Below are positions 1 through 60,870 of a stretch of 60,870 nucleotides of DNA, one piece after another. The notes under the pieces are model-generated. The model was not told the origin of the DNA, did no database searches, and saw nothing but the letters and a program-made list of their open reading frames with translations. The position numbers and the translations under genes are program-made. The DNA comes from Richelia sp. SL_2_1 (GTDB taxonomy: Bacteria; Cyanobacteriota; Cyanobacteriia; Cyanobacteriales; Nostocaceae): NCBI GenBank assembly GCA_012033205.1, contig JAAUSO010000020.1, positions 1 through 60,870 of the forward strand, in the 5' to 3' direction. Numbering within the stretch: the first letter of the stretch is position 1; each line of letters opens with the position of its first letter.

Positions 1-155
1 ATGCTACATTTAATTCGCGAAATTATTACGCGAATTAGCTTTTCACTATCTCCCCCTTACTTCATTTTATTTCTCTAATCTTCAAGTCTTTGCAGCCACT
101 TACTTTCAGCTTATCTTAGTGCCATTCCTTACTGATACCAGTTCTTATCATCAGT

Positions 156-1376
156 TTGATAGTTACAAGTTCTCTGCAAGGAGTTAAGTCCTTCGGTTTG
201 TTGCAGAGTGCAGAACTGAATGCCTTTGATTGGTCAATGCGGCTGCGTTCTCTGATACGCCCTCTGAATAAACCAGATTCTCGTATTCTTGTTATCACTG
301 TTGATAAACATGATATAGACTACCAAGATAGTGAAAAGATGGGGAGAAAGGAAGGATGGTCGCTGGCCGATAAAGCTCTTGCCAAATTGTTACTTAAATT
401 GAAACCTTATCAACCCTCTGTTATTGGTTTAAATATTTCTCATCCTTATAAATTTAACCCAGAGCTAGAAAATATTTTAAAAAACTCTGAAAACTTTGTT
501 GCTAGTTGTGAAATTGGTGTGACAGAAACTCCAAAAGAAGATACACAACCACCACCAGGTATCTCTACGAAACATCTAGGTTTTTCAGATTTACCACTAG
601 ATGATGACAATATTATTCGTCGTCAACTTCTTTTAATGGCTGCTGGTGAAGACTGTAATACAAGCCAAGCTTTCAGTTTACAAATTGCTCACAACTATCT
701 AGCACAACAACGTAATGTTCCGCCCATTAAGAAACTTCCGGATGGGCGTAGAGAATTAGGAGGACATATAATCGAAAAATTGGAATATAACACTGGTGGA
801 TACAATCTAGATACAGATGAAACTAGGGGTTATCAAATTTTACTTAATTACCGATACTCTGACCCTGAAATTATTCGTTTGAAAGATGTATTGAATGGTT
901 CTTCTGATTCTAAACTTTCTGGGCTTGTCAAAAACCGTATTGTCCTAATTGGTATTAATCAACCTCAACGAGATCAACACCGTACTGTCTTTTTTGATGG
1001 AAATCCATCTAGCGAAAAGCCAGGAGTAATCGTTCATTCTCATATGATTAGCCAAATTCTCGATTTGGTTCTGGAAAATAAACCTTTACTGTGGTGTTTC
1101 CCAGAATGGTTAGAGTTTGTTTGGATTGAAGTTTGGTCTGTTGTGGGAATTTTGCTCGTAATCAAGCGGTATTCATCCGTTAATTTTAGATATAAATTTG
1201 TTGTTATATTTTTTATTCTTGGTTGTTTTAGTCCTGCTTTTTTACTATTTGAGGGATGGGTGCCATTGATTCCATCAGCAATAGCATTTGTAGTTTCTGC
1301 TGGAGTAACTCTTATCAGCATTGTATTGATTAATTTAGTACCTCGCTTATATATGGAAACAAGTAACCATGACTAA
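156..1376 (+). CDS. CHASE2 domain membrane sensor protein
   Basis: Predicted membrane protein whose extracytoplasmic region (roughly residues 10-310) resembles CHASE2 sensor domains: it opens with the typical pattern of a helix, then 'LLQSAELNAFDWSMRLRS', then a 'RILVITVDKHDI' strand, and later 'LKNRIVLIGI'-like segments. Three hydrophobic helices follow at about residues 315-400, the usual CHASE2 C-terminus, and no kinase or cyclase output domain is attached. The only start in frame is a TTG at 156; an in-frame stop at 117 blocks extension, yet the hydrophobic reading 'LIPVLIISLIV' continues upstream of the TTG. The family's first helix therefore seems cut short, so the start is uncertain or the 5' end is decayed. 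It overlaps the DUF928 gene by 8 bases, an operon-like arrangement. The ligand is unknown. The family assignment is from pattern recognition. Confidence 0.75.
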   Translation: MIVTSSLQGVKSFGLLQSAELNAFDWSMRLRSLIRPLNKPDSRILVITVDKHDIDYQDSEKMGRKEGWSLADKALAKLLLKLKPYQPSVIGLNISHPYKFNPELENILKNSENFVASCEIGVTETPKEDTQPPPGISTKHLGFSDLPLDDDNIIRRQLLLMAAGEDCNTSQAFSLQIAHNYLAQQRNVPPIKKLPDGRRELGGHIIEKLEYNTGGYNLDTDETRGYQILLNYRYSDPEIIRLKDVLNGSSDSKLSGLVKNRIVLIGINQPQRDQHRTVFFDGNPSSEKPGVIVHSHMISQILDLVLENKPLLWCFPEWLEFVWIEVWSVVGILLVIKRYSSVNFRYKFVVIFFILGCFSPAFLLFEGWVPLIPSAIAFVVSAGVTLISIVLINLVPRLYMETSNHD

Positions 1377-2124
1377 AATAAAACTTTCTAGCGATAAAGC
1401 TTTTTCCTTATCTGCAAGCGTCGCTATGCTGCTAAGTTTAATGCCTTATCCTGTGGAATTGAAAATCCAAAACGTAAGTATTAACACTTCTGCTCAAGCA
1501 AAAACAGTTTTTTTTGCTACTTCATCAAGAAAGCAAAATAAAAATGAAGATAGTGATTTAGGTAGACCAAGAAGAAGAGTTTCAGGAAAAGGACGTAATC
1601 CCTGCTCAGATATTTTGATTGCTTTAGTACCTGGTAGTGGGAATGTTGATCCTGAAATCAAGTGCAATGTCAAATCGAATGCTGATTTAGCTTATACATC
1701 TGATCCTAAACCTACTTTTTGGATTCATGTACCTAAATCTAAAACTAGAGATGCACGATTTGTACTTATTGATAATAATCGAAGTATTGCTAAATACTTC
1801 TGTAAATTGCCAGAAAAATTTGAATCTGGCGTTGTTGGTTTTCAACTCCCAGTTTCTAAGTTAGAAGCTGGTAATGTATATCAATGGGAATTTTCTATTT
1901 TAAATAATCGCAAGCATCCCACGGAAAACCCAACTGCTGGTGGAAAAATATCACTGGATTTGCAAGCAAATAATCCCTGGTATAATAGGATTACTTCGTT
2001 AGCCAATCAACGCTTAAAAGCAGACAGTCCTAGTTTAAAAAGTCAATGGTCTAATTTGCTCAGTCCCGTTGGGTTGAATAAAGTAGGGGATTTTCCTCTG
2101 GTTGGTCAATGTACTCCACAATAA
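1369..2124 (+). CDS. DUF928 domain protein
   Basis: Recognised as a DUF928 family protein, common in filamentous cyanobacteria beside CHASE2 and CHAT genes; molecular function unknown. An N-terminal hydrophobic stretch (residues about 12-27) suggests export or membrane anchoring. The conserved core follows: 'GRPRRRVSGKGRNPC', 'LIALVPGSG', 'KPTFWIHVPKS', 'VGFQLPVSKLEAGNVYQWEF'. The ATG overlaps the end of the CHASE2 gene by 8 bases, so the two are probably translationally coupled. The gene ends about 95 bases before the convergent CHAT gene, with a terminator-like hairpin between them. Length (251 aa) is ordinary for the family. The family call is firm; any role in sensing or secretion is inferred from neighbours only. 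Confidence 0.8.
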   Translation: MTKIKLSSDKAFSLSASVAMLLSLMPYPVELKIQNVSINTSAQAKTVFFATSSRKQNKNEDSDLGRPRRRVSGKGRNPCSDILIALVPGSGNVDPEIKCNVKSNADLAYTSDPKPTFWIHVPKSKTRDARFVLIDNNRSIAKYFCKLPEKFESGVVGFQLPVSKLEAGNVYQWEFSILNNRKHPTENPTAGGKISLDLQANNPWYNRITSLANQRLKADSPSLKSQWSNLLSPVGLNKVGDFPLVGQCTPQ

Positions 2125-2167
2125 TCTGCATTTCTGTACTATTCTAGGGATTGAAAAAAAAGATGAT

Positions 2168-2200
2168 TATCCCTCTTCTTCTAATTGAAAAAGAGGGATA
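2168..2200 (-). terminator. Rho-independent terminator of the TpsB-CHAT operon
   Basis: Perfect 10-base arms TATCCCTCTT (2168-2177) and AAGAGGGATA (2191-2200) form a hairpin. On the minus strand it is followed within about 5 bases by a run of eight T (the A-run near 2154-2161). It lies 20 bases past the stop of the minus-strand CHAT gene and between convergent genes. Confidence 0.7.
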
Positions 2201-2219
2201 TAGCATTTAAAAATATAAC

Positions 2220-4982
2220 CTAGCGCCAGTTACCAACAATGACGTATGGTGCCCAATAACGCGGTAGTATTTCTTGACCTATCAGTTGTTTTTGGGCACG
2301 ACGTAGAGCTTCAGCCCTTGCAACTTTATTGTTTGTATTGCTTAATTCTTGGTAAAATACCTTCATTATTTTAGATGTTAATTCATCATTTACAACCCAT
2401 AAAGAGGCAACCGTACTACGTGCTTCTGATTTAATAGCTATTCCAGCCAAGCCGAGAATGGCTCGTCTATCGCCATCTGCTGTTTTACAAGCACTTAAAA
2501 CTAACAATTCGATAGGCTTAGGATTGCTTCTGTGTTTGCGTTTAAGTAAATCACGGATAGTATTACTATCAACCTTGCCATCCCAAGCCAAAATAAATGT
2601 CTTTTTTGGGTCGGAGCTAAATTGTCCGTGAGTAGCAAAGTGAATAATAGAAGAATTACTATTGGATATAATTTGTTTCCTTAAGTTATTAATTTTAAAT
2701 TTATCATCTTGGAAAGTTTGGTGAGGAATTTGCTCTTCAATATCTTTTACTTCTTTATTAACATAATCAAGGTTAGGAAAGTTTTGATGATCCGGAGAGT
2801 CAGGGTTTGTTTTTGAAAGCCCAAAAATTAGTGCTTGCAGTTCAATATCTTTGATATTATGTGATTTTGGTATGTTTAAACTTGGTGTTAGAGCAATGGC
2901 ATAGTCTTCAATTAAATAGTGTTTTCCATCACTACTAAGAGTAGACATAGGTATGTTCCGTAAGGAACCATCAAGTATAAATACTAATGTATCAATCCCC
3001 TTTTGCTTAAGAGATTTTTCAAATGGTTTGATTAACCAATCGTAAACAACTTTAGTCAGAGAAGTCCCCTCTTCGGGTAAGTAATCTTCTTCTAATTCTT
3101 GTCGCAAATTATCCAAGGTATTCTCAATATCTTTTATAGGTATATTTATTTGATGAGAAATTAATTTTTCATTTGGTAATTGCAGTACAACTTCTAAACG
3201 ATTCTTAAGGAGGATAGTAGAGAAAATTGCAGCTTTAGAATCTACTTCTTTATTATTCTCATTGCCCGAATTTCTTTGTTGTTCTGCGCTTAAATTACAG
3301 CGTAAGAAGTTATCTAGTTCAGCAAGTTGGAGAGAATCAATTAACTCAGTAGCTTTCTTAAGAGATTCATTGCTTGGATTGGATGGCTCTAGCAGCAAGT
3401 CAATTAACTTACGATATACAGGTTCTACATTATCTCTAAAAGAAAACTGAACATCTGAATTAATAGCAAGTAAATCACTACGAACTGATTCGAGAGTTTT
3501 TACAGCTGCTTTATAATTAGTAATAGCCTCATTTTTTTTGTCAGATTGTACATTAAATAAACGCCCCATTTGCCATTGCCATTGGTAAGCAATATCTGGA
3601 TTTTGATTTGGTTGAGCTAAGTATAATGCTTCTTGAGTTACTTCTTGAGCTTCACTTAAATTACCTAAATATTCATATAAACCACCAATGTTTCCTAATA
3701 AATAAGATTCTGCACGCTTATCATTTAACATTTGAGCTTCTTGTTTAGTTTCGATTAAAAAGTTGATAATTTTACTCCAGCTAATAGGTTGTTTATTAGC
3801 TATATTATTTTCTTGCTCTGAAGCTTGGTTGAGATAAGCTAAACTTTTTGCCAAATAAACCTTTGCATAAATACTTGCCAAATTATTTGGCATTTCTAAA
3901 ATATTTTTTTTATTATCTGTTGAATATATTTGAGATAATAAATTTTGAGCATCAGCTATTTTATTTCTTTCAATTAATAGACTAAATAGATTAAGCTGAG
4001 ATTGAAGTTTTAAAGTGTGTGAAGAGCTATTATCAATTACTGATTGATATTTGTTTTCTGCCTTATTGTAATTTTCTTTAGCTTCTTCAATTTCTTCTCG
4101 TTTAATATAACGCCAAGGCATATAATCATATATTGGAGAAGACCTGCGATCGCGCTCTAAATTTCCCTTTGCTCTAAAGGTATTACCTAAACTCAAATGT
4201 ATAGCAAGTTCCTGTTTTTCCGATTGGGCTACATTTAAACCATTTTCGAGAGCTTTTTGTGAATTATCTAAGTCACCAATAACCCGTAGAACGTCACCTA
4301 AACTGCGCCAAACAATGATTTGAATAGATTTATCTTTTTCTTCTTTGATCGCATCAGCTAATAAATCCCAATTGGTTATTAAGCTATCTTTATTTTCTGT
4401 ATTTACCTTTTCGTCCAAAGCATCACATTGTAATGACTTGTGTAGTGCAGTTGTAGTTAAAAGCTCACAAGCGCGATAATAAAGCCCTAACGACTGCAAA
4501 GCCTGAGCTTGGTAAACACGACTTTTAGTAATTCCTGGCTGATTTTTGATGCGAGCAAAATATTTCTCAGCTTCTTCCCAACTTTTAAAAGCTGCGGATG
4601 ATTGACCTAGCTCCAATTGGGATAATCCAAGGTTTGATAAAGTGCTAGCTAAATTTCCCCAATCTTTTTGCTTTTCAAAGTTTTTGGCTGCTTGCTGCAA
4701 CGATTCTATAGCCTTCTCGAACTCTCCATTTTCATAGTGCTGCCTACCTTGCTCTACAAGTTGCGAGACTTGCTCAATGCTCAAATTATTCCTGCCCGCA
4801 CTCGACATTTGTGACAACACAGGTGGGATTGCAGCAGTAAAAAGAAACACTCCCAGTAACAGCAACACAACTAGACGACGATATCCCCATCGCCGAAATA
4901 TAAGTTCAGATTTGAACTGATGCACCAGTTTCAAAACGAAGGATTCCACTGCACTGAGAAATACAAACCTTTTTCTTGCCAT
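2220..4982 (-). CDS. TPR-CHAT caspase-like protease domain protein
   Basis: A 920-residue protein with an N-terminal hydrophobic anchor or signal (residues about 36-57, 'RRLVVLLLLGVFLFTAAIPP'), a long TPR region (about 65-500) and a C-terminal CHAT domain (about 620-920). CHAT domains are caspase-fold cysteine peptidases; the expected dyad is visible as His in 'IIHFATHGQF' (about residue 784) and Cys in 'LLVLSACKTADGD' (about residue 832), so the peptidase is probably active. The end shows the usual 'LWVVNDELTSKIMKVFYQEL' and 'RYWAPYVIVGNWR'. The ATG lies inside the end of the TpsB gene (52-base overlap), so the two form an operon. CHAT-TPR proteins next to haemagglutinin-type secretion genes recur in cyanobacteria. 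The substrate is unknown. Confidence 0.85.
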   Translation of the reverse strand: MARKRFVFLSAVESFVLKLVHQFKSELIFRRWGYRRLVVLLLLGVFLFTAAIPPVLSQMSSAGRNNLSIEQVSQLVEQGRQHYENGEFEKAIESLQQAAKNFEKQKDWGNLASTLSNLGLSQLELGQSSAAFKSWEEAEKYFARIKNQPGITKSRVYQAQALQSLGLYYRACELLTTTALHKSLQCDALDEKVNTENKDSLITNWDLLADAIKEEKDKSIQIIVWRSLGDVLRVIGDLDNSQKALENGLNVAQSEKQELAIHLSLGNTFRAKGNLERDRRSSPIYDYMPWRYIKREEIEEAKENYNKAENKYQSVIDNSSSHTLKLQSQLNLFSLLIERNKIADAQNLLSQIYSTDNKKNILEMPNNLASIYAKVYLAKSLAYLNQASEQENNIANKQPISWSKIINFLIETKQEAQMLNDKRAESYLLGNIGGLYEYLGNLSEAQEVTQEALYLAQPNQNPDIAYQWQWQMGRLFNVQSDKKNEAITNYKAAVKTLESVRSDLLAINSDVQFSFRDNVEPVYRKLIDLLLEPSNPSNESLKKATELIDSLQLAELDNFLRCNLSAEQQRNSGNENNKEVDSKAAIFSTILLKNRLEVVLQLPNEKLISHQINIPIKDIENTLDNLRQELEEDYLPEEGTSLTKVVYDWLIKPFEKSLKQKGIDTLVFILDGSLRNIPMSTLSSDGKHYLIEDYAIALTPSLNIPKSHNIKDIELQALIFGLSKTNPDSPDHQNFPNLDYVNKEVKDIEEQIPHQTFQDDKFKINNLRKQIISNSNSSIIHFATHGQFSSDPKKTFILAWDGKVDSNTIRDLLKRKHRSNPKPIELLVLSACKTADGDRRAILGLAGIAIKSEARSTVASLWVVNDELTSKIMKVFYQELSNTNNKVARAEALRRAQKQLIGQEILPRYWAPYVIVGNWR

Positions 4983-7099
4983 GTTCTACTATCTCCAAAT
5001 ACTGCTGATATTAAAGGAATGCCCCAATCAAGACGGGCGTTAAAATTATTACCTTGTCGCCATTGCAAACCCACCCCTAAAGAAGCTAAGGAATTTGGAC
5101 TCGGATTTTCCTGTCCAGAACTGTTCCAACCGATGCCGTAATCAACGAATGGGATAACTTTTATAACTCCTGTATTTCTGAAAATACGCGCTACAGGTAT
5201 CTCAACTTCTGCCGTTGCAAAAACTCCATTATCAGTTTGCAGCGCATCTTGACGGTAGCCGCGCACGCTACCTAAGCCACCAATTACAAACTGCTCTGAA
5301 GACATAAGCGCCCGATCGGCTAATTGCACATTGGCACGTAATCGTAAGAATTGATCTTGATCCAGAACGCGCAACCATAATCCTTGACCCTGCCAAGAGA
5401 AAAATCGACTATCGGGAATAACTTCGTTCAACCCAGGTATAGGTTCGTTGATAGTTGAATCAAACGCATTCAGACCAAAATTAAATTGAGAACGAAACGC
5501 AATAACTTCTTGAGCATTTTGTTGAGTCCAATCTTGAAAAAATCGCAGTGCGAAGACGCGGCTTAACCCATCATTATCTGCTCCTGGAGAAAGTGGGAAA
5601 GGAATATCTAACAAAGAAGTTTTACTTTCCCTCAAAGAAGTTGTTAGTCCCAACGCAAATTCACGAAAAGTTGACCGCCTTGTAGATTCATTTGTATTAG
5701 CATTTTGTATCCTACGAATTATTGGCTGACGTAGTGTCAACTCATAGGAACGGGATGTCGATTCAATATCCCCACCGTTTCCATCCCTATCAATATCATC
5801 GAAAGGTGATTCAATTACTTTATTATTACTACCACTGTATGCAAATCTGAGCGTTCCATTATTAGGAGTAATTGGGAACGTATAATTAGCATCCCAAGCG
5901 TTACTACCTCCAGTTTTGGCATAGCCTAGACTTAAACTATCGCCGATTGCTAATAAGTTACCTTTAGTCAGTCCTGCTCTTTGTTGAAAACTACCAACAC
6001 TAGGAACGCGACCATTATCAAAGCTAGTGGTAGTGCTAAGTGATTTTTCCTCCTCCACCTGTACATCTAAAATACTTTCGCCAGCTTCTGTTCCTGCTGA
6101 TAAACGAGCAGTTACCGACCCAACTACAGAGTCGAATTGCAGCAATTGTAGAGCTTCCTGTAATTTTTCAATATTTAACGGTTTTGATACAGCCAGTGCC
6201 AAACGAGATTGCACATAATTTTCAAGTCTTGAGTTTTGTAGGACATTACCTTGGGAATCAGATTTCTTAGAAAGTCTTGTGACGCGAATTTCTTTTAACG
6301 TGCCTTCAATTACTCGGATGATAACTAAGCCTTTTCCATCTCTTTGGGTTTCTTTGGGAATAAAGACAATTGCACCAGAAGTTGTATATTTTTTATTATG
6401 GTAATGTTCGGCTATTAAGGAAGCTACCGAAACCAACTCTTCCAAAGAAAGAGGTTTATTCAGACACTTATTAGTAATCTTTTCTAAATCTTCTTTTGGG
6501 AAAGCTTTGTTATCAATAAATTCAAATTTTGTAGCCGTAATTTTGTCTTGAGTTTTAGTACTTTCTAAATTATCTTCTTGAGAACTTTCAAGACATAAGG
6601 ACTCTTGTTGTCGGTTGCTTTCAGGCGAAGGAGATTTAGGAGATTGTATAGGTGACTCAGGAACAGGAGAAGGTGTGGAAGGAACTTGCCTATCTTCCCG
6701 TGGTTTCTGTGGTAGTTGAGGAAAGCTATTTTCAGGTAAAGAAACTTGTGCAATATCGATACTTTGTGCATTAAAAGAATCAACAGTCATAGTCTTTAAA
6801 TTGAAGACTTGGCTGCTAATAAACTCCGATTCTTTGGGAAGATTGTTTCTGAAAGCTACATCAAAGTCTGTTTCTGGGGGAGTTGGGGTAGGGTGTAAGG
6901 ATACTTTAGATGTAGTTCGCAACGGAGCTAATGTTTGTCCTGGAGTTGTAACCTCAAGGACAGCTTGGGAAATTTGTAAAGCTTCAGGGGGTGTCGCACT
7001 TGCTGAACCCGCTATCACATTAGTGGTTAATATGATTGGGCTTATCTGCTGCAAACGCAAAAAAAACTTGCGCCAGTAAAAAATTAAATCATGGTGCAT
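4931..7099 (-). CDS. TpsB-type two-partner secretion transporter (ShlB/FhaC family)
   Basis: Outer-membrane beta-barrel transporter that would export the TpsA exoprotein encoded divergently at 7792. After an N-terminal signal-like segment there is a low-complexity Pro/Ser/Gln-rich stretch (about residues 130-170), then POTRA-type sequence (about 190-345, e.g. 'LSLEELVSVASLIAEHYHNKKYTTSGAIVFIP', 'GLVIIRVIEGTL' and 'LQEALQLLQFDSVVGSV'), then the 16-strand barrel (about 350-722). The barrel contains the 'RGYRQDAL' motif of the family and ends in Phe ('VQWNPSF'), as outer-membrane proteins do. The first gene of the minus-strand operon with the CHAT protein. Length is within the cyanobacterial range. 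Divergent pairing with TpsA is the classical two-partner arrangement. Confidence 0.88.
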   Translation of the reverse strand: MHHDLIFYWRKFFLRLQQISPIILTTNVIAGSASATPPEALQISQAVLEVTTPGQTLAPLRTTSKVSLHPTPTPPETDFDVAFRNNLPKESEFISSQVFNLKTMTVDSFNAQSIDIAQVSLPENSFPQLPQKPREDRQVPSTPSPVPESPIQSPKSPSPESNRQQESLCLESSQEDNLESTKTQDKITATKFEFIDNKAFPKEDLEKITNKCLNKPLSLEELVSVASLIAEHYHNKKYTTSGAIVFIPKETQRDGKGLVIIRVIEGTLKEIRVTRLSKKSDSQGNVLQNSRLENYVQSRLALAVSKPLNIEKLQEALQLLQFDSVVGSVTARLSAGTEAGESILDVQVEEEKSLSTTTSFDNGRVPSVGSFQQRAGLTKGNLLAIGDSLSLGYAKTGGSNAWDANYTFPITPNNGTLRFAYSGSNNKVIESPFDDIDRDGNGGDIESTSRSYELTLRQPIIRRIQNANTNESTRRSTFREFALGLTTSLRESKTSLLDIPFPLSPGADNDGLSRVFALRFFQDWTQQNAQEVIAFRSQFNFGLNAFDSTINEPIPGLNEVIPDSRFFSWQGQGLWLRVLDQDQFLRLRANVQLADRALMSSEQFVIGGLGSVRGYRQDALQTDNGVFATAEVEIPVARIFRNTGVIKVIPFVDYGIGWNSSGQENPSPNSLASLGVGLQWRQGNNFNARLDWGIPLISAVFGDSRTWQEKGLYFSVQWNPSF

Positions 7100-7791
7100 G
7101 ATAGATGTACTTATTCATTACGCATTTGTATAGCCAGTACAGTAAATCCGGGCAGGCTCGAAATTTGACTAACACGCACCCTGACTGTTTTAACAGTTAT
7201 TTACCAATACAAATCTGCAAATCTAATCCTCATATATTTGTAGGATTCTATACCATAATTTTCGATAATTCGTATAAAACTTTCTAAGTATATGCAGTTG
7301 CTCAGGAAGAAAAGTCAAATTTATAATTTTTTAGTCAAAACTTATCAGAAAAAATACTTAAAAACTGATTTTTAATCTAATGCAAAGTAGGCGAAAGCCC
7401 TTATGATTATTCGTTTCACCGCAAAATAGTCGGATGTTTCCACCTTTATAAATATTTCATAAACTAGCTTCGGATTTTACTTACTTTGTATGTAATGATG
7501 AGTATCAAAATACTCTATTTTCTAGAGGTGTAATTTTCCAATGGCTTAAAAATTGCTACTTGAGAATTATCAGAAGTAATAGTGGAGTTAACGGGACTTA
7601 AACAAAAATTAAGCCCAAACAAACCCCAAAGCGGCTTTGTAAGCACCCCAATTGCCTACTGCCTTGTCATAATTACGATTTTCAACGCCGATCTACTTGT
7701 ATTAATAAATTTGCTTGCTCTCAAGGGTGTGCTTTTGTTTCTAACTTGACTGAATCACCTAATTACTACTTTCTTTTGAGAACCTGTGTAC
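7100..7791. promoter_or_regulatory. Divergent intergenic region between tpsB and tpsA
   Basis: About 690 AT-rich bases without a convincing gene separate the divergent TpsB and TpsA genes, so promoters for both must lie here. I see no clear operator repeat. A short ORF at 7105-7287 has no recognisable features and was not accepted. Confidence 0.4.
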
Positions 7792-9879
7792 ATGAAAACT
7801 CCAAACTGGATATATTTGAAGCGAAAATCATGGGTTATAAGTTCATTGATTCTCACTGGAGTGACTTTATACCTTGAAAATACAACCCTCGCTCAGATAG
7901 TACCTGATAACACGCTAGGAACAGAACGTTCTATAGTCGCCCCCATTAATCCACAGCTAGACCGTATTGATGGTGGAGCAACTCGCGGAACTAACCTTTT
8001 TCACAGTTTTTCTGAGTTCAATATTAATGACGGACGAACGCTAGAGTTTTCTAATTCAACCGGAATTCAAAATATTTTTAGTCGGGTAACAGGACAAAAC
8101 CCTTCTAACTTGTTTGGTACGCTGCGGGTGTTAGGTGACGCAAACTTGTTCTTTCTCAACCCCAATGGCATCATTTTTGGACCAAATGCTCAATTGGATT
8201 TGAGAGGTTCATTTGTTGGCAGTACGGCTAGTAGTTTGTTGTTTTCTAATGGGACACAGTTTAGCGCCAAGAATGCACAAGTACCACCGTTGCTGACTGT
8301 TGATGTTCCTTTTCCAATTGGTTTGCAGTTTGAAGGTGTACCGGGTGCAATCCAGGTGCAAGGTTCTAATTTACAAACACAGCAGGGTAAGACTCTGGCT
8401 TTATTGGGTGGAAATGTCAATTTAGAAGGATCGTATTTGCTCTCTCCTGGTGGACGAGTTGAACTGGGAGGAATAGCAGAAGTTGGAATCGTAAGTATAG
8501 AAGGCGATAGCAGTAATCTGCGTTTTAGTTTTCCTGATGGTGTACTAAAAGCAGATGTATCTCTTAGCGCTCAATCTAAGGTGGATGTGCTTGCTGGAGG
8601 CGGTGGGAATATTACGATAAATGCTAGGAATTTTAATTTATCAGAAGAAAGTGAACTGATAGCAGGAATCAATAACAATATGGGAAGCCAGGGGGCTAAA
8701 GCTGGAGATATAACAGTTAACGCTTCAGATGCAATTTTAATTAAACCAGAAATAGAATCGTCAGGAACAATTAAAAAGTCAGGAAGAATAACAAATATTG
8801 TTTTTCCCGATGCAACAGGTGACAGTGGCAATATTTTTCTGAATAGCAATATCCTTGAATTAGGGGATGGCGCAGAAATTAATGTTAGTACCTCTGGTAA
8901 AGGAAATGCAGGTGATATAGCTATTAATACTAGAAATGATATCTTTTTAGCTGGAGGAAAATTGATTAATGGTGTATCACAACAAGCAGAAGGAAATAGT
9001 GGAGATATCAAAATTATTACAGATTCGCTTCGACTGATAAATGGTGGAGAAATAAATGCTAGCACTTCTGGTAACGGTAATGTTGGTGAGATAAATATCC
9101 GCGCTGGCAGTATATCTTTGGATGGAATTAATAGCCGAATTTTAAACACCGTATCAAAAGAATCAAATGGAGATACTAAAGGAATTAATATTGACACTAA
9201 TATACTATCTGTGAAAAAAGGCGCAGAAATTAATGCCAGTACATCGGGAATAAGAGATGCTGGAAAAATAACTATAAATGCCAGTAATATGCTGTTAGAT
9301 GGGGATAATAGTAAAATTGTCAGCAGCGTTTCTAATGGCGCAACTGGCGATAGTCAAGGTATTGAAATCAATACTGCCGATCTTTCTGTGAAAAATGGTG
9401 CGGAAATTAATGCTAGTACCTCTGGTAGAGGTAATTCAGGTAGTGTAACTATCAATGCGGATTCCGTTTCTTTAGAAAGCAGAGGTCAAAATCCTGAGAA
9501 AAAAAGTGGTATTTTTACTAGTGTGTCAAGAGATGCACAAGGAAATAGTGGAGAAATCCTCATTAATACAAACAAACTTGAAGTAAAAAATGGCGCTCAA
9601 ATTAATGCCAGTATTTCAGGTAAAGGAAATTCAAATAATATTATTATCAATGCTCGCAATCTAATATCATTAATCGGTGAAGAAGAAATACCTCAAAGAC
9701 AAGATGAACTGACTGGTATCTATGCCAGTGTGTCCGAAAATGCCGTAGGAAATAGTGGAGATATCCGCATTAATACAGATATTTTAGAGGTTAAAAATTC
9801 GGCTCAAATCAATACTAGTATGTCTGGATTAGGCACTTTAGGTAGCATTATTATTAATGCTGAAAAGAAGCATCATTGA
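7792..9879 (+). CDS. TpsA haemagglutinin-like exoprotein, N-terminal part (frameshifted)
   Basis: Secreted filamentous-haemagglutinin-type exoprotein. The ATG at 7792 is preferred over an in-frame GTG at 7786. A signal peptide ('WVISSLILTGVTLY', cleavage near 'TLAQ') is followed by the TPS secretion domain (about residues 38-240) with its hallmarks 'NLFHSFSEFNI', 'IFSRVTGQNPSNLFGTL' and 'FFLNPNGIIFGPNAQL'. After that come beta-helix repeats built on 'VKNGAEINASTSGRGNSG..TINA'. The frame closes at 9879 in the middle of a repeat, but the downstream frame (from 9857) continues the same repeat without loss, so the gene is broken by a single frame change near 9870-9876. Family and pairing with the TpsB gene are firm; whether this product is made is doubtful. 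Confidence 0.82.
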   Translation: MKTPNWIYLKRKSWVISSLILTGVTLYLENTTLAQIVPDNTLGTERSIVAPINPQLDRIDGGATRGTNLFHSFSEFNINDGRTLEFSNSTGIQNIFSRVTGQNPSNLFGTLRVLGDANLFFLNPNGIIFGPNAQLDLRGSFVGSTASSLLFSNGTQFSAKNAQVPPLLTVDVPFPIGLQFEGVPGAIQVQGSNLQTQQGKTLALLGGNVNLEGSYLLSPGGRVELGGIAEVGIVSIEGDSSNLRFSFPDGVLKADVSLSAQSKVDVLAGGGGNITINARNFNLSEESELIAGINNNMGSQGAKAGDITVNASDAILIKPEIESSGTIKKSGRITNIVFPDATGDSGNIFLNSNILELGDGAEINVSTSGKGNAGDIAINTRNDIFLAGGKLINGVSQQAEGNSGDIKIITDSLRLINGGEINASTSGNGNVGEINIRAGSISLDGINSRILNTVSKESNGDTKGINIDTNILSVKKGAEINASTSGIRDAGKITINASNMLLDGDNSKIVSSVSNGATGDSQGIEINTADLSVKNGAEINASTSGRGNSGSVTINADSVSLESRGQNPEKKSGIFTSVSRDAQGNSGEILINTNKLEVKNGAQINASISGKGNSNNIIINARNLISLIGEEEIPQRQDELTGIYASVSENAVGNSGDIRINTDILEVKNSAQINTSMSGLGTLGSIIINAEKKHH

Positions 9880-11077
9880 TGGAGGTAGCGCCTTTATTGG
9901 TGTACGCGAAACAGGAAATATCATTGAAGCAAGTAACGATAAAAGGGATAGGCGTATCGAAATTTCTACTGGTTCTTTGTATTTGAATAATGGCGCTCAA
10001 CTGAGTGCAAGCACTCTTGGAAAAGGAGATTCAGGAAGAGTAGTTATCAATGCCCAAGACATGATTTCTATTGATGGAGTGGGCAGAGGTAATAAATTGA
10101 CAGAATCTAGTGGTGTATTTAGCGCCGTGGAATCTCAAGCAGAAGGTAATGGAGGTAATATCGAAATTACAGCATCTTCTATTTCTTTAAAAAATGGCGC
10201 ACAAATAAGAGCTAGTACCGCTGGCTCAGGAAATCCAGGTACAGTCGTAATCAATGCCCAAAATCAATTATTTTTTGATGGCATTGCAAGTAATGGACAA
10301 CCCAGTGGTGTAATTAGCTTAGTTGAAGCGACGGGAAAACCAATAACTGGACAGCAAACAGCCAGAGGCAATATAAAAATAAATGCTCGCTCACTTTCTC
10401 TTACTAATGGGGCTGAGGTTAACGTTTCAAGCTTAACATCTCAACCGGGATTTGCTGGAAATATTGATATTACATCACCTTCTATTCGACTCGATAGAGG
10501 AGGTATTAAATCTCAAACTACTTCAGGTGATGGTGGAAACATTACGCTAAAGGTTCAAGATTTACTATTCATGCGTCATGATAGTCAAATTTCTACAACT
10601 GCTGGTCTTGCACCATCTGGTGGTGATGGTGGCAACATTACGATTGATGCAAGTAAAGGCTTCATAGTTGCTGTACCTTATGAAAATAATGACATCACAG
10701 CTAATGCTTATACAGGTAATGGCGGAAGAGTAACAATCAAGCCTAAACCTGAAGGAATTTTCGGTATCGAAGAGCGCAAAAGAGAAACTAAATTCACAAG
10801 TGATATTACAGCCAGTTCACAGCTTGGCATTGATGGTGTTGTGGAAATTGCAGTACCTGATGTTGACCCCAGTCAAGGATTAACACAATTACCAGATACC
10901 CCTCGCACAGTAGCAGTTAATGACGGCTGTCAAGTCAGCGCTGGGCAAGAAGCTGTTCAATTTTTCGACATAGGACGTGGAGGAACTCCACCTAGCCCGG
11001 ATGATTTGCTTAGTGTTGATACGTCTCTCATGGAGTGGAGTCCGTTTTTGCTGAAACGACTAACAGCTATAAACTAG
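9857..11077 (+). pseudogene. TpsA exoprotein, C-terminal part in shifted frame
   Basis: Direct continuation of the exoprotein at 7792 in another frame. The first genuine residues after the shift are 'SIIDGGSAFIGV', which complete the repeat unit interrupted upstream. More beta-helix repeats follow ('LNNGAQLSASTLGKGDSGRVVINAQ', shown in part), ending in the conserved cyanobacterial TpsA tail: 'LTQLPDTPRTVAVNDGC' and 'QFFDIGRGGTPPSPDDLLS'. There is no ribosome site of note before the ATG at 9857, so independent translation is unlikely. The break sits at an A-rich stretch (GAAAAGAAG); a real frame mutation, a read error or slippage could each explain it. Full-length TpsA would be about 1,090 residues. 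Confidence 0.75.
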
Positions 11078-11871
11078 AAACAACAAACAATTCTCTCCGC
11101 CCAGATAAAGATATTCAAAGAAAAACATTCACTTCTAACTTGGAAGCTCTTAGTACAACCCAAGTATCTAGTTTCACTGCTAAAATGTCCCCATCTTGCC
11201 AAAGTCGCTAGTTGAGTTGGAAATTTCAATCTGCAATAATTTATTACTACGTTTGCTTAGCTTCAAATGACTTATTTCCGATTACACCCCAACGATTTAT
11301 CAAAACTACCACTTTAATTGTTTCTGATTTCGTTATTAAAAAACACATCTTCACTACTTGTGACCTAAACTAAAGTTTGGTTACAGTTGCTATTGAATTG
11401 TGAATTCAAATTTATACCATAAGTGACGGTATGTAGGCTTCTGGTTTGATGGCTCTTTTGAGACAAGATTAAGAACTGTTACTTGACGATAAAAATTTTA
11501 ATTACTTCAGAATATTTAAACTAGAAGTACAACACACCAAAACGCCTTTAATTGTTACCTATAAGGGCGAAACTATTAGTAGTTATCTACCTTGCTACAA
11601 CTCATCAACCCAAACGTCCAATTTTTGGGACAATGAAAGGAAGTGGTGAAATAAGCGTCTCCTTGATTGCTCTAGCAGTTCTTCTTAACGCATAATAAGC
11701 ACTGAGCGTGAAAAAATTATAACGGTAGTCAGCACTTTCCTCTACAATGTGCTAACTGTAACAAGAAACATTATTTAATAAAACAACAAACCCATCCTCA
11801 AAATAAACAACACGAACTGACCCATCAACAGTTATCTTTATTTATAACGGGGCAGGTCACTTAAATCACTT
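11078..11871. other. Non-coding spacer between tpsA and parA
   Basis: About 790 bases without a supportable gene. It marks the junction between the secretion cassette and the plasmid maintenance module and must contain the parA promoter. I see no clear iterons here; the only repeats resembling a partition site are inside parB. Confidence 0.4.
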
Positions 11872-12624
11872 ATGACCAAAATCATCGCAGTTTTTAACCA
11901 GGCGGGCGGGGTAGCCAAAACCACCCTAACCCAAAACCTGGGCTACCACCTAGCACGCAGGAAACACAACGTCCTGCTCATAGACATGGACCCGCAAGGC
12001 TCCTTAACAATTTTTATGGGCTTAGTTCCCAGAGAATTGGAGAAAAGTATGTATGATGCCATAGTCGAAGAACAACCCCTACCGATAACGTCGGGGATTC
12101 ACGGCATGGACTTAGCACCCACTAACACAACCCTTAGTACGGCGGAAATGCAATTAGTCAATGCTGATTTGCGCGACTTTCGCCTCAAATACGCCATTGA
12201 GCCAATTCAAGAAGAATACGACTTCATCTTGATAGATTGTCCTCCCAGTTTGGGATTGCTAAGTTACGTTTCTCTTGTCGCAGCAACTCACGTTCTCGTA
12301 CCCATAGAAACCCACTTCAAAGCCTTTGAAGGCACCAACGAACTCCTTAAAACCGTCGCTAGAGTTCGCACTAGGGTCAACCGTACTCTGGAAATAGGCG
12401 GATTTGTCCCTACCAAATACGATGCCCGTAACTCCCAGGACACCCGCACCTTGGGAGCCATTCAAGAACAACTTGCCGGAGTCGGGAAAATCCTTCCTCC
12501 CATTGCTCGTTCTACCACCTTCGTTGATGCCACAGAAGAAAGAATGCCCTTAGCCGCATATCAGCCAAAACATCCAGCCGTTAAAGTACTTGAACAGATA
12601 GCTAGCAGCATGGAGTCACTATGA
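11872..12624 (+). CDS. parA: ParA-type partition ATPase (module 1)
   Basis: Plasmid partition ATPase that would bind DNA non-specifically in its ATP form and be stimulated by the ParB encoded just downstream. The P-loop at residues about 8-18 reads 'NQAGGVAKTTLT': compared with the usual deviant Walker A (KGGxGKT) the first, signature lysine is replaced by Ala and one Gly by Ala. The Walker A' region 'LLIDMDPQGSLT' and Walker B 'FILIDCPPSLG' are intact, as is the 'PIETHFKAFEGTNELL' segment. This variant P-loop is what I recall from cyanobacterial plasmid ParAs, but the loss of the signature lysine is still notable. The stop overlaps the parB start in an ATGA arrangement, so the two are co-translated. 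Confidence 0.9.
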   Translation: MTKIIAVFNQAGGVAKTTLTQNLGYHLARRKHNVLLIDMDPQGSLTIFMGLVPRELEKSMYDAIVEEQPLPITSGIHGMDLAPTNTTLSTAEMQLVNADLRDFRLKYAIEPIQEEYDFILIDCPPSLGLLSYVSLVAATHVLVPIETHFKAFEGTNELLKTVARVRTRVNRTLEIGGFVPTKYDARNSQDTRTLGAIQEQLAGVGKILPPIARSTTFVDATEERMPLAAYQPKHPAVKVLEQIASSMESL

Positions 12625-13871
12625 ACCGTAAACGCAGCCAACCACTTAAAAGTCAAATTGACATACCTTGGGACACCACAGATATTTCAGCTAACGATAA
12701 AGCCGATTCCACCCAGAACGTACCATTAAAACAAATTCATATAGCTGCAACTCAACCGCGCCGCTACTTTGACCCCAAAGCGCTCTCAGAATTAGCCGAC
12801 TCCATCAAACAACACGGCATCTTGCAACCTCTGCTGGTACGTCCTAGAGCCAGAACTGGATACGAATTAGTAGCAGGAGAGCGTCGCTACCGTGCCGCCA
12901 AAGAATGTGGATTAAAAGATGTACCCGTCGTTATCCGCGAATTAAGCAACGAAGCAGCCTTCCAACTAGCATTAATTGAAAACCTGCAACGGGAAGACCT
13001 TAACCCCGTAGAGGAAACAGAAGGCATCTTACACCTACTGGCTATCAGATTAGGTAGAGATGTGGAAGAAATTCCCCCTTTACTGCGCCGCTTACAGCAC
13101 GAACGGAAAGAATCTGCTAAATCTTCCAATAACGTTATTGTCAAAGAAGAAACTGATGAAATAGACGCTGACAATAATGTAATTGAGTCAGAATCCTCTC
13201 AAGAAAAAACTTCCAATAACGTTATTGGAAAAGGTGAAACTGAAAAAATAGATGATGAAAATAACGTTATTGGGGAACAGGAAATAGAGCCGAATGAATC
13301 TGAAAATAACGTTATTGGAACAGATGACTCGGATAATTTAGACGCTGATAATGATGTAATTAAGAAAGAAGAATCCCAAGCAGAAGTTTCTGACAATAAC
13401 GTTATTGTAAAAGACGAAACTGATATTAATAAAGCATCTAATCAAGAAAATCCTGAGCTAAAAATTGTTGAACAAGTGTTTAACGGCTTAGGTTTAATGA
13501 CCTGGGAATCATTCGCCAACAACCGTCTGCCCTTGTTAAACCTTCCAGAAGACATTTTGGAGGCATTAAGAAAAGGTTCCCTTGAATACACCAAAGCCAA
13601 AGCCATTGCTCAAATTAAAGAGACCCTAGAGCGCGTTGCCTTCTTAAACCAAGCTATTAAAGAAAATTGGTCTTTAAGCGAAATCAAACAACGTATTGGC
13701 GAGAAGAAAACCCCAAGCTCTACCCCAAACGCCGAATCTGACGATTACAAAGAGCGCTTTACTGCTGCGACTACCAAACTAAAAAAGTCGCGTATTTGGT
13801 CAGATCAGAAAAAACGCAAGCAGATAGAAAAATTGCTCTCACAACTGGAAGCGCTGACACAATCCGGTTGA
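12621..13871 (+). CDS. parB: ParB-type partition protein with embedded palindrome array
   Basis: CTP-switch/centromere-binding ParB family protein. The N-terminal ParB/Srx domain (about residues 33-130) shows 'TQPRRYFDPKALSELADSI', 'GILQPLLVRP' and 'LVAGERRYRAAKECGL', then 'LALIENLQREDLNPVEE'. The C-terminal part ('GLGLMTWESFANNRLPLLNLP', then coiled-coil-like sequence) is conserved in plasmid ParBs. Between them, residues about 165-275 are an acidic, probably disordered linker made of seven near-repeats of 14-15 residues, each containing NNVI (once NDVI). At the DNA level five of them carry the identical palindrome AATAACGTTATT (see the separate repeat entry). Overlaps parA by 4 bases. The insert is unusual; the family call is firm. 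Confidence 0.9.
   Translation: MNRKRSQPLKSQIDIPWDTTDISANDKADSTQNVPLKQIHIAATQPRRYFDPKALSELADSIKQHGILQPLLVRPRARTGYELVAGERRYRAAKECGLKDVPVVIRELSNEAAFQLALIENLQREDLNPVEETEGILHLLAIRLGRDVEEIPPLLRRLQHERKESAKSSNNVIVKEETDEIDADNNVIESESSQEKTSNNVIGKGETEKIDDENNVIGEQEIEPNESENNVIGTDDSDNLDADNDVIKKEESQAEVSDNNVIVKDETDINKASNQENPELKIVEQVFNGLGLMTWESFANNRLPLLNLPEDILEALRKGSLEYTKAKAIAQIKETLERVAFLNQAIKENWSLSEIKQRIGEKKTPSSTPNAESDDYKERFTAATTKLKKSRIWSDQKKRKQIEKLLSQLEALTQSG
13128..13406 (+). repeat. Array of palindromes AATAACGTTATT inside parB
   Basis: Exact copies start at 13128, 13215, 13260, 13305 and 13395; degenerate copies AATAATGTAATT at 13173 and AATGATGTAATT at 13350 fill the gaps. Start-to-start spacing is 45, 42, 45, 45, 45 and 45 bases. 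The palindrome extends to 20 bases in the copy at 13211-13230 (TTCCAATAACGTTATTGGAA) and to 14-16 bases in two others. All exact copies use the same four codons for Asn-Asn-Val-Ile while the flanking codons vary. The arrangement looks like a protein-binding array, possibly the parS centromere of module 1, carried inside the coding sequence. The repeats are seen directly; the role is inferred. Confidence 0.8.
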
Positions 13872-13904
13872 AACAATGAAAAAGGCGGTCAACGGGTATT
13901 TACT

Positions 13905-13950
13905 CTGCCTTTGGAGGCAGTAGCAGCTTGCTGGCTCTACTTTTTCTGAA
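13905..13950 (+). terminator. Possible terminator after parAB
   Basis: Stem CTGCCT (13905-13910), loop TTGG, stem AGGCAG (13915-13920), followed by a second weak stem-loop (GTAGCAG...CTCTAC) and a CTTTTTC tract at about 13941-13947. Placed 35 bases after the parB stop and before the parD gene. Confidence 0.4.
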
Positions 13951-14001
13951 AGCCTTCGTCATAATAAAAAGTACGGACATCGTTATCCACAAGAAAAAAC
14001 C

Positions 14002-14268
14002 ATGAATATTCAACTCAAGCCCGAAGACGAGCAATTTATTCAAGCACAAATTGCTAGAGGTAAATATGAAAATCCGGAAGAGGTTATTAGTAAAGCATTA
14101 AAACTGTTAGACGAGTGGGAAAAAGGCTATCAAAAATGGGTTGAAGAAACCCGTCAAAAAGTAGAAGTCGCTGTTGAGCAATTGGAAAGAGGTGAAGGCA
14201 TTGATGGGGAAGTTGTAGTTGAACGACTTCGGGAGAAGCTACGTAAAGCCAGAGAGAATCAATCATGA
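14002..14268 (+). CDS. parD: ParD-like antitoxin
   Basis: An 88-residue type II antitoxin. The N-terminal ribbon-helix-helix ('MNIQLKPEDEQFIQAQIARG', then 'YENPEEVISKALKLLDEWE') is the standard ParD/CopG pattern; the charged C-terminal tail would wrap the ParE toxin. It would repress its own promoter and neutralise the toxin. The stop overlaps the start of the toxin reading frame (ATGA at 14265-14268), the normal parDE arrangement. Because the toxin frame downstream is broken, this antitoxin may now be an orphan, which would leave it without a plasmid-addiction role. Location directly after parAB fits a plasmid stability island. Confidence 0.85.
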   Translation: MNIQLKPEDEQFIQAQIARGKYENPEEVISKALKLLDEWEKGYQKWVEETRQKVEVAVEQLERGEGIDGEVVVERLREKLRKARENQS

Positions 14269-14571
14269 AACAACATATTATCTCCCCAGAGGCAAATAAG
14301 GATTTGTCAGAAATTATTGATTATTTTACCAGTCGTAATATTGACGCGCTCAGAGCGTTTTATTGATGAGTTTAATAAAAAATGTAGATATCTTGCTAAT
14401 TTTCCTAACATGGGACGTAGTTATTCAGATATTAAGGATTATTTGCGGGGTATATCTTTAGAAAGTTACATTATTTTTTATCGAGTTACGGATAGTGGAA
14501 TTGAAATTTTACGTGTAGTTAGCGGTTATAGAGATTATCCGTCTTTATTCGCAGATTCGAGTGATGATTAA
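14265..14571 (+). pseudogene. parE: ParE-like toxin, single-base frameshift
   Basis: The ATG at 14265 opens 'MKQHIISPEANKDLSEIIDY' in the ParE/RelE toxin pattern, but the frame stops after 'NIDALRAFY'. The frame one base over carries on exactly: 'ERFIDEFNKKCRYLANFP', 'NMGRSYSDI', 'SYIIFYRVTDSGIEILRVV', 'GYRDYPSLF', which is the rest of a ParE protein. Removing one A from CTC(A)GAG near 14352 restores 'NIDALERFIDEF'. The site is not a homopolymer, so a genuine inactivating insertion is more likely than a read error. Intact, it would be about 100 residues. ParE toxins poison DNA gyrase; here only the ParD antitoxin remains intact. Confidence 0.85.
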
Positions 14572-14687
14572 AGGTATTGCATTAAAGTTTAAAAACTCAT
14601 AAAGGTATTCCTCGCCAGACTGGCAAGAATCAAGAAATCATATTAATTTAGATTCATGCGCCAGTCCCCTACTGAGCAGGAGTCCCC

Positions 14688-17570
14688 ATGCTAGAGTCAG
14701 AAAAACTTATTCAAATAGTACAATCCTGGTTGTCATACATTAGGTTAGAAGAACTGACTAAGAGTGAAGTAGAACGTGGCTCGGAAAGCTTTCCCAAAGT
14801 TTTCAGCGATAATGTTAGACTTGTCGGCAATAAACTGTTGCTAAGTAGCGAACTCTTCAAGCAATTCCAGGAGCAGCAACAAGCCGCAATCAACCGAGAT
14901 AAACCCAACGAATTCCAAATAGCTGCTGCCTTTCCCCAAATATACTTAGTCCAAGGGAGAGGAAAAGAACAGAAGCTGAAATATCTGCCACTCTTCACCA
15001 TTGATATTTCTCAACTATTCCGAGGTAAATATCGTAAAACTGGCTGGGACTTGACTGAATTCGAGTTTCAACCAGTAATCGTAAATTTAATGCGACTCTA
15101 CGGGTTAGAAGAAGAAGTTGCCGAATCTTTGATTGTCACAGAAGGCATCAATAAATTTTTGGAAGATACTTGGCAAAGAAAATTTCCCAGTTTGCATGAC
15201 TTTATCGACCAGGTTGACTTACCAGAAGGTAAATACAAATCTTTCCGACAACCATATTTACTACGCTGCGACTTTGTACCATACAACGCTCAATTAAAAC
15301 AAGACCTGCGAGAGATATTAAAGCAACTTCAAAATACACTCCTTAATTGTAAATGGCTGGTTGATAATCATCCTGCTCTTGAATATATTTGCAATTCGCC
15401 CAAACCACCAGAACATGAAGTCATGTTTTGGGGTGCATTTCCGTCTCACGCACCCGATTCATTTCAAGCCTCGGCGCTCAAACACGCCCAACAGAATCCT
15501 ATAACCGCCGTTCACGGACCGCCGGGGACGGGGAAAACTGAATTATTCTTGCATTTAGTAGCGCAGCAAGTTGTAGAAAGAGCGCTCCGAATTGTTCGCG
15601 GGGAAGAAGATGCGAGCAATCTAACGTTATTTGCCAGCACCAACAACAGTGCTATTCAAAAATTCCAGCAAAGAATTTATGAGAAATTCCCCACGGAACA
15701 CTTTTATTTAGACGGTGGTAGTCAAGGAGTTATCAGACGTTCAACACTACCAAAACTACAACAAGCACAAGATTGGCTGCGAGCTACTCAATTCAACCAA
15801 GAAACATGGGAACAAGCCAAACTTGATTTATTATCAGCAGAAAACGAAATCCAAGAACTCATAGAGCAAGACCGTTTTAACGAGAGCCAACAAATTGTTA
15901 ATACAGAACAGGTGTCACAACTAAATGCCCAAATCCAATCTCTCAATAACGAAATTACTGCTATTCATGAGGAGTTACAAATAATAAGCGAGCAGCTATC
16001 AAGTTTGGGAGATTATGCAGATTTCCCTTCTTATGCCTACCAACAAATCAAAGAAGGATTATCAAGAGCAGAACGGGAACTACCGAAACAGTCCGACTCC
16101 ATCGCCAAACGTGCCTTTAACTTAATTAATTTTACTACCGATAAACTAGTTTTTAAGCGTCTGGCGAATCACATAAACGCTGCTGTTTTAAATACCTTGG
16201 CGACAGCGCATCCTTTCCAGCTACCCCTTGACAGAGAGAGTTTAGCTGCATCCCAGACGGAGGTAAACCAGAAAATCCTATCCTCGCAGCAATGGCAGAA
16301 CCTTAATCCAAAAGTAACCGAAATTCAAACGCAACTGACAAAGTTAAACCAGCAATTAGAGTCAAAACAAAATCATTACCAACAACTCCAAACACAACTT
16401 GATAGCTATCCAGACGAAGACTTCTACAGCCGCTTCTACCGTGACTACCACTCACAACAGGTAGAACTATTTCAACGCGCTTTCTCGTTCCTTAAACAAG
16501 AAACACTCCGACGCAAAGATAAAGTCATGCAGGCGGTAGAAACCTATGGAAGCGCATTAACGGGAGACGGAGATGCATTGCTTAAACTAGAAACGGAAGC
16601 AGAAAATATCTACCGTGACTTAAGTTTAATTTTCCCAGTTATTAGCTCCAGCCTGCAATCAATACGCAATATGCTACCCACCCTTCACTCCAATAGCATT
16701 GCGCTGGCATTAGCAGATGAAGCAGGAACCACTTTAATACATCAACTATTCCCCTTATTAGTTCGTTCAAAACAAGCAGTTGTAGCAGGCGACCCAAAGC
16801 AAATTGAGCCAATTATAAACCTGTGTGACGACACCATCAAACAGTACCTCAAAACCGCCTTTCTGGAGCGAGGGATGACCAATGAAGACTATTATCGTTA
16901 TGCTCCTACCGCCAAATACACGGCTACCGCTTATCATCGCGCTGCTGGTGCTAATGGTACAGAAGGGGATTTAGGCACTGGAATTGTTTTGAGCAATCAT
17001 TATCGCTGTGCAGCACCCATTATCCAGTTTTGCAGTCCCAACTATAAGGATGGTTTGCAAATCCTTTCAAATTACGATAGTTCTACACAACAGCCGCACC
17101 TACTCGCTTACCACGTTTTAGGAAGCCATATAAATAACACCAATCCAGAAGAAATTGATGCTGTAGAAAACGCGATCGCCTTTCTACTAGAGAATGGTTA
17201 CTCTACTGATTCGGGCGAAAACTCAAAGGCAATTGGGGTAATGTCTCCATTTACGAGGCAAGCCAATGCGCTAAAATATCGACTCATGAAGCGTTGGCAA
17301 AACTTTTCTTGGGACGATATTGGCACGGTTCATACCTTCCAAGGAGGAGAGAAAGCAGTCATAATATTATCTCCTTACCAATGCCACCAAGAACATAGTT
17401 TTTGGTTCCTTAATCGCAAACCGAATTTACTCAATACAGCCGTTAGTAGAGCAAGGGAATTGTTTGTTTTAGTGGGCAATCTTGAGGAATTAAAACGTGC
17501 TGGTGGGGAAACCAAACGCTTGGTAGAACATATTGAACAACATGGTGAAATTCGCTCTATTAATTCTTAA
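14688..17570 (+). CDS. SF1 (UPF1-like) DNA/RNA helicase
   Basis: A 960-residue superfamily 1 helicase. Motif I 'AVHGPPGTGKTELF' lies at about residue 275, motif II 'ALADEAGTT' at about 672 (DEAG-type Walker B), motif III 'VVAGDPKQIEPI' at about 698, the later motifs 'VMSPFTRQANALKYRL', 'IGTVHTFQGGEKAVIILSP' (about 875-890) and 'LLNTAVSRARELFVLVG' (about 915). The region between motifs I and II (about 370-620) is a long coiled-coil-rich insertion. The start is an ATG preceded by AGGAG. It stands alone after the ParDE remnant. Similar helicases are common on large cyanobacterial plasmids; whether it acts in replication, repair or defence cannot be told from sequence. Confidence 0.85.
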   Translation: MLESEKLIQIVQSWLSYIRLEELTKSEVERGSESFPKVFSDNVRLVGNKLLLSSELFKQFQEQQQAAINRDKPNEFQIAAAFPQIYLVQGRGKEQKLKYLPLFTIDISQLFRGKYRKTGWDLTEFEFQPVIVNLMRLYGLEEEVAESLIVTEGINKFLEDTWQRKFPSLHDFIDQVDLPEGKYKSFRQPYLLRCDFVPYNAQLKQDLREILKQLQNTLLNCKWLVDNHPALEYICNSPKPPEHEVMFWGAFPSHAPDSFQASALKHAQQNPITAVHGPPGTGKTELFLHLVAQQVVERALRIVRGEEDASNLTLFASTNNSAIQKFQQRIYEKFPTEHFYLDGGSQGVIRRSTLPKLQQAQDWLRATQFNQETWEQAKLDLLSAENEIQELIEQDRFNESQQIVNTEQVSQLNAQIQSLNNEITAIHEELQIISEQLSSLGDYADFPSYAYQQIKEGLSRAERELPKQSDSIAKRAFNLINFTTDKLVFKRLANHINAAVLNTLATAHPFQLPLDRESLAASQTEVNQKILSSQQWQNLNPKVTEIQTQLTKLNQQLESKQNHYQQLQTQLDSYPDEDFYSRFYRDYHSQQVELFQRAFSFLKQETLRRKDKVMQAVETYGSALTGDGDALLKLETEAENIYRDLSLIFPVISSSLQSIRNMLPTLHSNSIALALADEAGTTLIHQLFPLLVRSKQAVVAGDPKQIEPIINLCDDTIKQYLKTAFLERGMTNEDYYRYAPTAKYTATAYHRAAGANGTEGDLGTGIVLSNHYRCAAPIIQFCSPNYKDGLQILSNYDSSTQQPHLLAYHVLGSHINNTNPEEIDAVENAIAFLLENGYSTDSGENSKAIGVMSPFTRQANALKYRLMKRWQNFSWDDIGTVHTFQGGEKAVIILSPYQCHQEHSFWFLNRKPNLLNTAVSRARELFVLVGNLEELKRAGGETKRLVEHIEQHGEIRSINS

Positions 17571-17822
17571 ATTCTTCCGAGGCTCTTATTAAAATTTCGT
17601 CAAGAATACCAATCCATTAGCAACTGGAAAAATCTGGCGGATGGGTAGGCGCTGCCATGCGTAAATGTGTTATCCCACGAGTAAGTTTTGTGGCAGTGAC
17701 TACCCCCGCCTGATTAGCGCAGCGGTTTCCAGTTGCGTTCTTGCTTGTGGTTTGTTATTAGACAGGTGGTTAAGATACCGGGTAATGGGGTTTTAAATTT
17801 AAGCATCGGTTGCATAATTCCG

Positions 17823-19673
17823 TTAGCGTTCCAACCCCCGATTCTTCTTCTCCTTAGCTTCTTTTCGCTGCACCTTTTGAAGCTGCAAGCGCTCCAATTC
17901 CGCATTCCAATCCTCTGCTTTCGGGTGCGCTATGGTTGTCTGCGGTAGTAATTCTTTTATTGCTTGTGCCCTACTGCATCCCGCATCATCGTTATCGTAG
18001 GCAGCAGTAATAGCCCTCACTTCTCTAAGAAATTCTAATGGCAGACTTTTGGTGCTATCCACTGCCATATACATAGTTCTTTCAGAGGGCATACCCCCAC
18101 GCTCACTTACCCCAATACTGGCGCATGAAAGCGCTTCAATAGGAGATTTACAAAGGACTACTTTTTGTATTTCATCTCCTGGCTTACCACCCAAATGGAA
18201 GTAAAACCATCCCTCCCTCCGTTTTGAATTGAGCGCGTATCCCATAAACGAATTATTCTCTCCCCGCGTCCCCCGCAAAAATGCACCTTTTAAAGTAGTT
18301 TCTGCATTTGTGTATTGCGTTCCTTCTTTTACTGTCAGCTCGCGCATTGTAAACACGGCATTTTGCTGGTCATCAGCGTATAGCCATGCCTTTTGTTTAA
18401 GTCCAATGACAAAGTTTTCAGGCAATCCGCGTTTTTGTACTAAATAATCTTGTACGGATAGCCACTTTGATTCATTCGGGGTTGGTGGCTTAAAGACTGG
18501 TGCGGGAACTTCAAGGGCAATTTTAGTAACTTGTTTTTCTATCAAAGCTTTGCTAGCACGCAGCATCCCCTCTTCCCCAAATTGTTCGTGTAACCAAGCC
18601 ACAGAAGACCTAAAGTTGAAATTATTAACGTGCATGACTAAATCAATAGCCCCACCACCACCTTTTTCTTCTGTAAAGTCATACCACTTAGAACCATTAA
18701 TATTGATAACTCGTTCCAAACCCTTCCAACGATTTTCTCCAATGTCCGCTTTGTCAAGTCCTAAATTCCACGCTACTTCTTCTAAAGGCAAGTCCCTTAA
18801 TTTATCAGCTTGCTGTTTCCAATAAAAGTTTTCTGCTTCTAGTTCAGCTACGCGCTTTTCTAATGAGAGCCGTAATTTTTCAGAAGCCGTTGCCCTTTGA
18901 GATGCCCGTCTTTCTAACTCTACAATTCTTTTGTGGTCTGCTAGCTGGTGATTTATAGATTGAATTGTGGGGTCTGCTTTGATGCGTTCAAATAATTGCT
19001 GTGCCGTCTCTCCCCGTTTGGGTGCCAATCGGTCTAATTCCAAAGTCAAAGGTTCTTGATTGACTGCTTGGTAGTACTCTTTAACCTTAGTGTGTGTAGC
19101 TTTGCTGCCCTTCACACCTCTTTCAATTCCCAAATGTGCCAACGCACTTGCATAGCTATCCTGGAGTTTGGACATTTTGATGCTAGCTTGTCTGCCATCT
19201 CCTCCAAACATCTCTTTGTGGCTTAGTTGTTTAGTTTTGTCGTTGACTGGAACGATATAAGCGTGGATGTGGGGAGTAGATTCATCTAAATGTAGTTCAG
19301 CCCGAACGCATTTTTCTCCAAAATTTTCTTGCAACCATTTCGTTGAAGCGTTAGCAAAATTCCACATCAATTTATCATTCCATTCCCCAGCTTTATCCGG
19401 GTTCTCTGGGCGAAAATACTCCGGGGATGCGCTCAAGAAAATTTCGCTGCATAGTACCGCATCTTTACGCGGCTTATGTTTAGTATTATCAGCTATTTTA
19501 GCTTTTACTATTTCCTCTAAAGACGGGTCAAAATCATTTCCAATTAGCCGAATATTTTCTTTGTAGGGGTCAGCATTTGGTGTATCTTGGAGACGGGCTG
19601 TATGTTTTTCGCTACCGCCCACATTCCCAAAACTTTTTAATTTTCCAACGCGCATGATTGCTAAAGCAGTCAT
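17823..19673 (-). CDS. MobV relaxase fused to DUF3991/Toprim primase-like region (copy 1)
   Basis: Mobilisation relaxase that would nick one strand at oriT and attach to it. The N-terminal MobV/Pre domain (about residues 1-200) starts 'MTALAIMRVGKLKSFGNVGG' and contains the metal-binding motif 'ELHLDESTPHIHAYIVPV' (about 120-137). A coiled coil (about 235-280) leads to a DUF3991/CHC2-like segment ('WYDFTEEKGGGGAIDLVMHV') and a Toprim-type end ('VVLCKSPIEALSCASIG', 'ITAAYDNDDAGCSRAQ'). The ATG at 19673 is preferred to a TTG at 19706 because it matches the start of the second copy at 57463 and has a purine-rich site. The fusion suggests one protein couples transfer to priming. Both halves are family-supported; the coupling is inferred. 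Confidence 0.85.
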   Translation of the reverse strand: MTALAIMRVGKLKSFGNVGGSEKHTARLQDTPNADPYKENIRLIGNDFDPSLEEIVKAKIADNTKHKPRKDAVLCSEIFLSASPEYFRPENPDKAGEWNDKLMWNFANASTKWLQENFGEKCVRAELHLDESTPHIHAYIVPVNDKTKQLSHKEMFGGDGRQASIKMSKLQDSYASALAHLGIERGVKGSKATHTKVKEYYQAVNQEPLTLELDRLAPKRGETAQQLFERIKADPTIQSINHQLADHKRIVELERRASQRATASEKLRLSLEKRVAELEAENFYWKQQADKLRDLPLEEVAWNLGLDKADIGENRWKGLERVININGSKWYDFTEEKGGGGAIDLVMHVNNFNFRSSVAWLHEQFGEEGMLRASKALIEKQVTKIALEVPAPVFKPPTPNESKWLSVQDYLVQKRGLPENFVIGLKQKAWLYADDQQNAVFTMRELTVKEGTQYTNAETTLKGAFLRGTRGENNSFMGYALNSKRREGWFYFHLGGKPGDEIQKVVLCKSPIEALSCASIGVSERGGMPSERTMYMAVDSTKSLPLEFLREVRAITAAYDNDDAGCSRAQAIKELLPQTTIAHPKAEDWNAELERLQLQKVQRKEAKEKKNRGLER

Positions 19674-20316
19674 TGAAAAACCCCACCAACAACGAGAGTG
19701 TGACAAGCCCCGTAGGGCGAACGTAACTTCTGTGTCCGAGAGAGCGTACAGCGAGCGAGATGGGCGTAGCCCACCCCTCCGGGGGCGCAGAAGTGAAGTG
19801 AGTCCACTTCGATTATAACGAAGCTGCTCGAAATTGCTTTTTTGTAGTAGCAGATGTGTTGGAAACGCAGGATTTAAAAAATACGTGAAACCCAGGTAAT
19901 AAGCGCAATCTATGCCCTTGTTTTAACGAAATTATCGTTGCATCGAATTAATACTAAATAAATGCGAGTAAAAGGGATTCACTAGGGAAATATTAGCCAC
20001 TAACCTGATAATTGCCCCTAAATCCCTACCTAATCCCTACTAAAATCTGGTAGGTAAAATTGTTTAGTTTTCTGGTAAGTAACTGTTTGCTGCTGGAAGT
20101 ATCATATAAATATTGAGGAAAGCTGGTGAGAGCATTATAATAAATGCCGAAAAGCTATAAAATGTTCTAACAAATAACGAATCTTGGCAAAATAAAGCCT
20201 AATAAAGATTTTTGACTTGGGTTAAAAATATTTTTTGGTGCGAGGATTATTTGAGAAAAATTTGAGTGTTTGGTGAGGGGTTTCATTATAGATTATAAAT
20301 ATAACTAATCTATGAC
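19674..20316 (-). promoter_or_regulatory. Upstream region of mobV copy 1, possible oriT
   Basis: No gene is visible. Next to the relaxase start are two short perfect hairpins: GGGC-GTA-GCCC at 19762-19772 and GAAGTG-AGTC-CACTTC at 19795-19810, in a GC-rich block (about 19690-19800) of the kind dispersed in Nostocales genomes. MobV origins usually lie just upstream of the gene and contain inverted repeats, so this is the obvious oriT candidate. Confidence 0.35.
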
Positions 20317-20346
20317 TAGTACAGCACGGCGGAAATAAAGTGACCA

Positions 20347-21054
20347 TTAAATAGCTAACACTTTACCCTTATACGTCCACTTAAAAGGTTTAGCCATTGT
20401 TTTATTAAAGTAGTTAATAAATTTGATGATTCGGGTTTTGAGGTCATCCTGACTTGTGAAGCTGGCACGCTTAAGTAATTTACGAACCAAAATACTGAAC
20501 CAAATCTCAATTTGGTTAAGCCAAGAAGAATGTTTTGGGGTATAATGAAAAATTATTCGATGTTTTGGGTCTTTTAAAAAAGCAGTACGAGATTTCATGG
20601 ATTTGAGTATACCGCTTTCTCCCTTAATACCTAGATCGAGATTCAAACCTTCTTTTTGTGCAACTAAACGAACGAGCGACTCAGACTGATGAGTATTAAG
20701 GCAATCCATGATTAGATGCCATTTTTTCGCATCGGGGTCGCTTTCAATAACTCGACGAATATGCTGGACAAAATCCTCCTCAGTTCTAGAGTCTCCACAA
20801 CTTGGTTCAATAATTTGACCAGTAGCGATATCAAAACTAGCAATTAAACTTTGCGTACCATGACGAACGTACTCAAACTCTCTTTTTTCAACTTTACCAG
20901 GTCGCATCGGCAAGTCTTTTTCTATACGCTCAGTAGCTTGAATACCAGTCATTTCATCAATTGATATTGTACGCTCTCCACTTTGATGGCGTTCAATCGC
21001 ACTAATATACAAACCAGTAATATCATCAAGCTTTGCGTCAAATTCTTCGTCCAC
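20347..21054 (-). CDS. IS630 transposase, catalytic part (orfB)
   Basis: C-terminal DDE catalytic domain of an IS630 transposase. The acidic residues are visible in order: '[12 protein letters not shown]' (first Asp), '[15 protein letters not shown]' (second Asp) and '[20 protein letters not shown]' (Glu). The reading continues from the upstream HTH frame: homologous sequence passes smoothly from 'YWLTPP' to '[11 protein letters not shown]' across a run of eight C on the coding strand (21056-21063). Ribosomal or transcriptional slippage there would give the fused transposase, as in other two-frame IS630 elements. Its start codon at 21054 is therefore probably not used alone. Confidence 0.88.
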
Positions 21055-21580
21055 AGGGGGGGGTTAACCAGTAGCGACTCTGGTGGGGTTTAAGCTCTGC
21101 TTCTTCTAATAATCTTCCAACATGCCGGATAGATATACTTTCAATAATTCCCTGTTTCATGATTTCGTCTGCTAGTTCCCGTGATGTCCAATGACTTATT
21201 GGTCTTCCATAATCTTCAGGCTTTGAACATGCGATCGCAAATAACTGTAAAACTTGATCCATACTAAATTTTACAGGTGCGCCAACACGCTCAGAGTCTT
21301 GCAATCGTTGAGTTACTGTTAACCCACCTGTACATGATGTTGCCAGCCATCGCTCTCGCCATAAACAAGCTGTATGTCTATTAATATCTAATGTTCGGGC
21401 GATTGAGCGATGATTTTTACCATCAGATGCTAATAAGATTATTTTTGCTCGCAGTGCTAACTGTTGCGGCGTATTATGGCGGTTTATCAACTCCTGGAGT
21501 TCCAAACGTTCACAATCGCTTAAATTCAATGGTTTTGGAAATAATCTTGCCACACCCTGATTTCCTACTTTGTTAACCAA
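21038..21580 (-). CDS. IS630 transposase, DNA-binding part (orfA)
   Basis: N-terminal helix-turn-helix half of the IS630 transposase (180 residues), with an HTH at about residues 25-75 ('[18 protein letters not shown]', '[23 protein letters not shown]') and a second winged-helix-like segment ('[21 protein letters not shown]', in part). It binds the terminal inverted repeats. The frame ends in '[10 protein letters not shown]', just past the C8 run where the catalytic frame takes over. It starts with ATG about 70 bases inside the right end of the element. The two halves together span almost the full IS. Confidence 0.88.
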
Positions 21581-21726
21581 AACAGCTCAAAAAGCTTATT
21601 ATTTAGTATCTCACAATAGTGGTCTATTTATTTACGCCGACCTGTACTAGTTATGTTTGTTCCTCTTGCAAGCCTCACAATATCCTCACCCATTCCGGGA
21701 GGTCGTCAATAATCTGAAAATCTAAT

Positions 21727-21743
21727 GGTGTATATACTACACC
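21727..21743 (+). promoter_or_regulatory. Inverted repeat, operator-like
   Basis: GGTGTA (21727-21732), spacer TATAC, TACACC (21738-21743), directly abutting an ATG at 21744 that opens only a 10-codon frame. It may be the surviving operator of a decayed gene. Confidence 0.35.
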
Positions 21744-21950
21744 ATGAACAAAATTAAAACGCGATATTTGTTCTAGCGAATGCGTTCGTAGTGAAGGAAT
21801 CAAAAGGAATTAAAAGGAATTTGGCTTTCTTATAGACTAGAAAAACAATAATTTTTTCTTATAACTTACCTTGCAATTCCTTGGAATTCCTTTAAATATC
21901 TTGAAATAAATGACGGAGAATTTCACTTTAATTAATTATTTTTTATTTTT

Positions 21951-22634
21951 CTCGTTTAGACAGCCAAAACGAAAAGCCTGGGGTGAAATAAGCAGTGGTG
22001 CAGAAAGTTACGTTAAGGAATTGATCACCAGGAAGAAACCTGTACCAATTGAAGCCTCCGAAATTTAGGAGCCTGAAACCCTTGCTGTACCGTACTCGTT
22101 TGCTGTACCAAACAGAGTATAGGTTAATTGGTACTTTGAGAATTTAAAAAAATGTTAATTGATAGAATGCTTGCCTAGTAAGGTTTTCAGCCTTAGCGTA
22201 ACTTTCTGCACCACTGCTCATTTACCCCCATTATCGTCAGGTTCGTTCATTGCGCGCAACTGATGATACATGGAAGGCGTTGGGTATTGCTTCCGAATGT
22301 TTGGGAATGACTAGGGCTGACTATTTAAATAGCTAGAAACAACTCCTTTCCACGTATTACACGGGAAGATCCAACCCATTGTCCAAGTATTACACGGTGC
22401 GAAAAGGAGATAGAAAAACTTAAAATCCAGATACAGAATCTCCAAAAAGAAAATTCGGTTGCTAAGTCGAAGGCTATTGTCACCTTTGTTCAAGAAGTTG
22501 TAGATATGCCAGCGATACGCGATCACATATTATTTGAATTGAAATTGGGGCGACAAGCTTCAGGATATAAAGCAGCTAAAAAAGCCCTTGAGCGATTGAT
22601 TGCAGAAATAAAACGAATGGCTGAAACCCTTTAA
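21951..22634 (+). pseudogene. Decayed coiled-coil plasmid protein split by a MITE-like insertion
   Basis: Read across the insertion at 21991-22222 the sequence gives a coherent protein: 'LDSQNEKPGVK' before it, then 'PHYRQVRSLRATDDTWKALG' and 'IASECLGMTRADYLN' after it. A frame change near 22330 leads to 'NNSFPRITREDPTH' and an uninterrupted C-terminus from about 22400 to the stop at 22634: 'CEKEIEKLKIQIQNLQKE' and 'HILFELKLGRQASGYKAAKK'. The 'ATDDTWKALG...MTRADYL' segment followed by a coiled coil is a pattern I associate with small DNA-binding proteins of cyanobacterial plasmids, but I cannot name the family. Besides the insertion, the gene has at least one stop (22332) and one frame break, so it is dead. 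Confidence 0.6.
21991..22222. mobile_element. MITE-like element with ~28-bp inverted repeats
   Basis: The left end AGCAGTGGTGCAGAAAGTTA is repeated in inverse orientation at the right end (about 22190-22218), with one mismatch over about 28 bases. The 232-base element has no ORF and is flanked by TA on both sides (21989-21990 and 22223-22224). Removing it with one TA rejoins a reading frame (GTG AAA TAC CCC CAT), good evidence of a clean insertion. The right end carries about four extra bases (CATT). Confidence 0.7.
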
Positions 22635-22710
22635 CTATATGTGATTTTGATTGTTAAGCAATGTTTCGCCAACAGTGTCTTCGCTAGATCCACCCCTGGT
22701 AGCAAAAAGA

Positions 22711-23064
22711 CTATACTACTGTTCTTATTTCCCGGACTCGCTCTGACAGCTTACCGGCGGTATCAGTAATTTCGCTATCGTTTTTCGCTTCAGCACAAAT
22801 TTTATTCCAGTTATGCTGCCACCGAGCAATAGTACGCCCTAAATCCACTAATTCTGCGGCTTTGTCAACATCAATCTCAACTAAAGATGGAACAGTCCAT
22901 TCAATAAAATACAGACTTTGACGCATAAGGCGTGCGATTTTGTCTTTAGGAGCTTTATTATTAGTAAGCGATTGGATTTGAGTGAGGTGCGCTGCCAAGT
23001 GGGCTAATCTTGTGGAAATATCGTTTTGTTGAAAATGCTCTTTATCCAAGTATGCTGTATTCAT
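22711..23064 (-). CDS. Hypothetical helical protein, operon with DUF5674
   Basis: A 117-residue protein I do not recognise. It is predominantly alpha-helical, without signal peptide or membrane segment; visible landmarks are 'RLAHLAAHLTQIQSLTNN', 'LMRQSLYFIEWTVPSL' and 'LVDLGRTIARWQHNWNKIC'. Its ATG overlaps the stop of the DUF5674 gene by four bases, so the two are translationally coupled and probably function together. The pair is divergent from the regulator at 23566, with operator-like sites between. A toxin-antitoxin or small-module arrangement is conceivable but nothing in the sequence proves it. Confidence 0.7.
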   Translation of the reverse strand: MNTAYLDKEHFQQNDISTRLAHLAAHLTQIQSLTNNKAPKDKIARLMRQSLYFIEWTVPSLVEIDVDKAAELVDLGRTIARWQHNWNKICAEAKNDSEITDTAGKLSERVREIRTVV

Positions 23065-23393
23065 GAATTTCCCAGTAATTCTGTTACGATTTGAGCTACA
23101 TTTTCTCTTATATTAACGTCAAGAATTTCCATCGAGCGGTTCTGACGTGGGCGGATATTTATCAGCGAATCGTAGGTCATGTTTCCAGAATACGGCATAT
23201 AACCTGCACCCCAAAGGTTTTCTTGCTGACTGCCATTTTCTAACAAAACCTGTTCGCAATCATAATGCATTTCGCCGCCGCCAGCTAGGATGCGGCGTTC
23301 GATGTCCACTACCACTTTTATGTAAAATTTATGTTCACTGAGCATCTGCTCAATTTCCGAGGTGGTTGCTCGCTTAGAAATGATAATAATCAA
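23061..23393 (-). CDS. DUF5674 family protein
   Basis: A 110-residue protein matching the DUF5674 pattern: 'HKFYIKVVVDIERRILAGGG', 'MHYDCEQVLLENGSQQENLWG' (in part) and 'SLINIRPRQNRSMEI'. The family is small, found in cyanobacteria and other bacteria, and has no known function. It is the first gene of a two-gene minus-strand operon with the helical protein at 22711 (ATGA overlap). A GTATACAGTGTACAC site lies 34 bases upstream of its start and a near-inverse copy lies before the divergent regulator, so both units are probably controlled together. Confidence 0.8.
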   Translation of the reverse strand: MIIIISKRATTSEIEQMLSEHKFYIKVVVDIERRILAGGGEMHYDCEQVLLENGSQQENLWGAGYMPYSGNMTYDSLINIRPRQNRSMEILDVNIRENVAQIVTELLGNS

Positions 23394-23426
23394 ATATCAC
23401 ACCCCCTTACTTGGAATACAATTAAC

Positions 23427-23441
23427 GTATACAGTGTACAC
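23427..23441 (-). promoter_or_regulatory. Operator-like site, DUF5674 side
   Basis: GTATACAGTGTACAC, whose complement GTGTACACTGTATAC differs at one position from the site at 23544. It lies 34 bases upstream of the DUF5674 start. Confidence 0.5.
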
Positions 23442-23543
23442 GTCAATTGAAACAAGGGGAAAGCGAAAATATTCAATTACGAAGCACGAATAAATTTTTG
23501 TAAAATCCCTTGCTAACTTTCGTCAAGCATTGATAAAAGTGTT

Positions 23544-23558
23544 GTGTACAATGTATAC
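23544..23558 (+). promoter_or_regulatory. Operator-like site, regulator side
   Basis: GTGTACAATGTATAC ends 8 bases before the preferred ATG at 23566. It matches the inverse of the site at 23427 in 14 of 15 positions. Two copies in opposite orientation between divergent genes suggest a shared repressor, most simply the product of 23566. Confidence 0.5.
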
Positions 23559-23565
23559 AGTAAAT

Positions 23566-23937
23566 ATGAGCAATGAATCACCCATAGTATCTTTTCGCGT
23601 TCCATTGAGCGCAATAAAAGAATTAATCGCCAAAGGTCGATTAACAGAAGAATATACCAAATCTGAACTAAGTAATTTAATAAAGGAAGACTGGCTGAAA
23701 TCCCAATCAATTGATTTTAACGTTCCAGTTCCAAATTCCGTACTGGAAAAGGTTTTGGCTAAACTGAATAAAATCGAAGCTTCGGGTGGTTTGTGGCGAT
23801 CGCAAATCGAAAAGCTTTATATCAAATTGCTTGAACAGTACAAGACTCACCAGGAAAAGAAGAAATTTACTAGAATTTGGAATGAATGTGTTCTCAATAT
23901 GGGTAAAGACTCGCAACCCAAAATCGAACAACATTGA
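23566..23937 (+). CDS. Hypothetical putative DNA-binding protein
   Basis: A 123-residue protein starting 'MSNESPIVSFRVPLSAIKEL'; this ATG is preferred to one at 23530 because the longer form would be translated through the operator-like repeat. The opening strand plus helices ('IVSFRVPLSAIKELIAKG', 'YTKSELSNLIKEDWLKS') is compatible with a ribbon-helix-helix fold; the C-terminal half is helical and charged. Not recognised as a named family. It is divergent from the DUF5674 operon with matching operator-like sites on both sides, so I infer an autoregulating repressor. Moderate confidence that it is a gene, low on function. Confidence 0.65.
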   Translation: MSNESPIVSFRVPLSAIKELIAKGRLTEEYTKSELSNLIKEDWLKSQSIDFNVPVPNSVLEKVLAKLNKIEASGGLWRSQIEKLYIKLLEQYKTHQEKKKFTRIWNECVLNMGKDSQPKIEQH

Positions 23938-24621
23938 GCAAGCAAGTGCCGTCTCGCTACTCCCGCCTTCCCTGTGTTAAAAGAGATTTTCTGTACGAAT
24001 CGAATATACGAAAACAAAAATATTTTACGAATATTAAAAATCTAGATATAGACAATTATTATATAAAAGGTTAGTGTACGTCATTATTTGGCTATATTTT
24101 GTCCTTTAATTTATGTTGAGCAAAATAATTAAATACTAAAAATCTGTGCATAGATTATCTATACATAAAAAGTTAGTGTATAAAAGATTAATCTAAAAAA
24201 TTCTGCTTCAAACCAAAACCGAGCAAAAAGTTCGCTACAATACTACAAGTGTCCAAACCCCTCTCCCACAACTACTTCACCCCCTCACCCCGCAGGGAAG
24301 ATGCTCAGCACCAGTTCCTCAAAGTACTATGGTTGAAGAATGTGTGACATCCTATGACAGTTAATATTCTTACTTTTGCCTTACTTGACAACGTACTACA
24401 TTATTACATAACGAAAGTGTCACAATTATAGTTGCAATTGTGATAGTTATATGTATCCAAGATTTTGATTAATGCATCAATATTTTTTGATTGGTAGATG
24501 TCTTTATGCAGTATGAAAACCCTGCTATCTGCCCCTAAAAAAAATCGCTCTACTACTAAGACAAGTCAATGAAAGAAAATTTTCAACTATAACTACTTCC
24601 GATACGACAACTTTATACAAT
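23938..24621. other. Non-coding region downstream of GntR copy 1
   Basis: About 680 AT-rich bases without a gene. It holds two loosely repeated segments around 'GTTAGTGTA' (near 24071 and 24171), and an inverted repeat TCACAATT (24420-24427) / AATTGTGA (24436-24443) with an 8-base spacer. The last 65 bases are shared with the region downstream of the second GntR copy. Confidence 0.4.
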
Positions 24622-25608
24622 CTATCTTGCTGACATAATTGCGGCTATACGAGCTTTTAAAACTGACATATTCGTTTCATCAAAACTGAAAGTAAAGACT
24701 ATTATCTTGTCCGGTTTATGGCTATATTGACGTACATCATCCTCAACTTTTTTTGAAACACAAATTGAAGAAGCCTGCTTCAAAAGTTGGCGATTTTCCT
24801 TCAGATAATCCCAACCTAGTGGGTGAAAATTTATGTGAGATATTCCAGACTGCTGTAACATATTTTTCATATCTTCACTTTCGGTTTCTTCTTCACAAAC
24901 AAGTAGCACTAAACTGTTACGAGGCAGGGAGGAAATATGAGTCAAAAGTTGTAAATCTGGCTTTATGTTAATGCCAATTACTTCTTTAGAGGGAGTAGCT
25001 AGTTGAATAACGTCCCATAGATGTTGCGTTGTTGTAACTATTAAGTCAGCAGCCGATAATACTTTCAAAGCTTTTCGCTTTTCAGCCTTTAAATCTTCTA
25101 AACCAAGAAACATTAAGTCTTGTTGTATTTCGACTTGAATAGCTTCATATATTTCTACAGTATGCTGCAAACATTCTACAAATACTAACTTCAAAGGGGC
25201 AGTAGTATGCTGACTTAATGTTACTGCTTGTGCATAAGCAGCCCCAGCAAATTCAGATGGAGATAATTCCATCATTGTCGCAGTACTAAAAGCTTGACCT
25301 AACAAATTATAAAATTGCTTATGATTAACAATATTTTTGACAGCCAAAGTATCGGCAACAAAAGTTCCTTTCCCTCTTTGAGCTATTAGATAATTGGATT
25401 CAATCAAATAGTTATAGACTGCTGCAATAGTGTTGTGATTTACGCCTAAATGCTTGGCTAGCTGAGTCACAGTTGGTAAAGCATCACCAGGATGTAATTC
25501 TCCTGTAGCAATTAGCAATTTAATTTGTTCGACAATTTGAGCATTAATCGTTATAGGTGCAGAATTATCAACAATAATCGGAAGTACAAATGACTCAGGT
25601 ATTCTCAT
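24622..25608 (-). CDS. GntR-family transcriptional regulator (copy 1)
   Basis: A 328-residue regulator starting 'MRIPESFVLPIIVDNSAPIT'; an upstream ATG at 25722 would add a non-conserved tail. The N-terminal winged helix (about residues 15-85) is GntR-type: 'QIVEQIKLLIATGELHPGD', 'LPTVTQLAKHLGVNHNTI', 'AAVYNYLIESNYLIAQRGKG'. The C-terminal domain (about 100-328) resembles a ligand-binding alpha/beta fold ('ADLIVTTTQHLW', 'SLVLLVCEEETES') rather than an aminotransferase, so it is not MocR-type. A second, about 90 percent identical copy occupies the right end of the window. It is divergent from nothing nearby but sits just downstream of the PAS gene on the same strand. The effector is unknown. 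Confidence 0.85.
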   Translation of the reverse strand: MRIPESFVLPIIVDNSAPITINAQIVEQIKLLIATGELHPGDALPTVTQLAKHLGVNHNTIAAVYNYLIESNYLIAQRGKGTFVADTLAVKNIVNHKQFYNLLGQAFSTATMMELSPSEFAGAAYAQAVTLSQHTTAPLKLVFVECLQHTVEIYEAIQVEIQQDLMFLGLEDLKAEKRKALKVLSAADLIVTTTQHLWDVIQLATPSKEVIGINIKPDLQLLTHISSLPRNSLVLLVCEEETESEDMKNMLQQSGISHINFHPLGWDYLKENRQLLKQASSICVSKKVEDDVRQYSHKPDKIIVFTFSFDETNMSVLKARIAAIMSAR

Positions 25609-25929
25609 TAAGGTATGTAAAAATCTAATTAATCTTTTTTTATAATCATAGAATGAGTTAATGACTATAACAATAAAAAACGCGCAATCAACCTTATATT
25701 CCGTATAAACGAATGACAGCACTTGCTCTTATTAATATTAACTATTATTAAATTAATTATAATTGCACCTGTCAGACCTTCTTTAACTATAATAAATAGC
25801 TACAACTTGAGTGTATTGAGCATTTAAAACTATTTGTCGTCCTGTCAAATAATGTATCTTTTTAATAAACTTGTATTATACGTAACAATAAACTTTTCAC
25901 TTTAATGTAAATGGAAAAGTCATCTTCTC

Positions 25930-26370
25930 TCATTTAACTTTCTTATTAGAATCAATACTGGGAAAATATAATATTTTATTGCTAAGTACCTCCGGCAAGT
26001 TTTTCAAGCACTTTTCGTCTGTTATGTCACGAAACATCCAGAGTCTTGCCACATTTTTTGATTCTAAGTGTTGAGGCAACGAATGACGTTCAAATATTCG
26101 ACCATCCTTTAATTTTATGGTGTCATGAATCTCTAATTCTATATTTGTGTAAATTTCTTGAACCTCGGTGAGAAATTTGAAAGGATTCTTAAGCTTCAAT
26201 GCAGCAAACTCTAATGCTAGATTTTCATCTTGAGAGTTTACAATATATGAGGAAAAACCCCACATTTCTACAAATTTTCTATTTAAGCCTACAATCCTTC
26301 TATTATTACTATCGACTACAAGAATTCCATTCGTATTAGATTGGATATTTCTTTTCCTTAAGTAATTCAT
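25930..26370 (-). CDS. Single PAS-domain protein
   Basis: A 146-residue protein that is essentially one PAS sensor domain: 'NGILVVDSNNRRIVGLNRKF' and 'EMWGF' form the N-terminal PAS strands and helices, and 'DGRIFERHSLPQHLESKNVA' with 'RLWMFRDITDEK' is the PAC-like end. No kinase, cyclase or DNA-binding domain follows in any frame, so it is either a stand-alone sensor or the remnant of a larger histidine kinase. It lies upstream of the GntR gene on the same strand, about 320 bases away. Ligand or cofactor cannot be predicted. Confidence 0.75.
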   Translation of the reverse strand: MNYLRKRNIQSNTNGILVVDSNNRRIVGLNRKFVEMWGFSSYIVNSQDENLALEFAALKLKNPFKFLTEVQEIYTNIELEIHDTIKLKDGRIFERHSLPQHLESKNVARLWMFRDITDEKCLKNLPEVLSNKILYFPSIDSNKKVK

Positions 26371-27002
26371 AATTACTATTTATAAGTACAGCTACTTGTA
26401 ATCACGTATCCTTAGAAAATTTATCATATTTTTATTTATTCGTTTTTATCAAACATTTACTATATAAGCTTTTGCGTACCTTGCTGTAAAAAAAAACACA
26501 TAGATATAGAATCTAGAAATTATGCTATTGTATTAGAATATTTTATGCTAGTTGGCTAGTATTTTGTCAACAATATAGTTTAGTGTAGAGATGAAAAAAT
26601 AAAGCAAGCTACGAAAATGCCGCCGTCTTAAAAATTAGATGTTTTGGAGGAAGTGGATTTATGCAGTAGTTGTTGAATTTGGCAGGCTTCATCTGAAGGA
26701 TTGACATACAAAACAGATGTTTCTCCTGAACTACTAGTCAAGATTTTGAACCAAGGACAGTGAATATCAGCATCTATTTATACCATAGTCCCGAAAAATC
26801 TACTGGGGATACCATTTCTGCTGTTTTCTATGTGCAAAAAACTTCGTTTCCAAAGTTACTCTCGCTTGGAATGGGAGTAAATATTGTGGAACATCATCGG
26901 CAAATACTCGATATAAATACACAAGCAGTTCTTTTTAACGCTAGATAACTTTAATTACCGTAGCTACCACGTAATCAAATAGTTCTCCCCAGGGTGCTAA
27001 AA
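26371..27002. other. Intergenic region with coding-like debris
   Basis: Divergent spacer between the PAS gene and the plus-strand genes. On the plus strand from about 26638 to 26761 a reading 'LDVLEEVDLCSSC', stop, 'IWQASSEGLTYKTDVSPELL', 'VKILNQGQ' looks like the end of a decayed gene of unknown type. Otherwise AT-rich and featureless. Confidence 0.3.
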
Positions 27003-27761
27003 ATGAAAAAAGTCCTCGCATTAATTAAAAAAAAGAAACTCGAATTTGCTCAAGTGCCGTTCATGAAGTTTCTGCAAGATAAGAGCATAGACCCAAGACA
27101 AAGGTTAGCTTGGGGTCCTGCATTTGCTCCTTTCGCAATGAGCTTTAAAGACTTTAACAGAAGTGTACTTCGTAAAGAACCTGCGGATAGTAAGCTCCAA
27201 GAGATGATTAACCAGCACTCCTATGAAGATGGTCGTCATTGGGTGTGGTTTCTGCAAGATATGAAGGTAATGGGATATGACAATCCCATCAACTATACCG
27301 ATACATTGAAATTTCTTTGGGGTGAAGAAACGCAGAAAGTACGTCAGATGGCTCATGACTTATTTGCCATGTGTACTTTTGAAGAAGATATTTTGATGAA
27401 GTTGGTTGTGGTTGAGTCGATAGAAGCAACGGGAAATGTTGCTTTATTTGAGATTGCACAAGTGGCAAAAGAACTTCAACAAATAACTAAGCAACATCAT
27501 CCCTATTTTGGTGAGTCTCATTTTGCTAAAGAGACGGGTCACATTCAAGCACAAATGGATGATGTGGAGCATTTCGTTGAAAGCATACAACTGACAGAAG
27601 CGCAGAGAGAAAAAGCTTTAATTCTGGTAGAGAAAGTGTTTATAGATTTTACTGAGGCGATGAATGAGATGCTGATGTTTGCCCAAAACCATCCTTATGA
27701 TAGACCGTTTACAACAACGAGCAATATTAAGCAATCAAAAACGGCAGCACAAGTAATTTAA
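27003..27761 (+). CDS. Haem-oxygenase-fold (TENA/HDO-like) protein
   Basis: A 252-residue all-helical protein. ATG at 27003, with AGGG about 10 bases upstream, is preferred to the GTG at 26994. The pattern 'INQHSYEDGRHWVWFLQDM', 'LVVVESIEATGNVALFE' and 'HFAKETGHIQAQMDDVEHF' resembles haem-oxygenase-like helical proteins, some of which are di-iron oxidases or oxygenases. Potential metal ligands are H72, E75, H79, E138, E141, H173, E177 and H180. It precedes a REC-AraC regulator by 39 bases in the same direction, suggesting co-expression. The fold call is moderate and the enzymatic activity, if any, is unknown; thiaminase-type TenA is less likely because the usual cysteine motif is not evident. 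Confidence 0.6.
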   Translation: MKKVLALIKKKKLEFAQVPFMKFLQDKSIDPRQRLAWGPAFAPFAMSFKDFNRSVLRKEPADSKLQEMINQHSYEDGRHWVWFLQDMKVMGYDNPINYTDTLKFLWGEETQKVRQMAHDLFAMCTFEEDILMKLVVVESIEATGNVALFEIAQVAKELQQITKQHHPYFGESHFAKETGHIQAQMDDVEHFVESIQLTEAQREKALILVEKVFIDFTEAMNEMLMFAQNHPYDRPFTTTSNIKQSKTAAQVI

Positions 27762-27800
27762 TTAATTAAAGCATCTGACCAATCCATAGAGAATGATTTA

Positions 27801-28685
27801 ATGGTAGAAGAAACCATGAAAAGAATTTTGGTAATTGAAAATAAAACCTCAACTCGAAAGTTTTTTCTAAAGGAATTGAAAGCTAAAGGTTTTGACGCTA
27901 TAGGTGCTAAAAACGGACAGATTGGTATCGAGAGAGTAAAGCAAGAGTTACCCGATTTGATAATAAGTGAGATTGCAATGCCATCCCTTGATGGTTATAG
28001 TGTTTTAACCAAGCTGCGACAGATGGGAGCAACATCTGTTATTCCCTTTATTTTTCTTAGTGAGAAAGCGACTCAGGCTGATATCCGCAAAGGCATGAAA
28101 TTGGGAGCGGATGACTATCTCACTAAACCCTGTACTGTAAAAGAATTACTGGAAGCAGTTATAGCCCAACTAGAAAAACAAGCAGTAATCAAGAAGTGGT
28201 ACGTTACTCAGTTACAGCCTTTCGCAGAGTTACCAGAAGCCGAGAATGCTCCGGGGAGTAACGTTAAAACTCAGCAAGGCTCGGAAAGACTCCCAGACAA
28301 GACTGTAAAATCAACCACTGTAAAGTCAATTTTTCCACCTGTCCCCCAGTTGAATGACATCTTCGACTTCATTGAAACTCATTATCACCAACTAATCAGC
28401 CTAGATGACGTGGCACACTCAGTTGGTTACTCCCCAGCTTACCTAACCGATTTAGTACGACGTAAAACAGGGCATAGCGTGCATCGCTGGATTACCAAAC
28501 GGCGGATGGTAGCAGCCTGTTCGCTACTTTTAGAAACCGATAAATCAATAGATTGCATTGCTGAAGCAGTAGGATATCGTAATAGTTGGTGCTTCTTTCG
28601 TCTGTTTCGCAAAAGTTTTGGCATGACTCCTGGAGTTTGGCGAAGTGAAGCACGTAACTCTGTTGGAAAAACGTATAACATTTGA
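27801..28685 (+). CDS. AraC-family response regulator with atypical receiver
   Basis: A 294-residue protein with an N-terminal receiver domain (residues about 7-125) and a C-terminal AraC-type pair of helix-turn-helices (about 185-285: 'ISLDDVAHSVGYSPAYLTDL', 'SIDCIAEAVGYRNSWCFF', 'RKSFGMTPGVWR'). In the receiver the phospho-acceptor position is Glu, not Asp: 'LIISEIAMPSLDGYSVL' (E57), and the acidic pair near the start is 'VIEN' rather than ED/DD. The conserved Ser87 and Lys109 ('YLTKP') are kept. Glu can mimic phospho-Asp, so this could be a constitutively active or phosphorylation-independent activator. It follows the haem-oxygenase-fold gene by 39 bases. Targets unknown. Confidence 0.85.
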   Translation: MVEETMKRILVIENKTSTRKFFLKELKAKGFDAIGAKNGQIGIERVKQELPDLIISEIAMPSLDGYSVLTKLRQMGATSVIPFIFLSEKATQADIRKGMKLGADDYLTKPCTVKELLEAVIAQLEKQAVIKKWYVTQLQPFAELPEAENAPGSNVKTQQGSERLPDKTVKSTTVKSIFPPVPQLNDIFDFIETHYHQLISLDDVAHSVGYSPAYLTDLVRRKTGHSVHRWITKRRMVAACSLLLETDKSIDCIAEAVGYRNSWCFFRLFRKSFGMTPGVWRSEARNSVGKTYNI

Positions 28686-28709
28686 GGTTAATATGGTAGT
28701 TATTTTAAG

Positions 28710-30530
28710 CTAGACAAACGTAATATCAACGTTTGCATCAACTTCAACTCCTAAAATCATCGCAATACTTTCTCCTGAATAGTTTATAAATGTATCATGT
28801 CCCATTTGTGAAAACGTAAGGTTTTTTGCATCTTCTATTTCCGAAAAGGCAAGGGAATCTTTTTCTATCTCAAAATCAGTAATCAGAGAAAAGCCTTTAA
28901 GGTTTAACCAAAACGTATCTTTTCCTGTTCCACCTGAAAGTATATTTTTACCACCATTTCCTAAAAGAACATCATTGTCTTCTCCTCCTAAAAGAATATC
29001 CGTACCACTACCTCCACTGAGATAATCTTTTCCATTCTCTCCTAAAAGAATGTTATTTCCTTCTTGTCCGTAAAGGTTATCTGCTTCTTCACTTCCTTGA
29101 AGGATGTCATCATTTTCTGTACCTGTATGTTCTGAGATAAAAGAGCCGATAATTGCATTATCAGCTTGTACAAATCCTGCATTTTCAGTTAAAGGAAGGG
29201 AAGTTTCTTGTAATATTGAACGCACGTCCTCTGGTGAAGTTGCCCCTGCTCTCTCCAGCATTAATGCCACTACCCCTGCTACATGAGGAGCCGAAGCAGA
29301 TGTCCCTTCAAAAGGATTAAAAAATGAACTATCTGAACTAAAGGTAGTTTCTACACCATCGGGAGCAAAAATTTCAGGCTTTTCTCTCAAAACAGGTGAA
29401 GAAAGTCTATTACCTTCTGTATCAAAAAGAATTGGAGAGCCTCCTCTACTTGTATATGTTCTTACATCTTGAGGATTATTTACGTCTGATGCTCCTACAG
29501 TAATTGCCGTCGGAGCATTGGCTTGACCAAATACAGTACGATTTACAGAATCCTTGTCTATATACTCGTAGTTAGTAGTACGATCTAATCCATTAGCATA
29601 ACTAACCCATTTAATAGTGTCAGCTTCAGGGGGATTAGTACTTTCTCTTGCAATAAGAAGGTAAAGAGTTTCATCTTTTTCTGGGGGATAGAAAAAGGTT
29701 CTTAGCGGATCGTCATCAGCAGAAAGAGAGGGAAGGATAGAAATACTGGCTATATTGTCAATATTTTCCAAACTTGGAAGCTCTGGGCTATTAAGTAGAA
29801 ACATTGTATACCCTGAACCCACATTGCCGATTGGCTCATCCCACGTTAATAGCGGACGAATTCCTGTGCCATCTTCTGTTACCTCTATATTTTGAAAAAC
29901 ATCTATACCAGATCCTGGATCGTAATCATGAGCTTCAAAAGTATTTTCTCCTAAAGTAAATGTTTCTCCAGGACGAAATTCACTTTCATAAGCAATGTTT
30001 CCATTATTGCCCGCAGCAGTAATAAAAATTATTCCTTCATCTGTTGCTTTCTGTACTGCTTCGGCTGCTACTCCATCCTGAAAAATAGGGGCAGGTATAA
30101 CAGAATCATCAATAATAATATCTACATCTTCTGCGATTAGAGATGAAACTGCATTAGTGAAGCCTTCTTCATTTATTTCAAGAGAAGTTTCTCCCTCATT
30201 TTCAACAACTGAATGAAAATAGATTTCTGCTCCTGGAGCAATGTCGTGAATAATCTGTGCTAATGCTCTTCCTTCATCATTGCTAAGAGGAGAAGTATTA
30301 GCAAGGTCTTTGAGAATAGTTACAGGAACAGTTTTACCAGAAGGATTTTGTTCTCCTGGTAAATCACCACTTTTGACATCAGCTTCTAAACCATTTAATG
30401 CATTGAAGCTTGTAGAGATAACGCCAATCTTTATCCCAGTTCCATCTACCTCAAAAAGTTCTCGGGCTATATCTGAACGCATTGCGCGATCGCCATGACT
30501 TATTACTTTTCCAGCCATATGATTAATCAA
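28710..30530 (-). CDS. Subtilase-like peptidase with RTX calcium-binding repeats
   Basis: A 606-residue secreted S8/S53-like protein. No signal peptide; the C-terminus has RTX nonapeptide repeats (about residues 470-545: 'GSEEADNLYGQEGNNILLG', 'GGSGTDILLGGEDNDVLLG'), the usual signal for type I secretion. The catalytic serine is clear in 'FEGTSASAPHVAGVVAL' (about residue 410). The region 'DEGRALAQIIHDIAPGAEIYF' (about 87-107) holds the His/Glu position of this subgroup. The first motif reads 'IGVISTSFN' where relatives have 'VISDSFN', so the usual catalytic Asp is Thr. It is encoded beside a double-glycine peptide and a type I exporter, which could export it or whose substrate it could process. 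Activity is uncertain. Confidence 0.8.
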   Translation of the reverse strand: MINHMAGKVISHGDRAMRSDIARELFEVDGTGIKIGVISTSFNALNGLEADVKSGDLPGEQNPSGKTVPVTILKDLANTSPLSNDEGRALAQIIHDIAPGAEIYFHSVVENEGETSLEINEEGFTNAVSSLIAEDVDIIIDDSVIPAPIFQDGVAAEAVQKATDEGIIFITAAGNNGNIAYESEFRPGETFTLGENTFEAHDYDPGSGIDVFQNIEVTEDGTGIRPLLTWDEPIGNVGSGYTMFLLNSPELPSLENIDNIASISILPSLSADDDPLRTFFYPPEKDETLYLLIARESTNPPEADTIKWVSYANGLDRTTNYEYIDKDSVNRTVFGQANAPTAITVGASDVNNPQDVRTYTSRGGSPILFDTEGNRLSSPVLREKPEIFAPDGVETTFSSDSSFFNPFEGTSASAPHVAGVVALMLERAGATSPEDVRSILQETSLPLTENAGFVQADNAIIGSFISEHTGTENDDILQGSEEADNLYGQEGNNILLGENGKDYLSGGSGTDILLGGEDNDVLLGNGGKNILSGGTGKDTFWLNLKGFSLITDFEIEKDSLAFSEIEDAKNLTFSQMGHDTFINYSGESIAMILGVEVDANVDITFV

Positions 30531-30595
30531 ATAAATAGTATAATTTAGTAGTCGATTAAAATTATTTCAGTTCACTCTTTACGGGCAAAAGATAG

Positions 30596-30632
30596 CAGGC
30601 TTCGGAAGTATTAAACCTCCGAAGTCTGCTTT
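30596..30632 (-). terminator. Terminator downstream of the peptide precursor
   Basis: A 15-base stem (AGCAGGCTTCGGAAG, 30596-30610, with CCTCCGAAGTCTGCT, 30618-30632; 13 of 15 Watson-Crick pairs) with a 7-base loop. On the minus strand it is followed by ATCTTTTG. It lies 80 bases past the precursor stop. Confidence 0.6.
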
Positions 30633-30712
30633 GGAAGCATGTATCAAAGGGCGTTATAATCCAAAGGATTTAATAACAGCCACGTTTGATAAAGCAAAAT
30701 ATTTTCTTATTT

Positions 30713-31003
30713 TTATTTCCCTAAAGAAGCAGCAGTTGCAGTAAGTGGAACACCAGCAATAATTGCACCAGCTGCAGCACCAATTACACCAATAGCAGCA
30801 GCGGGACCAGCCTGAATGATTTGATCTATTAGTATTTGTCTAGCATTTGAGTTTGGATCATTTAAACCCTGAACAGCGATAGGAACAGTAACACCAAGTA
30901 CACTAATAAGAGCACCAACTAATCCTCCATTTACTGCTGCTGATTCTTCATCATTTAAATCCACCAAATTTAAGTTGTCTAGTTCTAATGATGCAATAGC
31001 CAT
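30713..31003 (-). CDS. Double-glycine leader bacteriocin-like precursor peptide
   Basis: A 96-residue peptide. Residues 1-27 form a leader with the canonical end 'LVDLNDEESAAVNGG', the Gly-Gly site cut by C39 peptidases during ABC export. The 69-residue core is very hydrophobic and Gly/Ala-rich ('LVGALISVLGVTVPIAVQGL', 'IGVIGAAAGAIIAGVPL'), with GxxxG-type helix-packing motifs and no cysteines, like class II unmodified or pore-forming bacteriocins. The C39 exporter gene at 32664 lies across two small membrane-protein genes, and both the precursor and the exporter have the same ~100-base upstream block. ATG has GGAAAAAA upstream. Bacteriocin activity is inferred; leader and exporter are seen directly. 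Confidence 0.8.
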   Translation of the reverse strand: MAIASLELDNLNLVDLNDEESAAVNGGLVGALISVLGVTVPIAVQGLNDPNSNARQILIDQIIQAGPAAAIGVIGAAAGAIIAGVPLTATAASLGK

Positions 31004-31083
31004 TGTTTTTTTCCTTTGATTTCAAATGATTTACAGAACTTCTTAACTCTTATAGGTCAAGAAATTTAAGTAGTGATTTAAAT

Positions 31084-31180
31084 CACCATAATTTAACAAT
31101 ATTAGTTAAGCCTTTGATGAGCAATCCAATTTTTTTAGTTATTATGTCTAAATTATTTAGGTTTTAATAAAGTGGCAGCA
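31084..31180 (-). promoter_or_regulatory. Shared promoter block, precursor side
   Basis: About 97 bases whose complement recurs at 32462-32562 with few differences. It includes the palindrome CTAAATTATTTAG (31148-31160). It ends about 80 bases upstream of the precursor start and faces it, so it probably contains its promoter and operator. Confidence 0.65.
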
Positions 31181-31375
31181 CTATACGTGTCCAGTTAAAC
31201 GTATGTACTATAACGCTTTTCGGTTGAGTTCAATACAAACCTAACCCCCAGATACTTCCCTGCAAGGGCTACGGTGTACACACAAGTACTGTCCATATAA
31301 GGTTCAGGGGTTTTAACCGGAGCCTATAACTCTTTGCCTGAAGCCTCCGACTCTAAGTCGCAGGTGTTCATAGAA

Positions 31376-31567
31376 TTACTTCCTTTTGACTCTTTTAATA
31401 AAATAAAAACTACCAACTGAACCAGTAAATCCACTCATCAATAAATATACAATATTTTTATCGTTAATACCAAATATTTTAGCGGCGAGATTACCTATTA
31501 AGACACCTACCAAAGCGATTAGTAGAAGTACTAGCATATGGAACCATGTTGCGTTAGTAAATTTCAT
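31376..31567 (-). CDS. Small two-helix membrane protein A, candidate immunity protein
   Basis: A 63-residue protein 'MKFTNATWFHMLVLLLIALV' with two predicted membrane helices (about residues 9-30 and 40-56) and a basic tail 'FIKRVKRK'. It is a paralogue of the 64-residue protein at 31909; both start MKFTN, share 'TWFHM' and end 'KRVKRK', and the surrounding DNA is duplicated too. Small basic two-helix proteins beside bacteriocin precursor genes are often immunity proteins, and that is my inference. I do not recognise a named family. An alternative is that these are themselves small toxins or holin-like peptides. Confidence 0.65.
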   Translation of the reverse strand: MKFTNATWFHMLVLLLIALVGVLIGNLAAKIFGINDKNIVYLLMSGFTGSVGSFYFIKRVKRK

Positions 31568-31719
31568 AACCTATTGACCTCAATATTAATTAAGTGGGTG
31601 AGAATATTTGTAAGTATCTAATTAAAAGTTTGATGCTGTAATCGCGTTCTAATTTTATATTTATGTTATCTAATCTGCACGACGAGAACACTACGATTAC
31701 TTAGGTTTATTGTACATCA

Positions 31720-31908
31720 TTAGAATTTGCTGGAAAAAGCATATTGTTTTCTTATATTTTTGGTAAATGGAACAATGTATTTGTGAATTAACTTAGAAAA
31801 ACCCATTTCATCTTCTGTAAGTGCATAAAATAACTCCATAGCAAGTTCTTTATCATCCAAAACTATTTCATATACAATAACTTGAGCATCATTAATCTGG
31901 TGCTTATA
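31720..31908 (-). pseudogene. Unidentified ORF fragment between the duplicated genes
   Basis: In frame directly after the stop of the 64-residue protein, the minus strand reads 'YKHQINDAQVIVYEIVLDDK', 'ELAMELFYALTEDEMGFSKL', 'IHKYIVPFTKNIRKQYAF' and stops at 31720. There is no ATG before 'MELF'. The second copy (32257-32376) is shorter but clearly related. I take it as the remaining 3' part of a small gene; family unknown. Confidence 0.45.
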
Positions 31909-32103
31909 TTACTTCCTTTTGACTCTTTTGGTAAAATACAAACCAACCGGAAAACCAACAAACAAAGGTATTAGCAAGGTTACAAGATTATCTTCCTTAA
32001 TACCAAATACCTTTTCAAGGATGAATTTACCTATGAAGGCACTCACAAAAGTAATTAGTACGAGTGCTATCATATGGAACCATGTCTCGTTAGTAAATTT
32101 CAT
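31909..32103 (-). CDS. Small two-helix membrane protein B, candidate immunity protein
   Basis: A 64-residue paralogue of the protein at 31376: 'MKFTNETWFHMIALVLITFV' then a second helix 'LVTLLIPLFVGFPVGLYF' and the basic tail 'TKRVKRK'. Roughly half of the residues differ, so both copies have been kept under selection or have drifted for some time while keeping the same topology and ends. The start ATG is followed by the same upstream sequence as its paralogue. A pair of diverged immunity-like proteins beside one precursor peptide could protect against related peptides made by neighbours; this is inference. Confidence 0.65.
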   Translation of the reverse strand: MKFTNETWFHMIALVLITFVSAFIGKFILEKVFGIKEDNLVTLLIPLFVGFPVGLYFTKRVKRK

Positions 32104-32256
32104 AACGTATTTACCTCAATATTAAGTAAGTGGACGAGAATATTTGTAAGTATCTAATTAAAAGTTTGATGCTGTAATCGCGTTCTAATTTTATATTTAT
32201 GTTGTCTAATCTGCACGACGAGAACACCACGATTACTTTGGCTTATTATACATCAT

Positions 32257-32376
32257 TCATAATTTACCGGAAAAAGCAAATTGTTTTCTTCTATTTTTGC
32301 TCGACGTAACAATGTATTTGTAAACTAACTTAGAAAAACCCATTTTATCTGCTGTAAGTGCTTTTAGGTGAACTTA
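32257..32376 (-). pseudogene. Second copy of the unidentified ORF fragment
   Basis: The minus strand reads 'VHLKALTADKMGFSKLVYKY' then 'IVTSSKNRRKQFAFSGKL' and stops at 32257. It is the duplicate of the fragment ending at 31720 (shared 'ALT.D.MGFSKL..KYIV' and 'RKQ.AFS.K'). A stop in frame just upstream removes any longer reading. Confidence 0.45.
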
Positions 32377-32461
32377 TTGAATGATAAGAATATTTAATGA
32401 TTTGATAGTTACTATTAAATAATCGAAAGCATCCTAATTATGAAAAATGATTTGGGGGTGC

Positions 32462-32562
32462 TGCTGCCACTTTATCAAATAAAATCTAAATAATTTAGAC
32501 ATAATAACTAAAAAAATTGGATTGCTTATCTAAAGGCTTAACTAATATTGTTAAATTATGGT
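32462..32562 (+). promoter_or_regulatory. Shared promoter block, exporter side
   Basis: Inverted near-copy of 31084-31180, including palindrome CTAAATAATTTAG (32486-32498) and the stretch ACTAAAAAAATTGGATTGCT. It ends about 100 bases before the exporter start and points toward it, so precursor and exporter probably share regulation. Confidence 0.65.
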
Positions 32563-32663
32563 TATTAAAATCACCATTTAAATTGATTACGGTTTTAAAG
32601 CAAATGCGTTCTTAATACTACCCCTACTTTGACATTTGGGCACTTAAATATGAAATATAAAAT

Positions 32664-34850
32664 ATGAAATACCAAGTTGTTCGACAACACAGCGAAGAGG
32701 ATTGTGGTGCGGCTTGTATTGCGACTGTTGCTAAACATCACGGACGCAACTTTGCCATACATCGGGTGCGGGAAGCTGTAGGAACGGGTTCGCGAGGAAC
32801 CTCTTTGTTAGGTTTGAGCCGAGGCGCAGAAGTACTAGGATTTAATACTCATTGTGTCAGAGCTAGCAGTGAGTTTTTGAAGAAATTGCACAACGCTCCT
32901 TTACCAGCGATTATTCATTGGAAAGGAAATCACTGGGTAGTTTTATACGCAAAAAAGCGTAAAAAATATGTAATTTCCGACCCTGGTGTAGGTATCCGCT
33001 ATATTAGCGAAAAGGAGTTAATTGGTAGTTGGCTTAATGGTGTTATGCTGCTGCTAGTACCAGACGATATGCGCTTTGCTGAGCAACAAGAAGATAAAGT
33101 AGAAGGCTTTAAGCGTTTTCTGGTAAGGGTTTTGCCCTATCGGTTTATTCTTGCTCAAGCCATTGCAATCAACTTTGCTATAGGATTACTTTCCCTTGCA
33201 TCTCCGTTTATGATGCAACTCCTCACCGATGATGTACTGGTGCGGGGAGATACTCAATTGTTAACCACCGTAGCAATTGGGGTAATTACATTAAACTTAA
33301 TTAAAAGTGTGATTGGTTTAGTACAGGCTCACTTAATTGGTCACTTTGGTCAGCGTTTGCAATTAGGGTTAATCTTTGAATATGGGCGCAAACTGCTGCA
33401 CTTACCGCTATCATATTTTGAAGGTCGTCGCAGTGGGGAAGTAGTTAGCCGGATTGCTGATATTGGTGCAGTTAATCGGCTAGTTTCCCAGATAGTTCTT
33501 GGTTTACCCAGTCAATTTTTTATCGCCATAGTTTCCTTGAGCTTCATGCTGTTTTACAGCTGGCAACTTACTTTAGCTTCTATTGTTGCTTTTATCTTGG
33601 TTGCAGTTATTAACCTGCTTTTTCTACCAGCAATGCATCAGCAAAGCCGCAAACAAATTGTTTTAGGTACAGAAAATCAAGGTTTTCTTGTAGAGACTTT
33701 TCGCGGCGTTCAAGTATTAAAAACGACTCAAGCCACACCCCAAGCATGGCAAGAATACCAGTCAAATTACGGTAGGATTGCCAACGTGGGATGGAAAACT
33801 ATGAAGCTGGAGCTTTATAGCAGTACAATTACTGGTATTTTTTCAAATTTAACTAGTATTGGCGTACTGTGGTTGGGTAGTTACTTAGTAATTGGTAATA
33901 CTTTATCTATTGGGCAACTGCTGGCTTTTTATGGCATGAGTGGTAACTTTCTCGGATTTCTGAGTACTGCGATTGGGTTAATTGATGAGTTTGTAATTGC
34001 CAAGGTTGTTATCCAACGTTTAAATGAAGTCATTGATACCACCCCAGAAGATGAAAATGATTTTAAAAAGCCTTGGGCAGAAATTTCTCGTCATCAAGAT
34101 ATTATTTGTACTAACATTAATTTCCACCACGCCGGTAGAGTTGATTTATTAGCAGATTTTTCCGTAAATATTCCAGGTAGTAAAGTTACTGCTTTAATAG
34201 GTAAATCTGGCTGCGGTAAAAGCACTCTTGCTAAACTAATGGCTGGTTTATACCTCGTTCAATCTGGTAATATCCGCTATGGTGTATATAACCAGCAAGA
34301 CTTATCTTTAGAATGTCTGCGACAACAGGTAGTATTAGTTCCCCAAGAACCCCACTTCTGGAGTCGTTCAATTATTGAAAATTTTCATTTTAGTTATCCT
34401 AATATTAGTTTTGAAGATATAGTTAAAGCTTGTCAAATTGCTGGTGCAGATGAATTTATCAGTAAATTACCAGATAAATATCAAACTATTTTAGGTGAAT
34501 TTGGTGCTAACCTCTCCGGCGGTCAAAAACAAAGATTAGCCATAGCCAGAGCGATTGTGACCGAGCCACCCATACTAATTTTAGATGAATCTACAGGCGC
34601 TCTCGACCCGGTAAGTGAAGCCCAAGTATTAGATAAACTACTTTACTATCGTCAAGATAAAACCACAATTATGATTAGCCACCGTCCTAAAGTTATTCAA
34701 CGGGCTGATTGGATTGTGCTGCTTGAAAATGGACGTTTAAAAATTCAAGGAAAACCGGAAGAATTGCGTCAAATCAAAGGAGAGCATTTAGATTTTTTAG
34801 ACGATTTTCTCCCACCTCAAAACGGTTTCAATTCTTATGCTAGTTGTTAG
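32664..34850 (+). CDS. Peptidase C39-containing ABC exporter (bacteriocin/type I type)
   Basis: A 728-residue exporter that would cut double-glycine leaders and export the peptide across the inner membrane. The N-terminal C39 peptidase domain is catalytically complete: Cys14 in 'HSEEDCGAACIATVA', His in 'IIHWKGNHWVVLY' (about residue 92) and Asp in 'VISDPGVGIRYI' (about 110). Six membrane helices follow (about 160-440), then the ATPase: Walker A 'ALIGKSGCGKSTLAKLM' (about 513), signature 'NLSGGQKQRLAIARAI' (about 615), Walker B 'ILILDESTGALDP' (about 636) and the H-loop 'MISHRPK'. A five-codon frame at 32650 overlaps the start. It lies next to HlyD, and both share the locus with the precursor at 30713. 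Confidence 0.93.
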   Translation: MKYQVVRQHSEEDCGAACIATVAKHHGRNFAIHRVREAVGTGSRGTSLLGLSRGAEVLGFNTHCVRASSEFLKKLHNAPLPAIIHWKGNHWVVLYAKKRKKYVISDPGVGIRYISEKELIGSWLNGVMLLLVPDDMRFAEQQEDKVEGFKRFLVRVLPYRFILAQAIAINFAIGLLSLASPFMMQLLTDDVLVRGDTQLLTTVAIGVITLNLIKSVIGLVQAHLIGHFGQRLQLGLIFEYGRKLLHLPLSYFEGRRSGEVVSRIADIGAVNRLVSQIVLGLPSQFFIAIVSLSFMLFYSWQLTLASIVAFILVAVINLLFLPAMHQQSRKQIVLGTENQGFLVETFRGVQVLKTTQATPQAWQEYQSNYGRIANVGWKTMKLELYSSTITGIFSNLTSIGVLWLGSYLVIGNTLSIGQLLAFYGMSGNFLGFLSTAIGLIDEFVIAKVVIQRLNEVIDTTPEDENDFKKPWAEISRHQDIICTNINFHHAGRVDLLADFSVNIPGSKVTALIGKSGCGKSTLAKLMAGLYLVQSGNIRYGVYNQQDLSLECLRQQVVLVPQEPHFWSRSIIENFHFSYPNISFEDIVKACQIAGADEFISKLPDKYQTILGEFGANLSGGQKQRLAIARAIVTEPPILILDESTGALDPVSEAQVLDKLLYYRQDKTTIMISHRPKVIQRADWIVLLENGRLKIQGKPEELRQIKGEHLDFLDDFLPPQNGFNSYASC

Positions 34851-35049
34851 TAATTAGTCCGAAAGGGAATTGGGCATTGGAATTAGGAGTTAGGAGTGAT
34901 GAGTAGAGGGTAATAATTAAATAGCAAATTCTTCTTATTGTCATACAGTTTTGGGTAAACTTCCTATTCGCTACTCGTTACTCGCTACTTACTTTAACAA
35001 TGTCTCTCCATACCCTTGTCCCCTTGTCTCCCCCTCTCCCCATCAACAT

Positions 35050-36549
35050 ATGCTTAGTAACTCTAACCCAAAATTCCTCCCGGAGGCGAAAGAAAACGAA
35101 TTTCTCCCACCAATTAGTCGTTGGACTACTTTTGGCGGAATGTTTATTCTTTTTGTCTTGGGACTAGCTGTTCCCGTGGCTGCTGTTGTTAAATATAAGG
35201 TGACTGTCCAAGGACAGGCTGTTGTTCGTCCGGCGGGTGAATTACGAATTGTCCAAGCCGCCACAGAAGGACAAGTAACGCAGATTTACGTTAAAGAAAA
35301 TCAAGCGGTAAAAAAAGGAGATAGAATTGCCACTATCGACGATTCCCGCCTACAAACTAAAAAAAGCCAGCTGCAAAGCAACATCGGGCAAGCCAAGTTG
35401 CAAGGAATGCAAATCAACGCCCAAATTAATGCCCTTAATACTCAGATTAGAGCAGAAACCGACCGCATTAACCGTACTATCGCCTCAGCCAAAGCTGAGT
35501 TAAGCGGTCGAGAGCGCGCTTATCAAGACAAAAAAATTACCACCGTCACCGAACTACAAGAAGCAGATGCCAACGTTAAAATAGCACAAGAAGAATTACA
35601 CGTAGGACAAGCACAGTTACAATCAGAACTAGCAAATTTTAATGCTACGGTCGCTTCCTTGGGAGCAGCCAGAACAAAAAGCAATCGTTATGAAGGTGTC
35701 GCCAAAAAAGGGGCGCTATCCAAAAACCAAATGGAGGAAGCAGAGCTAGCTGTGAAACAACAAGAACAAGCTGTGCAAGCGCAATCCGCAGTAGTTAAGG
35801 CGCAAAAACAAACAATTGAGCGGTTAAAGCAAGCAGTTGAAGCAGCTATTGCTCGAAGAAATGGCGCTAAAGCAGCTCTTAACCCAACTGATACAGAGGT
35901 AGCAATTGCAAGCGAACGCATTGCTCAAGAAAAAGCAGCAGGGGAAGCTAACAAAGCAAATGTAGAAAAGGAGCGTCAAGCACTCATCCAACAAAGAATT
36001 GAAATTGAAAAACAATTAAAGCGCGAGGAAAGCGAACTCAAACAGATAGAATTTGACCTGAATCAAACTACTATTACCGCCACAGCTGACGGTATTATTT
36101 CCAAACTAAATTTGAGAAATCCCGGTCAAACTGTACGTGCTGGTGAGGAAATCGTTATTATTGTACCTAATTTTGCTCCCAAGGTGATTAAAGCAGCGGT
36201 AAGTTCGGAAAGTAAAGATAAGATAAAAGTCGGTCAAAAGGTGCAAATGCGTGTTGGAGCTTGTCCTTATCCAGATTACGGTACTCTCAACGGTAAAGTC
36301 AAAACTATTGCTCCAGATACAACTGTTTCTACTCGGAATGATGCCTCTAATGAAACAAATGCTACTTCAATAACTGCGCCTGGTGCTTTCTACGAGGTGA
36401 CGATTGAGCCAGAAAAGCTTGCTTTAGGTCGCACTCAAAAGAAATGTCAAATTCAATTGGGTATGGATGGTAGAGCTGATATTATTACTCATGAAGAAAC
36501 TGTACTGCAATTCTTTCTTAGAAAAGCAAGGTTGATTACAGACCTGTAA
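35050..36549 (+). CDS. HlyD-family periplasmic adaptor
   Basis: Membrane-fusion protein of the type I exporter, linking the ABC transporter to a TolC-like outer-membrane channel (not seen in the window). The ATG at 35050 ('MLSNSNPKFLPEAKENEF') is preferred to 34951, which would add a Pro/Ser-rich non-conserved tail. One membrane helix (about residues 28-50), a lipoyl-like half motif ('VRPAGELRIVQAATEGQVTQ', 'VKENQAVKKGDRIATID'), a long coiled-coil hairpin (about 95-340) and the second half with the beta-barrel domain ('ITATADGIISKLNLRNPGQT', 'VIIVPNFAPKVIKAAV'). It follows the exporter by about 200 bases in the same direction and probably shares its promoter. Confidence 0.9.
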   Translation: MLSNSNPKFLPEAKENEFLPPISRWTTFGGMFILFVLGLAVPVAAVVKYKVTVQGQAVVRPAGELRIVQAATEGQVTQIYVKENQAVKKGDRIATIDDSRLQTKKSQLQSNIGQAKLQGMQINAQINALNTQIRAETDRINRTIASAKAELSGRERAYQDKKITTVTELQEADANVKIAQEELHVGQAQLQSELANFNATVASLGAARTKSNRYEGVAKKGALSKNQMEEAELAVKQQEQAVQAQSAVVKAQKQTIERLKQAVEAAIARRNGAKAALNPTDTEVAIASERIAQEKAAGEANKANVEKERQALIQQRIEIEKQLKREESELKQIEFDLNQTTITATADGIISKLNLRNPGQTVRAGEEIVIIVPNFAPKVIKAAVSSESKDKIKVGQKVQMRVGACPYPDYGTLNGKVKTIAPDTTVSTRNDASNETNATSITAPGAFYEVTIEPEKLALGRTQKKCQIQLGMDGRADIITHEETVLQFFLRKARLITDL

Positions 36550-36692
36550 GTCTCACTAACAATAGACACACGTAAGAGCGCATCTAAAAATATTACTGAA
36601 TCTCGTTGCTATACCGTGTGAGTCGCAACCGAACCGTCATACCGTGTGCCTGCTAAAAGCTTGAAATTTAAGTATACTTACATTGAATATCA

Positions 36693-36709
36693 AAAGGTAT
36701 TAGACCTTT
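36693..36709 (+). promoter_or_regulatory. Operator-like palindrome upstream of parA2
   Basis: AAAGGT (36693-36698), ATTAG, ACCTTT (36704-36709). It combines both orientations of the AAAGGTNTAATA iteron found downstream of the operon and lies 78 bases before the parA2 start, so the same DNA-binding partner probably autoregulates here. Confidence 0.6.
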
Positions 36710-36786
36710 ATAGTATTAAAGCATAATTACAACTAACCATTAAACCTATATACTATATACTAATTAACGCTTCTACCCATAAACAT

Positions 36787-37512
36787 ATGCTGACAATCAG
36801 CGTTTTTAATTTCAAGGGCGGCACTGGCAAAAGTGCCACAACCCTTAACCTGGGCGCATCCTTGGCTAATTCCAAACGCCAAATTTTGCTCGTTGACACC
36901 GACGGACAAAGAACGCTTTCCTTTGCTTTAGGATTAGACGGAACCCAACCAACCGCCCTTGACTGGCTCAATAACACAGGCGACATCACCCCCACCCCCA
37001 CCTCCATAAAAAACCTATCCCTCATCCCCGGAGATATCGGGATGTTTCAACTCAACCCAGAATCCGACTTATTTACCCCAGCATTATCAAAACTAACTGA
37101 ATTTGATATCGTGCTAATGGACTGTCCCCCAGGGCTATCCCCCGCATCGGTACAAGCAATCCTAGCCAGCGATAGAATACTTATCCCCACTACTCTAGAA
37201 CCCGCTTCCCTCAAAGGATTGTCGGAAGCAGTGGAATTAATTCGGGGAGAAAGGGAAGATATAGCCATTGATGTAGTAAGAACTCGCTACAAACCCCGAC
37301 TAGTTCTTACCAAAGAAGCAGATGAATTACTTACAGAAGCAGCAGCAGAACTTAATTACCGATTGCTGCATACCACCATACCGGATAACATCGCCGTTGC
37401 AGAATCCATCGCGCAACAACAACCAGTAACTGAATACGCCCCCAAGTCCAGTGGTGCTAAGGCTTATAAATTGCTAGCAAAAGAATGCGTTAAATATTGG
37501 GAGAAGAAATAA
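36787..37512 (+). CDS. ParA-like partition ATPase (module 2)
   Basis: A 241-residue ParA/MinD-type ATPase without an N-terminal HTH, i.e. the short ParA class that pairs with small ribbon-helix-helix partners. The deviant Walker A is canonical here: 'FNFKGGTGKSATTLNLG' (residues about 7-23), unlike the ParA at 11872. Walker A' 'LLVDTDGQRTLS' and Walker B 'IVLMDCPPGLSPASV' follow. The stop overlaps the start of the partner gene by one base. Repeats upstream and downstream of the operon look like its operator and centromere. Two unrelated ParA modules in one window suggest a fused plasmid. Confidence 0.88.
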   Translation: MLTISVFNFKGGTGKSATTLNLGASLANSKRQILLVDTDGQRTLSFALGLDGTQPTALDWLNNTGDITPTPTSIKNLSLIPGDIGMFQLNPESDLFTPALSKLTEFDIVLMDCPPGLSPASVQAILASDRILIPTTLEPASLKGLSEAVELIRGEREDIAIDVVRTRYKPRLVLTKEADELLTEAAAELNYRLLHTTIPDNIAVAESIAQQQPVTEYAPKSSGAKAYKLLAKECVKYWEKK

Positions 37513-37976
37513 TGACTAAGAAGAAGATGCTTGGGAAACTAAGCTCCTTTTCTGGAATCAAAAGCAAACCGGAAACGGAACAACAACCAGAAACCACACA
37601 AGAAACAAAACCTCCGTCGTCAACCCGTCAACAAAAACCAGCAACACGTTCCAAAACCATTAAAGAAACATCCCCAACTTCCACAACCGAGGAACATTCC
37701 AATAGTACAAATGCTTCAACCACCAAACAGCAACCCACACCACCAGTTAAAGAAAAACCCGTCACAGTCAATATCAAAATATCTCGCACTCAACACGAAT
37801 GGTTAACCGACACCGCTAGAACCGTTAGAGATAACAATACAGAACCAGTTCCCCCAGGGGATAGAGTTTACCCGCAACACCTAATCGGGGTGGCGATTAT
37901 CTTGCTGCAAGCTGGTAATATTGATTGGAGTGAGGTGAAGAATGTAGAAGATTTGAAGCGGTTATTGGATATATAA
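37512..37976 (+). CDS. Small partition partner protein (ParB-like) of module 2
   Basis: A 154-residue protein; ATG at 37512 overlaps the parA2 stop (TAATG) and is preferred to 37497. Residues about 1-90 are disordered, rich in Thr, Gln, Pro and Lys. The folded C-terminal part 'KPVTVNIKISRTQHEWLTDT' then 'ARTVRDNNTEPV', 'VYPQHLIGVAIILLQ' is compatible with a ribbon-helix-helix DNA-binding domain. Position after a short ParA, coupling of the two genes, and the iterons that start at its stop codon all suggest the centromere-binding and repressor role. Family name not recognised. Confidence 0.7.
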   Translation: MTKKKMLGKLSSFSGIKSKPETEQQPETTQETKPPSSTRQQKPATRSKTIKETSPTSTTEEHSNSTNASTTKQQPTPPVKEKPVTVNIKISRTQHEWLTDTARTVRDNNTEPVPPGDRVYPQHLIGVAIILLQAGNIDWSEVKNVEDLKRLLDI

Positions 37977-38514
37977 AGGTATTAATAGTTAATATCTTTA
38001 TACCATAATGGTCGGCGGACTATTAAATGTTATCGAGAGTAGGCTTGGGTGCAGGATATGCAAGTCCAATTAATTTCATTCAAGGTCTAATACTATTAAA
38101 ATATTATGGGATAGATTTGATAGCGTTCAAGGTGCTTTATTACATAAAGGTCTAATACTATTAAATTATCATGGTAAGTGCTTACTGCCGCTCCTAAGTG
38201 GAAACAAGACTCCATTCATGTGTTCATTGTATAAAGGTCTAATACTATTTAACTATTATAAAATACATTCAATGCAAAGGCGTACTTACTTGTGGTCAAG
38301 GTGCTTTCACTATCATGTAAAGGTCTAATACTATACTATGTTGTAGGTTGAAAAAGCTTTATAACTGTAGAGAATGGCAGCGTTAGCAGCATTAGCCGGA
38401 GTGTATAAACATATAATACCTTTATAGCTTCAGCATTCAAAAAACCATTAACTTATAAATATATAACCCTTTACACCTACAACCACAAATCGGCTAAACA
38501 TATAATACCTTTAT
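37973..38514 (+). repeat. Iteron region downstream of module 2, probable centromere
   Basis: Direct repeats of AAGGTCTAATACTA at 38082, 38147, 38234 and 38320 (each in ATAAAGGTCTAATACTATT-like context), a first variant ATAAAGGTATTAATAG at 37973 spanning the stop codon, and two inverse copies TATAATACCTTTATA near 38411 and 38500 (both within AAACATATAATACCTTTATA). Spacing of the four main copies is about 63, 87 and 86 bases. About 580 bases without a gene. Likely partition site; an origin role is also possible. Confidence 0.75.
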
Positions 38515-38560
38515 ATTTATATTATAACTGATTAATATTCTAGACTGTGCTATAAAACCA

Positions 38561-39646
38561 TCAATTACTTTTCCGACGTTTTATAGGAATAGACAACTTC
38601 TGCACGGCTTTGCGTAAGGTTTCCTCTTCTCTCCTATCATACTTAGATGTCACCGCAGGAGAAGAATGCCCCGCAAGCTTTTGGACGGTAGCAATATCAA
38701 CCCCAGCATCCAACAAATCGGAGCAAAACGTCCTTCTAAAATCATGGGGAGAAAAATTATCAACCCCAGCTTTTTCAGCACGCCGATTTAATATCTTTAA
38801 TATAGAATCCGCACACAAAGGGCGCAGCTCGATAATTCCCCCTTTCCTCACATGACACAATAGCGCTCCCGGTTTTCTTCCCCTCACATCAAGCCAATGG
38901 GATACCAAATTTATTGCATCGTCAGGTAAATAAACCGTTCTATACGACCCCCCTTTCCCCTTGTGTATCTCTAACGCCCCAGTTTTTGAGGAGAAATCTT
39001 TTATTTTTAACCGCACCACTTCATTGCGCCTCAACCCCCCACCACGTAAAATTGCAATCAACGCCGCATCCCTTATATCAATAAGACTCTGCTTGGACTG
39101 AAGACAAACATCCATCAACGCAGCAATTTCCTCTTCACTTAAAGCGCGACCCCTTCTTTTCGTTGGCGGTGTATCAATTGATTCCAAATCTGTTGCACGC
39201 ACGTAATCTTCAAAATCCATCAACCCCAACTTGTATGCTTCCTTCAAAGTACGCCGCAAAGCACACAACATTTTTTTCGCCGTCGCCGGTGCAAACTTTT
39301 TTTTCAAAACCCCGCGTACAGCCGCCGTATGGGGATATCGTAACTTAGCCCAATCCAAAGAATACGCATCACACTGCTCAATAGTTAATAGGGACGCAAT
39401 CGAATTAAGAGCATGACGCATCGTTGAAACTGAACCTTCGCTCAACCCATTTAAGTACACCAAAGCTGGGTGCAAATTAGCTGGTACGGCAGATTCAAGC
39501 TTAAGAGAGGGGGCGCTCTGTTGGGTTGTTAGATGCACTTTTATACGTGGAACTGGAGTTCTAGCGATAAATCTTATTCTCCCACGCATGGGGTATAATT
39601 CGCTCCCCAGCCTACGAAACGACAATTTCACCCACAACGGATGCAC
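38561..39646 (-). CDS. Tyrosine recombinase/integrase
   Basis: A 361-residue site-specific recombinase. The catalytic set is complete: Arg in 'ILRGGGLRRNEVVRLKIKDF' (about residue 200), Lys in 'IHKGKGGSYRTVYLP', 'HDFRRTFCSDLLDAG' (His-x-x-Arg, about 297), His in 'LAGHSSPAVTSKYDRRE' and the nucleophile Tyr in the same motif (about 333). A SAM-like core-binding domain (about 60-160) precedes it. The first 45 residues look less conserved, so the true start may be a later ATG. Its stop lies next to the module 2 iterons. Such enzymes resolve plasmid multimers or integrate elements; the partner site was not identified. Confidence 0.88.
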   Translation of the reverse strand: MHPLWVKLSFRRLGSELYPMRGRIRFIARTPVPRIKVHLTTQQSAPSLKLESAVPANLHPALVYLNGLSEGSVSTMRHALNSIASLLTIEQCDAYSLDWAKLRYPHTAAVRGVLKKKFAPATAKKMLCALRRTLKEAYKLGLMDFEDYVRATDLESIDTPPTKRRGRALSEEEIAALMDVCLQSKQSLIDIRDAALIAILRGGGLRRNEVVRLKIKDFSSKTGALEIHKGKGGSYRTVYLPDDAINLVSHWLDVRGRKPGALLCHVRKGGIIELRPLCADSILKILNRRAEKAGVDNFSPHDFRRTFCSDLLDAGVDIATVQKLAGHSSPAVTSKYDRREEETLRKAVQKLSIPIKRRKSN

Positions 39647-39815
39647 CTGCTTCTTTTAGTCACGAATGGTTTCCATCAAGTTACCGGGTGGTAAAGTTTA
39701 TCTTTTTCGTCTTTCTCGCCACGAATATTTGCTTCTATCCCGTTCTTTACTCCACTCGGAGAACTCAGTCTGAGAAAGGGTCGTGTGTTTTTCTTTGAGC
39801 GTTGGAATATTGACG
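39647..39815. other. Short spacer
   Basis: No gene seen. A short plus-strand ORF starting at 39785 is the complement of the decayed C-terminus of the next gene and was not accepted. Confidence 0.3.
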
Positions 39816-40314
39816 TTAAGACAAGCGCGCTAACTTTTGTTCCCTTTGGGAACATCTACGATGAACATCAAGGGCTTCTATTTGAGGTGGTTTACCCATG
39901 CGATTGTAGGGATTGCCCGAATTTTTATATCTTCTGTAATTATTTGATGCGCCAAAATTATTATGTTGAATAGCACCTAATGCTCCTTCTAGCTTTGCTA
40001 CCCGATTGTTGAGTGCTTCTAACTTTTCTGGGCTTGCGGAAATCTGTGGGGCTATTATCTCGTTCTTGGATGCTACTTTGTAGTTGCTGTAATTCGGATT
40101 CTAAGGAATGCAATTGGTTTTCCGCGCTTGGCTCTACACCCGGTATGTCTCCCAATTCGTGAAGTAGCCCCCGAATTACTATGTCCGTAGCGGTAAAACC
40201 GGGTTGGGGAGAAGCTGCTTTACGTAATGCTTCTGCTAGCGGCTTGGGTAACTTAAAATTCATCGATTCCCGCTCAATTCGTGCCATGTCAATACCTGGG
40301 ATACACCGAATCAT
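39816..40314 (-). pseudogene. Ribbon-helix-helix/coiled-coil protein with frameshift
   Basis: ATG at 40314 opens 'MIRCIPGIDMARIERESMNF' and 'KLPKPLAEALRKAA', an RHH-like DNA-binding start, then a coiled coil 'QLHSLESELQQLQSSIQ'. The frame then runs through unlikely residues and stops at 39961. The frame next to it continues with plausible coding sequence to 39816: 'NEIIAPQISASPEKLEALNN', 'RVAKLEGALGAIQ', 'NNYRRYKNSGNPYNRMGKPP'. The coiled-coil register suggests one frame change near 40065-40080. Whole product about 165 residues, perhaps a plasmid regulator. The N-terminal 480-base ORF (39961-40440) may still be made as a truncated protein. Confidence 0.55.
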
Positions 40315-40533
40315 AGATAGCTTACCTTTATTGGTGGAGACAAGTATATAGATTGTGTATATATGGCGATGGCTACAACCCCAGTGTTGTAGCGTTCTTC
40401 GCGTCTCCCATTCGTTGAGAACGGCAATTGGCACTAACAAATTATTGAATTCTGAAGTGTAATCGCTTTGTATAGGTAATGTAAATAGGATATAGCGCAG
40501 GGTGACAAGAAAGCAGGATTTCTCAAATTTTAC

Positions 40534-41076
40534 TTACTCAATATTTTCTAAAATAATATTTGATGGATTTTTTAAAACAAAAGCATTCTTTTCTTTAATT
40601 AAATCTCCTTGACAAGTTATTATTAATCGTTCTTGGTAAGCTTTAATTGCCAAAATATAATCGTGATTTTTAAGTTCGGTTTTAATCTTTCTGAGTTTAT
40701 CAACTACTACACCCACCAGCGTAACTTCACCATTTAGATGTTCCGACAATGGTGCATCAATCTGCATTACCACACCTTGAACGGTAACGTTATGAACAAT
40801 GGTAATTAGTTCGCTTAATATATCAAGTTGAGAGCGATTCTCTGCTTTTTCTAAAACTTCCATTACTTCATACATTCGTCGCGGGTAGTCATCAAAGCTG
40901 GGGTCTAAGGGTAAATAAATCTTCAATTTATCGTCAGCAAATGTATCTCTAGTCCACCCAGAAACCTCATTTGGTACGCGAGTTCTTTCATGCCATCCTT
41001 TAGATTTTAAATAGCTTTCAACCTGGCATGGTTCTAGGGATTTTAGTATTTCAATATCGCTAATAATTGCTTTCAT
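40534..41076 (-). CDS. Hypothetical protein coupled to DUF4365
   Basis: A 180-residue soluble protein that I do not recognise. Visible pieces: 'EPCQVESYLKSKGWHERTRV', 'KLKIYLPLDPSFDDYPRRMY' and 'VMEVLEKAENRSQLDILSEL'. The N-terminal 'Y L x x x G W' pattern followed by short strands is reminiscent of small partner proteins in two-gene modules. Its ATG overlaps the stop of the DUF4365 gene by 4 bases, so the two are translationally coupled and are likely to act together. No membrane segment or signal peptide. The module could be a toxin-antitoxin or defence-type unit, but that is only suggested by the partner's nuclease-like family. Confidence 0.7.
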   Translation of the reverse strand: MKAIISDIEILKSLEPCQVESYLKSKGWHERTRVPNEVSGWTRDTFADDKLKIYLPLDPSFDDYPRRMYEVMEVLEKAENRSQLDILSELITIVHNVTVQGVVMQIDAPLSEHLNGEVTLVGVVVDKLRKIKTELKNHDYILAIKAYQERLIITCQGDLIKEKNAFVLKNPSNIILENIE

Positions 41077-41576
41077 AATCGACCCCTCGTTTCAATAGTA
41101 TCCATAATGTTTTTAACAGCACTGACCGTAAATAGTTGTTGGCACGGTAAATAAACTGTAACGCTTTCTCTGTTTTGCGTTTCCGGTTGTCCTTTTAATG
41201 ATAACCAATATCCACATCGACGCAGGCATAATTCTTCTTCTGATTGATTAACCCATTCTTCGGGATTATCGGGAAGCAAAACAACAACCAAAATTTTAGG
41301 AACTAGAGTTTTTGATTTTCTCAGTTCGTTGTAATTTTTGAGTTTTAGTGGATATCTAACAAATTCATTATCTATTACAGCAGTTGAAGTAGATTTTACT
41401 TGCACTTCTAGACGCGGTGGATATAAAGTAAATTCCTTTTCTTCGCCCGAAATAATAATATCTATTCCACCTATATCCATTGGTCTAGATGCTATCTGAC
41501 ATGAGTAACCCGCCGCCGATACAACGGCGTATATATATGCATAACTAAACTCCTCTTTCTGGATATTAATGTCCAT
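41073..41576 (-). CDS. DUF4365 domain protein
   Basis: A 167-residue protein matching DUF4365: 'QKEEFSYAYIYAVVSAAGYS', 'DIGGIDIIISG', 'PPRLEVQVKSTSTAV', 'YPLKLKNYNELRKSK', 'CGYWLSLKG'. The D-x(n)-QVK spacing in 'GGIDIII...LEVQVKST' is like the (D/E)-x-K core of PD-(D/E)xK nuclease-fold proteins, and DUF4365 is often described as related to that fold; activity is unproven. First gene of a two-gene unit with the protein at 40534. Similar pairs occur on mobile elements. Confidence 0.8.
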   Translation of the reverse strand: MDINIQKEEFSYAYIYAVVSAAGYSCQIASRPMDIGGIDIIISGEEKEFTLYPPRLEVQVKSTSTAVIDNEFVRYPLKLKNYNELRKSKTLVPKILVVVLLPDNPEEWVNQSEEELCLRRCGYWLSLKGQPETQNRESVTVYLPCQQLFTVSAVKNIMDTIETRGRL

Positions 41577-41688
41577 TTAATTGGTTGATGATAAATAATG
41601 AATAATTACAATTTGGAAAAAATACGATTTAACTTGTATTATTTCATAATTTCATCAAATGTTGTTTGTATTCTTCCCTACCGAAATT

Positions 41689-43179
41689 TTATTCAAATCC
41701 TACCTCGATACCATTAAAATGCCCATAAATCTTATTTGCTTCTAACCAACTAGGTAATGTTCTTTCTACTTCTTCCAACTCGTTTCCATTCTCATCCACT
41801 AACCCATGCACAATTTGTACTCTAGATAATGGTGTTTCTCCATTGGCTGAAAACTTTTTAAGTTGAATCGTACCCGATTTCCTGGCTTCAAATGTTCCTT
41901 CTACGGTGCTTTCATTAGTAAAATAGTGATTAACACCAATAAAGTATTCTTTAGCTTTACGGGTATCTGTAAGATGCATTGAGAAGAATTTCATTGCTGC
42001 TTCTTTACAGCTATCAATTTTCTTCAGGTTGGTAAATTCATCAATAATTATTTGCTGTTTGGTAGATGGTTTTTCTTTGATTCTTTGTAACCATCTATCA
42101 GTAGCATCTTCCAAAGACTGTCCGATTTCTTCTTCTGATTCGGCTTTTAATGTAGCATCCAGTAGTTTCCATACTTCCCAGTTTTCTCCAGTAGCGTGTC
42201 TATCAATTAGTTGGTAGATTGGTGCATCGAAGCAGTATTTACGAATTAATGCTATTGCACCTGCGGTATTGGTTTTACCGCTACCCTGAGAACCAATCAG
42301 CCACAGGGGTTTAGCGTTTTTGACAATGGAATATAGCCAACTGTCTTCATGGGATTTTAGGGCTTCTATTAGGGAATTAACCAGTTGTTTGTCACTGGAT
42401 TGACTAGTATTTGTATGAGATGATTTTTTATTTTGTAATTTATCTATTTCTTTCTCTGCTTTGTGTTTATCTAGTAAATTAGATGCAATTTGTTTATCCA
42501 TTTCTGAATGTTTTACGGCTCTGGCTTTGAGATAATCTTCGAGTTGAAGCTGATTTTTAATAGCTTCGTTTTCGTCATCGGTTAGCCCCAGTTCTTTTCT
42601 TTGCTGTAAATCTTCTTGGGTTAAGCCGTCTTTTAAAGTATCTGTATATAATTGGTTGGAATGTTGCTTGATATCTCGTTTGCGTCTGTGTTGCTGCCAA
42701 TTATAATATTCGATGGTTTTCTCTTCTTCTCCTAGTTGGTAATCGGTTTTCTTAAGTCTACCGACGCGAGAAGCGAGTGTTAGTGAAATACCCCACAATC
42801 CTAGAACGGAAGCTACATTACCGTATATTTGATAAGGGTTATCTTTGGGGATAATTCTTACTAAGCTAATTGTGCTACCCATATATGGAATAATTGAGCC
42901 GTAGCTGTTATATTTATCCCACTCTTCTGCAAGAACATACCTGGGTTGATGGCAGTATTTACTATCTAGTTTCTTTTGTGCTTTTTCTAAGTCATAATGT
43001 TTCAGCTTTTTCGCTTTATTTTTATCAGTTAAAATGTTCTCTTTTTTGTTAGCAGTTTGCGGACAGAATTGTATTTGCGCTAATGGGTAGGGTTGGCGTG
43101 AATGGGAAAAGCAGAAGCCAGTTATACCGACTACTGCTGATATGATAATTGCAGATAGTTCAATTTTATTTCTACTCAT
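41689..43179 (-). CDS. Membrane-anchored P-loop ATPase of unknown type
   Basis: A 496-residue protein with two N-terminal membrane helices (about residues 6-25 and 118-140), a charged coiled-coil stretch (about 150-260) and a cytoplasmic ATPase domain (about 275-450). Walker A is 'LWLIGSQGSGKTNTAGAIAL', Walker B 'QIIIDEFTNL', and 'YFIGVNHYFTNES' may hold a sensor residue. The layout (membrane anchor, then ATPase) recalls conjugative coupling proteins or DNA-packaging-type motors, but the usual VirD4/TraG or FtsK signatures are not obvious. Last gene of a minus-strand operon starting near 45850; its ATG overlaps the stop of the upstream membrane protein by 4 bases. Confidence 0.75.
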   Translation of the reverse strand: MSRNKIELSAIIISAVVGITGFCFSHSRQPYPLAQIQFCPQTANKKENILTDKNKAKKLKHYDLEKAQKKLDSKYCHQPRYVLAEEWDKYNSYGSIIPYMGSTISLVRIIPKDNPYQIYGNVASVLGLWGISLTLASRVGRLKKTDYQLGEEEKTIEYYNWQQHRRKRDIKQHSNQLYTDTLKDGLTQEDLQQRKELGLTDDENEAIKNQLQLEDYLKARAVKHSEMDKQIASNLLDKHKAEKEIDKLQNKKSSHTNTSQSSDKQLVNSLIEALKSHEDSWLYSIVKNAKPLWLIGSQGSGKTNTAGAIALIRKYCFDAPIYQLIDRHATGENWEVWKLLDATLKAESEEEIGQSLEDATDRWLQRIKEKPSTKQQIIIDEFTNLKKIDSCKEAAMKFFSMHLTDTRKAKEYFIGVNHYFTNESTVEGTFEARKSGTIQLKKFSANGETPLSRVQIVHGLVDENGNELEEVERTLPSWLEANKIYGHFNGIEVGFE

Positions 43180-43736
43180 CTCCTGCTAATAATAAATAAT
43201 GAACCAAGTACTATACCTGCTGCAATACCAATTGATAACCAGGGGTCTAACCAAGGTCTTTCTTGATAAATAGTCTGAATATCGGCGCTGATTTGATATG
43301 CGCTATCTGTAGTCATTTGCTGGAAGTATTGATAATCTTTGATTGCGAGCCAAGTGCTTCCAGCAGCTATTACAAATCCACCAATTGTTTTTACTGGTTT
43401 CTCCATACTTTCAACCTCAAAACCATTGTTATAATTAGCTCTAAATCCAGATAAACCAACTATTGAACTGATTGAACAAATAGAAAAACATAGTCCTGCT
43501 GCAAGCCATAGAGATGCACCACCGTTGATTAATAAAAGTAGTCGTGCGAGAAAAAATCCGCTAGCACTTAACGACCAACTTATAAAATATTTCTGTACCA
43601 GTTCTGTTGAAAGAATAACTTGCTTTCTGTGTTTTTTACGTTCTTCCAGATGTTCTATTAAGTCTTTGGGTAATTGAGTATCTGGTGTAATTTCTGAATG
43701 TTCTTGTTCTTCTAAATCTTCAAATTTATCTAACAT
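43176..43736 (-). CDS. Membrane protein coupled to the P-loop ATPase
   Basis: A 186-residue protein with about four predicted membrane helices: 'YFISWSLSASGFFLARLLLL', 'LWLAAGLCFSICSISSIVGL', 'GGFVIAAGSTWLAI' and 'IGIAAGIVLGSLFIISR'. The N-terminal 45 residues are charged and cytoplasmic. No family recognised. Overlap of 4 bases with the ATPase gene indicates translational coupling, so it may form a membrane complex with the ATPase. It is preceded by a 180-base gap after the coiled-coil gene at 43915. Confidence 0.7.
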   Translation of the reverse strand: MLDKFEDLEEQEHSEITPDTQLPKDLIEHLEERKKHRKQVILSTELVQKYFISWSLSASGFFLARLLLLINGGASLWLAAGLCFSICSISSIVGLSGFRANYNNGFEVESMEKPVKTIGGFVIAAGSTWLAIKDYQYFQQMTTDSAYQISADIQTIYQERPWLDPWLSIGIAAGIVLGSLFIISRR

Positions 43737-43914
43737 ATGTTAATGAAGTAAGAGGGAATAAGAAAGAAGGATAATTGAAGAAGTTGGATAATGGTAGGTA
43801 GTATTATTACTTGATTATTCAAGCTTCTTCCATCAAACTTATAGTTACGGAGAAGAATGTTTGAACGGTAGCCCGTGAATCTTATGTTCTCCAATTTCTA
43901 ACTTTCTTAGACAA

Positions 43915-44568
43915 TTAAAATCCAAGGATTGTCTCTTTGATTTTTTGAATGATTGAACGACCTGCGTATTGTTTTTTGGGTTTTAAATCGTCTCTAGCAT
44001 TATCGCCAGCATCAAGATAATAGTTACCTAGTTCTTTCTCGTGTTGTAAATCAATTGTCTGCTGCCTAACTTCTGTCTTTAATTCTTCTTGGAGCATCTT
44101 GTATTCGCCATCAATACTCATCATGTGGCGGTCTACCCAAGCTTTTAATGTAATATGTTCTGTGGCTTGTTTATGGCGCAATTCCTCTCTACTTTTAGCT
44201 CCTTCAAAGTCAAGGCTTAATTCTTCTAATTGATTTGCTAGTTTATCGTCGGCAAGGATGGATGATTGGATTTCTCTTTCTATGCGTTCTCCACTTACAC
44301 CAGCTTGTTTATAAATAGCTGCTAGAGTTGTGTTTAAATCTTCTGCTCCTTTAATAGCAGCAATCATGTTGTCTTTAACTTTTGGTGCAAAGTCGCTAAT
44401 TTTTGCTCCATCATTCCCCATTTGACCTATTAGTTTTAATGCTTTTTGGTCGCCCATTAATGCTCTATAAACTAAATTTGTAGAAGCATTGAATTTACCA
44501 CGTAGTTGTTTTTCTAGGTGGCGTGATTTGGAAGAAACCAAGTTTTTCAGCTTGCCAGTATTTTTCAC
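43915..44568 (-). CDS. Coiled-coil protein of the ATPase operon
   Basis: A 217-residue, highly charged, almost wholly helical protein ('DDKLANQLEELSLDFEGAKS', 'YKMLQEELKTEVRQQTIDLQ'). No membrane segment or signal peptide, no recognised family. The N-terminal part 'KLIGQMGNDGAKISDFAPKV' looks globular. It sits between the small membrane ORF and the membrane protein of the operon, all on the minus strand, so it could be a cytoplasmic scaffold or adaptor of the ATPase complex. That role is inferred from position alone. Confidence 0.65.
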   Translation of the reverse strand: MKNTGKLKNLVSSKSRHLEKQLRGKFNASTNLVYRALMGDQKALKLIGQMGNDGAKISDFAPKVKDNMIAAIKGAEDLNTTLAAIYKQAGVSGERIEREIQSSILADDKLANQLEELSLDFEGAKSREELRHKQATEHITLKAWVDRHMMSIDGEYKMLQEELKTEVRQQTIDLQHEKELGNYYLDAGDNARDDLKPKKQYAGRSIIQKIKETILGF

Positions 44569-44795
44569 AACGATTAATCCTCTCTTGAGTTAATATTTCT
44601 GTACATTGATAGTGCATCCACTGTTGGTATTGTTGAATTCTGTCTTTACGAGCTAGGTAGTCTTGATATTTGAAGTGATAGCTGATTGATTGGTAGCAAT
44701 AATCTATTAGGAATAAGGCAGGAATTATTATTACTAATAGCCGAAATACATTTTTAAAGTGTAGTTCTCTACTTTGTTTTGAATGCTGCTGCGAG
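44495..44795 (-). CDS. Possible small membrane protein with no standard start codon
   Basis: The 200-base gap between 44568 and 44769 is covered by an open minus-strand frame ending at 44495. It reads 'HFKNVFRLLVIIIPALFLID', a good membrane helix, then 'YCYQSISYHFKYQDYLARKD', 'RIQQYQQWMHYQCTEIL' and 'RCEKYWQAEKLGFFQITPP'. It overlaps both neighbours in other frames. No ATG, GTG or TTG precedes the helix, so either a rare start (such as ATT) is used or it is a remnant. The composition looks like protein and would add a membrane subunit to the operon. Confidence 0.35.
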
Positions 44796-45386
44796 CGTTT
44801 TGGAGAAGCTTTTGAGGCTAGAGCTTTTTTGCTCTAACACCTCCTTTGTTGTTATGGCTCCTTCTACACTCTTTCTTTGCAAGCTAGTAGTTCTTTTATC
44901 AATGTAGTCGCGTAGGTTGTTGTTACTTTTATCGATTTTTTGTTCAACTTCATCAAATTTACTTTGGGCATAATCTTGGATTGATGAGTTGATAGTTTCT
45001 ACAGCACTAACGAAGTCGGTGAATGAGTCGCTAACGGTTTGGGAGATATCCGTTATTTCTGATTCGTCTAACTTAATACCCATAGATTGGGCTTGTACTG
45101 ATATCAATTGCTCCTTTTGCTGATTGGTAATAGCTGTTGAGTTGGGTGTAGATGCGTGATGCTCGTCCGATGATGGAGCAGCTGTAATTTCTTCTGGTTC
45201 CTTCGTCTGTAAATCTGTATTTTGATGCTTATCTAAAAGCAATCGGGTAATCGTATCAATTTCCTCTTCTTCTAAAGCTTGAGGAGAGTAACCTAGTGCA
45301 GCAATCTCACTGGTCAAATCTTGCTTTGAGATTGAAATTGATTTCCTAGATAACCTGCTCTGAATTCTTTTGACTAAATCTGCCAT
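44769..45386 (-). CDS. Hypothetical coiled-coil protein of the ATPase operon
   Basis: A 205-residue protein starting 'MADLVKRIQSRLSRKSISIS'; this ATG has a strong AAAGGAG site 8 bases upstream and begins 2 bases after the stop of the preceding gene, whereas the longer ORF start at 45425 would overlap it. Features: helical N-terminus with 'KQDLTSEIAALGYSPQALEE', a Ser/Thr-rich linker (about 70-100), and a C-terminal coiled coil 'IQDYAQSKFDEVEQKIDKSN'. Not recognised. Second gene of the minus-strand operon. Confidence 0.65.
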   Translation of the reverse strand: MADLVKRIQSRLSRKSISISKQDLTSEIAALGYSPQALEEEEIDTITRLLLDKHQNTDLQTKEPEEITAAPSSDEHHASTPNSTAITNQQKEQLISVQAQSMGIKLDESEITDISQTVSDSFTDFVSAVETINSSIQDYAQSKFDEVEQKIDKSNNNLRDYIDKRTTSLQRKSVEGAITTKEVLEQKSSSLKSFSKTLAAAFKTK

Positions 45387-45388
45387 TT

Positions 45389-45850
45389 TTATCGCTCCTT
45401 TGACTTTCTCAAATACCAACACCAAGCTGAAACTGTTACGGGAATAAGTTGTTCTGGTGTGTATTCATTTCTCTTCCTGAAGTTCAAGCCAGCACGAATA
45501 AACCATCGATAGAATGTGATGTCTGGTATGCGTGATGGAATATTTTTAGTCAGCATTTTTCTAAATTGACTACCAACTATTGCTTCGGAATCGGAATTTC
45601 TTAATGTTTGTACGGATTCCCATATTTGAATAAATTCCGATAGCTCGATTGGCAATCTAGCGCAAGAAAGACGCATCTTGGCGTACACTTCTAGGTTTTC
45701 TAAGGTGACTTCTCCACAAGTGCCTCGAAGGCAATCACAGACCCGATACCAAGATGAATCGCTGATTGGCTTGCCTAGTTTTGATTCGTAGAAGTCTTTG
45801 AGCGGTCTTGTTGTTTCCCTCATATTTTTTGTACTCTCGGTGACTGTCAA
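45389..45850 (-). CDS. Hypothetical protein, first gene of the ATPase operon
   Basis: A 153-residue helical protein without a signal peptide: 'LKDFYESKLGKPISDSSWYR' and 'MRLSCARLPIELSEFIQIWE', 'IPDITFYRWFIRAGLNFRKR', 'YTPEQLIPVTVSAWCWYLRK'. The segment 'SWYRVCDCLRG' and 'TFYRWFIRAG' may be two DNA-binding-like helices, as in small cyanobacterial regulators, but I cannot name the family. The real start may be the ATG ten residues in. It heads the operon ending with the ATPase, and is divergent from the RHH protein at 46169. Confidence 0.6.
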   Translation of the reverse strand: MTVTESTKNMRETTRPLKDFYESKLGKPISDSSWYRVCDCLRGTCGEVTLENLEVYAKMRLSCARLPIELSEFIQIWESVQTLRNSDSEAIVGSQFRKMLTKNIPSRIPDITFYRWFIRAGLNFRKRNEYTPEQLIPVTVSAWCWYLRKSKER

Positions 45851-46085
45851 CTTTTGATGTCATTGATTCTGCGTGACCTCCTTGCATCCCAGAGGTTGTT
45901 ACTAGGTGATTGTCATGCAGCACCCTTTCCTCCATGCAGGCTATAGGTAGTGGGTGCGTGATTGTCTTGTCGAAGCAGTTTTGTCCGTTTCAGTTACTGG
46001 GATAATCGATGCACTGCTCTAGCACACTTTGTTAAAAGCCGTCTTGAGCATGAAAAAATTTTCTAATCGAAACAATACTAGCATA

Positions 46086-46102
46086 GAATAATATGATTAT
46101 TC
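46086..46102 (+). promoter_or_regulatory. Palindromic operator-like site
   Basis: GAATAAT-ATG-ATTATTC, a 7-base perfect inverted repeat between the divergent ATPase operon and the RHH protein, 67 bases before the latter's start. Confidence 0.45.
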
Positions 46103-46168
46103 GATGGCAATTCAATGGTGTTGCCCTTTTATGGAATTCATGAAGATAAAATCAACAAGGTAAAAGCA

Positions 46169-46360
46169 ATGAATAAATGGATGAGCAAAAAAATCACAAT
46201 CGTGCTACCTGATGCAATTCATGAGGATTTAGCAAAATGGGCGGATCTTGAAGGTCGTGCTACAGCTAATTTGGCAAGCTTCTTAGTCGAACAATCCGTG
46301 AGAGTAAAATTTCCTAACAAATATCCATCACCCAATAGCGGTAGAGGAGGGGAAGGTTAA
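46169..46360 (+). CDS. Ribbon-helix-helix (CopG-like) protein
   Basis: A 63-residue protein starting 'MNKWMSKKITIVLPDAIHED', followed by 'LAKWADLEGRATANLASFLV'. A short strand with alternating residues ('KKITIVLP') and two helices is the CopG/Arc ribbon-helix-helix pattern seen in plasmid copy-control and antitoxin proteins. The ATG at 46169 is preferred to 46115, whose extra residues are not conserved-looking; 46181 is also possible. It is divergent from the ATPase operon with a palindrome between them and may repress it or itself. No toxin partner follows. Confidence 0.65.
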   Translation: MNKWMSKKITIVLPDAIHEDLAKWADLEGRATANLASFLVEQSVRVKFPNKYPSPNSGRGGEG

Positions 46361-47079
46361 CCAAAAAAAATATCCACTTTTTTTTTACGGTCGCCAAATT
46401 TTGAACGGAAACGAAGGGATACAGAGCAAGGGTTTTTGTGAGCCTTCAATACGACGAGCAGCTGTATATAAAAAGTTAACGTTAATCAAATATAGTTTTT
46501 TTAGTTCCAGACAGATCAAATATGATTGAATTCACTGTAAAATAATGCAGTTAATAGCAGTAGACTTGACAAGTTTTTTCCAGCGCACTGATAGTCCGTC
46601 TACACTCCGAATAACAAAAATTTACATTTATCAGGAGGCACAAAAAAGCAGGCAACAAGTTAATAACTTTTATCGCCTGCAATATGTAGAAATTCATATT
46701 AATTTTTTAAAAAACAGGAGGCGGGTTAGGTCGTCAAACAACTAAGAAGTGGTAGAAACTGTAGGAAGGTGGAAACCACATCGAAGTTCAAAAAAAGACG
46801 TACTTGTGCCACGCCGTCACTCGCTAACACATATCTTACTACAGTAAGTTGTCAAAAGATATGTGTCGGGTAGGGATTTTTTGTGAAAATTTTTGAAAAG
46901 TAACTCCAGTTACGAATATCTCAGAAGAATATTTACTAAATTTTCGTACTAATCCCCGGCTCATAAGCACGTTATGGATTATTCCGTGAGCAGCGAGCCA
47001 TAAGCCAAACCCCAAGCGATCGCGGTGACGCGGCAACCCTCCTCCAATTCACTCCCTGTCAAAGAATTGGAGAATAATT
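46361..47079. other. Spacer upstream of the replication gene
   Basis: About 720 bases. It contains a repeated ATCAAATAT (46486 and 46514 area) and a long perfect hairpin: ACACATATCTT (46827-46837) with AAGATATGTGT (46856-46866), whose loop includes a second stem CTTAC-TACA-GTAAG; a G-rich stretch then TTTTTT follows. This could be a terminator, a replication-control RNA or an origin element. ORFs at 46545 and 46839 have no supporting features. Confidence 0.4.
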
Positions 47080-47592
47080 ATGGACGTAACCGTATCTACT
47101 CAAAAACAACAAACTTCCACCATATACGCACCAGTCGAATCTAAAACAGATGCAGCATCTGAGAATAAATCCGTCCCAGAGCATCAATCCAATAGAGAGG
47201 AAGCTTCTCCCAAGTCAGTAATGGGTACAACAGCGCGATCACTTCAAATCTCCATAGATTTGGAGCAAGTTTTTCAGCATTTGGCAGCACTGGGCTACTC
47301 AGAAAAGGGCGATACAGTTTATGTAAGAGCTTTTTATCCCAGCGACGACCCCCGCAAAAACGACGACAAGGGGCGTAAAGCGCAATCTCATAACTTCAAT
47401 CAATTAATCGAAGTAGCAAACCAGTACCAAATGTCAGGCAGAGGGGTTTATATCGTCGTAAACGGTGGCGGACATAGTGATAAAAACGTTTCCACTTGTC
47501 GAGCAATCTTCTACGAACACGATAATCTCGATCGTCAGCATCAAAAGGAACTGTGGCGACATTTGGGATTACCATCCCTTCGCTTCAAATAG
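47080..47592 (+). CDS. Primase/Rep-like protein, N-terminal part (frameshifted)
   Basis: The first 170 residues of a plasmid primase-type replication protein. After a disordered start comes the primase-like fold: 'DTVYVRAFYPSDDPRKNDDK', 'GRGVYIVVNGGGHSD' and 'CRAIFYEHDNLDRQHQKELW'. The Asp/Glu-rich 'IFYEHD' segment corresponds to the first metal-binding motif of RepB/AEP-type primases. The frame ends in 'LGLPSLRFK', where the next frame continues 'PSLQIDSGGKSIHSYWVF', so one frame change near 47575-47588 splits the gene. Strong ATG with GGAG upstream. Together with 47553-50765 it would make about 1,225 residues. Confidence 0.75.
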   Translation: MDVTVSTQKQQTSTIYAPVESKTDAASENKSVPEHQSNREEASPKSVMGTTARSLQISIDLEQVFQHLAALGYSEKGDTVYVRAFYPSDDPRKNDDKGRKAQSHNFNQLIEVANQYQMSGRGVYIVVNGGGHSDKNVSTCRAIFYEHDNLDRQHQKELWRHLGLPSLRFK

Positions 47593-50500
47593 ATAGCGGT
47601 GGTAAGTCAATTCATAGTTATTGGGTTTTTGATAACCCAATAGACAAATCGGTTTGGAAAACTTTACAAGCAGACCTTCTTGAATTCTCGGATGCTGACC
47701 GCAGCATCAAAAATCCTTCGCGGGTAATGCGCCTTGCTGGCTGTTACCATTCCCCAGCCAAAAATGACAATCAATCCAAAATCATAACCAATTCAGGAAA
47801 GCGTTACAGCTTTGAAGAATTACGTTCAATAATTCCGAGTTTTCAAGCTCCCACTTCTTCACCAAAAGCTGTTAATAATTCTTCACGTCTTCAAGCCTCT
47901 CCCGATTATCAAATTCAGCCCAATGATGAAGTCCCCTTAGATGTTTGTCTAACCAAACATGACCGAACATTAATTAAAAGCGGTGTGAGTGAAGGTGGTA
48001 GAAATGTCAATGGTGCTAAACTAGCTCGCAATATACTCGGAACTGCCAAAAGATTACAGTATTTGGGAATTAGATTTAGCGGCGACCCCAGACAATTATT
48101 TGATGATTATTGTTCGCGCTGTAATCCTGCTATTGATGTTTCGGAAGCTGATAAAATATGGGTATCAGCAGAAAAAGACAACCCCAGTGCTACATTAACA
48201 GATGATGCGATTGAAAACTGTGTGAAAGCTTATTGGCGTAATCAAAAACTAGTACCAGCACAAAAAGGTAAAGTTAAACGTTCCTCAGAAAAAGAACACA
48301 ACGAATACAACGTTAACTTTCAGTTACCTCCCGACTTTGAACCAAACCAATGGGATGACGTTCCCCAATCTCATAACGGAGAACTAGGCTATTGGAAGAA
48401 AAAAGACGATAATTGGCACTTTGATTCTGTCTGCAATTTCGATTTCGTAATAGAAATGGAATTAGAAGATTCACAAGGAGGAGGTTTTGTCTTGCAATTC
48501 AAAAGGTCACTCGACTCAACACATAAGCGAGTGATTATTAATAGTCTTGATTACACAACACCAGATAGATTTCTTGATAAGTTAAAACAAGAGGTTGGTG
48601 TTGGAATTGTTTCAAAATTAAATAGAAAGCAACTAGCTGGGCTTATTCAAACAAGACTTATACAATATAAAACAAGCGGTAGAGGCAGGATTTATAAGCA
48701 AATCGAGTGTTACGGTCAACAACCAGATGGAACTTGGGTACTTAAAAATAAGCAATTTAAAAAAGATGGAACTCCTACAACAGAAGAGGAATCTGGTTGG
48801 GTTTACAATCCTTCTTTAGGTAAAGAAGATAAGATTCCTTGCCCGGAATTAGCTGAAGAAGACCCACAAGCTTTAACCAAATTAGTTAATGCTGCTAGAC
48901 CATTTTTCGGTCATCAAAATTTTCATCAACTTATCCTACAAATGGGGTGGACTGTAGCTAGCTTACAGTTTCAAGAGATATTCAAGGCAGAAGGAAATTT
49001 CCCAATCTTTAACGGTTTTGGTGTTCCTGGTGCGCTAAAAACTTTAGCGGCAGAAACTTGTTTAAGTTTAATAGGCAAAAATTGGGCTAGTGACGCAATA
49101 TTAAGTAGCATTTCAGCATCTGCCTTATACGAACATGGGTCAAAAACGTCTTCATTACCTTTTGTCTGGGATGACCCTCAAAGAAGTAAGGAAAATGAGG
49201 AATTGGTAAAAAAATGGTTTAATTGCAAGTCAAGGAAAGTTCGCGGTAACGAACAAACACCAAAATCACCATTAGCTCTCACATCAAATCATGTTGTTGG
49301 TGGCGAGCAAGAAGCGACTTTGACGAGAATTATACGAGCTTGTTATGAGAAAATAACTGATGGGTCAAATCAAAATTTTCAAGAATTAAGAAAGGTTCAG
49401 AATATTGCTAGCGGTGCATTTTCTTCTCTAATTAAAATTGGTTATCCTCAACAACAAATAAAAGCTTTAGAAGCTGAGTTTTTGCCGTATCTTCCCCTTG
49501 CTCATGCAAGAATTGCTAAATCTTTAGCAATTGTGACTTGGTACGCACAACATATTTTAAGAATGGTAGGAGCGCCAGAAAATATAAAACAGTGGGTAAT
49601 CGATAATATCTGTCCGCAAGAAAATGATGAGGACAATACTGGTGATTCTCTAGAAGATTTCATCAAAAAACTTCTTGTTTTAGAAGCAGAATCAATTGTT
49701 GGTGATTGGAATCTGAAGAGAGGTATAGAAAGAGACGGTAAGAAATTCGTTGCTATTTACGCACAAAATTGCTGGAAACTGGTTGACCAAAAATATAATC
49801 CTGCAACTTACAACGAAAAGTCCTTAAAACCCTTAGTTTTAAAAGCAGGAGGGAATATAAGGACAACAGTGCGGTTTTACTCAGACCGCGACCAAACGCT
49901 GGCTTACAAGCGTGCGTTAATTACAGGGAACGAAGATTTTAAACCTTCTAAACCAGATACCAAGCCTCGTACCGCTTGGTTAGTTCCGGAGGAATTGTTT
50001 GAAAAATTTGAACCAAATTCCGCTTGTAATCACGATGCGGAGAAGGTAATCAACTGTAATCGGGAATTGATTACGACTTCAATCAACGAAGAATCAAGGA
50101 TCGAAGCCCCTTATAATAGTAATTGTAATCATGTAATCAAAAATAATAATAATAATAATAATAAAGAAGATTTTGACGGGGTGAAAAATAGACAAACTGA
50201 AATACCACCACCAACTTCACCACTAGTTGAAAATCCAAAAATCGTTGACATACATTCACAAGATTGTGATTACACTGCTTACGGTGATTACAATGAACAA
50301 GAAACAACGGAAAATCAAAGCTTTCAGCCTGTAATCAACCAAGAATTTGACGGTCTTGCGAACGATTACACGATTACACAAGCAGTGGAGCTTGTAAAAA
50401 AAGCGATTATAAACATTGATTCGGAAGCTTTACAGCAGTACAGCAACCAATGGACTTCTAATTTCAAAAAAGAAGTGCTTTCTCAATTAAGCCAAGAAGA

Positions 50501-50765
50501 GAAGCAGGCATTAAAAAAATTGGTCAAAGAATTTAAAACTGAAACCTATAAGTCAGCACCCAAAGAATTATTTGTTGGCGATAGCGTTAAAAATATAAAC
50601 CCGGAGTATGGGGAAAATGACCGAAAATTCAACGCCAAAGGAGTTGTAGTAGTCCAGAGTGATAAAATATTCCCTAAAGTTCGCGTTCAATACCAGATGT
50701 CCGATGGTTCAACGTTTTGTGATAATGAAAATCCTGAAGATTTGGAGCTTGTTTTTTCTACATAA
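47553..50765 (+). CDS. Primase-helicase-like plasmid replication protein, main part
   Basis: Continuation of 47080. The primase active-site region ends in 'FSDADRSIKNPSRVMRLAGC' (about residues 46-68). A middle region (about 240-420) leads to a helicase-like ATPase: 'FPIFNGFGVPGALKTLAAET' is at the Walker A position but has Leu where the last Gly of GxxGxGKT is expected; 'LPFVWDDPQRS' is the Walker B position. A disordered tail (about 825-1000) holds a poly-Asn run from an AAT microsatellite and a dense TGTAATC cluster, and a small beta domain 'FPKVRVQYQMSDGSTF' with 'NPEDLELVF' closes the protein. Probably the Rep protein of this plasmid; family assignment moderate. Confidence 0.75.
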   Translation: MATFGITIPSLQIDSGGKSIHSYWVFDNPIDKSVWKTLQADLLEFSDADRSIKNPSRVMRLAGCYHSPAKNDNQSKIITNSGKRYSFEELRSIIPSFQAPTSSPKAVNNSSRLQASPDYQIQPNDEVPLDVCLTKHDRTLIKSGVSEGGRNVNGAKLARNILGTAKRLQYLGIRFSGDPRQLFDDYCSRCNPAIDVSEADKIWVSAEKDNPSATLTDDAIENCVKAYWRNQKLVPAQKGKVKRSSEKEHNEYNVNFQLPPDFEPNQWDDVPQSHNGELGYWKKKDDNWHFDSVCNFDFVIEMELEDSQGGGFVLQFKRSLDSTHKRVIINSLDYTTPDRFLDKLKQEVGVGIVSKLNRKQLAGLIQTRLIQYKTSGRGRIYKQIECYGQQPDGTWVLKNKQFKKDGTPTTEEESGWVYNPSLGKEDKIPCPELAEEDPQALTKLVNAARPFFGHQNFHQLILQMGWTVASLQFQEIFKAEGNFPIFNGFGVPGALKTLAAETCLSLIGKNWASDAILSSISASALYEHGSKTSSLPFVWDDPQRSKENEELVKKWFNCKSRKVRGNEQTPKSPLALTSNHVVGGEQEATLTRIIRACYEKITDGSNQNFQELRKVQNIASGAFSSLIKIGYPQQQIKALEAEFLPYLPLAHARIAKSLAIVTWYAQHILRMVGAPENIKQWVIDNICPQENDEDNTGDSLEDFIKKLLVLEAESIVGDWNLKRGIERDGKKFVAIYAQNCWKLVDQKYNPATYNEKSLKPLVLKAGGNIRTTVRFYSDRDQTLAYKRALITGNEDFKPSKPDTKPRTAWLVPEELFEKFEPNSACNHDAEKVINCNRELITTSINEESRIEAPYNSNCNHVIKNNNNNNNKEDFDGVKNRQTEIPPPTSPLVENPKIVDIHSQDCDYTAYGDYNEQETTENQSFQPVINQEFDGLANDYTITQAVELVKKAIINIDSEALQQYSNQWTSNFKKEVLSQLSQEEKQALKKLVKEFKTETYKSAPKELFVGDSVKNINPEYGENDRKFNAKGVVVVQSDKIFPKVRVQYQMSDGSTFCDNENPEDLELVFST
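50025..50378. repeat. TGTAATC/GATTACA cluster inside the primase gene
   Basis: Nine exact copies: TGTAATC at 50025, 50055, 50124, 50132 and 50330; GATTACA at 50268, 50286, 50364 and 50372; near-copies at 50046 and 50069. Two pairs are spaced exactly 8 bases. The motif is read in different codon phases (e.g. TGT-AAT-C, GTA-ATC, GAT-TAC-A), so DNA rather than protein seems conserved. Candidate Rep-binding iterons. Confidence 0.7.
50141..50163 (+). repeat. AAT microsatellite
   Basis: A run of about seven AAT units in the primase gene encoding consecutive Asn; located within the iteron-like cluster and prone to slippage. Confidence 0.7.
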
Positions 50766-50989
50766 TGTGCAAGAAGATAGAAGTTGAAAGACGGAAGAAA
50801 AAGTTGATGGATAAGTGAGGGGGATTTTGACAAGACGCGCCACCTTCTGGTTCCTCGGAAGGCTTGAAGAATGTTTTGAACAGAACGGGGCTATCCGTCA
50901 ATGTAACGGGGGGTAATTCCAACTTTTTACAATATACAATGAGACGACTTCTTCGTAAGTTCTGTCCCTTTAGTAATGGAGGATAGTCG

Positions 50990-51658
50990 ATGGATGCGAA
51001 TTTAGTTTTGCAACAGGCGTTGATAGATATTTCTACGGAATTACTTAACGACCAAGATTCAATGAAGCGGAATTTTAGCCATATTCGCAAAATGAAAAAG
51101 GAGTTTGGTGATGGCTATGCTGCGATAAATTTTGGTTTCTTTAATCTCGATAGCAAAGAATTTAGTTTTCCTCAAAAGGGAGAAATTGAAATTGTATGGC
51201 TCGACCATGAAACATCACAGGAGTATTTTAAGGGTGAAATTGCTTCCTATGTATTAGAAAGTATTGATAAAGATAATTGTCCGCCAGACCACTACATTTT
51301 TGTGTTTGTTGCATCGTTAGACCGTGGAGAAGAAGTCAAGGATGGTCGGTATCTTATAATTGCTGAATTCGCTTATGTTAAAGACCCGCTCACAATTAAA
51401 CCATCGTCAATTACAGAGAAACAAATTGAGAAGCGATTGCGGCGAATGCATTCAACAGAAGTTCCTTTATTAATTCTGGATACTTCAAACCCTGACTTAA
51501 TGGGTAAAAACCTTGCAAAGTGGTTGCGTGTTCTTAAACGCTTTCAGAGAATGGGCGATAAGCATTTTAATGTTATGATAAACTCTAGCTCAGAATATCC
51601 TGCCGAAATACCGCCAGGTTTAAAAGATGATGTCTGTACAATAAATTTTAAAGAATAG
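50990..51658 (+). CDS. Hypothetical protein downstream of the primase
   Basis: A 222-residue soluble protein, ATG preceded by a good GGAGG site. Not recognised. Visible features: a helical start ('LVLQQALIDISTELLNDQDS'), beta-rich middle ('DGYAAINFGFFNLDSKEFSF', 'GEIEIVWLDHETS', 'YIFVFVASLDRG', 'YLIIAEFAYV') and a charged end 'ITEKQIEKRLRRMHS'. No signal peptide or membrane helix. It follows the primase after a 225-base spacer that contains no supported gene, on the same strand, so co-transcription is possible. Confidence 0.65.
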   Translation: MDANLVLQQALIDISTELLNDQDSMKRNFSHIRKMKKEFGDGYAAINFGFFNLDSKEFSFPQKGEIEIVWLDHETSQEYFKGEIASYVLESIDKDNCPPDHYIFVFVASLDRGEEVKDGRYLIIAEFAYVKDPLTIKPSSITEKQIEKRLRRMHSTEVPLLILDTSNPDLMGKNLAKWLRVLKRFQRMGDKHFNVMINSSSEYPAEIPPGLKDDVCTINFKE

Positions 51659-51828
51659 CTACTTCATTTTTTAGACCAAAAACCTTAATCAAAATTAGCC
51701 TCTTCAAAAACTTGTCGCTCGCATTACATTCACATGGGAAAGTAGGAGAAACAATTCGATTATTTTCCGTAAACGCATCCATTTGATATTCGCCACTCAT
51801 GTCATTATGCCCAAAATCGGTTGATAGT

Positions 51829-52347
51829 TCAAGAAGCAGCTTTCATCTCATCATCTAAATGATTTTGGAACCTTATATGAGCTAACTTTTGTCTAAAAAA
51901 ATCATCTAAATTAGCAATAAATTTACCATCAACAATCTCAACTCCCAAAGCATTAGCTACTGCTAAAAAATCAACATAGGATGCATTTTGGTAATCTTTA
52001 TCTTCAAATAATTGTATTTGTTCGGTAGTAAAGTCACATAATGCAGCAAGTTCTTGTTGGGTAATCTTAAAAGCAATCCGTGCCTTAATTAACAAGTCGG
52101 ATAATTCATCCATACTCTCGATTTGCAGCACGATAGGTTTTTTGGGATTATGAGCAATTAACGCTTCATACTCCTCAATTTCATCTACTATTGATTCCCG
52201 CAGCGAATTATTAGAATCTTGCAGTAATTGCCACCCGTCGGGGTCAAATAATTTCTTTTCTTTATCCTCTCTTAATTTACGATTCGCTTTTTCAAACTTT
52301 TCTGCCCATTTCTTTGAATATCCTAACTGTTTATCATTCTTAATCAT
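51829..52347 (-). CDS. XRE-family HTH antitoxin-like protein
   Basis: A 172-residue protein. The start 'MIKNDKQLGYSKKWAEKFEK' at 52347 overlaps the TGA of the upstream nucleotidyltransferase frame (ATGA) and is preferred to 52356. A charged helical N-terminus is followed by an HTH of the XRE type at about residues 92-150: 'LSDLLIKARIAFKITQQELA', 'ALCDFTTEQIQLFEDKDYQN', 'VDFLAVANALGVEI'. Coupled to a nucleotidyltransferase-like gene, it resembles the antitoxin or regulator of a two-gene module. The partner is frameshifted, so the module may be inactive. Confidence 0.75.
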   Translation of the reverse strand: MIKNDKQLGYSKKWAEKFEKANRKLREDKEKKLFDPDGWQLLQDSNNSLRESIVDEIEEYEALIAHNPKKPIVLQIESMDELSDLLIKARIAFKITQQELAALCDFTTEQIQLFEDKDYQNASYVDFLAVANALGVEIVDGKFIANLDDFFRQKLAHIRFQNHLDDEMKAAS

Positions 52348-52789
52348 GGCTGCCACTCCATTAAATTAATAGCTATAATGCCTTTACGATTTTGGTTTCT
52401 ATCCCGTTGAAAGAATTCTATAGATATTGTAGACTCATCAACGGGTTGCGAGGATGGATATATTTCACCCTTATATTTATTTTTTGTGCGGCACTGTCAT
52501 GAAACTTAAAAATTATTGGACCAGTCTTTCTTAAATAATCTATATCTACGTCATCTCTATCCCAGCAACAATCAAAATCTCTTGGGTCAAGTTTACTGGT
52601 AACAAAGCTACCATTAATATAAAATATTCGGCATCCCGCAGCTTTTAGGGAAGCCATCGCATCTTCCATACCCAGAATCATTTGAGCGCGTTTTGTTGTA
52701 TAACCAAATCTCTCTTTAAACTCCTTCCAATCATCACAAAAATGCACCCCTGGTGGTAGATTTCCGTTCTCATCAAATTCTGGAATCAT
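52344..52789 (-). pseudogene. DUF6932/MNT-like nucleotidyltransferase, frameshifted
   Basis: Starts 'MIPEFDENGNLPPGVHFCDD', continues 'GCRIFYINGSFVTSKLDPRD' and 'FDCCWDRDDVDID': the GSF(V/T)..(K/..).D.D pattern of minimal nucleotidyltransferases. The frame runs out at 52418, but the neighbouring frame carries the rest, 'KYKGEIYPSSQPVDESTISI', 'EFFQRDRNQNRKGIIAI', to a TGA at 52344 that overlaps the next start. A six-A run (52480-52485 on the complement) that should have seven A explains the break. Homopolymer position means a read error is possible. Confidence 0.75.
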
Positions 52790-54141
52790 TAATTATTAAA
52801 AGCACCCAAAACCTTATTAAAATCATACCATTAGAGCAATCAATAATATTAAATTAACACTTAAATAAAGAAGTTGAAATAATCATTTTAGTTGCAGTAA
52901 TTATGCTTTTGAGTTGCCACTCTTTATATAAAATAGTGAAGCAATCAATGCAGTCCGATAATTTTTTCGACAACGGTAAATCCAAACAGTAAAACTCTTA
53001 TAAGTATGGATTAATTCGGTGAGAGCCATAATTCTTAACCTCCACCGAAAATTTTGCAAGGAATTAACGCCGCGATGGATGAATACAAGTCTAGATGGAA
53101 GAACAGCTACGGGAAGAACGACGTTTAATAGCGATAAAAACGGAGATGAAACGCGCTCATACCACCATCCCCGATGTTATTCCATTATTTTTCTGATAAA
53201 ACCGAATACTCTTCGTAGAACGAGCATGATTTTATCGGCAGAGAGGACAATCGCGACTAAAGGGTCATAAACCAATTATGACCCTTCACAACTTACTTTA
53301 AGCTGGTGCAAGCCGCTTATATAATCCCGGAGGCTGCAACAGCCGATTGTTCATATTACAGTTAGCAACGAAGGAATGCAGTTAACAAGTTAAAAGCAGC
53401 TTTGTAATAAAGTTACTCCCCCGTGCGATCATCATACTCACTCTTGTGTGCCAGCTTCACCGCATCGCAACTTCGTCTCTTCGTAGAACAAGCATGATTT
53501 TATCTGTAAGGTAATGCAATGCCTTGCTGAAAATTCAAATTGCGAATAATAATGGAGATAATATTCTACAGAATACCCGCTTCCCGATAAAATGAATTTT
53601 TTAGTCCCAACTAAGAAGCATGAAAACGGGTACTGCTGGGTGATGTTGGGTGACGGTGGAGTACTGTATCTAAAATTAAATTTAGCTTTATTGAATAATT
53701 TGAGTGATGTTAGATACTATTGAGTGATGGTCGGGTACTGCGATTTATTACCCCGTCAAAATACAGCCATCACCCTGAAACCCTTGCCACATCTGGTATA
53801 CCCACGCCCAGAGCCGGAGGTCGTTTGTGCGGTGGTTTCGGCTAGCGAGCAATGGCAGCGTATTACATTTAACTTCGTTTCAACCTCCAGTGAGTGCTGC
53901 CCATGCTCGCCAAAGTGGGAAGCCCCCTTTGGAAACCCCCGTTCCTCCATGTAGATGCCGTAGATTATTCCACGTTATCCGATAGAATTGCCGTAGATTA
54001 GCTACGTGTGAATTATATATTTAGTAAAATTAAACATTAACTAATAGACCCACAGCGCAGGTTAAAAAGGATGTAGAAGTCTACAGGTAAACACCTGAAC
54101 CTTCACCTATTAGATGCCTTTTAATATCATGCTCCAATGGG
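52790..54141. other. Long region with dispersed repeats, no convincing gene
   Basis: About 1.35 kb. It contains a 28-base direct repeat with one mismatch, beginning CTCTTCGTAGAAC at 53209 and 53477; a stretch of GGGTGATG/GGGTACTG near-repeats at 53625-53740; and a GC-richer block at 53770-53950 whose complement reads 'FPKGASHFGEHGQHS', which I take as a dispersed Nostocales repeat. A 33-codon frame at 53095-53196 ('MEEQLREERRLIAIKTEMKR') is possible but unsupported. Confidence 0.4.
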
Positions 54142-54564
54142 ATGAAAACCAATAATAAAAAAGTTTTTCAATCTGGACGAAAAGTTGAACCACTACCGAA
54201 ACGCACTTCGCTTATCAGTTTGCGGCTAACGGAAGAAGAAAAAGAAGCTTGGGAACGATTAGCGGAGGAAGCGGGGTTAAGAAATAATTTATCAAAATTT
54301 ATCCGATATTGTGTAGAGAATCGCCGCATTGCACCACCAGCACCAGCCATCAATTCGGATGCCTATACGGAATTAGGAAGAATCGGCAATAATATTAATC
54401 AAATTGCTTATGCTATCAATCGTGCTATCAAAATGGGAGAACCCATAAGCACAGACCCAATAGCAGAAATTGAAGCATTAAAACCATTGCTGCAAGAAGT
54501 TAAGCAAATGCTGCTAGGAATGCCCAATCAATATAACCCGGATAAGAACTCGTGGCGCAAGTGA
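54142..54564 (+). CDS. MobC-like relaxosome accessory protein
   Basis: A 140-residue protein with an N-terminal ribbon-helix-helix-like part 'TSLISLRLTEEEKEAWERLA' and the MobC signature 'YTELGRIGNNINQIAYAINR'. MobC proteins bind near oriT and help the relaxase open the DNA. It precedes the MOBP relaxase by 47 bases in the same direction, the usual order. The end is helical. The start ATG agrees with the RHH start. The nick site should lie upstream of this gene, in the repeat-rich 53-54 kb region, but I could not identify it. Confidence 0.82.
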   Translation: MKTNNKKVFQSGRKVEPLPKRTSLISLRLTEEEKEAWERLAEEAGLRNNLSKFIRYCVENRRIAPPAPAINSDAYTELGRIGNNINQIAYAINRAIKMGEPISTDPIAEIEALKPLLQEVKQMLLGMPNQYNPDKNSWRK

Positions 54565-54611
54565 AATTGCAATCGGTTCGGCTATTAATTACAGTTGCAT
54601 TTTGAATTGAA

Positions 54612-56348
54612 ATGATTGGTAATATCACGAAGGGGAATGGTTTCTACGGTTGTGTTGCTTATGTCTTGGGTAAGGAAAACGCACAGCTGATTAATAGTAA
54701 TATGGCTTCAACCACGCCCACCGATTTAGCATGGGAATTTAGGAAATTCGCGCAGTTAAATCAACGTGTAGAAAAACCAGTTCTACACATATCACTAAAC
54801 CCAGCCCCCAGTGACAGAATTCTTGACGAGTGGGAAATGTGTATGATAGCCCAGGATTTGATGGAAGGGCTGGAGTTAAAAAATAATCAATTTATCTTAG
54901 TCCAGCATACTGATACCGAATATGAAGGGAAAACTAGACCTCATATGCACTTGGTAGTTAATCGGGTTGGTTTCGATGGTAAATGCAACGACGATTACCT
55001 AGACCACTACCGAATCCAGAAAGTGTTACGCCAAATCGAGAAAGAATATGATTTAATGCCAACGCCCAGTAGTTGGGAGGTGGAGAAGAAGAAAGCGTAC
55101 CCCATACACATTTTGGCTTCGGGTGAATTAAATATAGTTGAAAAATTGCAAAACGCGATCGCACTCGCTGCATCCGATAAACCAGAGATGCCCGTATTTG
55201 TGGCAAGGTTGTTAAAGGATAATATACAAGTTAATTGTAGATTTACCCGTACTGGCAAGCTCAAGGGAATTAGCTATTGCATGGAGGGAGAAGCTTTCAA
55301 GGGTGGGGATTTGGGCAAGTTATATACGCATATTGGTATACGCGAACACTTGGGAGTAGGGTATCAGCAACATTATTCTGACCCAATTAGTTCATTGATG
55401 GAAAGTTACAAGCGCGGACGTACAATTAATGATGAGTTGATAGAACATCTACAAAGCTGGTGTAGGAATCAAGAATCGGTTAAGAATATTTCTAAGCCAG
55501 AAGAAGTTGAATATAGTAATAATGAATCTGCCCCACAGCAAACCCAGTCAGTAGAAACAATACCAGTTCCCCTCGAATCCATTCCTATTTCACCAATAAA
55601 GAGGGAAACTCAATCACCAACTACATCGGATGATGTTTACCCCGAAATAATTACGAATAACAATAACAATTCCAATTCTACAAACGAATCAATTACAGAT
55701 AATACAAATGTAGTAGAACCACCACAAAAAGATTACATTAGCGTTGTGCCGTCGATAGAGTCCGTATTTGGTACACCTCTAAGTAATAAAGCTAAAAAGC
55801 AATTAAATATTAATAAAGTTAAAAACAATAATAAAGTAACTAGCTTTCCTAATGATAATACGGACGCAGTAACGCCGCCACGCCCCGCTTACAATTCCGT
55901 TGTGCCGTCGATTGAGTCCATATTTCCCAGTCCCAAGGATAGCTTTGAAGAAAAGAAGAAGAAGAATATCACACAAACTGATACGGGTATTGAATCCCAG
56001 CCAATTAGTACACCAGAACCAGAAGTAATTGAGCCAGCCATAGAACCCGAAGCAGCAAAATATGCTGTGATTATCGCAGCATATATGGCTTCATATGGTC
56101 AAATTGAAATAAAAGGCGATACATTACACGCTACCTTAAGTTCGGATGCCACAGAGCTAACAGTACAAAGGTACGATAGCGGCGAAACAATATTATCTGG
56201 TTACTATTCGGCTTCTGGTGGTGGTTGGATTATTAAGAATTCTAAAGAATTTACCGATCAAGAGAAAAAACGAATTCTTCAACTAAAAGAAATCCGGGAC
56301 ACGCAGGTACAACAGCCCAACAAATCGGTTGAGGGGTTTGAGCAGTAA
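54612..56348 (+). CDS. MOBP/VirD2-type relaxase
   Basis: A 578-residue mobilisation relaxase. The start 'MIGNITKGNGFYGCVAYVLG' and 'PVLHISLNPAPSDRI' are typical of the MobA/VirD2 relaxase domain, and the metal-binding motif is clear: 'RPHMHLVVNRVGFDGK' (HxHxxxNR, about residues 118-128). The nuclease domain ends at about residue 240. The C-terminal half is Ser/Thr/Pro/Asn-rich and disordered, with a repeated unit 'SVVPSIESVFGTP' / 'SVVPSIESIFPSP' that may be a docking motif, then a small domain 'IEPEAAKYAVIIAAYMASYG'. It would work with the MobC-like protein. Confidence 0.88.
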   Translation: MIGNITKGNGFYGCVAYVLGKENAQLINSNMASTTPTDLAWEFRKFAQLNQRVEKPVLHISLNPAPSDRILDEWEMCMIAQDLMEGLELKNNQFILVQHTDTEYEGKTRPHMHLVVNRVGFDGKCNDDYLDHYRIQKVLRQIEKEYDLMPTPSSWEVEKKKAYPIHILASGELNIVEKLQNAIALAASDKPEMPVFVARLLKDNIQVNCRFTRTGKLKGISYCMEGEAFKGGDLGKLYTHIGIREHLGVGYQQHYSDPISSLMESYKRGRTINDELIEHLQSWCRNQESVKNISKPEEVEYSNNESAPQQTQSVETIPVPLESIPISPIKRETQSPTTSDDVYPEIITNNNNNSNSTNESITDNTNVVEPPQKDYISVVPSIESVFGTPLSNKAKKQLNINKVKNNNKVTSFPNDNTDAVTPPRPAYNSVVPSIESIFPSPKDSFEEKKKKNITQTDTGIESQPISTPEPEVIEPAIEPEAAKYAVIIAAYMASYGQIEIKGDTLHATLSSDATELTVQRYDSGETILSGYYSASGGGWIIKNSKEFTDQEKKRILQLKEIRDTQVQQPNKSVEGFEQ

Positions 56349-57462
56349 ACGCCCTCCAGTGGGATTACTGGTGTAAAACAAGCAATACAGACCAACATTC
56401 TGTTTGATACAAAAAAGTGAAATGATTGGTACTACGTTTTTATCTCTCGCAGCCTTTTACGGTTGAGCGCAAAAAATACGGTAAGTGATGGAGCGGATTG
56501 CGCTCACAACGCTTATTTTTAGCGGTGACAACATCACCCCACCAAGCCGCTCATTCATTTAATTAAAAAAATGGAACATAAGTTTTAATAATACTTGAAT
56601 AAGCGCCGAGCCTATCCCATCTTTGGCTCTTGCATTTTACGATAATTTCAATCTCAAACCAGTCCAAAAAATTAGATTTATATTTTAATAAGTGTAGTGT
56701 GTTACACCTTTATTACGAAGATAACCTCAATATTGTAATTGAGGACTGCCGGGCAGTGAAAATTGAGTAATATTCGATTTTCCGTACTCCTCATATTTAA
56801 CATTAATATCCCGATAGTCTTACTATAAGCACCTTTGCGGGAGCTTGAAGAGGAAGATATTTATTAATTAAAATCGAGGTGTAGTAAGGAAAATGAAGGA
56901 AAACGAAGGTAAAATTACTCTTAAATTATGACTAAATTCCATAATCCAAGCTAATAACTATCCTTCTGATTCCTTTAAATACCTTCAGATTCCTGAATTC
57001 AATTATAAATATTAAAAACCCGCATTTATTATTATTTTGTTGCCCTCAACGGAGCCAACTGGAGCCAGTTTTTAGCGTAAAAACCTGCATTTTTAATCAT
57101 AAAAATTCATAATTTGGCTCCAATTTTCATAAATTGTGTAGGTTACACAATTTATATTGGGTTAGCCATCCCCCAAAAATATCGTTCCTTTCTTCAAGTG
57201 GACAACCGCGCACCTTCGTTTTTTTTACCAAATCACACCCCGTTCGCGCCCTTGTCGTCCACCAGCATCCCGGCTACCACACATCAATTTCGGGTTGGGT
57301 AGACTAATATAGTCGTACCCACTACGGGTTTCTGCCCTATGGGTCGCCTGCGGCGATTCCTTGCTGCGCTCGGAACAAAAACCCATATCGGGGTCTTGCA
57401 GACGGCTAGGATTGTCGGAAGGTGAACGAAAGAACGCCGTTAATATTATCGGGTTTTGAGAT
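56349..57462. other. Non-coding region between the two relaxase genes
   Basis: About 1.1 kb without a gene. It has a perfect 10-base inverted repeat AAATTGTGTA-GGT-TACACAATTT (57131-57153), a repeated GGAGCCA (57052 and 57061) with TTGGCTCC nearby (57113), and a GC-rich block at 57310-57420 just before the second MobV gene. An oriT for the MobV protein is likely here. Confidence 0.4.
57131..57153 (+). promoter_or_regulatory. Perfect 10-bp inverted repeat
   Basis: AAATTGTGTA, GGT, TACACAATTT. Could be an operator or an oriT-associated hairpin; position 310 bases upstream of mobV copy 2. Confidence 0.45.
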
Positions 57463-59286
57463 ATGGCTTACGCAATCGCAAGAGTAGCTAAACTCAAAAA
57501 AGCCAATATGGTCGGCAGTGGAGCGCATACTTCTCGCTTTAAATATGTACCCAATGCCGACCCCAATAAAAATAATATCAGGTTTATTGACAATTTTAAT
57601 TGTTCAGAGAATTTAGAACAAATAGTTTTAAATAAAATTAGTCAGCACGAACAAAAGCGCAAGATACGCACCGACGCGGTGTACTGTGTAGAAATTCTAC
57701 TCACTGCTTCTCCTGAATATTTCCGTCCGGAAGACCCGACCAATGGGGGATACTATGAAGAAGAACAACTTCAATCTTGGTTCAAAGCTTCTGAGAAATG
57801 GTTGAAGGAAAAATACGATGACCGTATTGTTAGAGCGGAATTGCATTTAGATGAAATGACACCCCACATTCACGCTTACTTTGTACCGTTGGATGAGAAG
57901 GGACAATTACGGTGCAATCATTTCTTTGATGGTCGGCAGAAGATGAGAGCTTTCCAAGATTCGTATTATGATGCGGTAGAACACCTGGGGTTAGAGCGCG
58001 GTATCAAGGGGAGTTTAGCTTCTCATCAAGATATCAAAGACTTTTATCGGATTGTAGAATCCGGGAAAGATTTAGAAGTTAATCAATTTAATACTCTTGC
58101 AGTAAAAGCCAAAGCGGCTGATAGAGAAAGAGCTATTGAAAAGAAATTGCAGATGGAAGCAACGGCTAAACGGTTGGTGCGGGACAACGAAGCGTTGCAA
58201 CAACGAATTATTGAGTTAGAAAGTGCGAATCAACAATTGCGCTACCAACTTAATCGAACAGTTGATCAACTGCGAGACTTACCATTGGATGATGTAGCGT
58301 GGCACTTGGGATTAATTCACGATATTAAAGGTAGTGGTAGATGGAAGGGACACGGTTGCATTATTAATATTGATGATTCCAAGTTTTATGACTTTGCCCC
58401 AGGTACAGATTTTGGTGGTGGTGGGGCAATAGACTTGGTAATGCACGTTAATCAGTGCAATTTTAAACAAGCTGTTGTTTGGTTAAATGACCGTTTTGGG
58501 GAAGAGGGAATGTTGCGGGCTACAATCAATTATGCTCAAAACTTAGCCCAGTCGATTGTTGAAAAAGAACCAACGCCTGAATTCATAAAACCAATTCCTG
58601 ATGTTAGCCAATGGGAAGCAGTGTACAACTACCTTACGACTAAACGGGGATTACCTCCAACCTTAGTGAATGCCCTCTACGAACAAGGAATAGTTTATGC
58701 TTCGGAACATCAAAATGCTGTGTTTGCGATGCGTTCATTGGAAGAAGTGGATAAGATACGGCTCGAAGCCGCACGCCGGAGGCGCACGCAAAGTGCAAAA
58801 AATACCTCTACTCCAATAGTTGGTGCATTTCTGCGGGGAACAAGGGGAGAAAACAATTCGTTTATGGGATATAAAAGCGGCACAAAACGCGATTCTTGTT
58901 GGTTTTATGTTGGTTGGGGTGGGCTTGATAATTCTTCAGTTCAAAGAATAGTGTTGTGTAAATCTCCAATTGATGCATTGTCCTACTTAACTCTTGAATC
59001 TCAGGTAGTGAGAAAAGCGGCTATTCCAAAAACAATTTATTTAGCATTAGATAGTACCCGAAACCTACCAGTAGAATTAATCAAAGATATTCCGGAAGTT
59101 ATAGCAGCTTACGATAAAGATTCTGCGGGTAATCAATTATCACGGGATATTCAAAAATTATTGCCACAGACTAAAATAAAGCAACCCAGTGCGACTGATT
59201 GGAATCAGCAATTGTTGGAATTGAGACGGCGACAAATATTGAAACGTGAAGCCGAACAAAAGAATAATATTGGATTGGAATGGTAG
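57463..59286 (+). CDS. MobV relaxase fused to DUF3991/Toprim primase-like region (copy 2)
   Basis: Paralogue of 17823-19673, 607 residues. Start 'MAYAIARVAKLKKANMVGSG', MobV motif 'ELHLDEMTPHIHAYFVPLDE' (about residues 126-145), coiled coil (about 225-270), DUF3991/CHC2-like 'FYDFAPGTDFGGGGAIDLVM', and the Toprim-type end 'QRIVLCKSPIDALSYLTLES' and 'VIAAYDKDSAGNQL'. The two copies share all domains but differ at roughly half of the residues and lie in opposite orientation, so they are old paralogues that more likely came from two replicons than from a recent duplication. The GC-rich block upstream may be its oriT. Confidence 0.85.
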   Translation: MAYAIARVAKLKKANMVGSGAHTSRFKYVPNADPNKNNIRFIDNFNCSENLEQIVLNKISQHEQKRKIRTDAVYCVEILLTASPEYFRPEDPTNGGYYEEEQLQSWFKASEKWLKEKYDDRIVRAELHLDEMTPHIHAYFVPLDEKGQLRCNHFFDGRQKMRAFQDSYYDAVEHLGLERGIKGSLASHQDIKDFYRIVESGKDLEVNQFNTLAVKAKAADRERAIEKKLQMEATAKRLVRDNEALQQRIIELESANQQLRYQLNRTVDQLRDLPLDDVAWHLGLIHDIKGSGRWKGHGCIINIDDSKFYDFAPGTDFGGGGAIDLVMHVNQCNFKQAVVWLNDRFGEEGMLRATINYAQNLAQSIVEKEPTPEFIKPIPDVSQWEAVYNYLTTKRGLPPTLVNALYEQGIVYASEHQNAVFAMRSLEEVDKIRLEAARRRRTQSAKNTSTPIVGAFLRGTRGENNSFMGYKSGTKRDSCWFYVGWGGLDNSSVQRIVLCKSPIDALSYLTLESQVVRKAAIPKTIYLALDSTRNLPVELIKDIPEVIAAYDKDSAGNQLSRDIQKLLPQTKIKQPSATDWNQQLLELRRRQILKREAEQKNNIGLEW

Positions 59287-59983
59287 TGTTTTTTAAATTA
59301 TCCGCTGGAAATCAGTAATAATACGAACTCTTGATTTAAGTCATATTACGGTGAAGCACCCGTGACCGCTGCGCTAAAACGAGCGGTGCTGCCCCCGCAT
59401 TGAAATTCATCTAATAAGCAATATACTCGGAATCGGGGGCATCACTACGCTCATTTTTCACAGGTGCTTTTAGCTGTGACGTGTGGAATGTGGGATATAA
59501 AGAGTTGTAGCGTAAACACCACAATCCTTGTATCTCTCAACACGCTACTTTTCAGCGCTTGCGCTGAAATAATACTTAGAATTATTAGAGAAAGCAAGTA
59601 ATAACGATAACTACATAAAGACAGAATATTAGTAAGACTACAAAAATCGAAGACTGTAAATAGATGATTTGAACTACCTTCTCCTATAGAAATTTTTTTT
59701 CACCGATTCAAGCATACGAAACTAGTAATACGAGCTATTAACACTGTCCGCTGGCGTAATATACTGGCGGCAAACTAGATAGTAGGTAAGGTAATAAATA
59801 ATATTCAAATGGTTACAATCGTATTGGCGTAAGCGAGGGTTAAAAGAACTACTGTATAGAAACTTCAGTCTAATAAGACAAGTCAATGAAAGAAAATTTT
59901 CAACTATAAATATTTCGGAGAATATAACTCTATCCTTTATTTAATATCTTTATAAAGTCAACAACACGACAATTTTATACAAT
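59287..59983. other. Non-coding region between mobV copy 2 and GntR copy 2
   Basis: About 700 bases without a gene. A perfect hairpin TTTCAGCGC-TT-GCGCTGAAA (59550-59569) is the strongest structure. From about 59874 a 36-base stretch starting TAAGACAAGTCAATGAAAGA is identical to 24557-24592 downstream of the other GntR copy, with further similarity up to the stop codon. Confidence 0.45.
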
Positions 59984-60870
59984 CTATCTTGCTGACATAA
60001 TTGCGGCTATACGAGCTTTTAAAACTGACATATTCGTTTCATCAAAACTGAAATTAAAGACTATTAGCTTGTCCGATTTATGGCTATACTGACGTACATC
60101 ATCATCAAGTTTTTTTGAAACACAAATTAAAGAAGCCTGCTTCAAAAGTTGACGATTTTCCTTCAGGTAATCCCAACTTAATGTTTGAAAATTTATGTGA
60201 GATATTCCAGACTGCTGTAACATCTTTTTCATATCTTCACTTTCGGTTTCTTCTTCACAAACAAGTAGCACTAAACTGTTACGAGGTAGGGAAGAAATAT
60301 GCGTTAGAAACTGCAAATCTGGCTTTATGTTAATGCCAATTACTTCTTTAGAGGGAGTAGCTAGTTGAATAATGTCCCATAGATGTTGTGTTGTTGTAAT
60401 TACTAAGTCAGCAACCGATAATTCTTTCAAGGCTTTACGCTTTTCAGCCTTTAAATCTTCTAAACTAAGAAACTCTAAGTCAAGTTGTATTTCGGCTTGA
60501 ATAGCTTCATATATTTCCACACTATGCTGCAAACATTCTACAAATACTAATTTCAAAGGAGTAGTAGTGTGCTGACTTAATATTACTGCTTGTGCATAAG
60601 CAGCCCCAGCAAATTCAGATGGAGATAATTCCATCATTGTCGCAGTACTAAAGGCTTGAGCTAACAAATTATAAAATTGCTTATGATTAACAATATTTTT
60701 AACAGCCAAAGTATCGGCAACAAAAGTTCCTTTACCTCTTTGGGCTATTAGATAATTGGATTCAATCAAATAGTTATAGACTGCTGCAATAGTGTTGTGA
60801 TTTACGCCTAAATGCTTGGCTAGCTGAGTCACAGTTGGTAAAGCATCACCAGGATGTAATTCTCCTGTAG
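59984..60870 (-). CDS. GntR-family transcriptional regulator (copy 2, partial at window edge)
   Basis: Second copy of the regulator at 24622, running off the right edge; about 295 residues are inside the window. The open frame continues through 'TGELHPGDALPTVTQLAKHL' to the edge, so the GTG at 60832 is internal. The protein is about 90 percent identical to copy 1; differences cluster in the C-terminal domain (for example 'IQAEIQLDLEFLSLED' against 'IQVEIQQDLMFLGLED'), while the winged helix is unchanged. Both probably recognise the same DNA but may respond to different signals. Same strand as copy 1, 35.3 kb apart. Confidence 0.85.
   Translation of the reverse strand, partial: TGELHPGDALPTVTQLAKHLGVNHNTIAAVYNYLIESNYLIAQRGKGTFVADTLAVKNIVNHKQFYNLLAQAFSTATMMELSPSEFAGAAYAQAVILSQHTTTPLKLVFVECLQHSVEIYEAIQAEIQLDLEFLSLEDLKAEKRKALKELSVADLVITTTQHLWDIIQLATPSKEVIGINIKPDLQFLTHISSLPRNSLVLLVCEEETESEDMKKMLQQSGISHINFQTLSWDYLKENRQLLKQASLICVSKKLDDDVRQYSHKSDKLIVFNFSFDETNMSVLKARIAAIMSAR

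Follow-up and report, generated by a model that had tools for sequence, protein, structure and literature searches.

What is a regular series of palindromes doing inside the reading frame of a plasmid partition gene? The question is raised by a parAB locus in the window, by which we mean the whole stretch of 60,870 nucleotides analysed here, from contig JAAUSO010000020.1 of the cyanobacterium Richelia sp. SL_2_1. The answer that we favour, from comparison of sequences, is that the palindromes are very probably the parS of this plasmid, embedded in the gene of the ParB that would read them. The evidence for this comprises the array itself, its reading frame, arms that covary, a rule connecting a protein residue with a site base, copies outside parB, and a mosaic in Thermus plasmids.

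The array in the window's parB

The parA gene lies immediately upstream of parB with a 4-bp gene overlap, and the predicted ParB has both a ParB_N domain (Pfam, E 2.8e-33) and an HTH_ParB domain (E 3.9e-10). The linker of this protein is encoded by DNA that holds five exact AATAACGTTATT palindromes, starting at 13128, 13215, 13260, 13305 and 13395, and two degenerate copies, all of them in frame and following one another in steps of 45, 42, 45, 45, 45 and 45 bp; these are the five exact and two degenerate palindromes, spaced by 45 bp (once 42), that an earlier note on this DNA had described, and their coordinates are confirmed. The features of the locus, in window coordinates, are the following.

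11872..12624, + strand: parA, Walker-type partition ATPase (AAA_31, E 3.3e-49; also a ParA profile match)
12621..13871, + strand: parB, 416 aa (ParB_N at residues 32-123, linker at about 169-277, HTH helices at 278-290 and 295-307)
13125..13451, + strand: parB linker segment, residues 169-277, which holds the array; helix and strand absent in the model
13128..13139, no strand: palindrome copy 1, AATAACGTTATT, symmetric over 14 bp (13127-13140)
13173..13184, no strand: degenerate copy AATAATGTAATT, still encoding NNVI
13211..13230, no strand: palindrome copy 2, the 20-bp TTCCAATAACGTTATTGGAA, perfect and identical to six of the nine copies found outside parB in relatives
13260..13271, no strand: palindrome copy 3, AATAACGTTATT, exact match
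13305..13316, no strand: palindrome copy 4, AATAACGTTATT, exact match
13350..13361, no strand: degenerate copy AATGATGTAATT, encoding NDVI
13393..13408, no strand: palindrome copy 5, 16 bp symmetric around AATAACGTTATT at 13395-13406
13452..13541, + strand: ParB helix-turn-helix (model helices 278-290 and 295-307)
13521..13523, + strand: N301 codon; this residue of the recognition helix covaries with the base adjacent to AACGTT (residue-base comparison)

The same note had assigned the array to a disordered linker, and the AlphaFold2 model of the window's ParB agrees with this, pLDDT being below 50 across residues 185-260; the model places N301 in the second helix of the helix-turn-helix. Exact ATAACGTTAT occurs five times in the window, always in parB, against an expected mean of 0.12, and none of 100 shuffles reaches five. 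With two mismatches the array pattern is found 13 times against 7.25 expected, and 6 of 100 shuffles reach 13; this count is unremarkable, and the signal thus resides in the exact copies. Across the 7.55-Mb assembly the exact 12-mer is found at ten places, five in the window's parB, four in the C298 parB and one in an unrelated gene on C34; the reversed pattern, used as a control in the same assembly, gives two matches. We take the lone C34 copy, which sits inside another gene, to be a chance occurrence.

The C298 locus (L001, approximately 5290-6540) is a second parAB in this genome, with a parB that carries four exact palindromes and is 88-89% like the window's parB outside the linker; where its linker ends, the L001 parB is broken, giving ORFs of 289 and 147 codons. 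Elsewhere in the window a ParD-like antitoxin with a small downstream ORF (14002-14571) and a Mob_Pre relaxase (17823-19706) are consistent with a plasmid, and two overlapping ORFs (7786-9879 and 9857-11077) appear, from their translations judged by eye, to be one large filamentous-haemagglutinin-like protein split by a frameshift.

Copies of the palindrome within and beyond parB

A scan of genome contigs with six query peptides, two of them in the linker and one beside the helix, yielded 27 loci, and the linkers of all 27 carry between one and five in-frame copies of AATAACGTTATT. Among 29 sources (the window, L001 and L011-L037) there are nine copies outside parB; one and the same 20-bp palindrome accounts for six of these, and the sources in which they occur all have one to three copies within the gene. 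Three of the outside copies, in Calothrix PCC 7716 p4 (L027), are intergenic by annotation. Ten genomes were searched for CCAATAACGTTATTGG and exact copies were readable for seven; among the matches listed, the genome of L034 has eight of nine on the parB contig, including one within parB; the genomes of L033 and L027 each have four of four on the parB contig or plasmid; the genome of L022 has four on its parB contig and two on a different contig; and those in the genomes of L018, L031 and L032 are in the gene only (two, two and three respectively). Exact 16-mers off the parB contig, two in G392 and one in G394 among the matches listed, are counted against the parS reading. Of the eight perfect copies of ACCCATAACGTTATGGGT on plasmid pAQ6, one is inside parB, six more are no farther than about 6 kb from parAB, and the eighth is at 87 kb; NZ_CP091921 has two copies, both with the arm type of its own parB and the second intergenic by annotation. 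In NC_021575, in NC_007411 and in the 49 of 55 kb fetched from NC_019752, every AACGTT palindrome that reaches 12 bp is inside parB.

Copies that are dispersed, or clustered near parAB, are the typical pattern of centromere sites. The window's contig, which may be incomplete, has no exact core outside parB, and the array may therefore be its centromere. Our impression, from few plasmids and with L018 and L031 fitting poorly, is that relatives with few copies in the gene tend toward dispersed ones. The proposal that the palindrome matters as a DNA site rather than as a peptide gains from its recurrence beyond parB: in some relatives the parB plasmid carries further copies, part of them in DNA annotated as intergenic.

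One alternative is that the array is mainly an operator through which ParB controls its own transcription. The sites do lie within the parAB operon, inverted half-sites (GTTAT-8 bp-ATAAC) are present just upstream of parA at 11831-11848 of the window, in the form ATAACCAGTTAT also upstream of parA in L001, L011, L012 and L019, and could be an operator. The palindromes, however, are inside or downstream of parB or are scattered over the plasmid (eight along the G394 parB contig, and out to 87 kb on pAQ6), and this dispersal is the pattern of centromere sites rather than that of a single promoter. We consider an operator as the main role to be improbable; autoregulation, which had been offered earlier as another possibility, may be a further role of the array.

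The identity of the palindrome's codons had been put forward as a sign of selection on DNA, to be checked in relatives. Across the clade of the window, 68 of 86 NNVI peptides have AATAACGTTATT itself as their coding sequence, where codon usage outside the linker predicts 4.7%, although copies derived from repeats share descent and are not independent, which inflates the count; the 86 peptides come from 28 of the 29 sources (the window, L001 and relatives), L028 having been dropped by a text filter. The check that had been suggested comes out in favour of selection on DNA; the outcome named as refuting, the peptide kept with other codons and the palindrome lost, is seen in the other 18 copies, which count against the parS reading. 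Selection on DNA is also indicated by the wider family, in which the arms change self-complementarily.

For that wider comparison, genomes of the window's class have ParB matches in 46 of 116 cases at E 1e-30 and in 123 of 388 at E 1e-50; stretches were fetched around part of the matches only, with 80 places added from the matches listed at E 1e-50. Among 218 unique related ParB ORFs, 159 have a perfect linker palindrome of 10 bp or more with AACGTT at its centre, in frame 0 in every one of the 159, and 31 have an in-frame near-palindrome (8 or more of 10 positions symmetric), in some cases around a very different core. By this measure the remaining 28 have no linker site. Fragments account for some of these (L009 and the second piece of L001), but others are whole genes, namely five of H type (L052, L179, L185, L186 and L193) and several of N type, so the feature is not universal. 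Distant paralogues in the window's own genome have CATAACGTTATG (L006 and L007) or CAAAACGTTTTG (L010), and a paralogue site, CCATAACGTTATGG, occurs only once in that genome with one mismatch allowed, within its own parB. More distant ParBs (L107, L114, L115, L116 and L119) have perfect or near-perfect in-frame linker palindromes with other cores (GTAGCGCTAC, ATTCTAGAAT and others).

The arms vary among genes (for example GGAGGAAAACGTTTTCCTCC, TGCCCATAACGTTATGGGCA and TGACGGATAACGTTATCCGTCA) yet stay reverse complements to position 10. The 159 genes were chosen by symmetry at positions 1-5, with positions 6-10 unselected and the longest copy used where there are several; positions 6-10 are symmetric in 149-158 of them, position 11 in 88 and position 12 in 75, and the drop after position 10 points to a site of about 20 bp. 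Perfect palindromes of at least 20 bp number 94 in linkers, in 89 of 143 representative genes, against 0.4 in synonymous-codon shuffles of the linkers, and the remaining 121.7 kb of those 143 genes contains none.

Similar sites are present in Thermus, which belongs to another phylum. The megaplasmid ParB of T. thermophilus HB27 belongs to the same family, with 43% identity to L007, and Li et al. 2015 (PMC4409726), in the portion of the paper available to us, named a 14-bp palindrome in this parB, AAGGACGCGTCCTT, as parSm with gel-shift support, which counts against the linker palindrome as parS. The HB27 gene (L240, NC_005838.1, 78937-79830) holds both the published AAGGACGCGTCCTT and a linker palindrome, TTAGGGACAACGTTGTTCCTA, the latter with a GC3 of 0.30 across 10 codons against 0.90 for the gene. 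We examined ten Thermus parB genes, HB27 and nine picked for variety among the matches listed (54 Thermus records matched). An AACGTT site is present in nine of the ten, symmetric at 9-12 of its first 12 positions, and in nine the 10 site codons have a GC3 of 0.30-0.80 against 0.89-0.94 elsewhere in the gene. The T. oshimai site, with AAGCGTTT, is symmetric at 9 of 10 positions and encodes SV there.

These observations bear on a second alternative, that NNVI (xNVx) is a functional linker peptide and the palindrome a by-product of codon use and tandem duplication. The 18 palindrome-free NNVI copies of the clade are what it would predict, as is the conservation of N and V in a 48-row alignment, but nearly all rows were chosen for AACGTT and this conservation counts for little. 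It is contradicted by the intergenic copies, and against it stand the full 20-bp copies outside parB, three of them intergenic in L027 and more on pAQ6, outer codons that vary (HNVM, QNVL, DNVI, ENVF, GNVS, NNVI) yet remain reverse complements, the persistence of symmetry in T. oshimai with SV encoded, and Thermus site codons that oppose the bias of their own gene. We regard a protein-level explanation as very unlikely.

The helix residue and the flanking base

In our first set of genes the base that borders AACGTT depends on which residue precedes RLP in the helix-turn-helix: N goes with T in 52 of 52, H with C in 7 of 7, S with A in 15 and with G in 2 of 17, T with A in 3 of 3, and V with A once, one further gene having an empty residue column and base T. 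The rule was written down after this set and before the second (L124-L225) was fetched. In the held-out genes N goes with T in 34 of 34, H with C in 14 of 14, S with A in 20 and with G in 1 of 21, and T with A in 9 of 9, with no contradictions among those that are scorable; 24 of the 102 ORFs are without a perfect 10-bp palindrome and were left unscored, and the held-out genomes, being of the same class as those used first, do not count as independent lineages. For sites that are imperfect or have another core, the two sets together give N-T 15 of 15, H-C 3 of 3, S-A 9 of 10, and K-A, K-C and F-A once each. In the Thermus genes the pairs are N-T (4 of 4), H-C (2 of 2, with HB27 as an H gene that matches the rule) and T-A (1 of 1), together with A-A (3 of 3), a residue outside the rule.

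No other protein column shares as much information with the flanking base as the code residue (0.87), and the two columns ranked after it, at 0.74 and 0.47, belong to the linker and are coded by the site. Trees give 20-23 residue changes and 21 base changes, and all independent pairs agree; only 2-4 of the 16-18 independent N/T pairs are on strongly supported branches, and a sign test on those alone is not significant. Alignment of a paralogue with phmmer matches the code residue to the N of a 'VAN' stretch in solved Spo0J/ParB chains. By residue counting in this analysis it is equivalent to N178 of Caulobacter ParB, which is listed among the parS-contacting residues in the accessible part of Jalal et al. 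2020 (PMC7383237). That ParB is the reader of a site carried inside its own gene, as the earlier note had ventured, is supported by a helix residue that predicts the site base in both cyanobacteria and Thermus. Covariation of outer positions with helix residues was also considered and rejected, the top columns being linker residues encoded by the site; R at residue -2 accompanies G at position 7 (39 of 48), a pairing that follows large clades and is not claimed.

That the palindromes act as hairpins in parB mRNA, for example in translation pausing or decay, is extremely unlikely: by inspection, the perfect inverted repeats, which reach 28 nt, would be able to fold in RNA, but mismatches between the arms are more often A-C (20 of 48) than G-T (12 of 48), the opposite of what RNA pairing tolerates, a ParB helix residue predicts the base, and copies exist in annotated intergenic DNA.

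Thermus plasmids and known partition systems

With the palindromes taken as parS, the Thermus genes offer a view of how site and reader may change. The parB genes of pTT27 (HB27) and pAA229 differ at 70 of 894 positions, 50 of them within 180 bp that hold both the site and the helix (Fisher p 2e-22, the bounds having been set after the differences were seen); the two genes are 97% identical outside this piece, and their parA neighbours agree at 955 of 969 positions. The pAA229 piece is 93% like that of pVV8 and the remainder 81%, and the piece in TTHNAR1 plasmid 3 is 91% like T. aquaticus p61 and the remainder 74%. At least two events in which site and reader travelled together would be the simplest account of these alignments. 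Plasmids pAA2-2c and pVV8 are 98% alike outside the piece and 87% within it, and both have residue A and base A, with a difference at site position 5. The published AAGGACGCGTCCTT is present in three of the ten Thermus parB genes and absent in seven; it is in both pTT27 and pAA229 although their residue and linker site differ, and among the ten genes the helix residue is tracked by the linker site only, not by AAGGACGCGTCCTT.

We think it probable that cyanobacteria and Thermus share a lock-and-key cassette, an in-frame centromere beside the helix that reads it, such that one short recombination moves both and gives a new partition specificity in one step under a one-residue code (N-T, H-C, S/T/A-A), and that the published T. 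thermophilus parSm is not the principal site. A single ancestral site would have lain in frame (xNVx = nnnAACGTTnnn) in the flexible linker between the CTPase domain and the HTH, with the adjacent recognition helix reading the palindrome and N301 the base beside AACGTT. In the window's lineage the parS array, with its five good and two decayed sites, could then have arisen when a linker unit of 15 codons was repeated. ParB dimers would load at the linker palindromes of their own gene and presumably spread, with ParA segregating the plasmid, and we infer this loading, spreading and ParA-driven segregation from the ParABS family; ParB is predicted to bind the array, which may be the plasmid's only centromere. 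In relatives without an array the site and reader lie within about 180 bp, so that one recombination would carry both and partition specificity would change at once.

If this is correct, protein and DNA site could change together with no lethal intermediate and a new plasmid incompatibility could arise, both open questions being answered by one device. The centromere of many cyanobacterial and Thermus plasmids could be read from parB alone, the family would supply naturally occurring and perhaps orthogonal ParB-parS pairs for use in labelling and in the design of plasmids, and one stretch of DNA would double as coding sequence and centromere, here as an array.

The locus resembles the ParABS systems of Caulobacter and Bacillus in its parA-parB operon with the ParA ATPase upstream, in the ParB_N and HTH_ParB domains of ParB, in palindromic sites close to parAB on the replicon, and in an HTH alignable with solved ParB/Spo0J. 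It differs from canonical ParABS in an AACGTT core with variable arms in place of TGTTNCACGTGAAACA, in a site coded between the CTPase domain and the HTH, and in an array of five plus two copies; canonical TGTTNCACGTGAAACA has two matches at 3 mismatches in the window against 2.05 expected, nothing beyond chance. That a parS can lie inside parB is already known. B. subtilis parS-359 is within the parB gene (PMC4442127), in the coding sequence of its binder as here, but we found no covariation of site and reader, such as is seen here, described in the accessible part of that source. For T. thermophilus parABSm, a member of the same ParB family, a binding site within parBm was likewise inferred from gel shifts and foci in E. 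coli (PMC4409726, PMC10085754, as far as the available text goes); the 14 bp published there are in another part of the gene than the linker palindrome, of which we found no mention in the parts of these papers available to us. The ParB/Noc switch (PMC7383237, accessible part) is similar in that a few residues of the DNA-binding domain set specificity, and the code residue aligns with N178; there N178 is conserved and residues 173, 179, 184 and 201 switch, whereas here the equivalent of N178 varies with the site. In the portions of the open-access literature searched, with most subscription papers outside the scope, we found neither the residue-base rule nor an exchangeable piece described, nor a conserved site lying in frame next to the helix that reads it, nor this site in cyanobacteria; one search by the letters of the site turned up a single paper, which concerns a Pseudomonas toxin-antitoxin and is unrelated to judge by its title.

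A second letter of the code is a possible lead only: R at residue -1 goes with G at site position 5 in a few W-type genes, and the pairing is noted for L147 (which is on the same plasmid as L231), L163, L242 and L243, but two other genes with R there have A.
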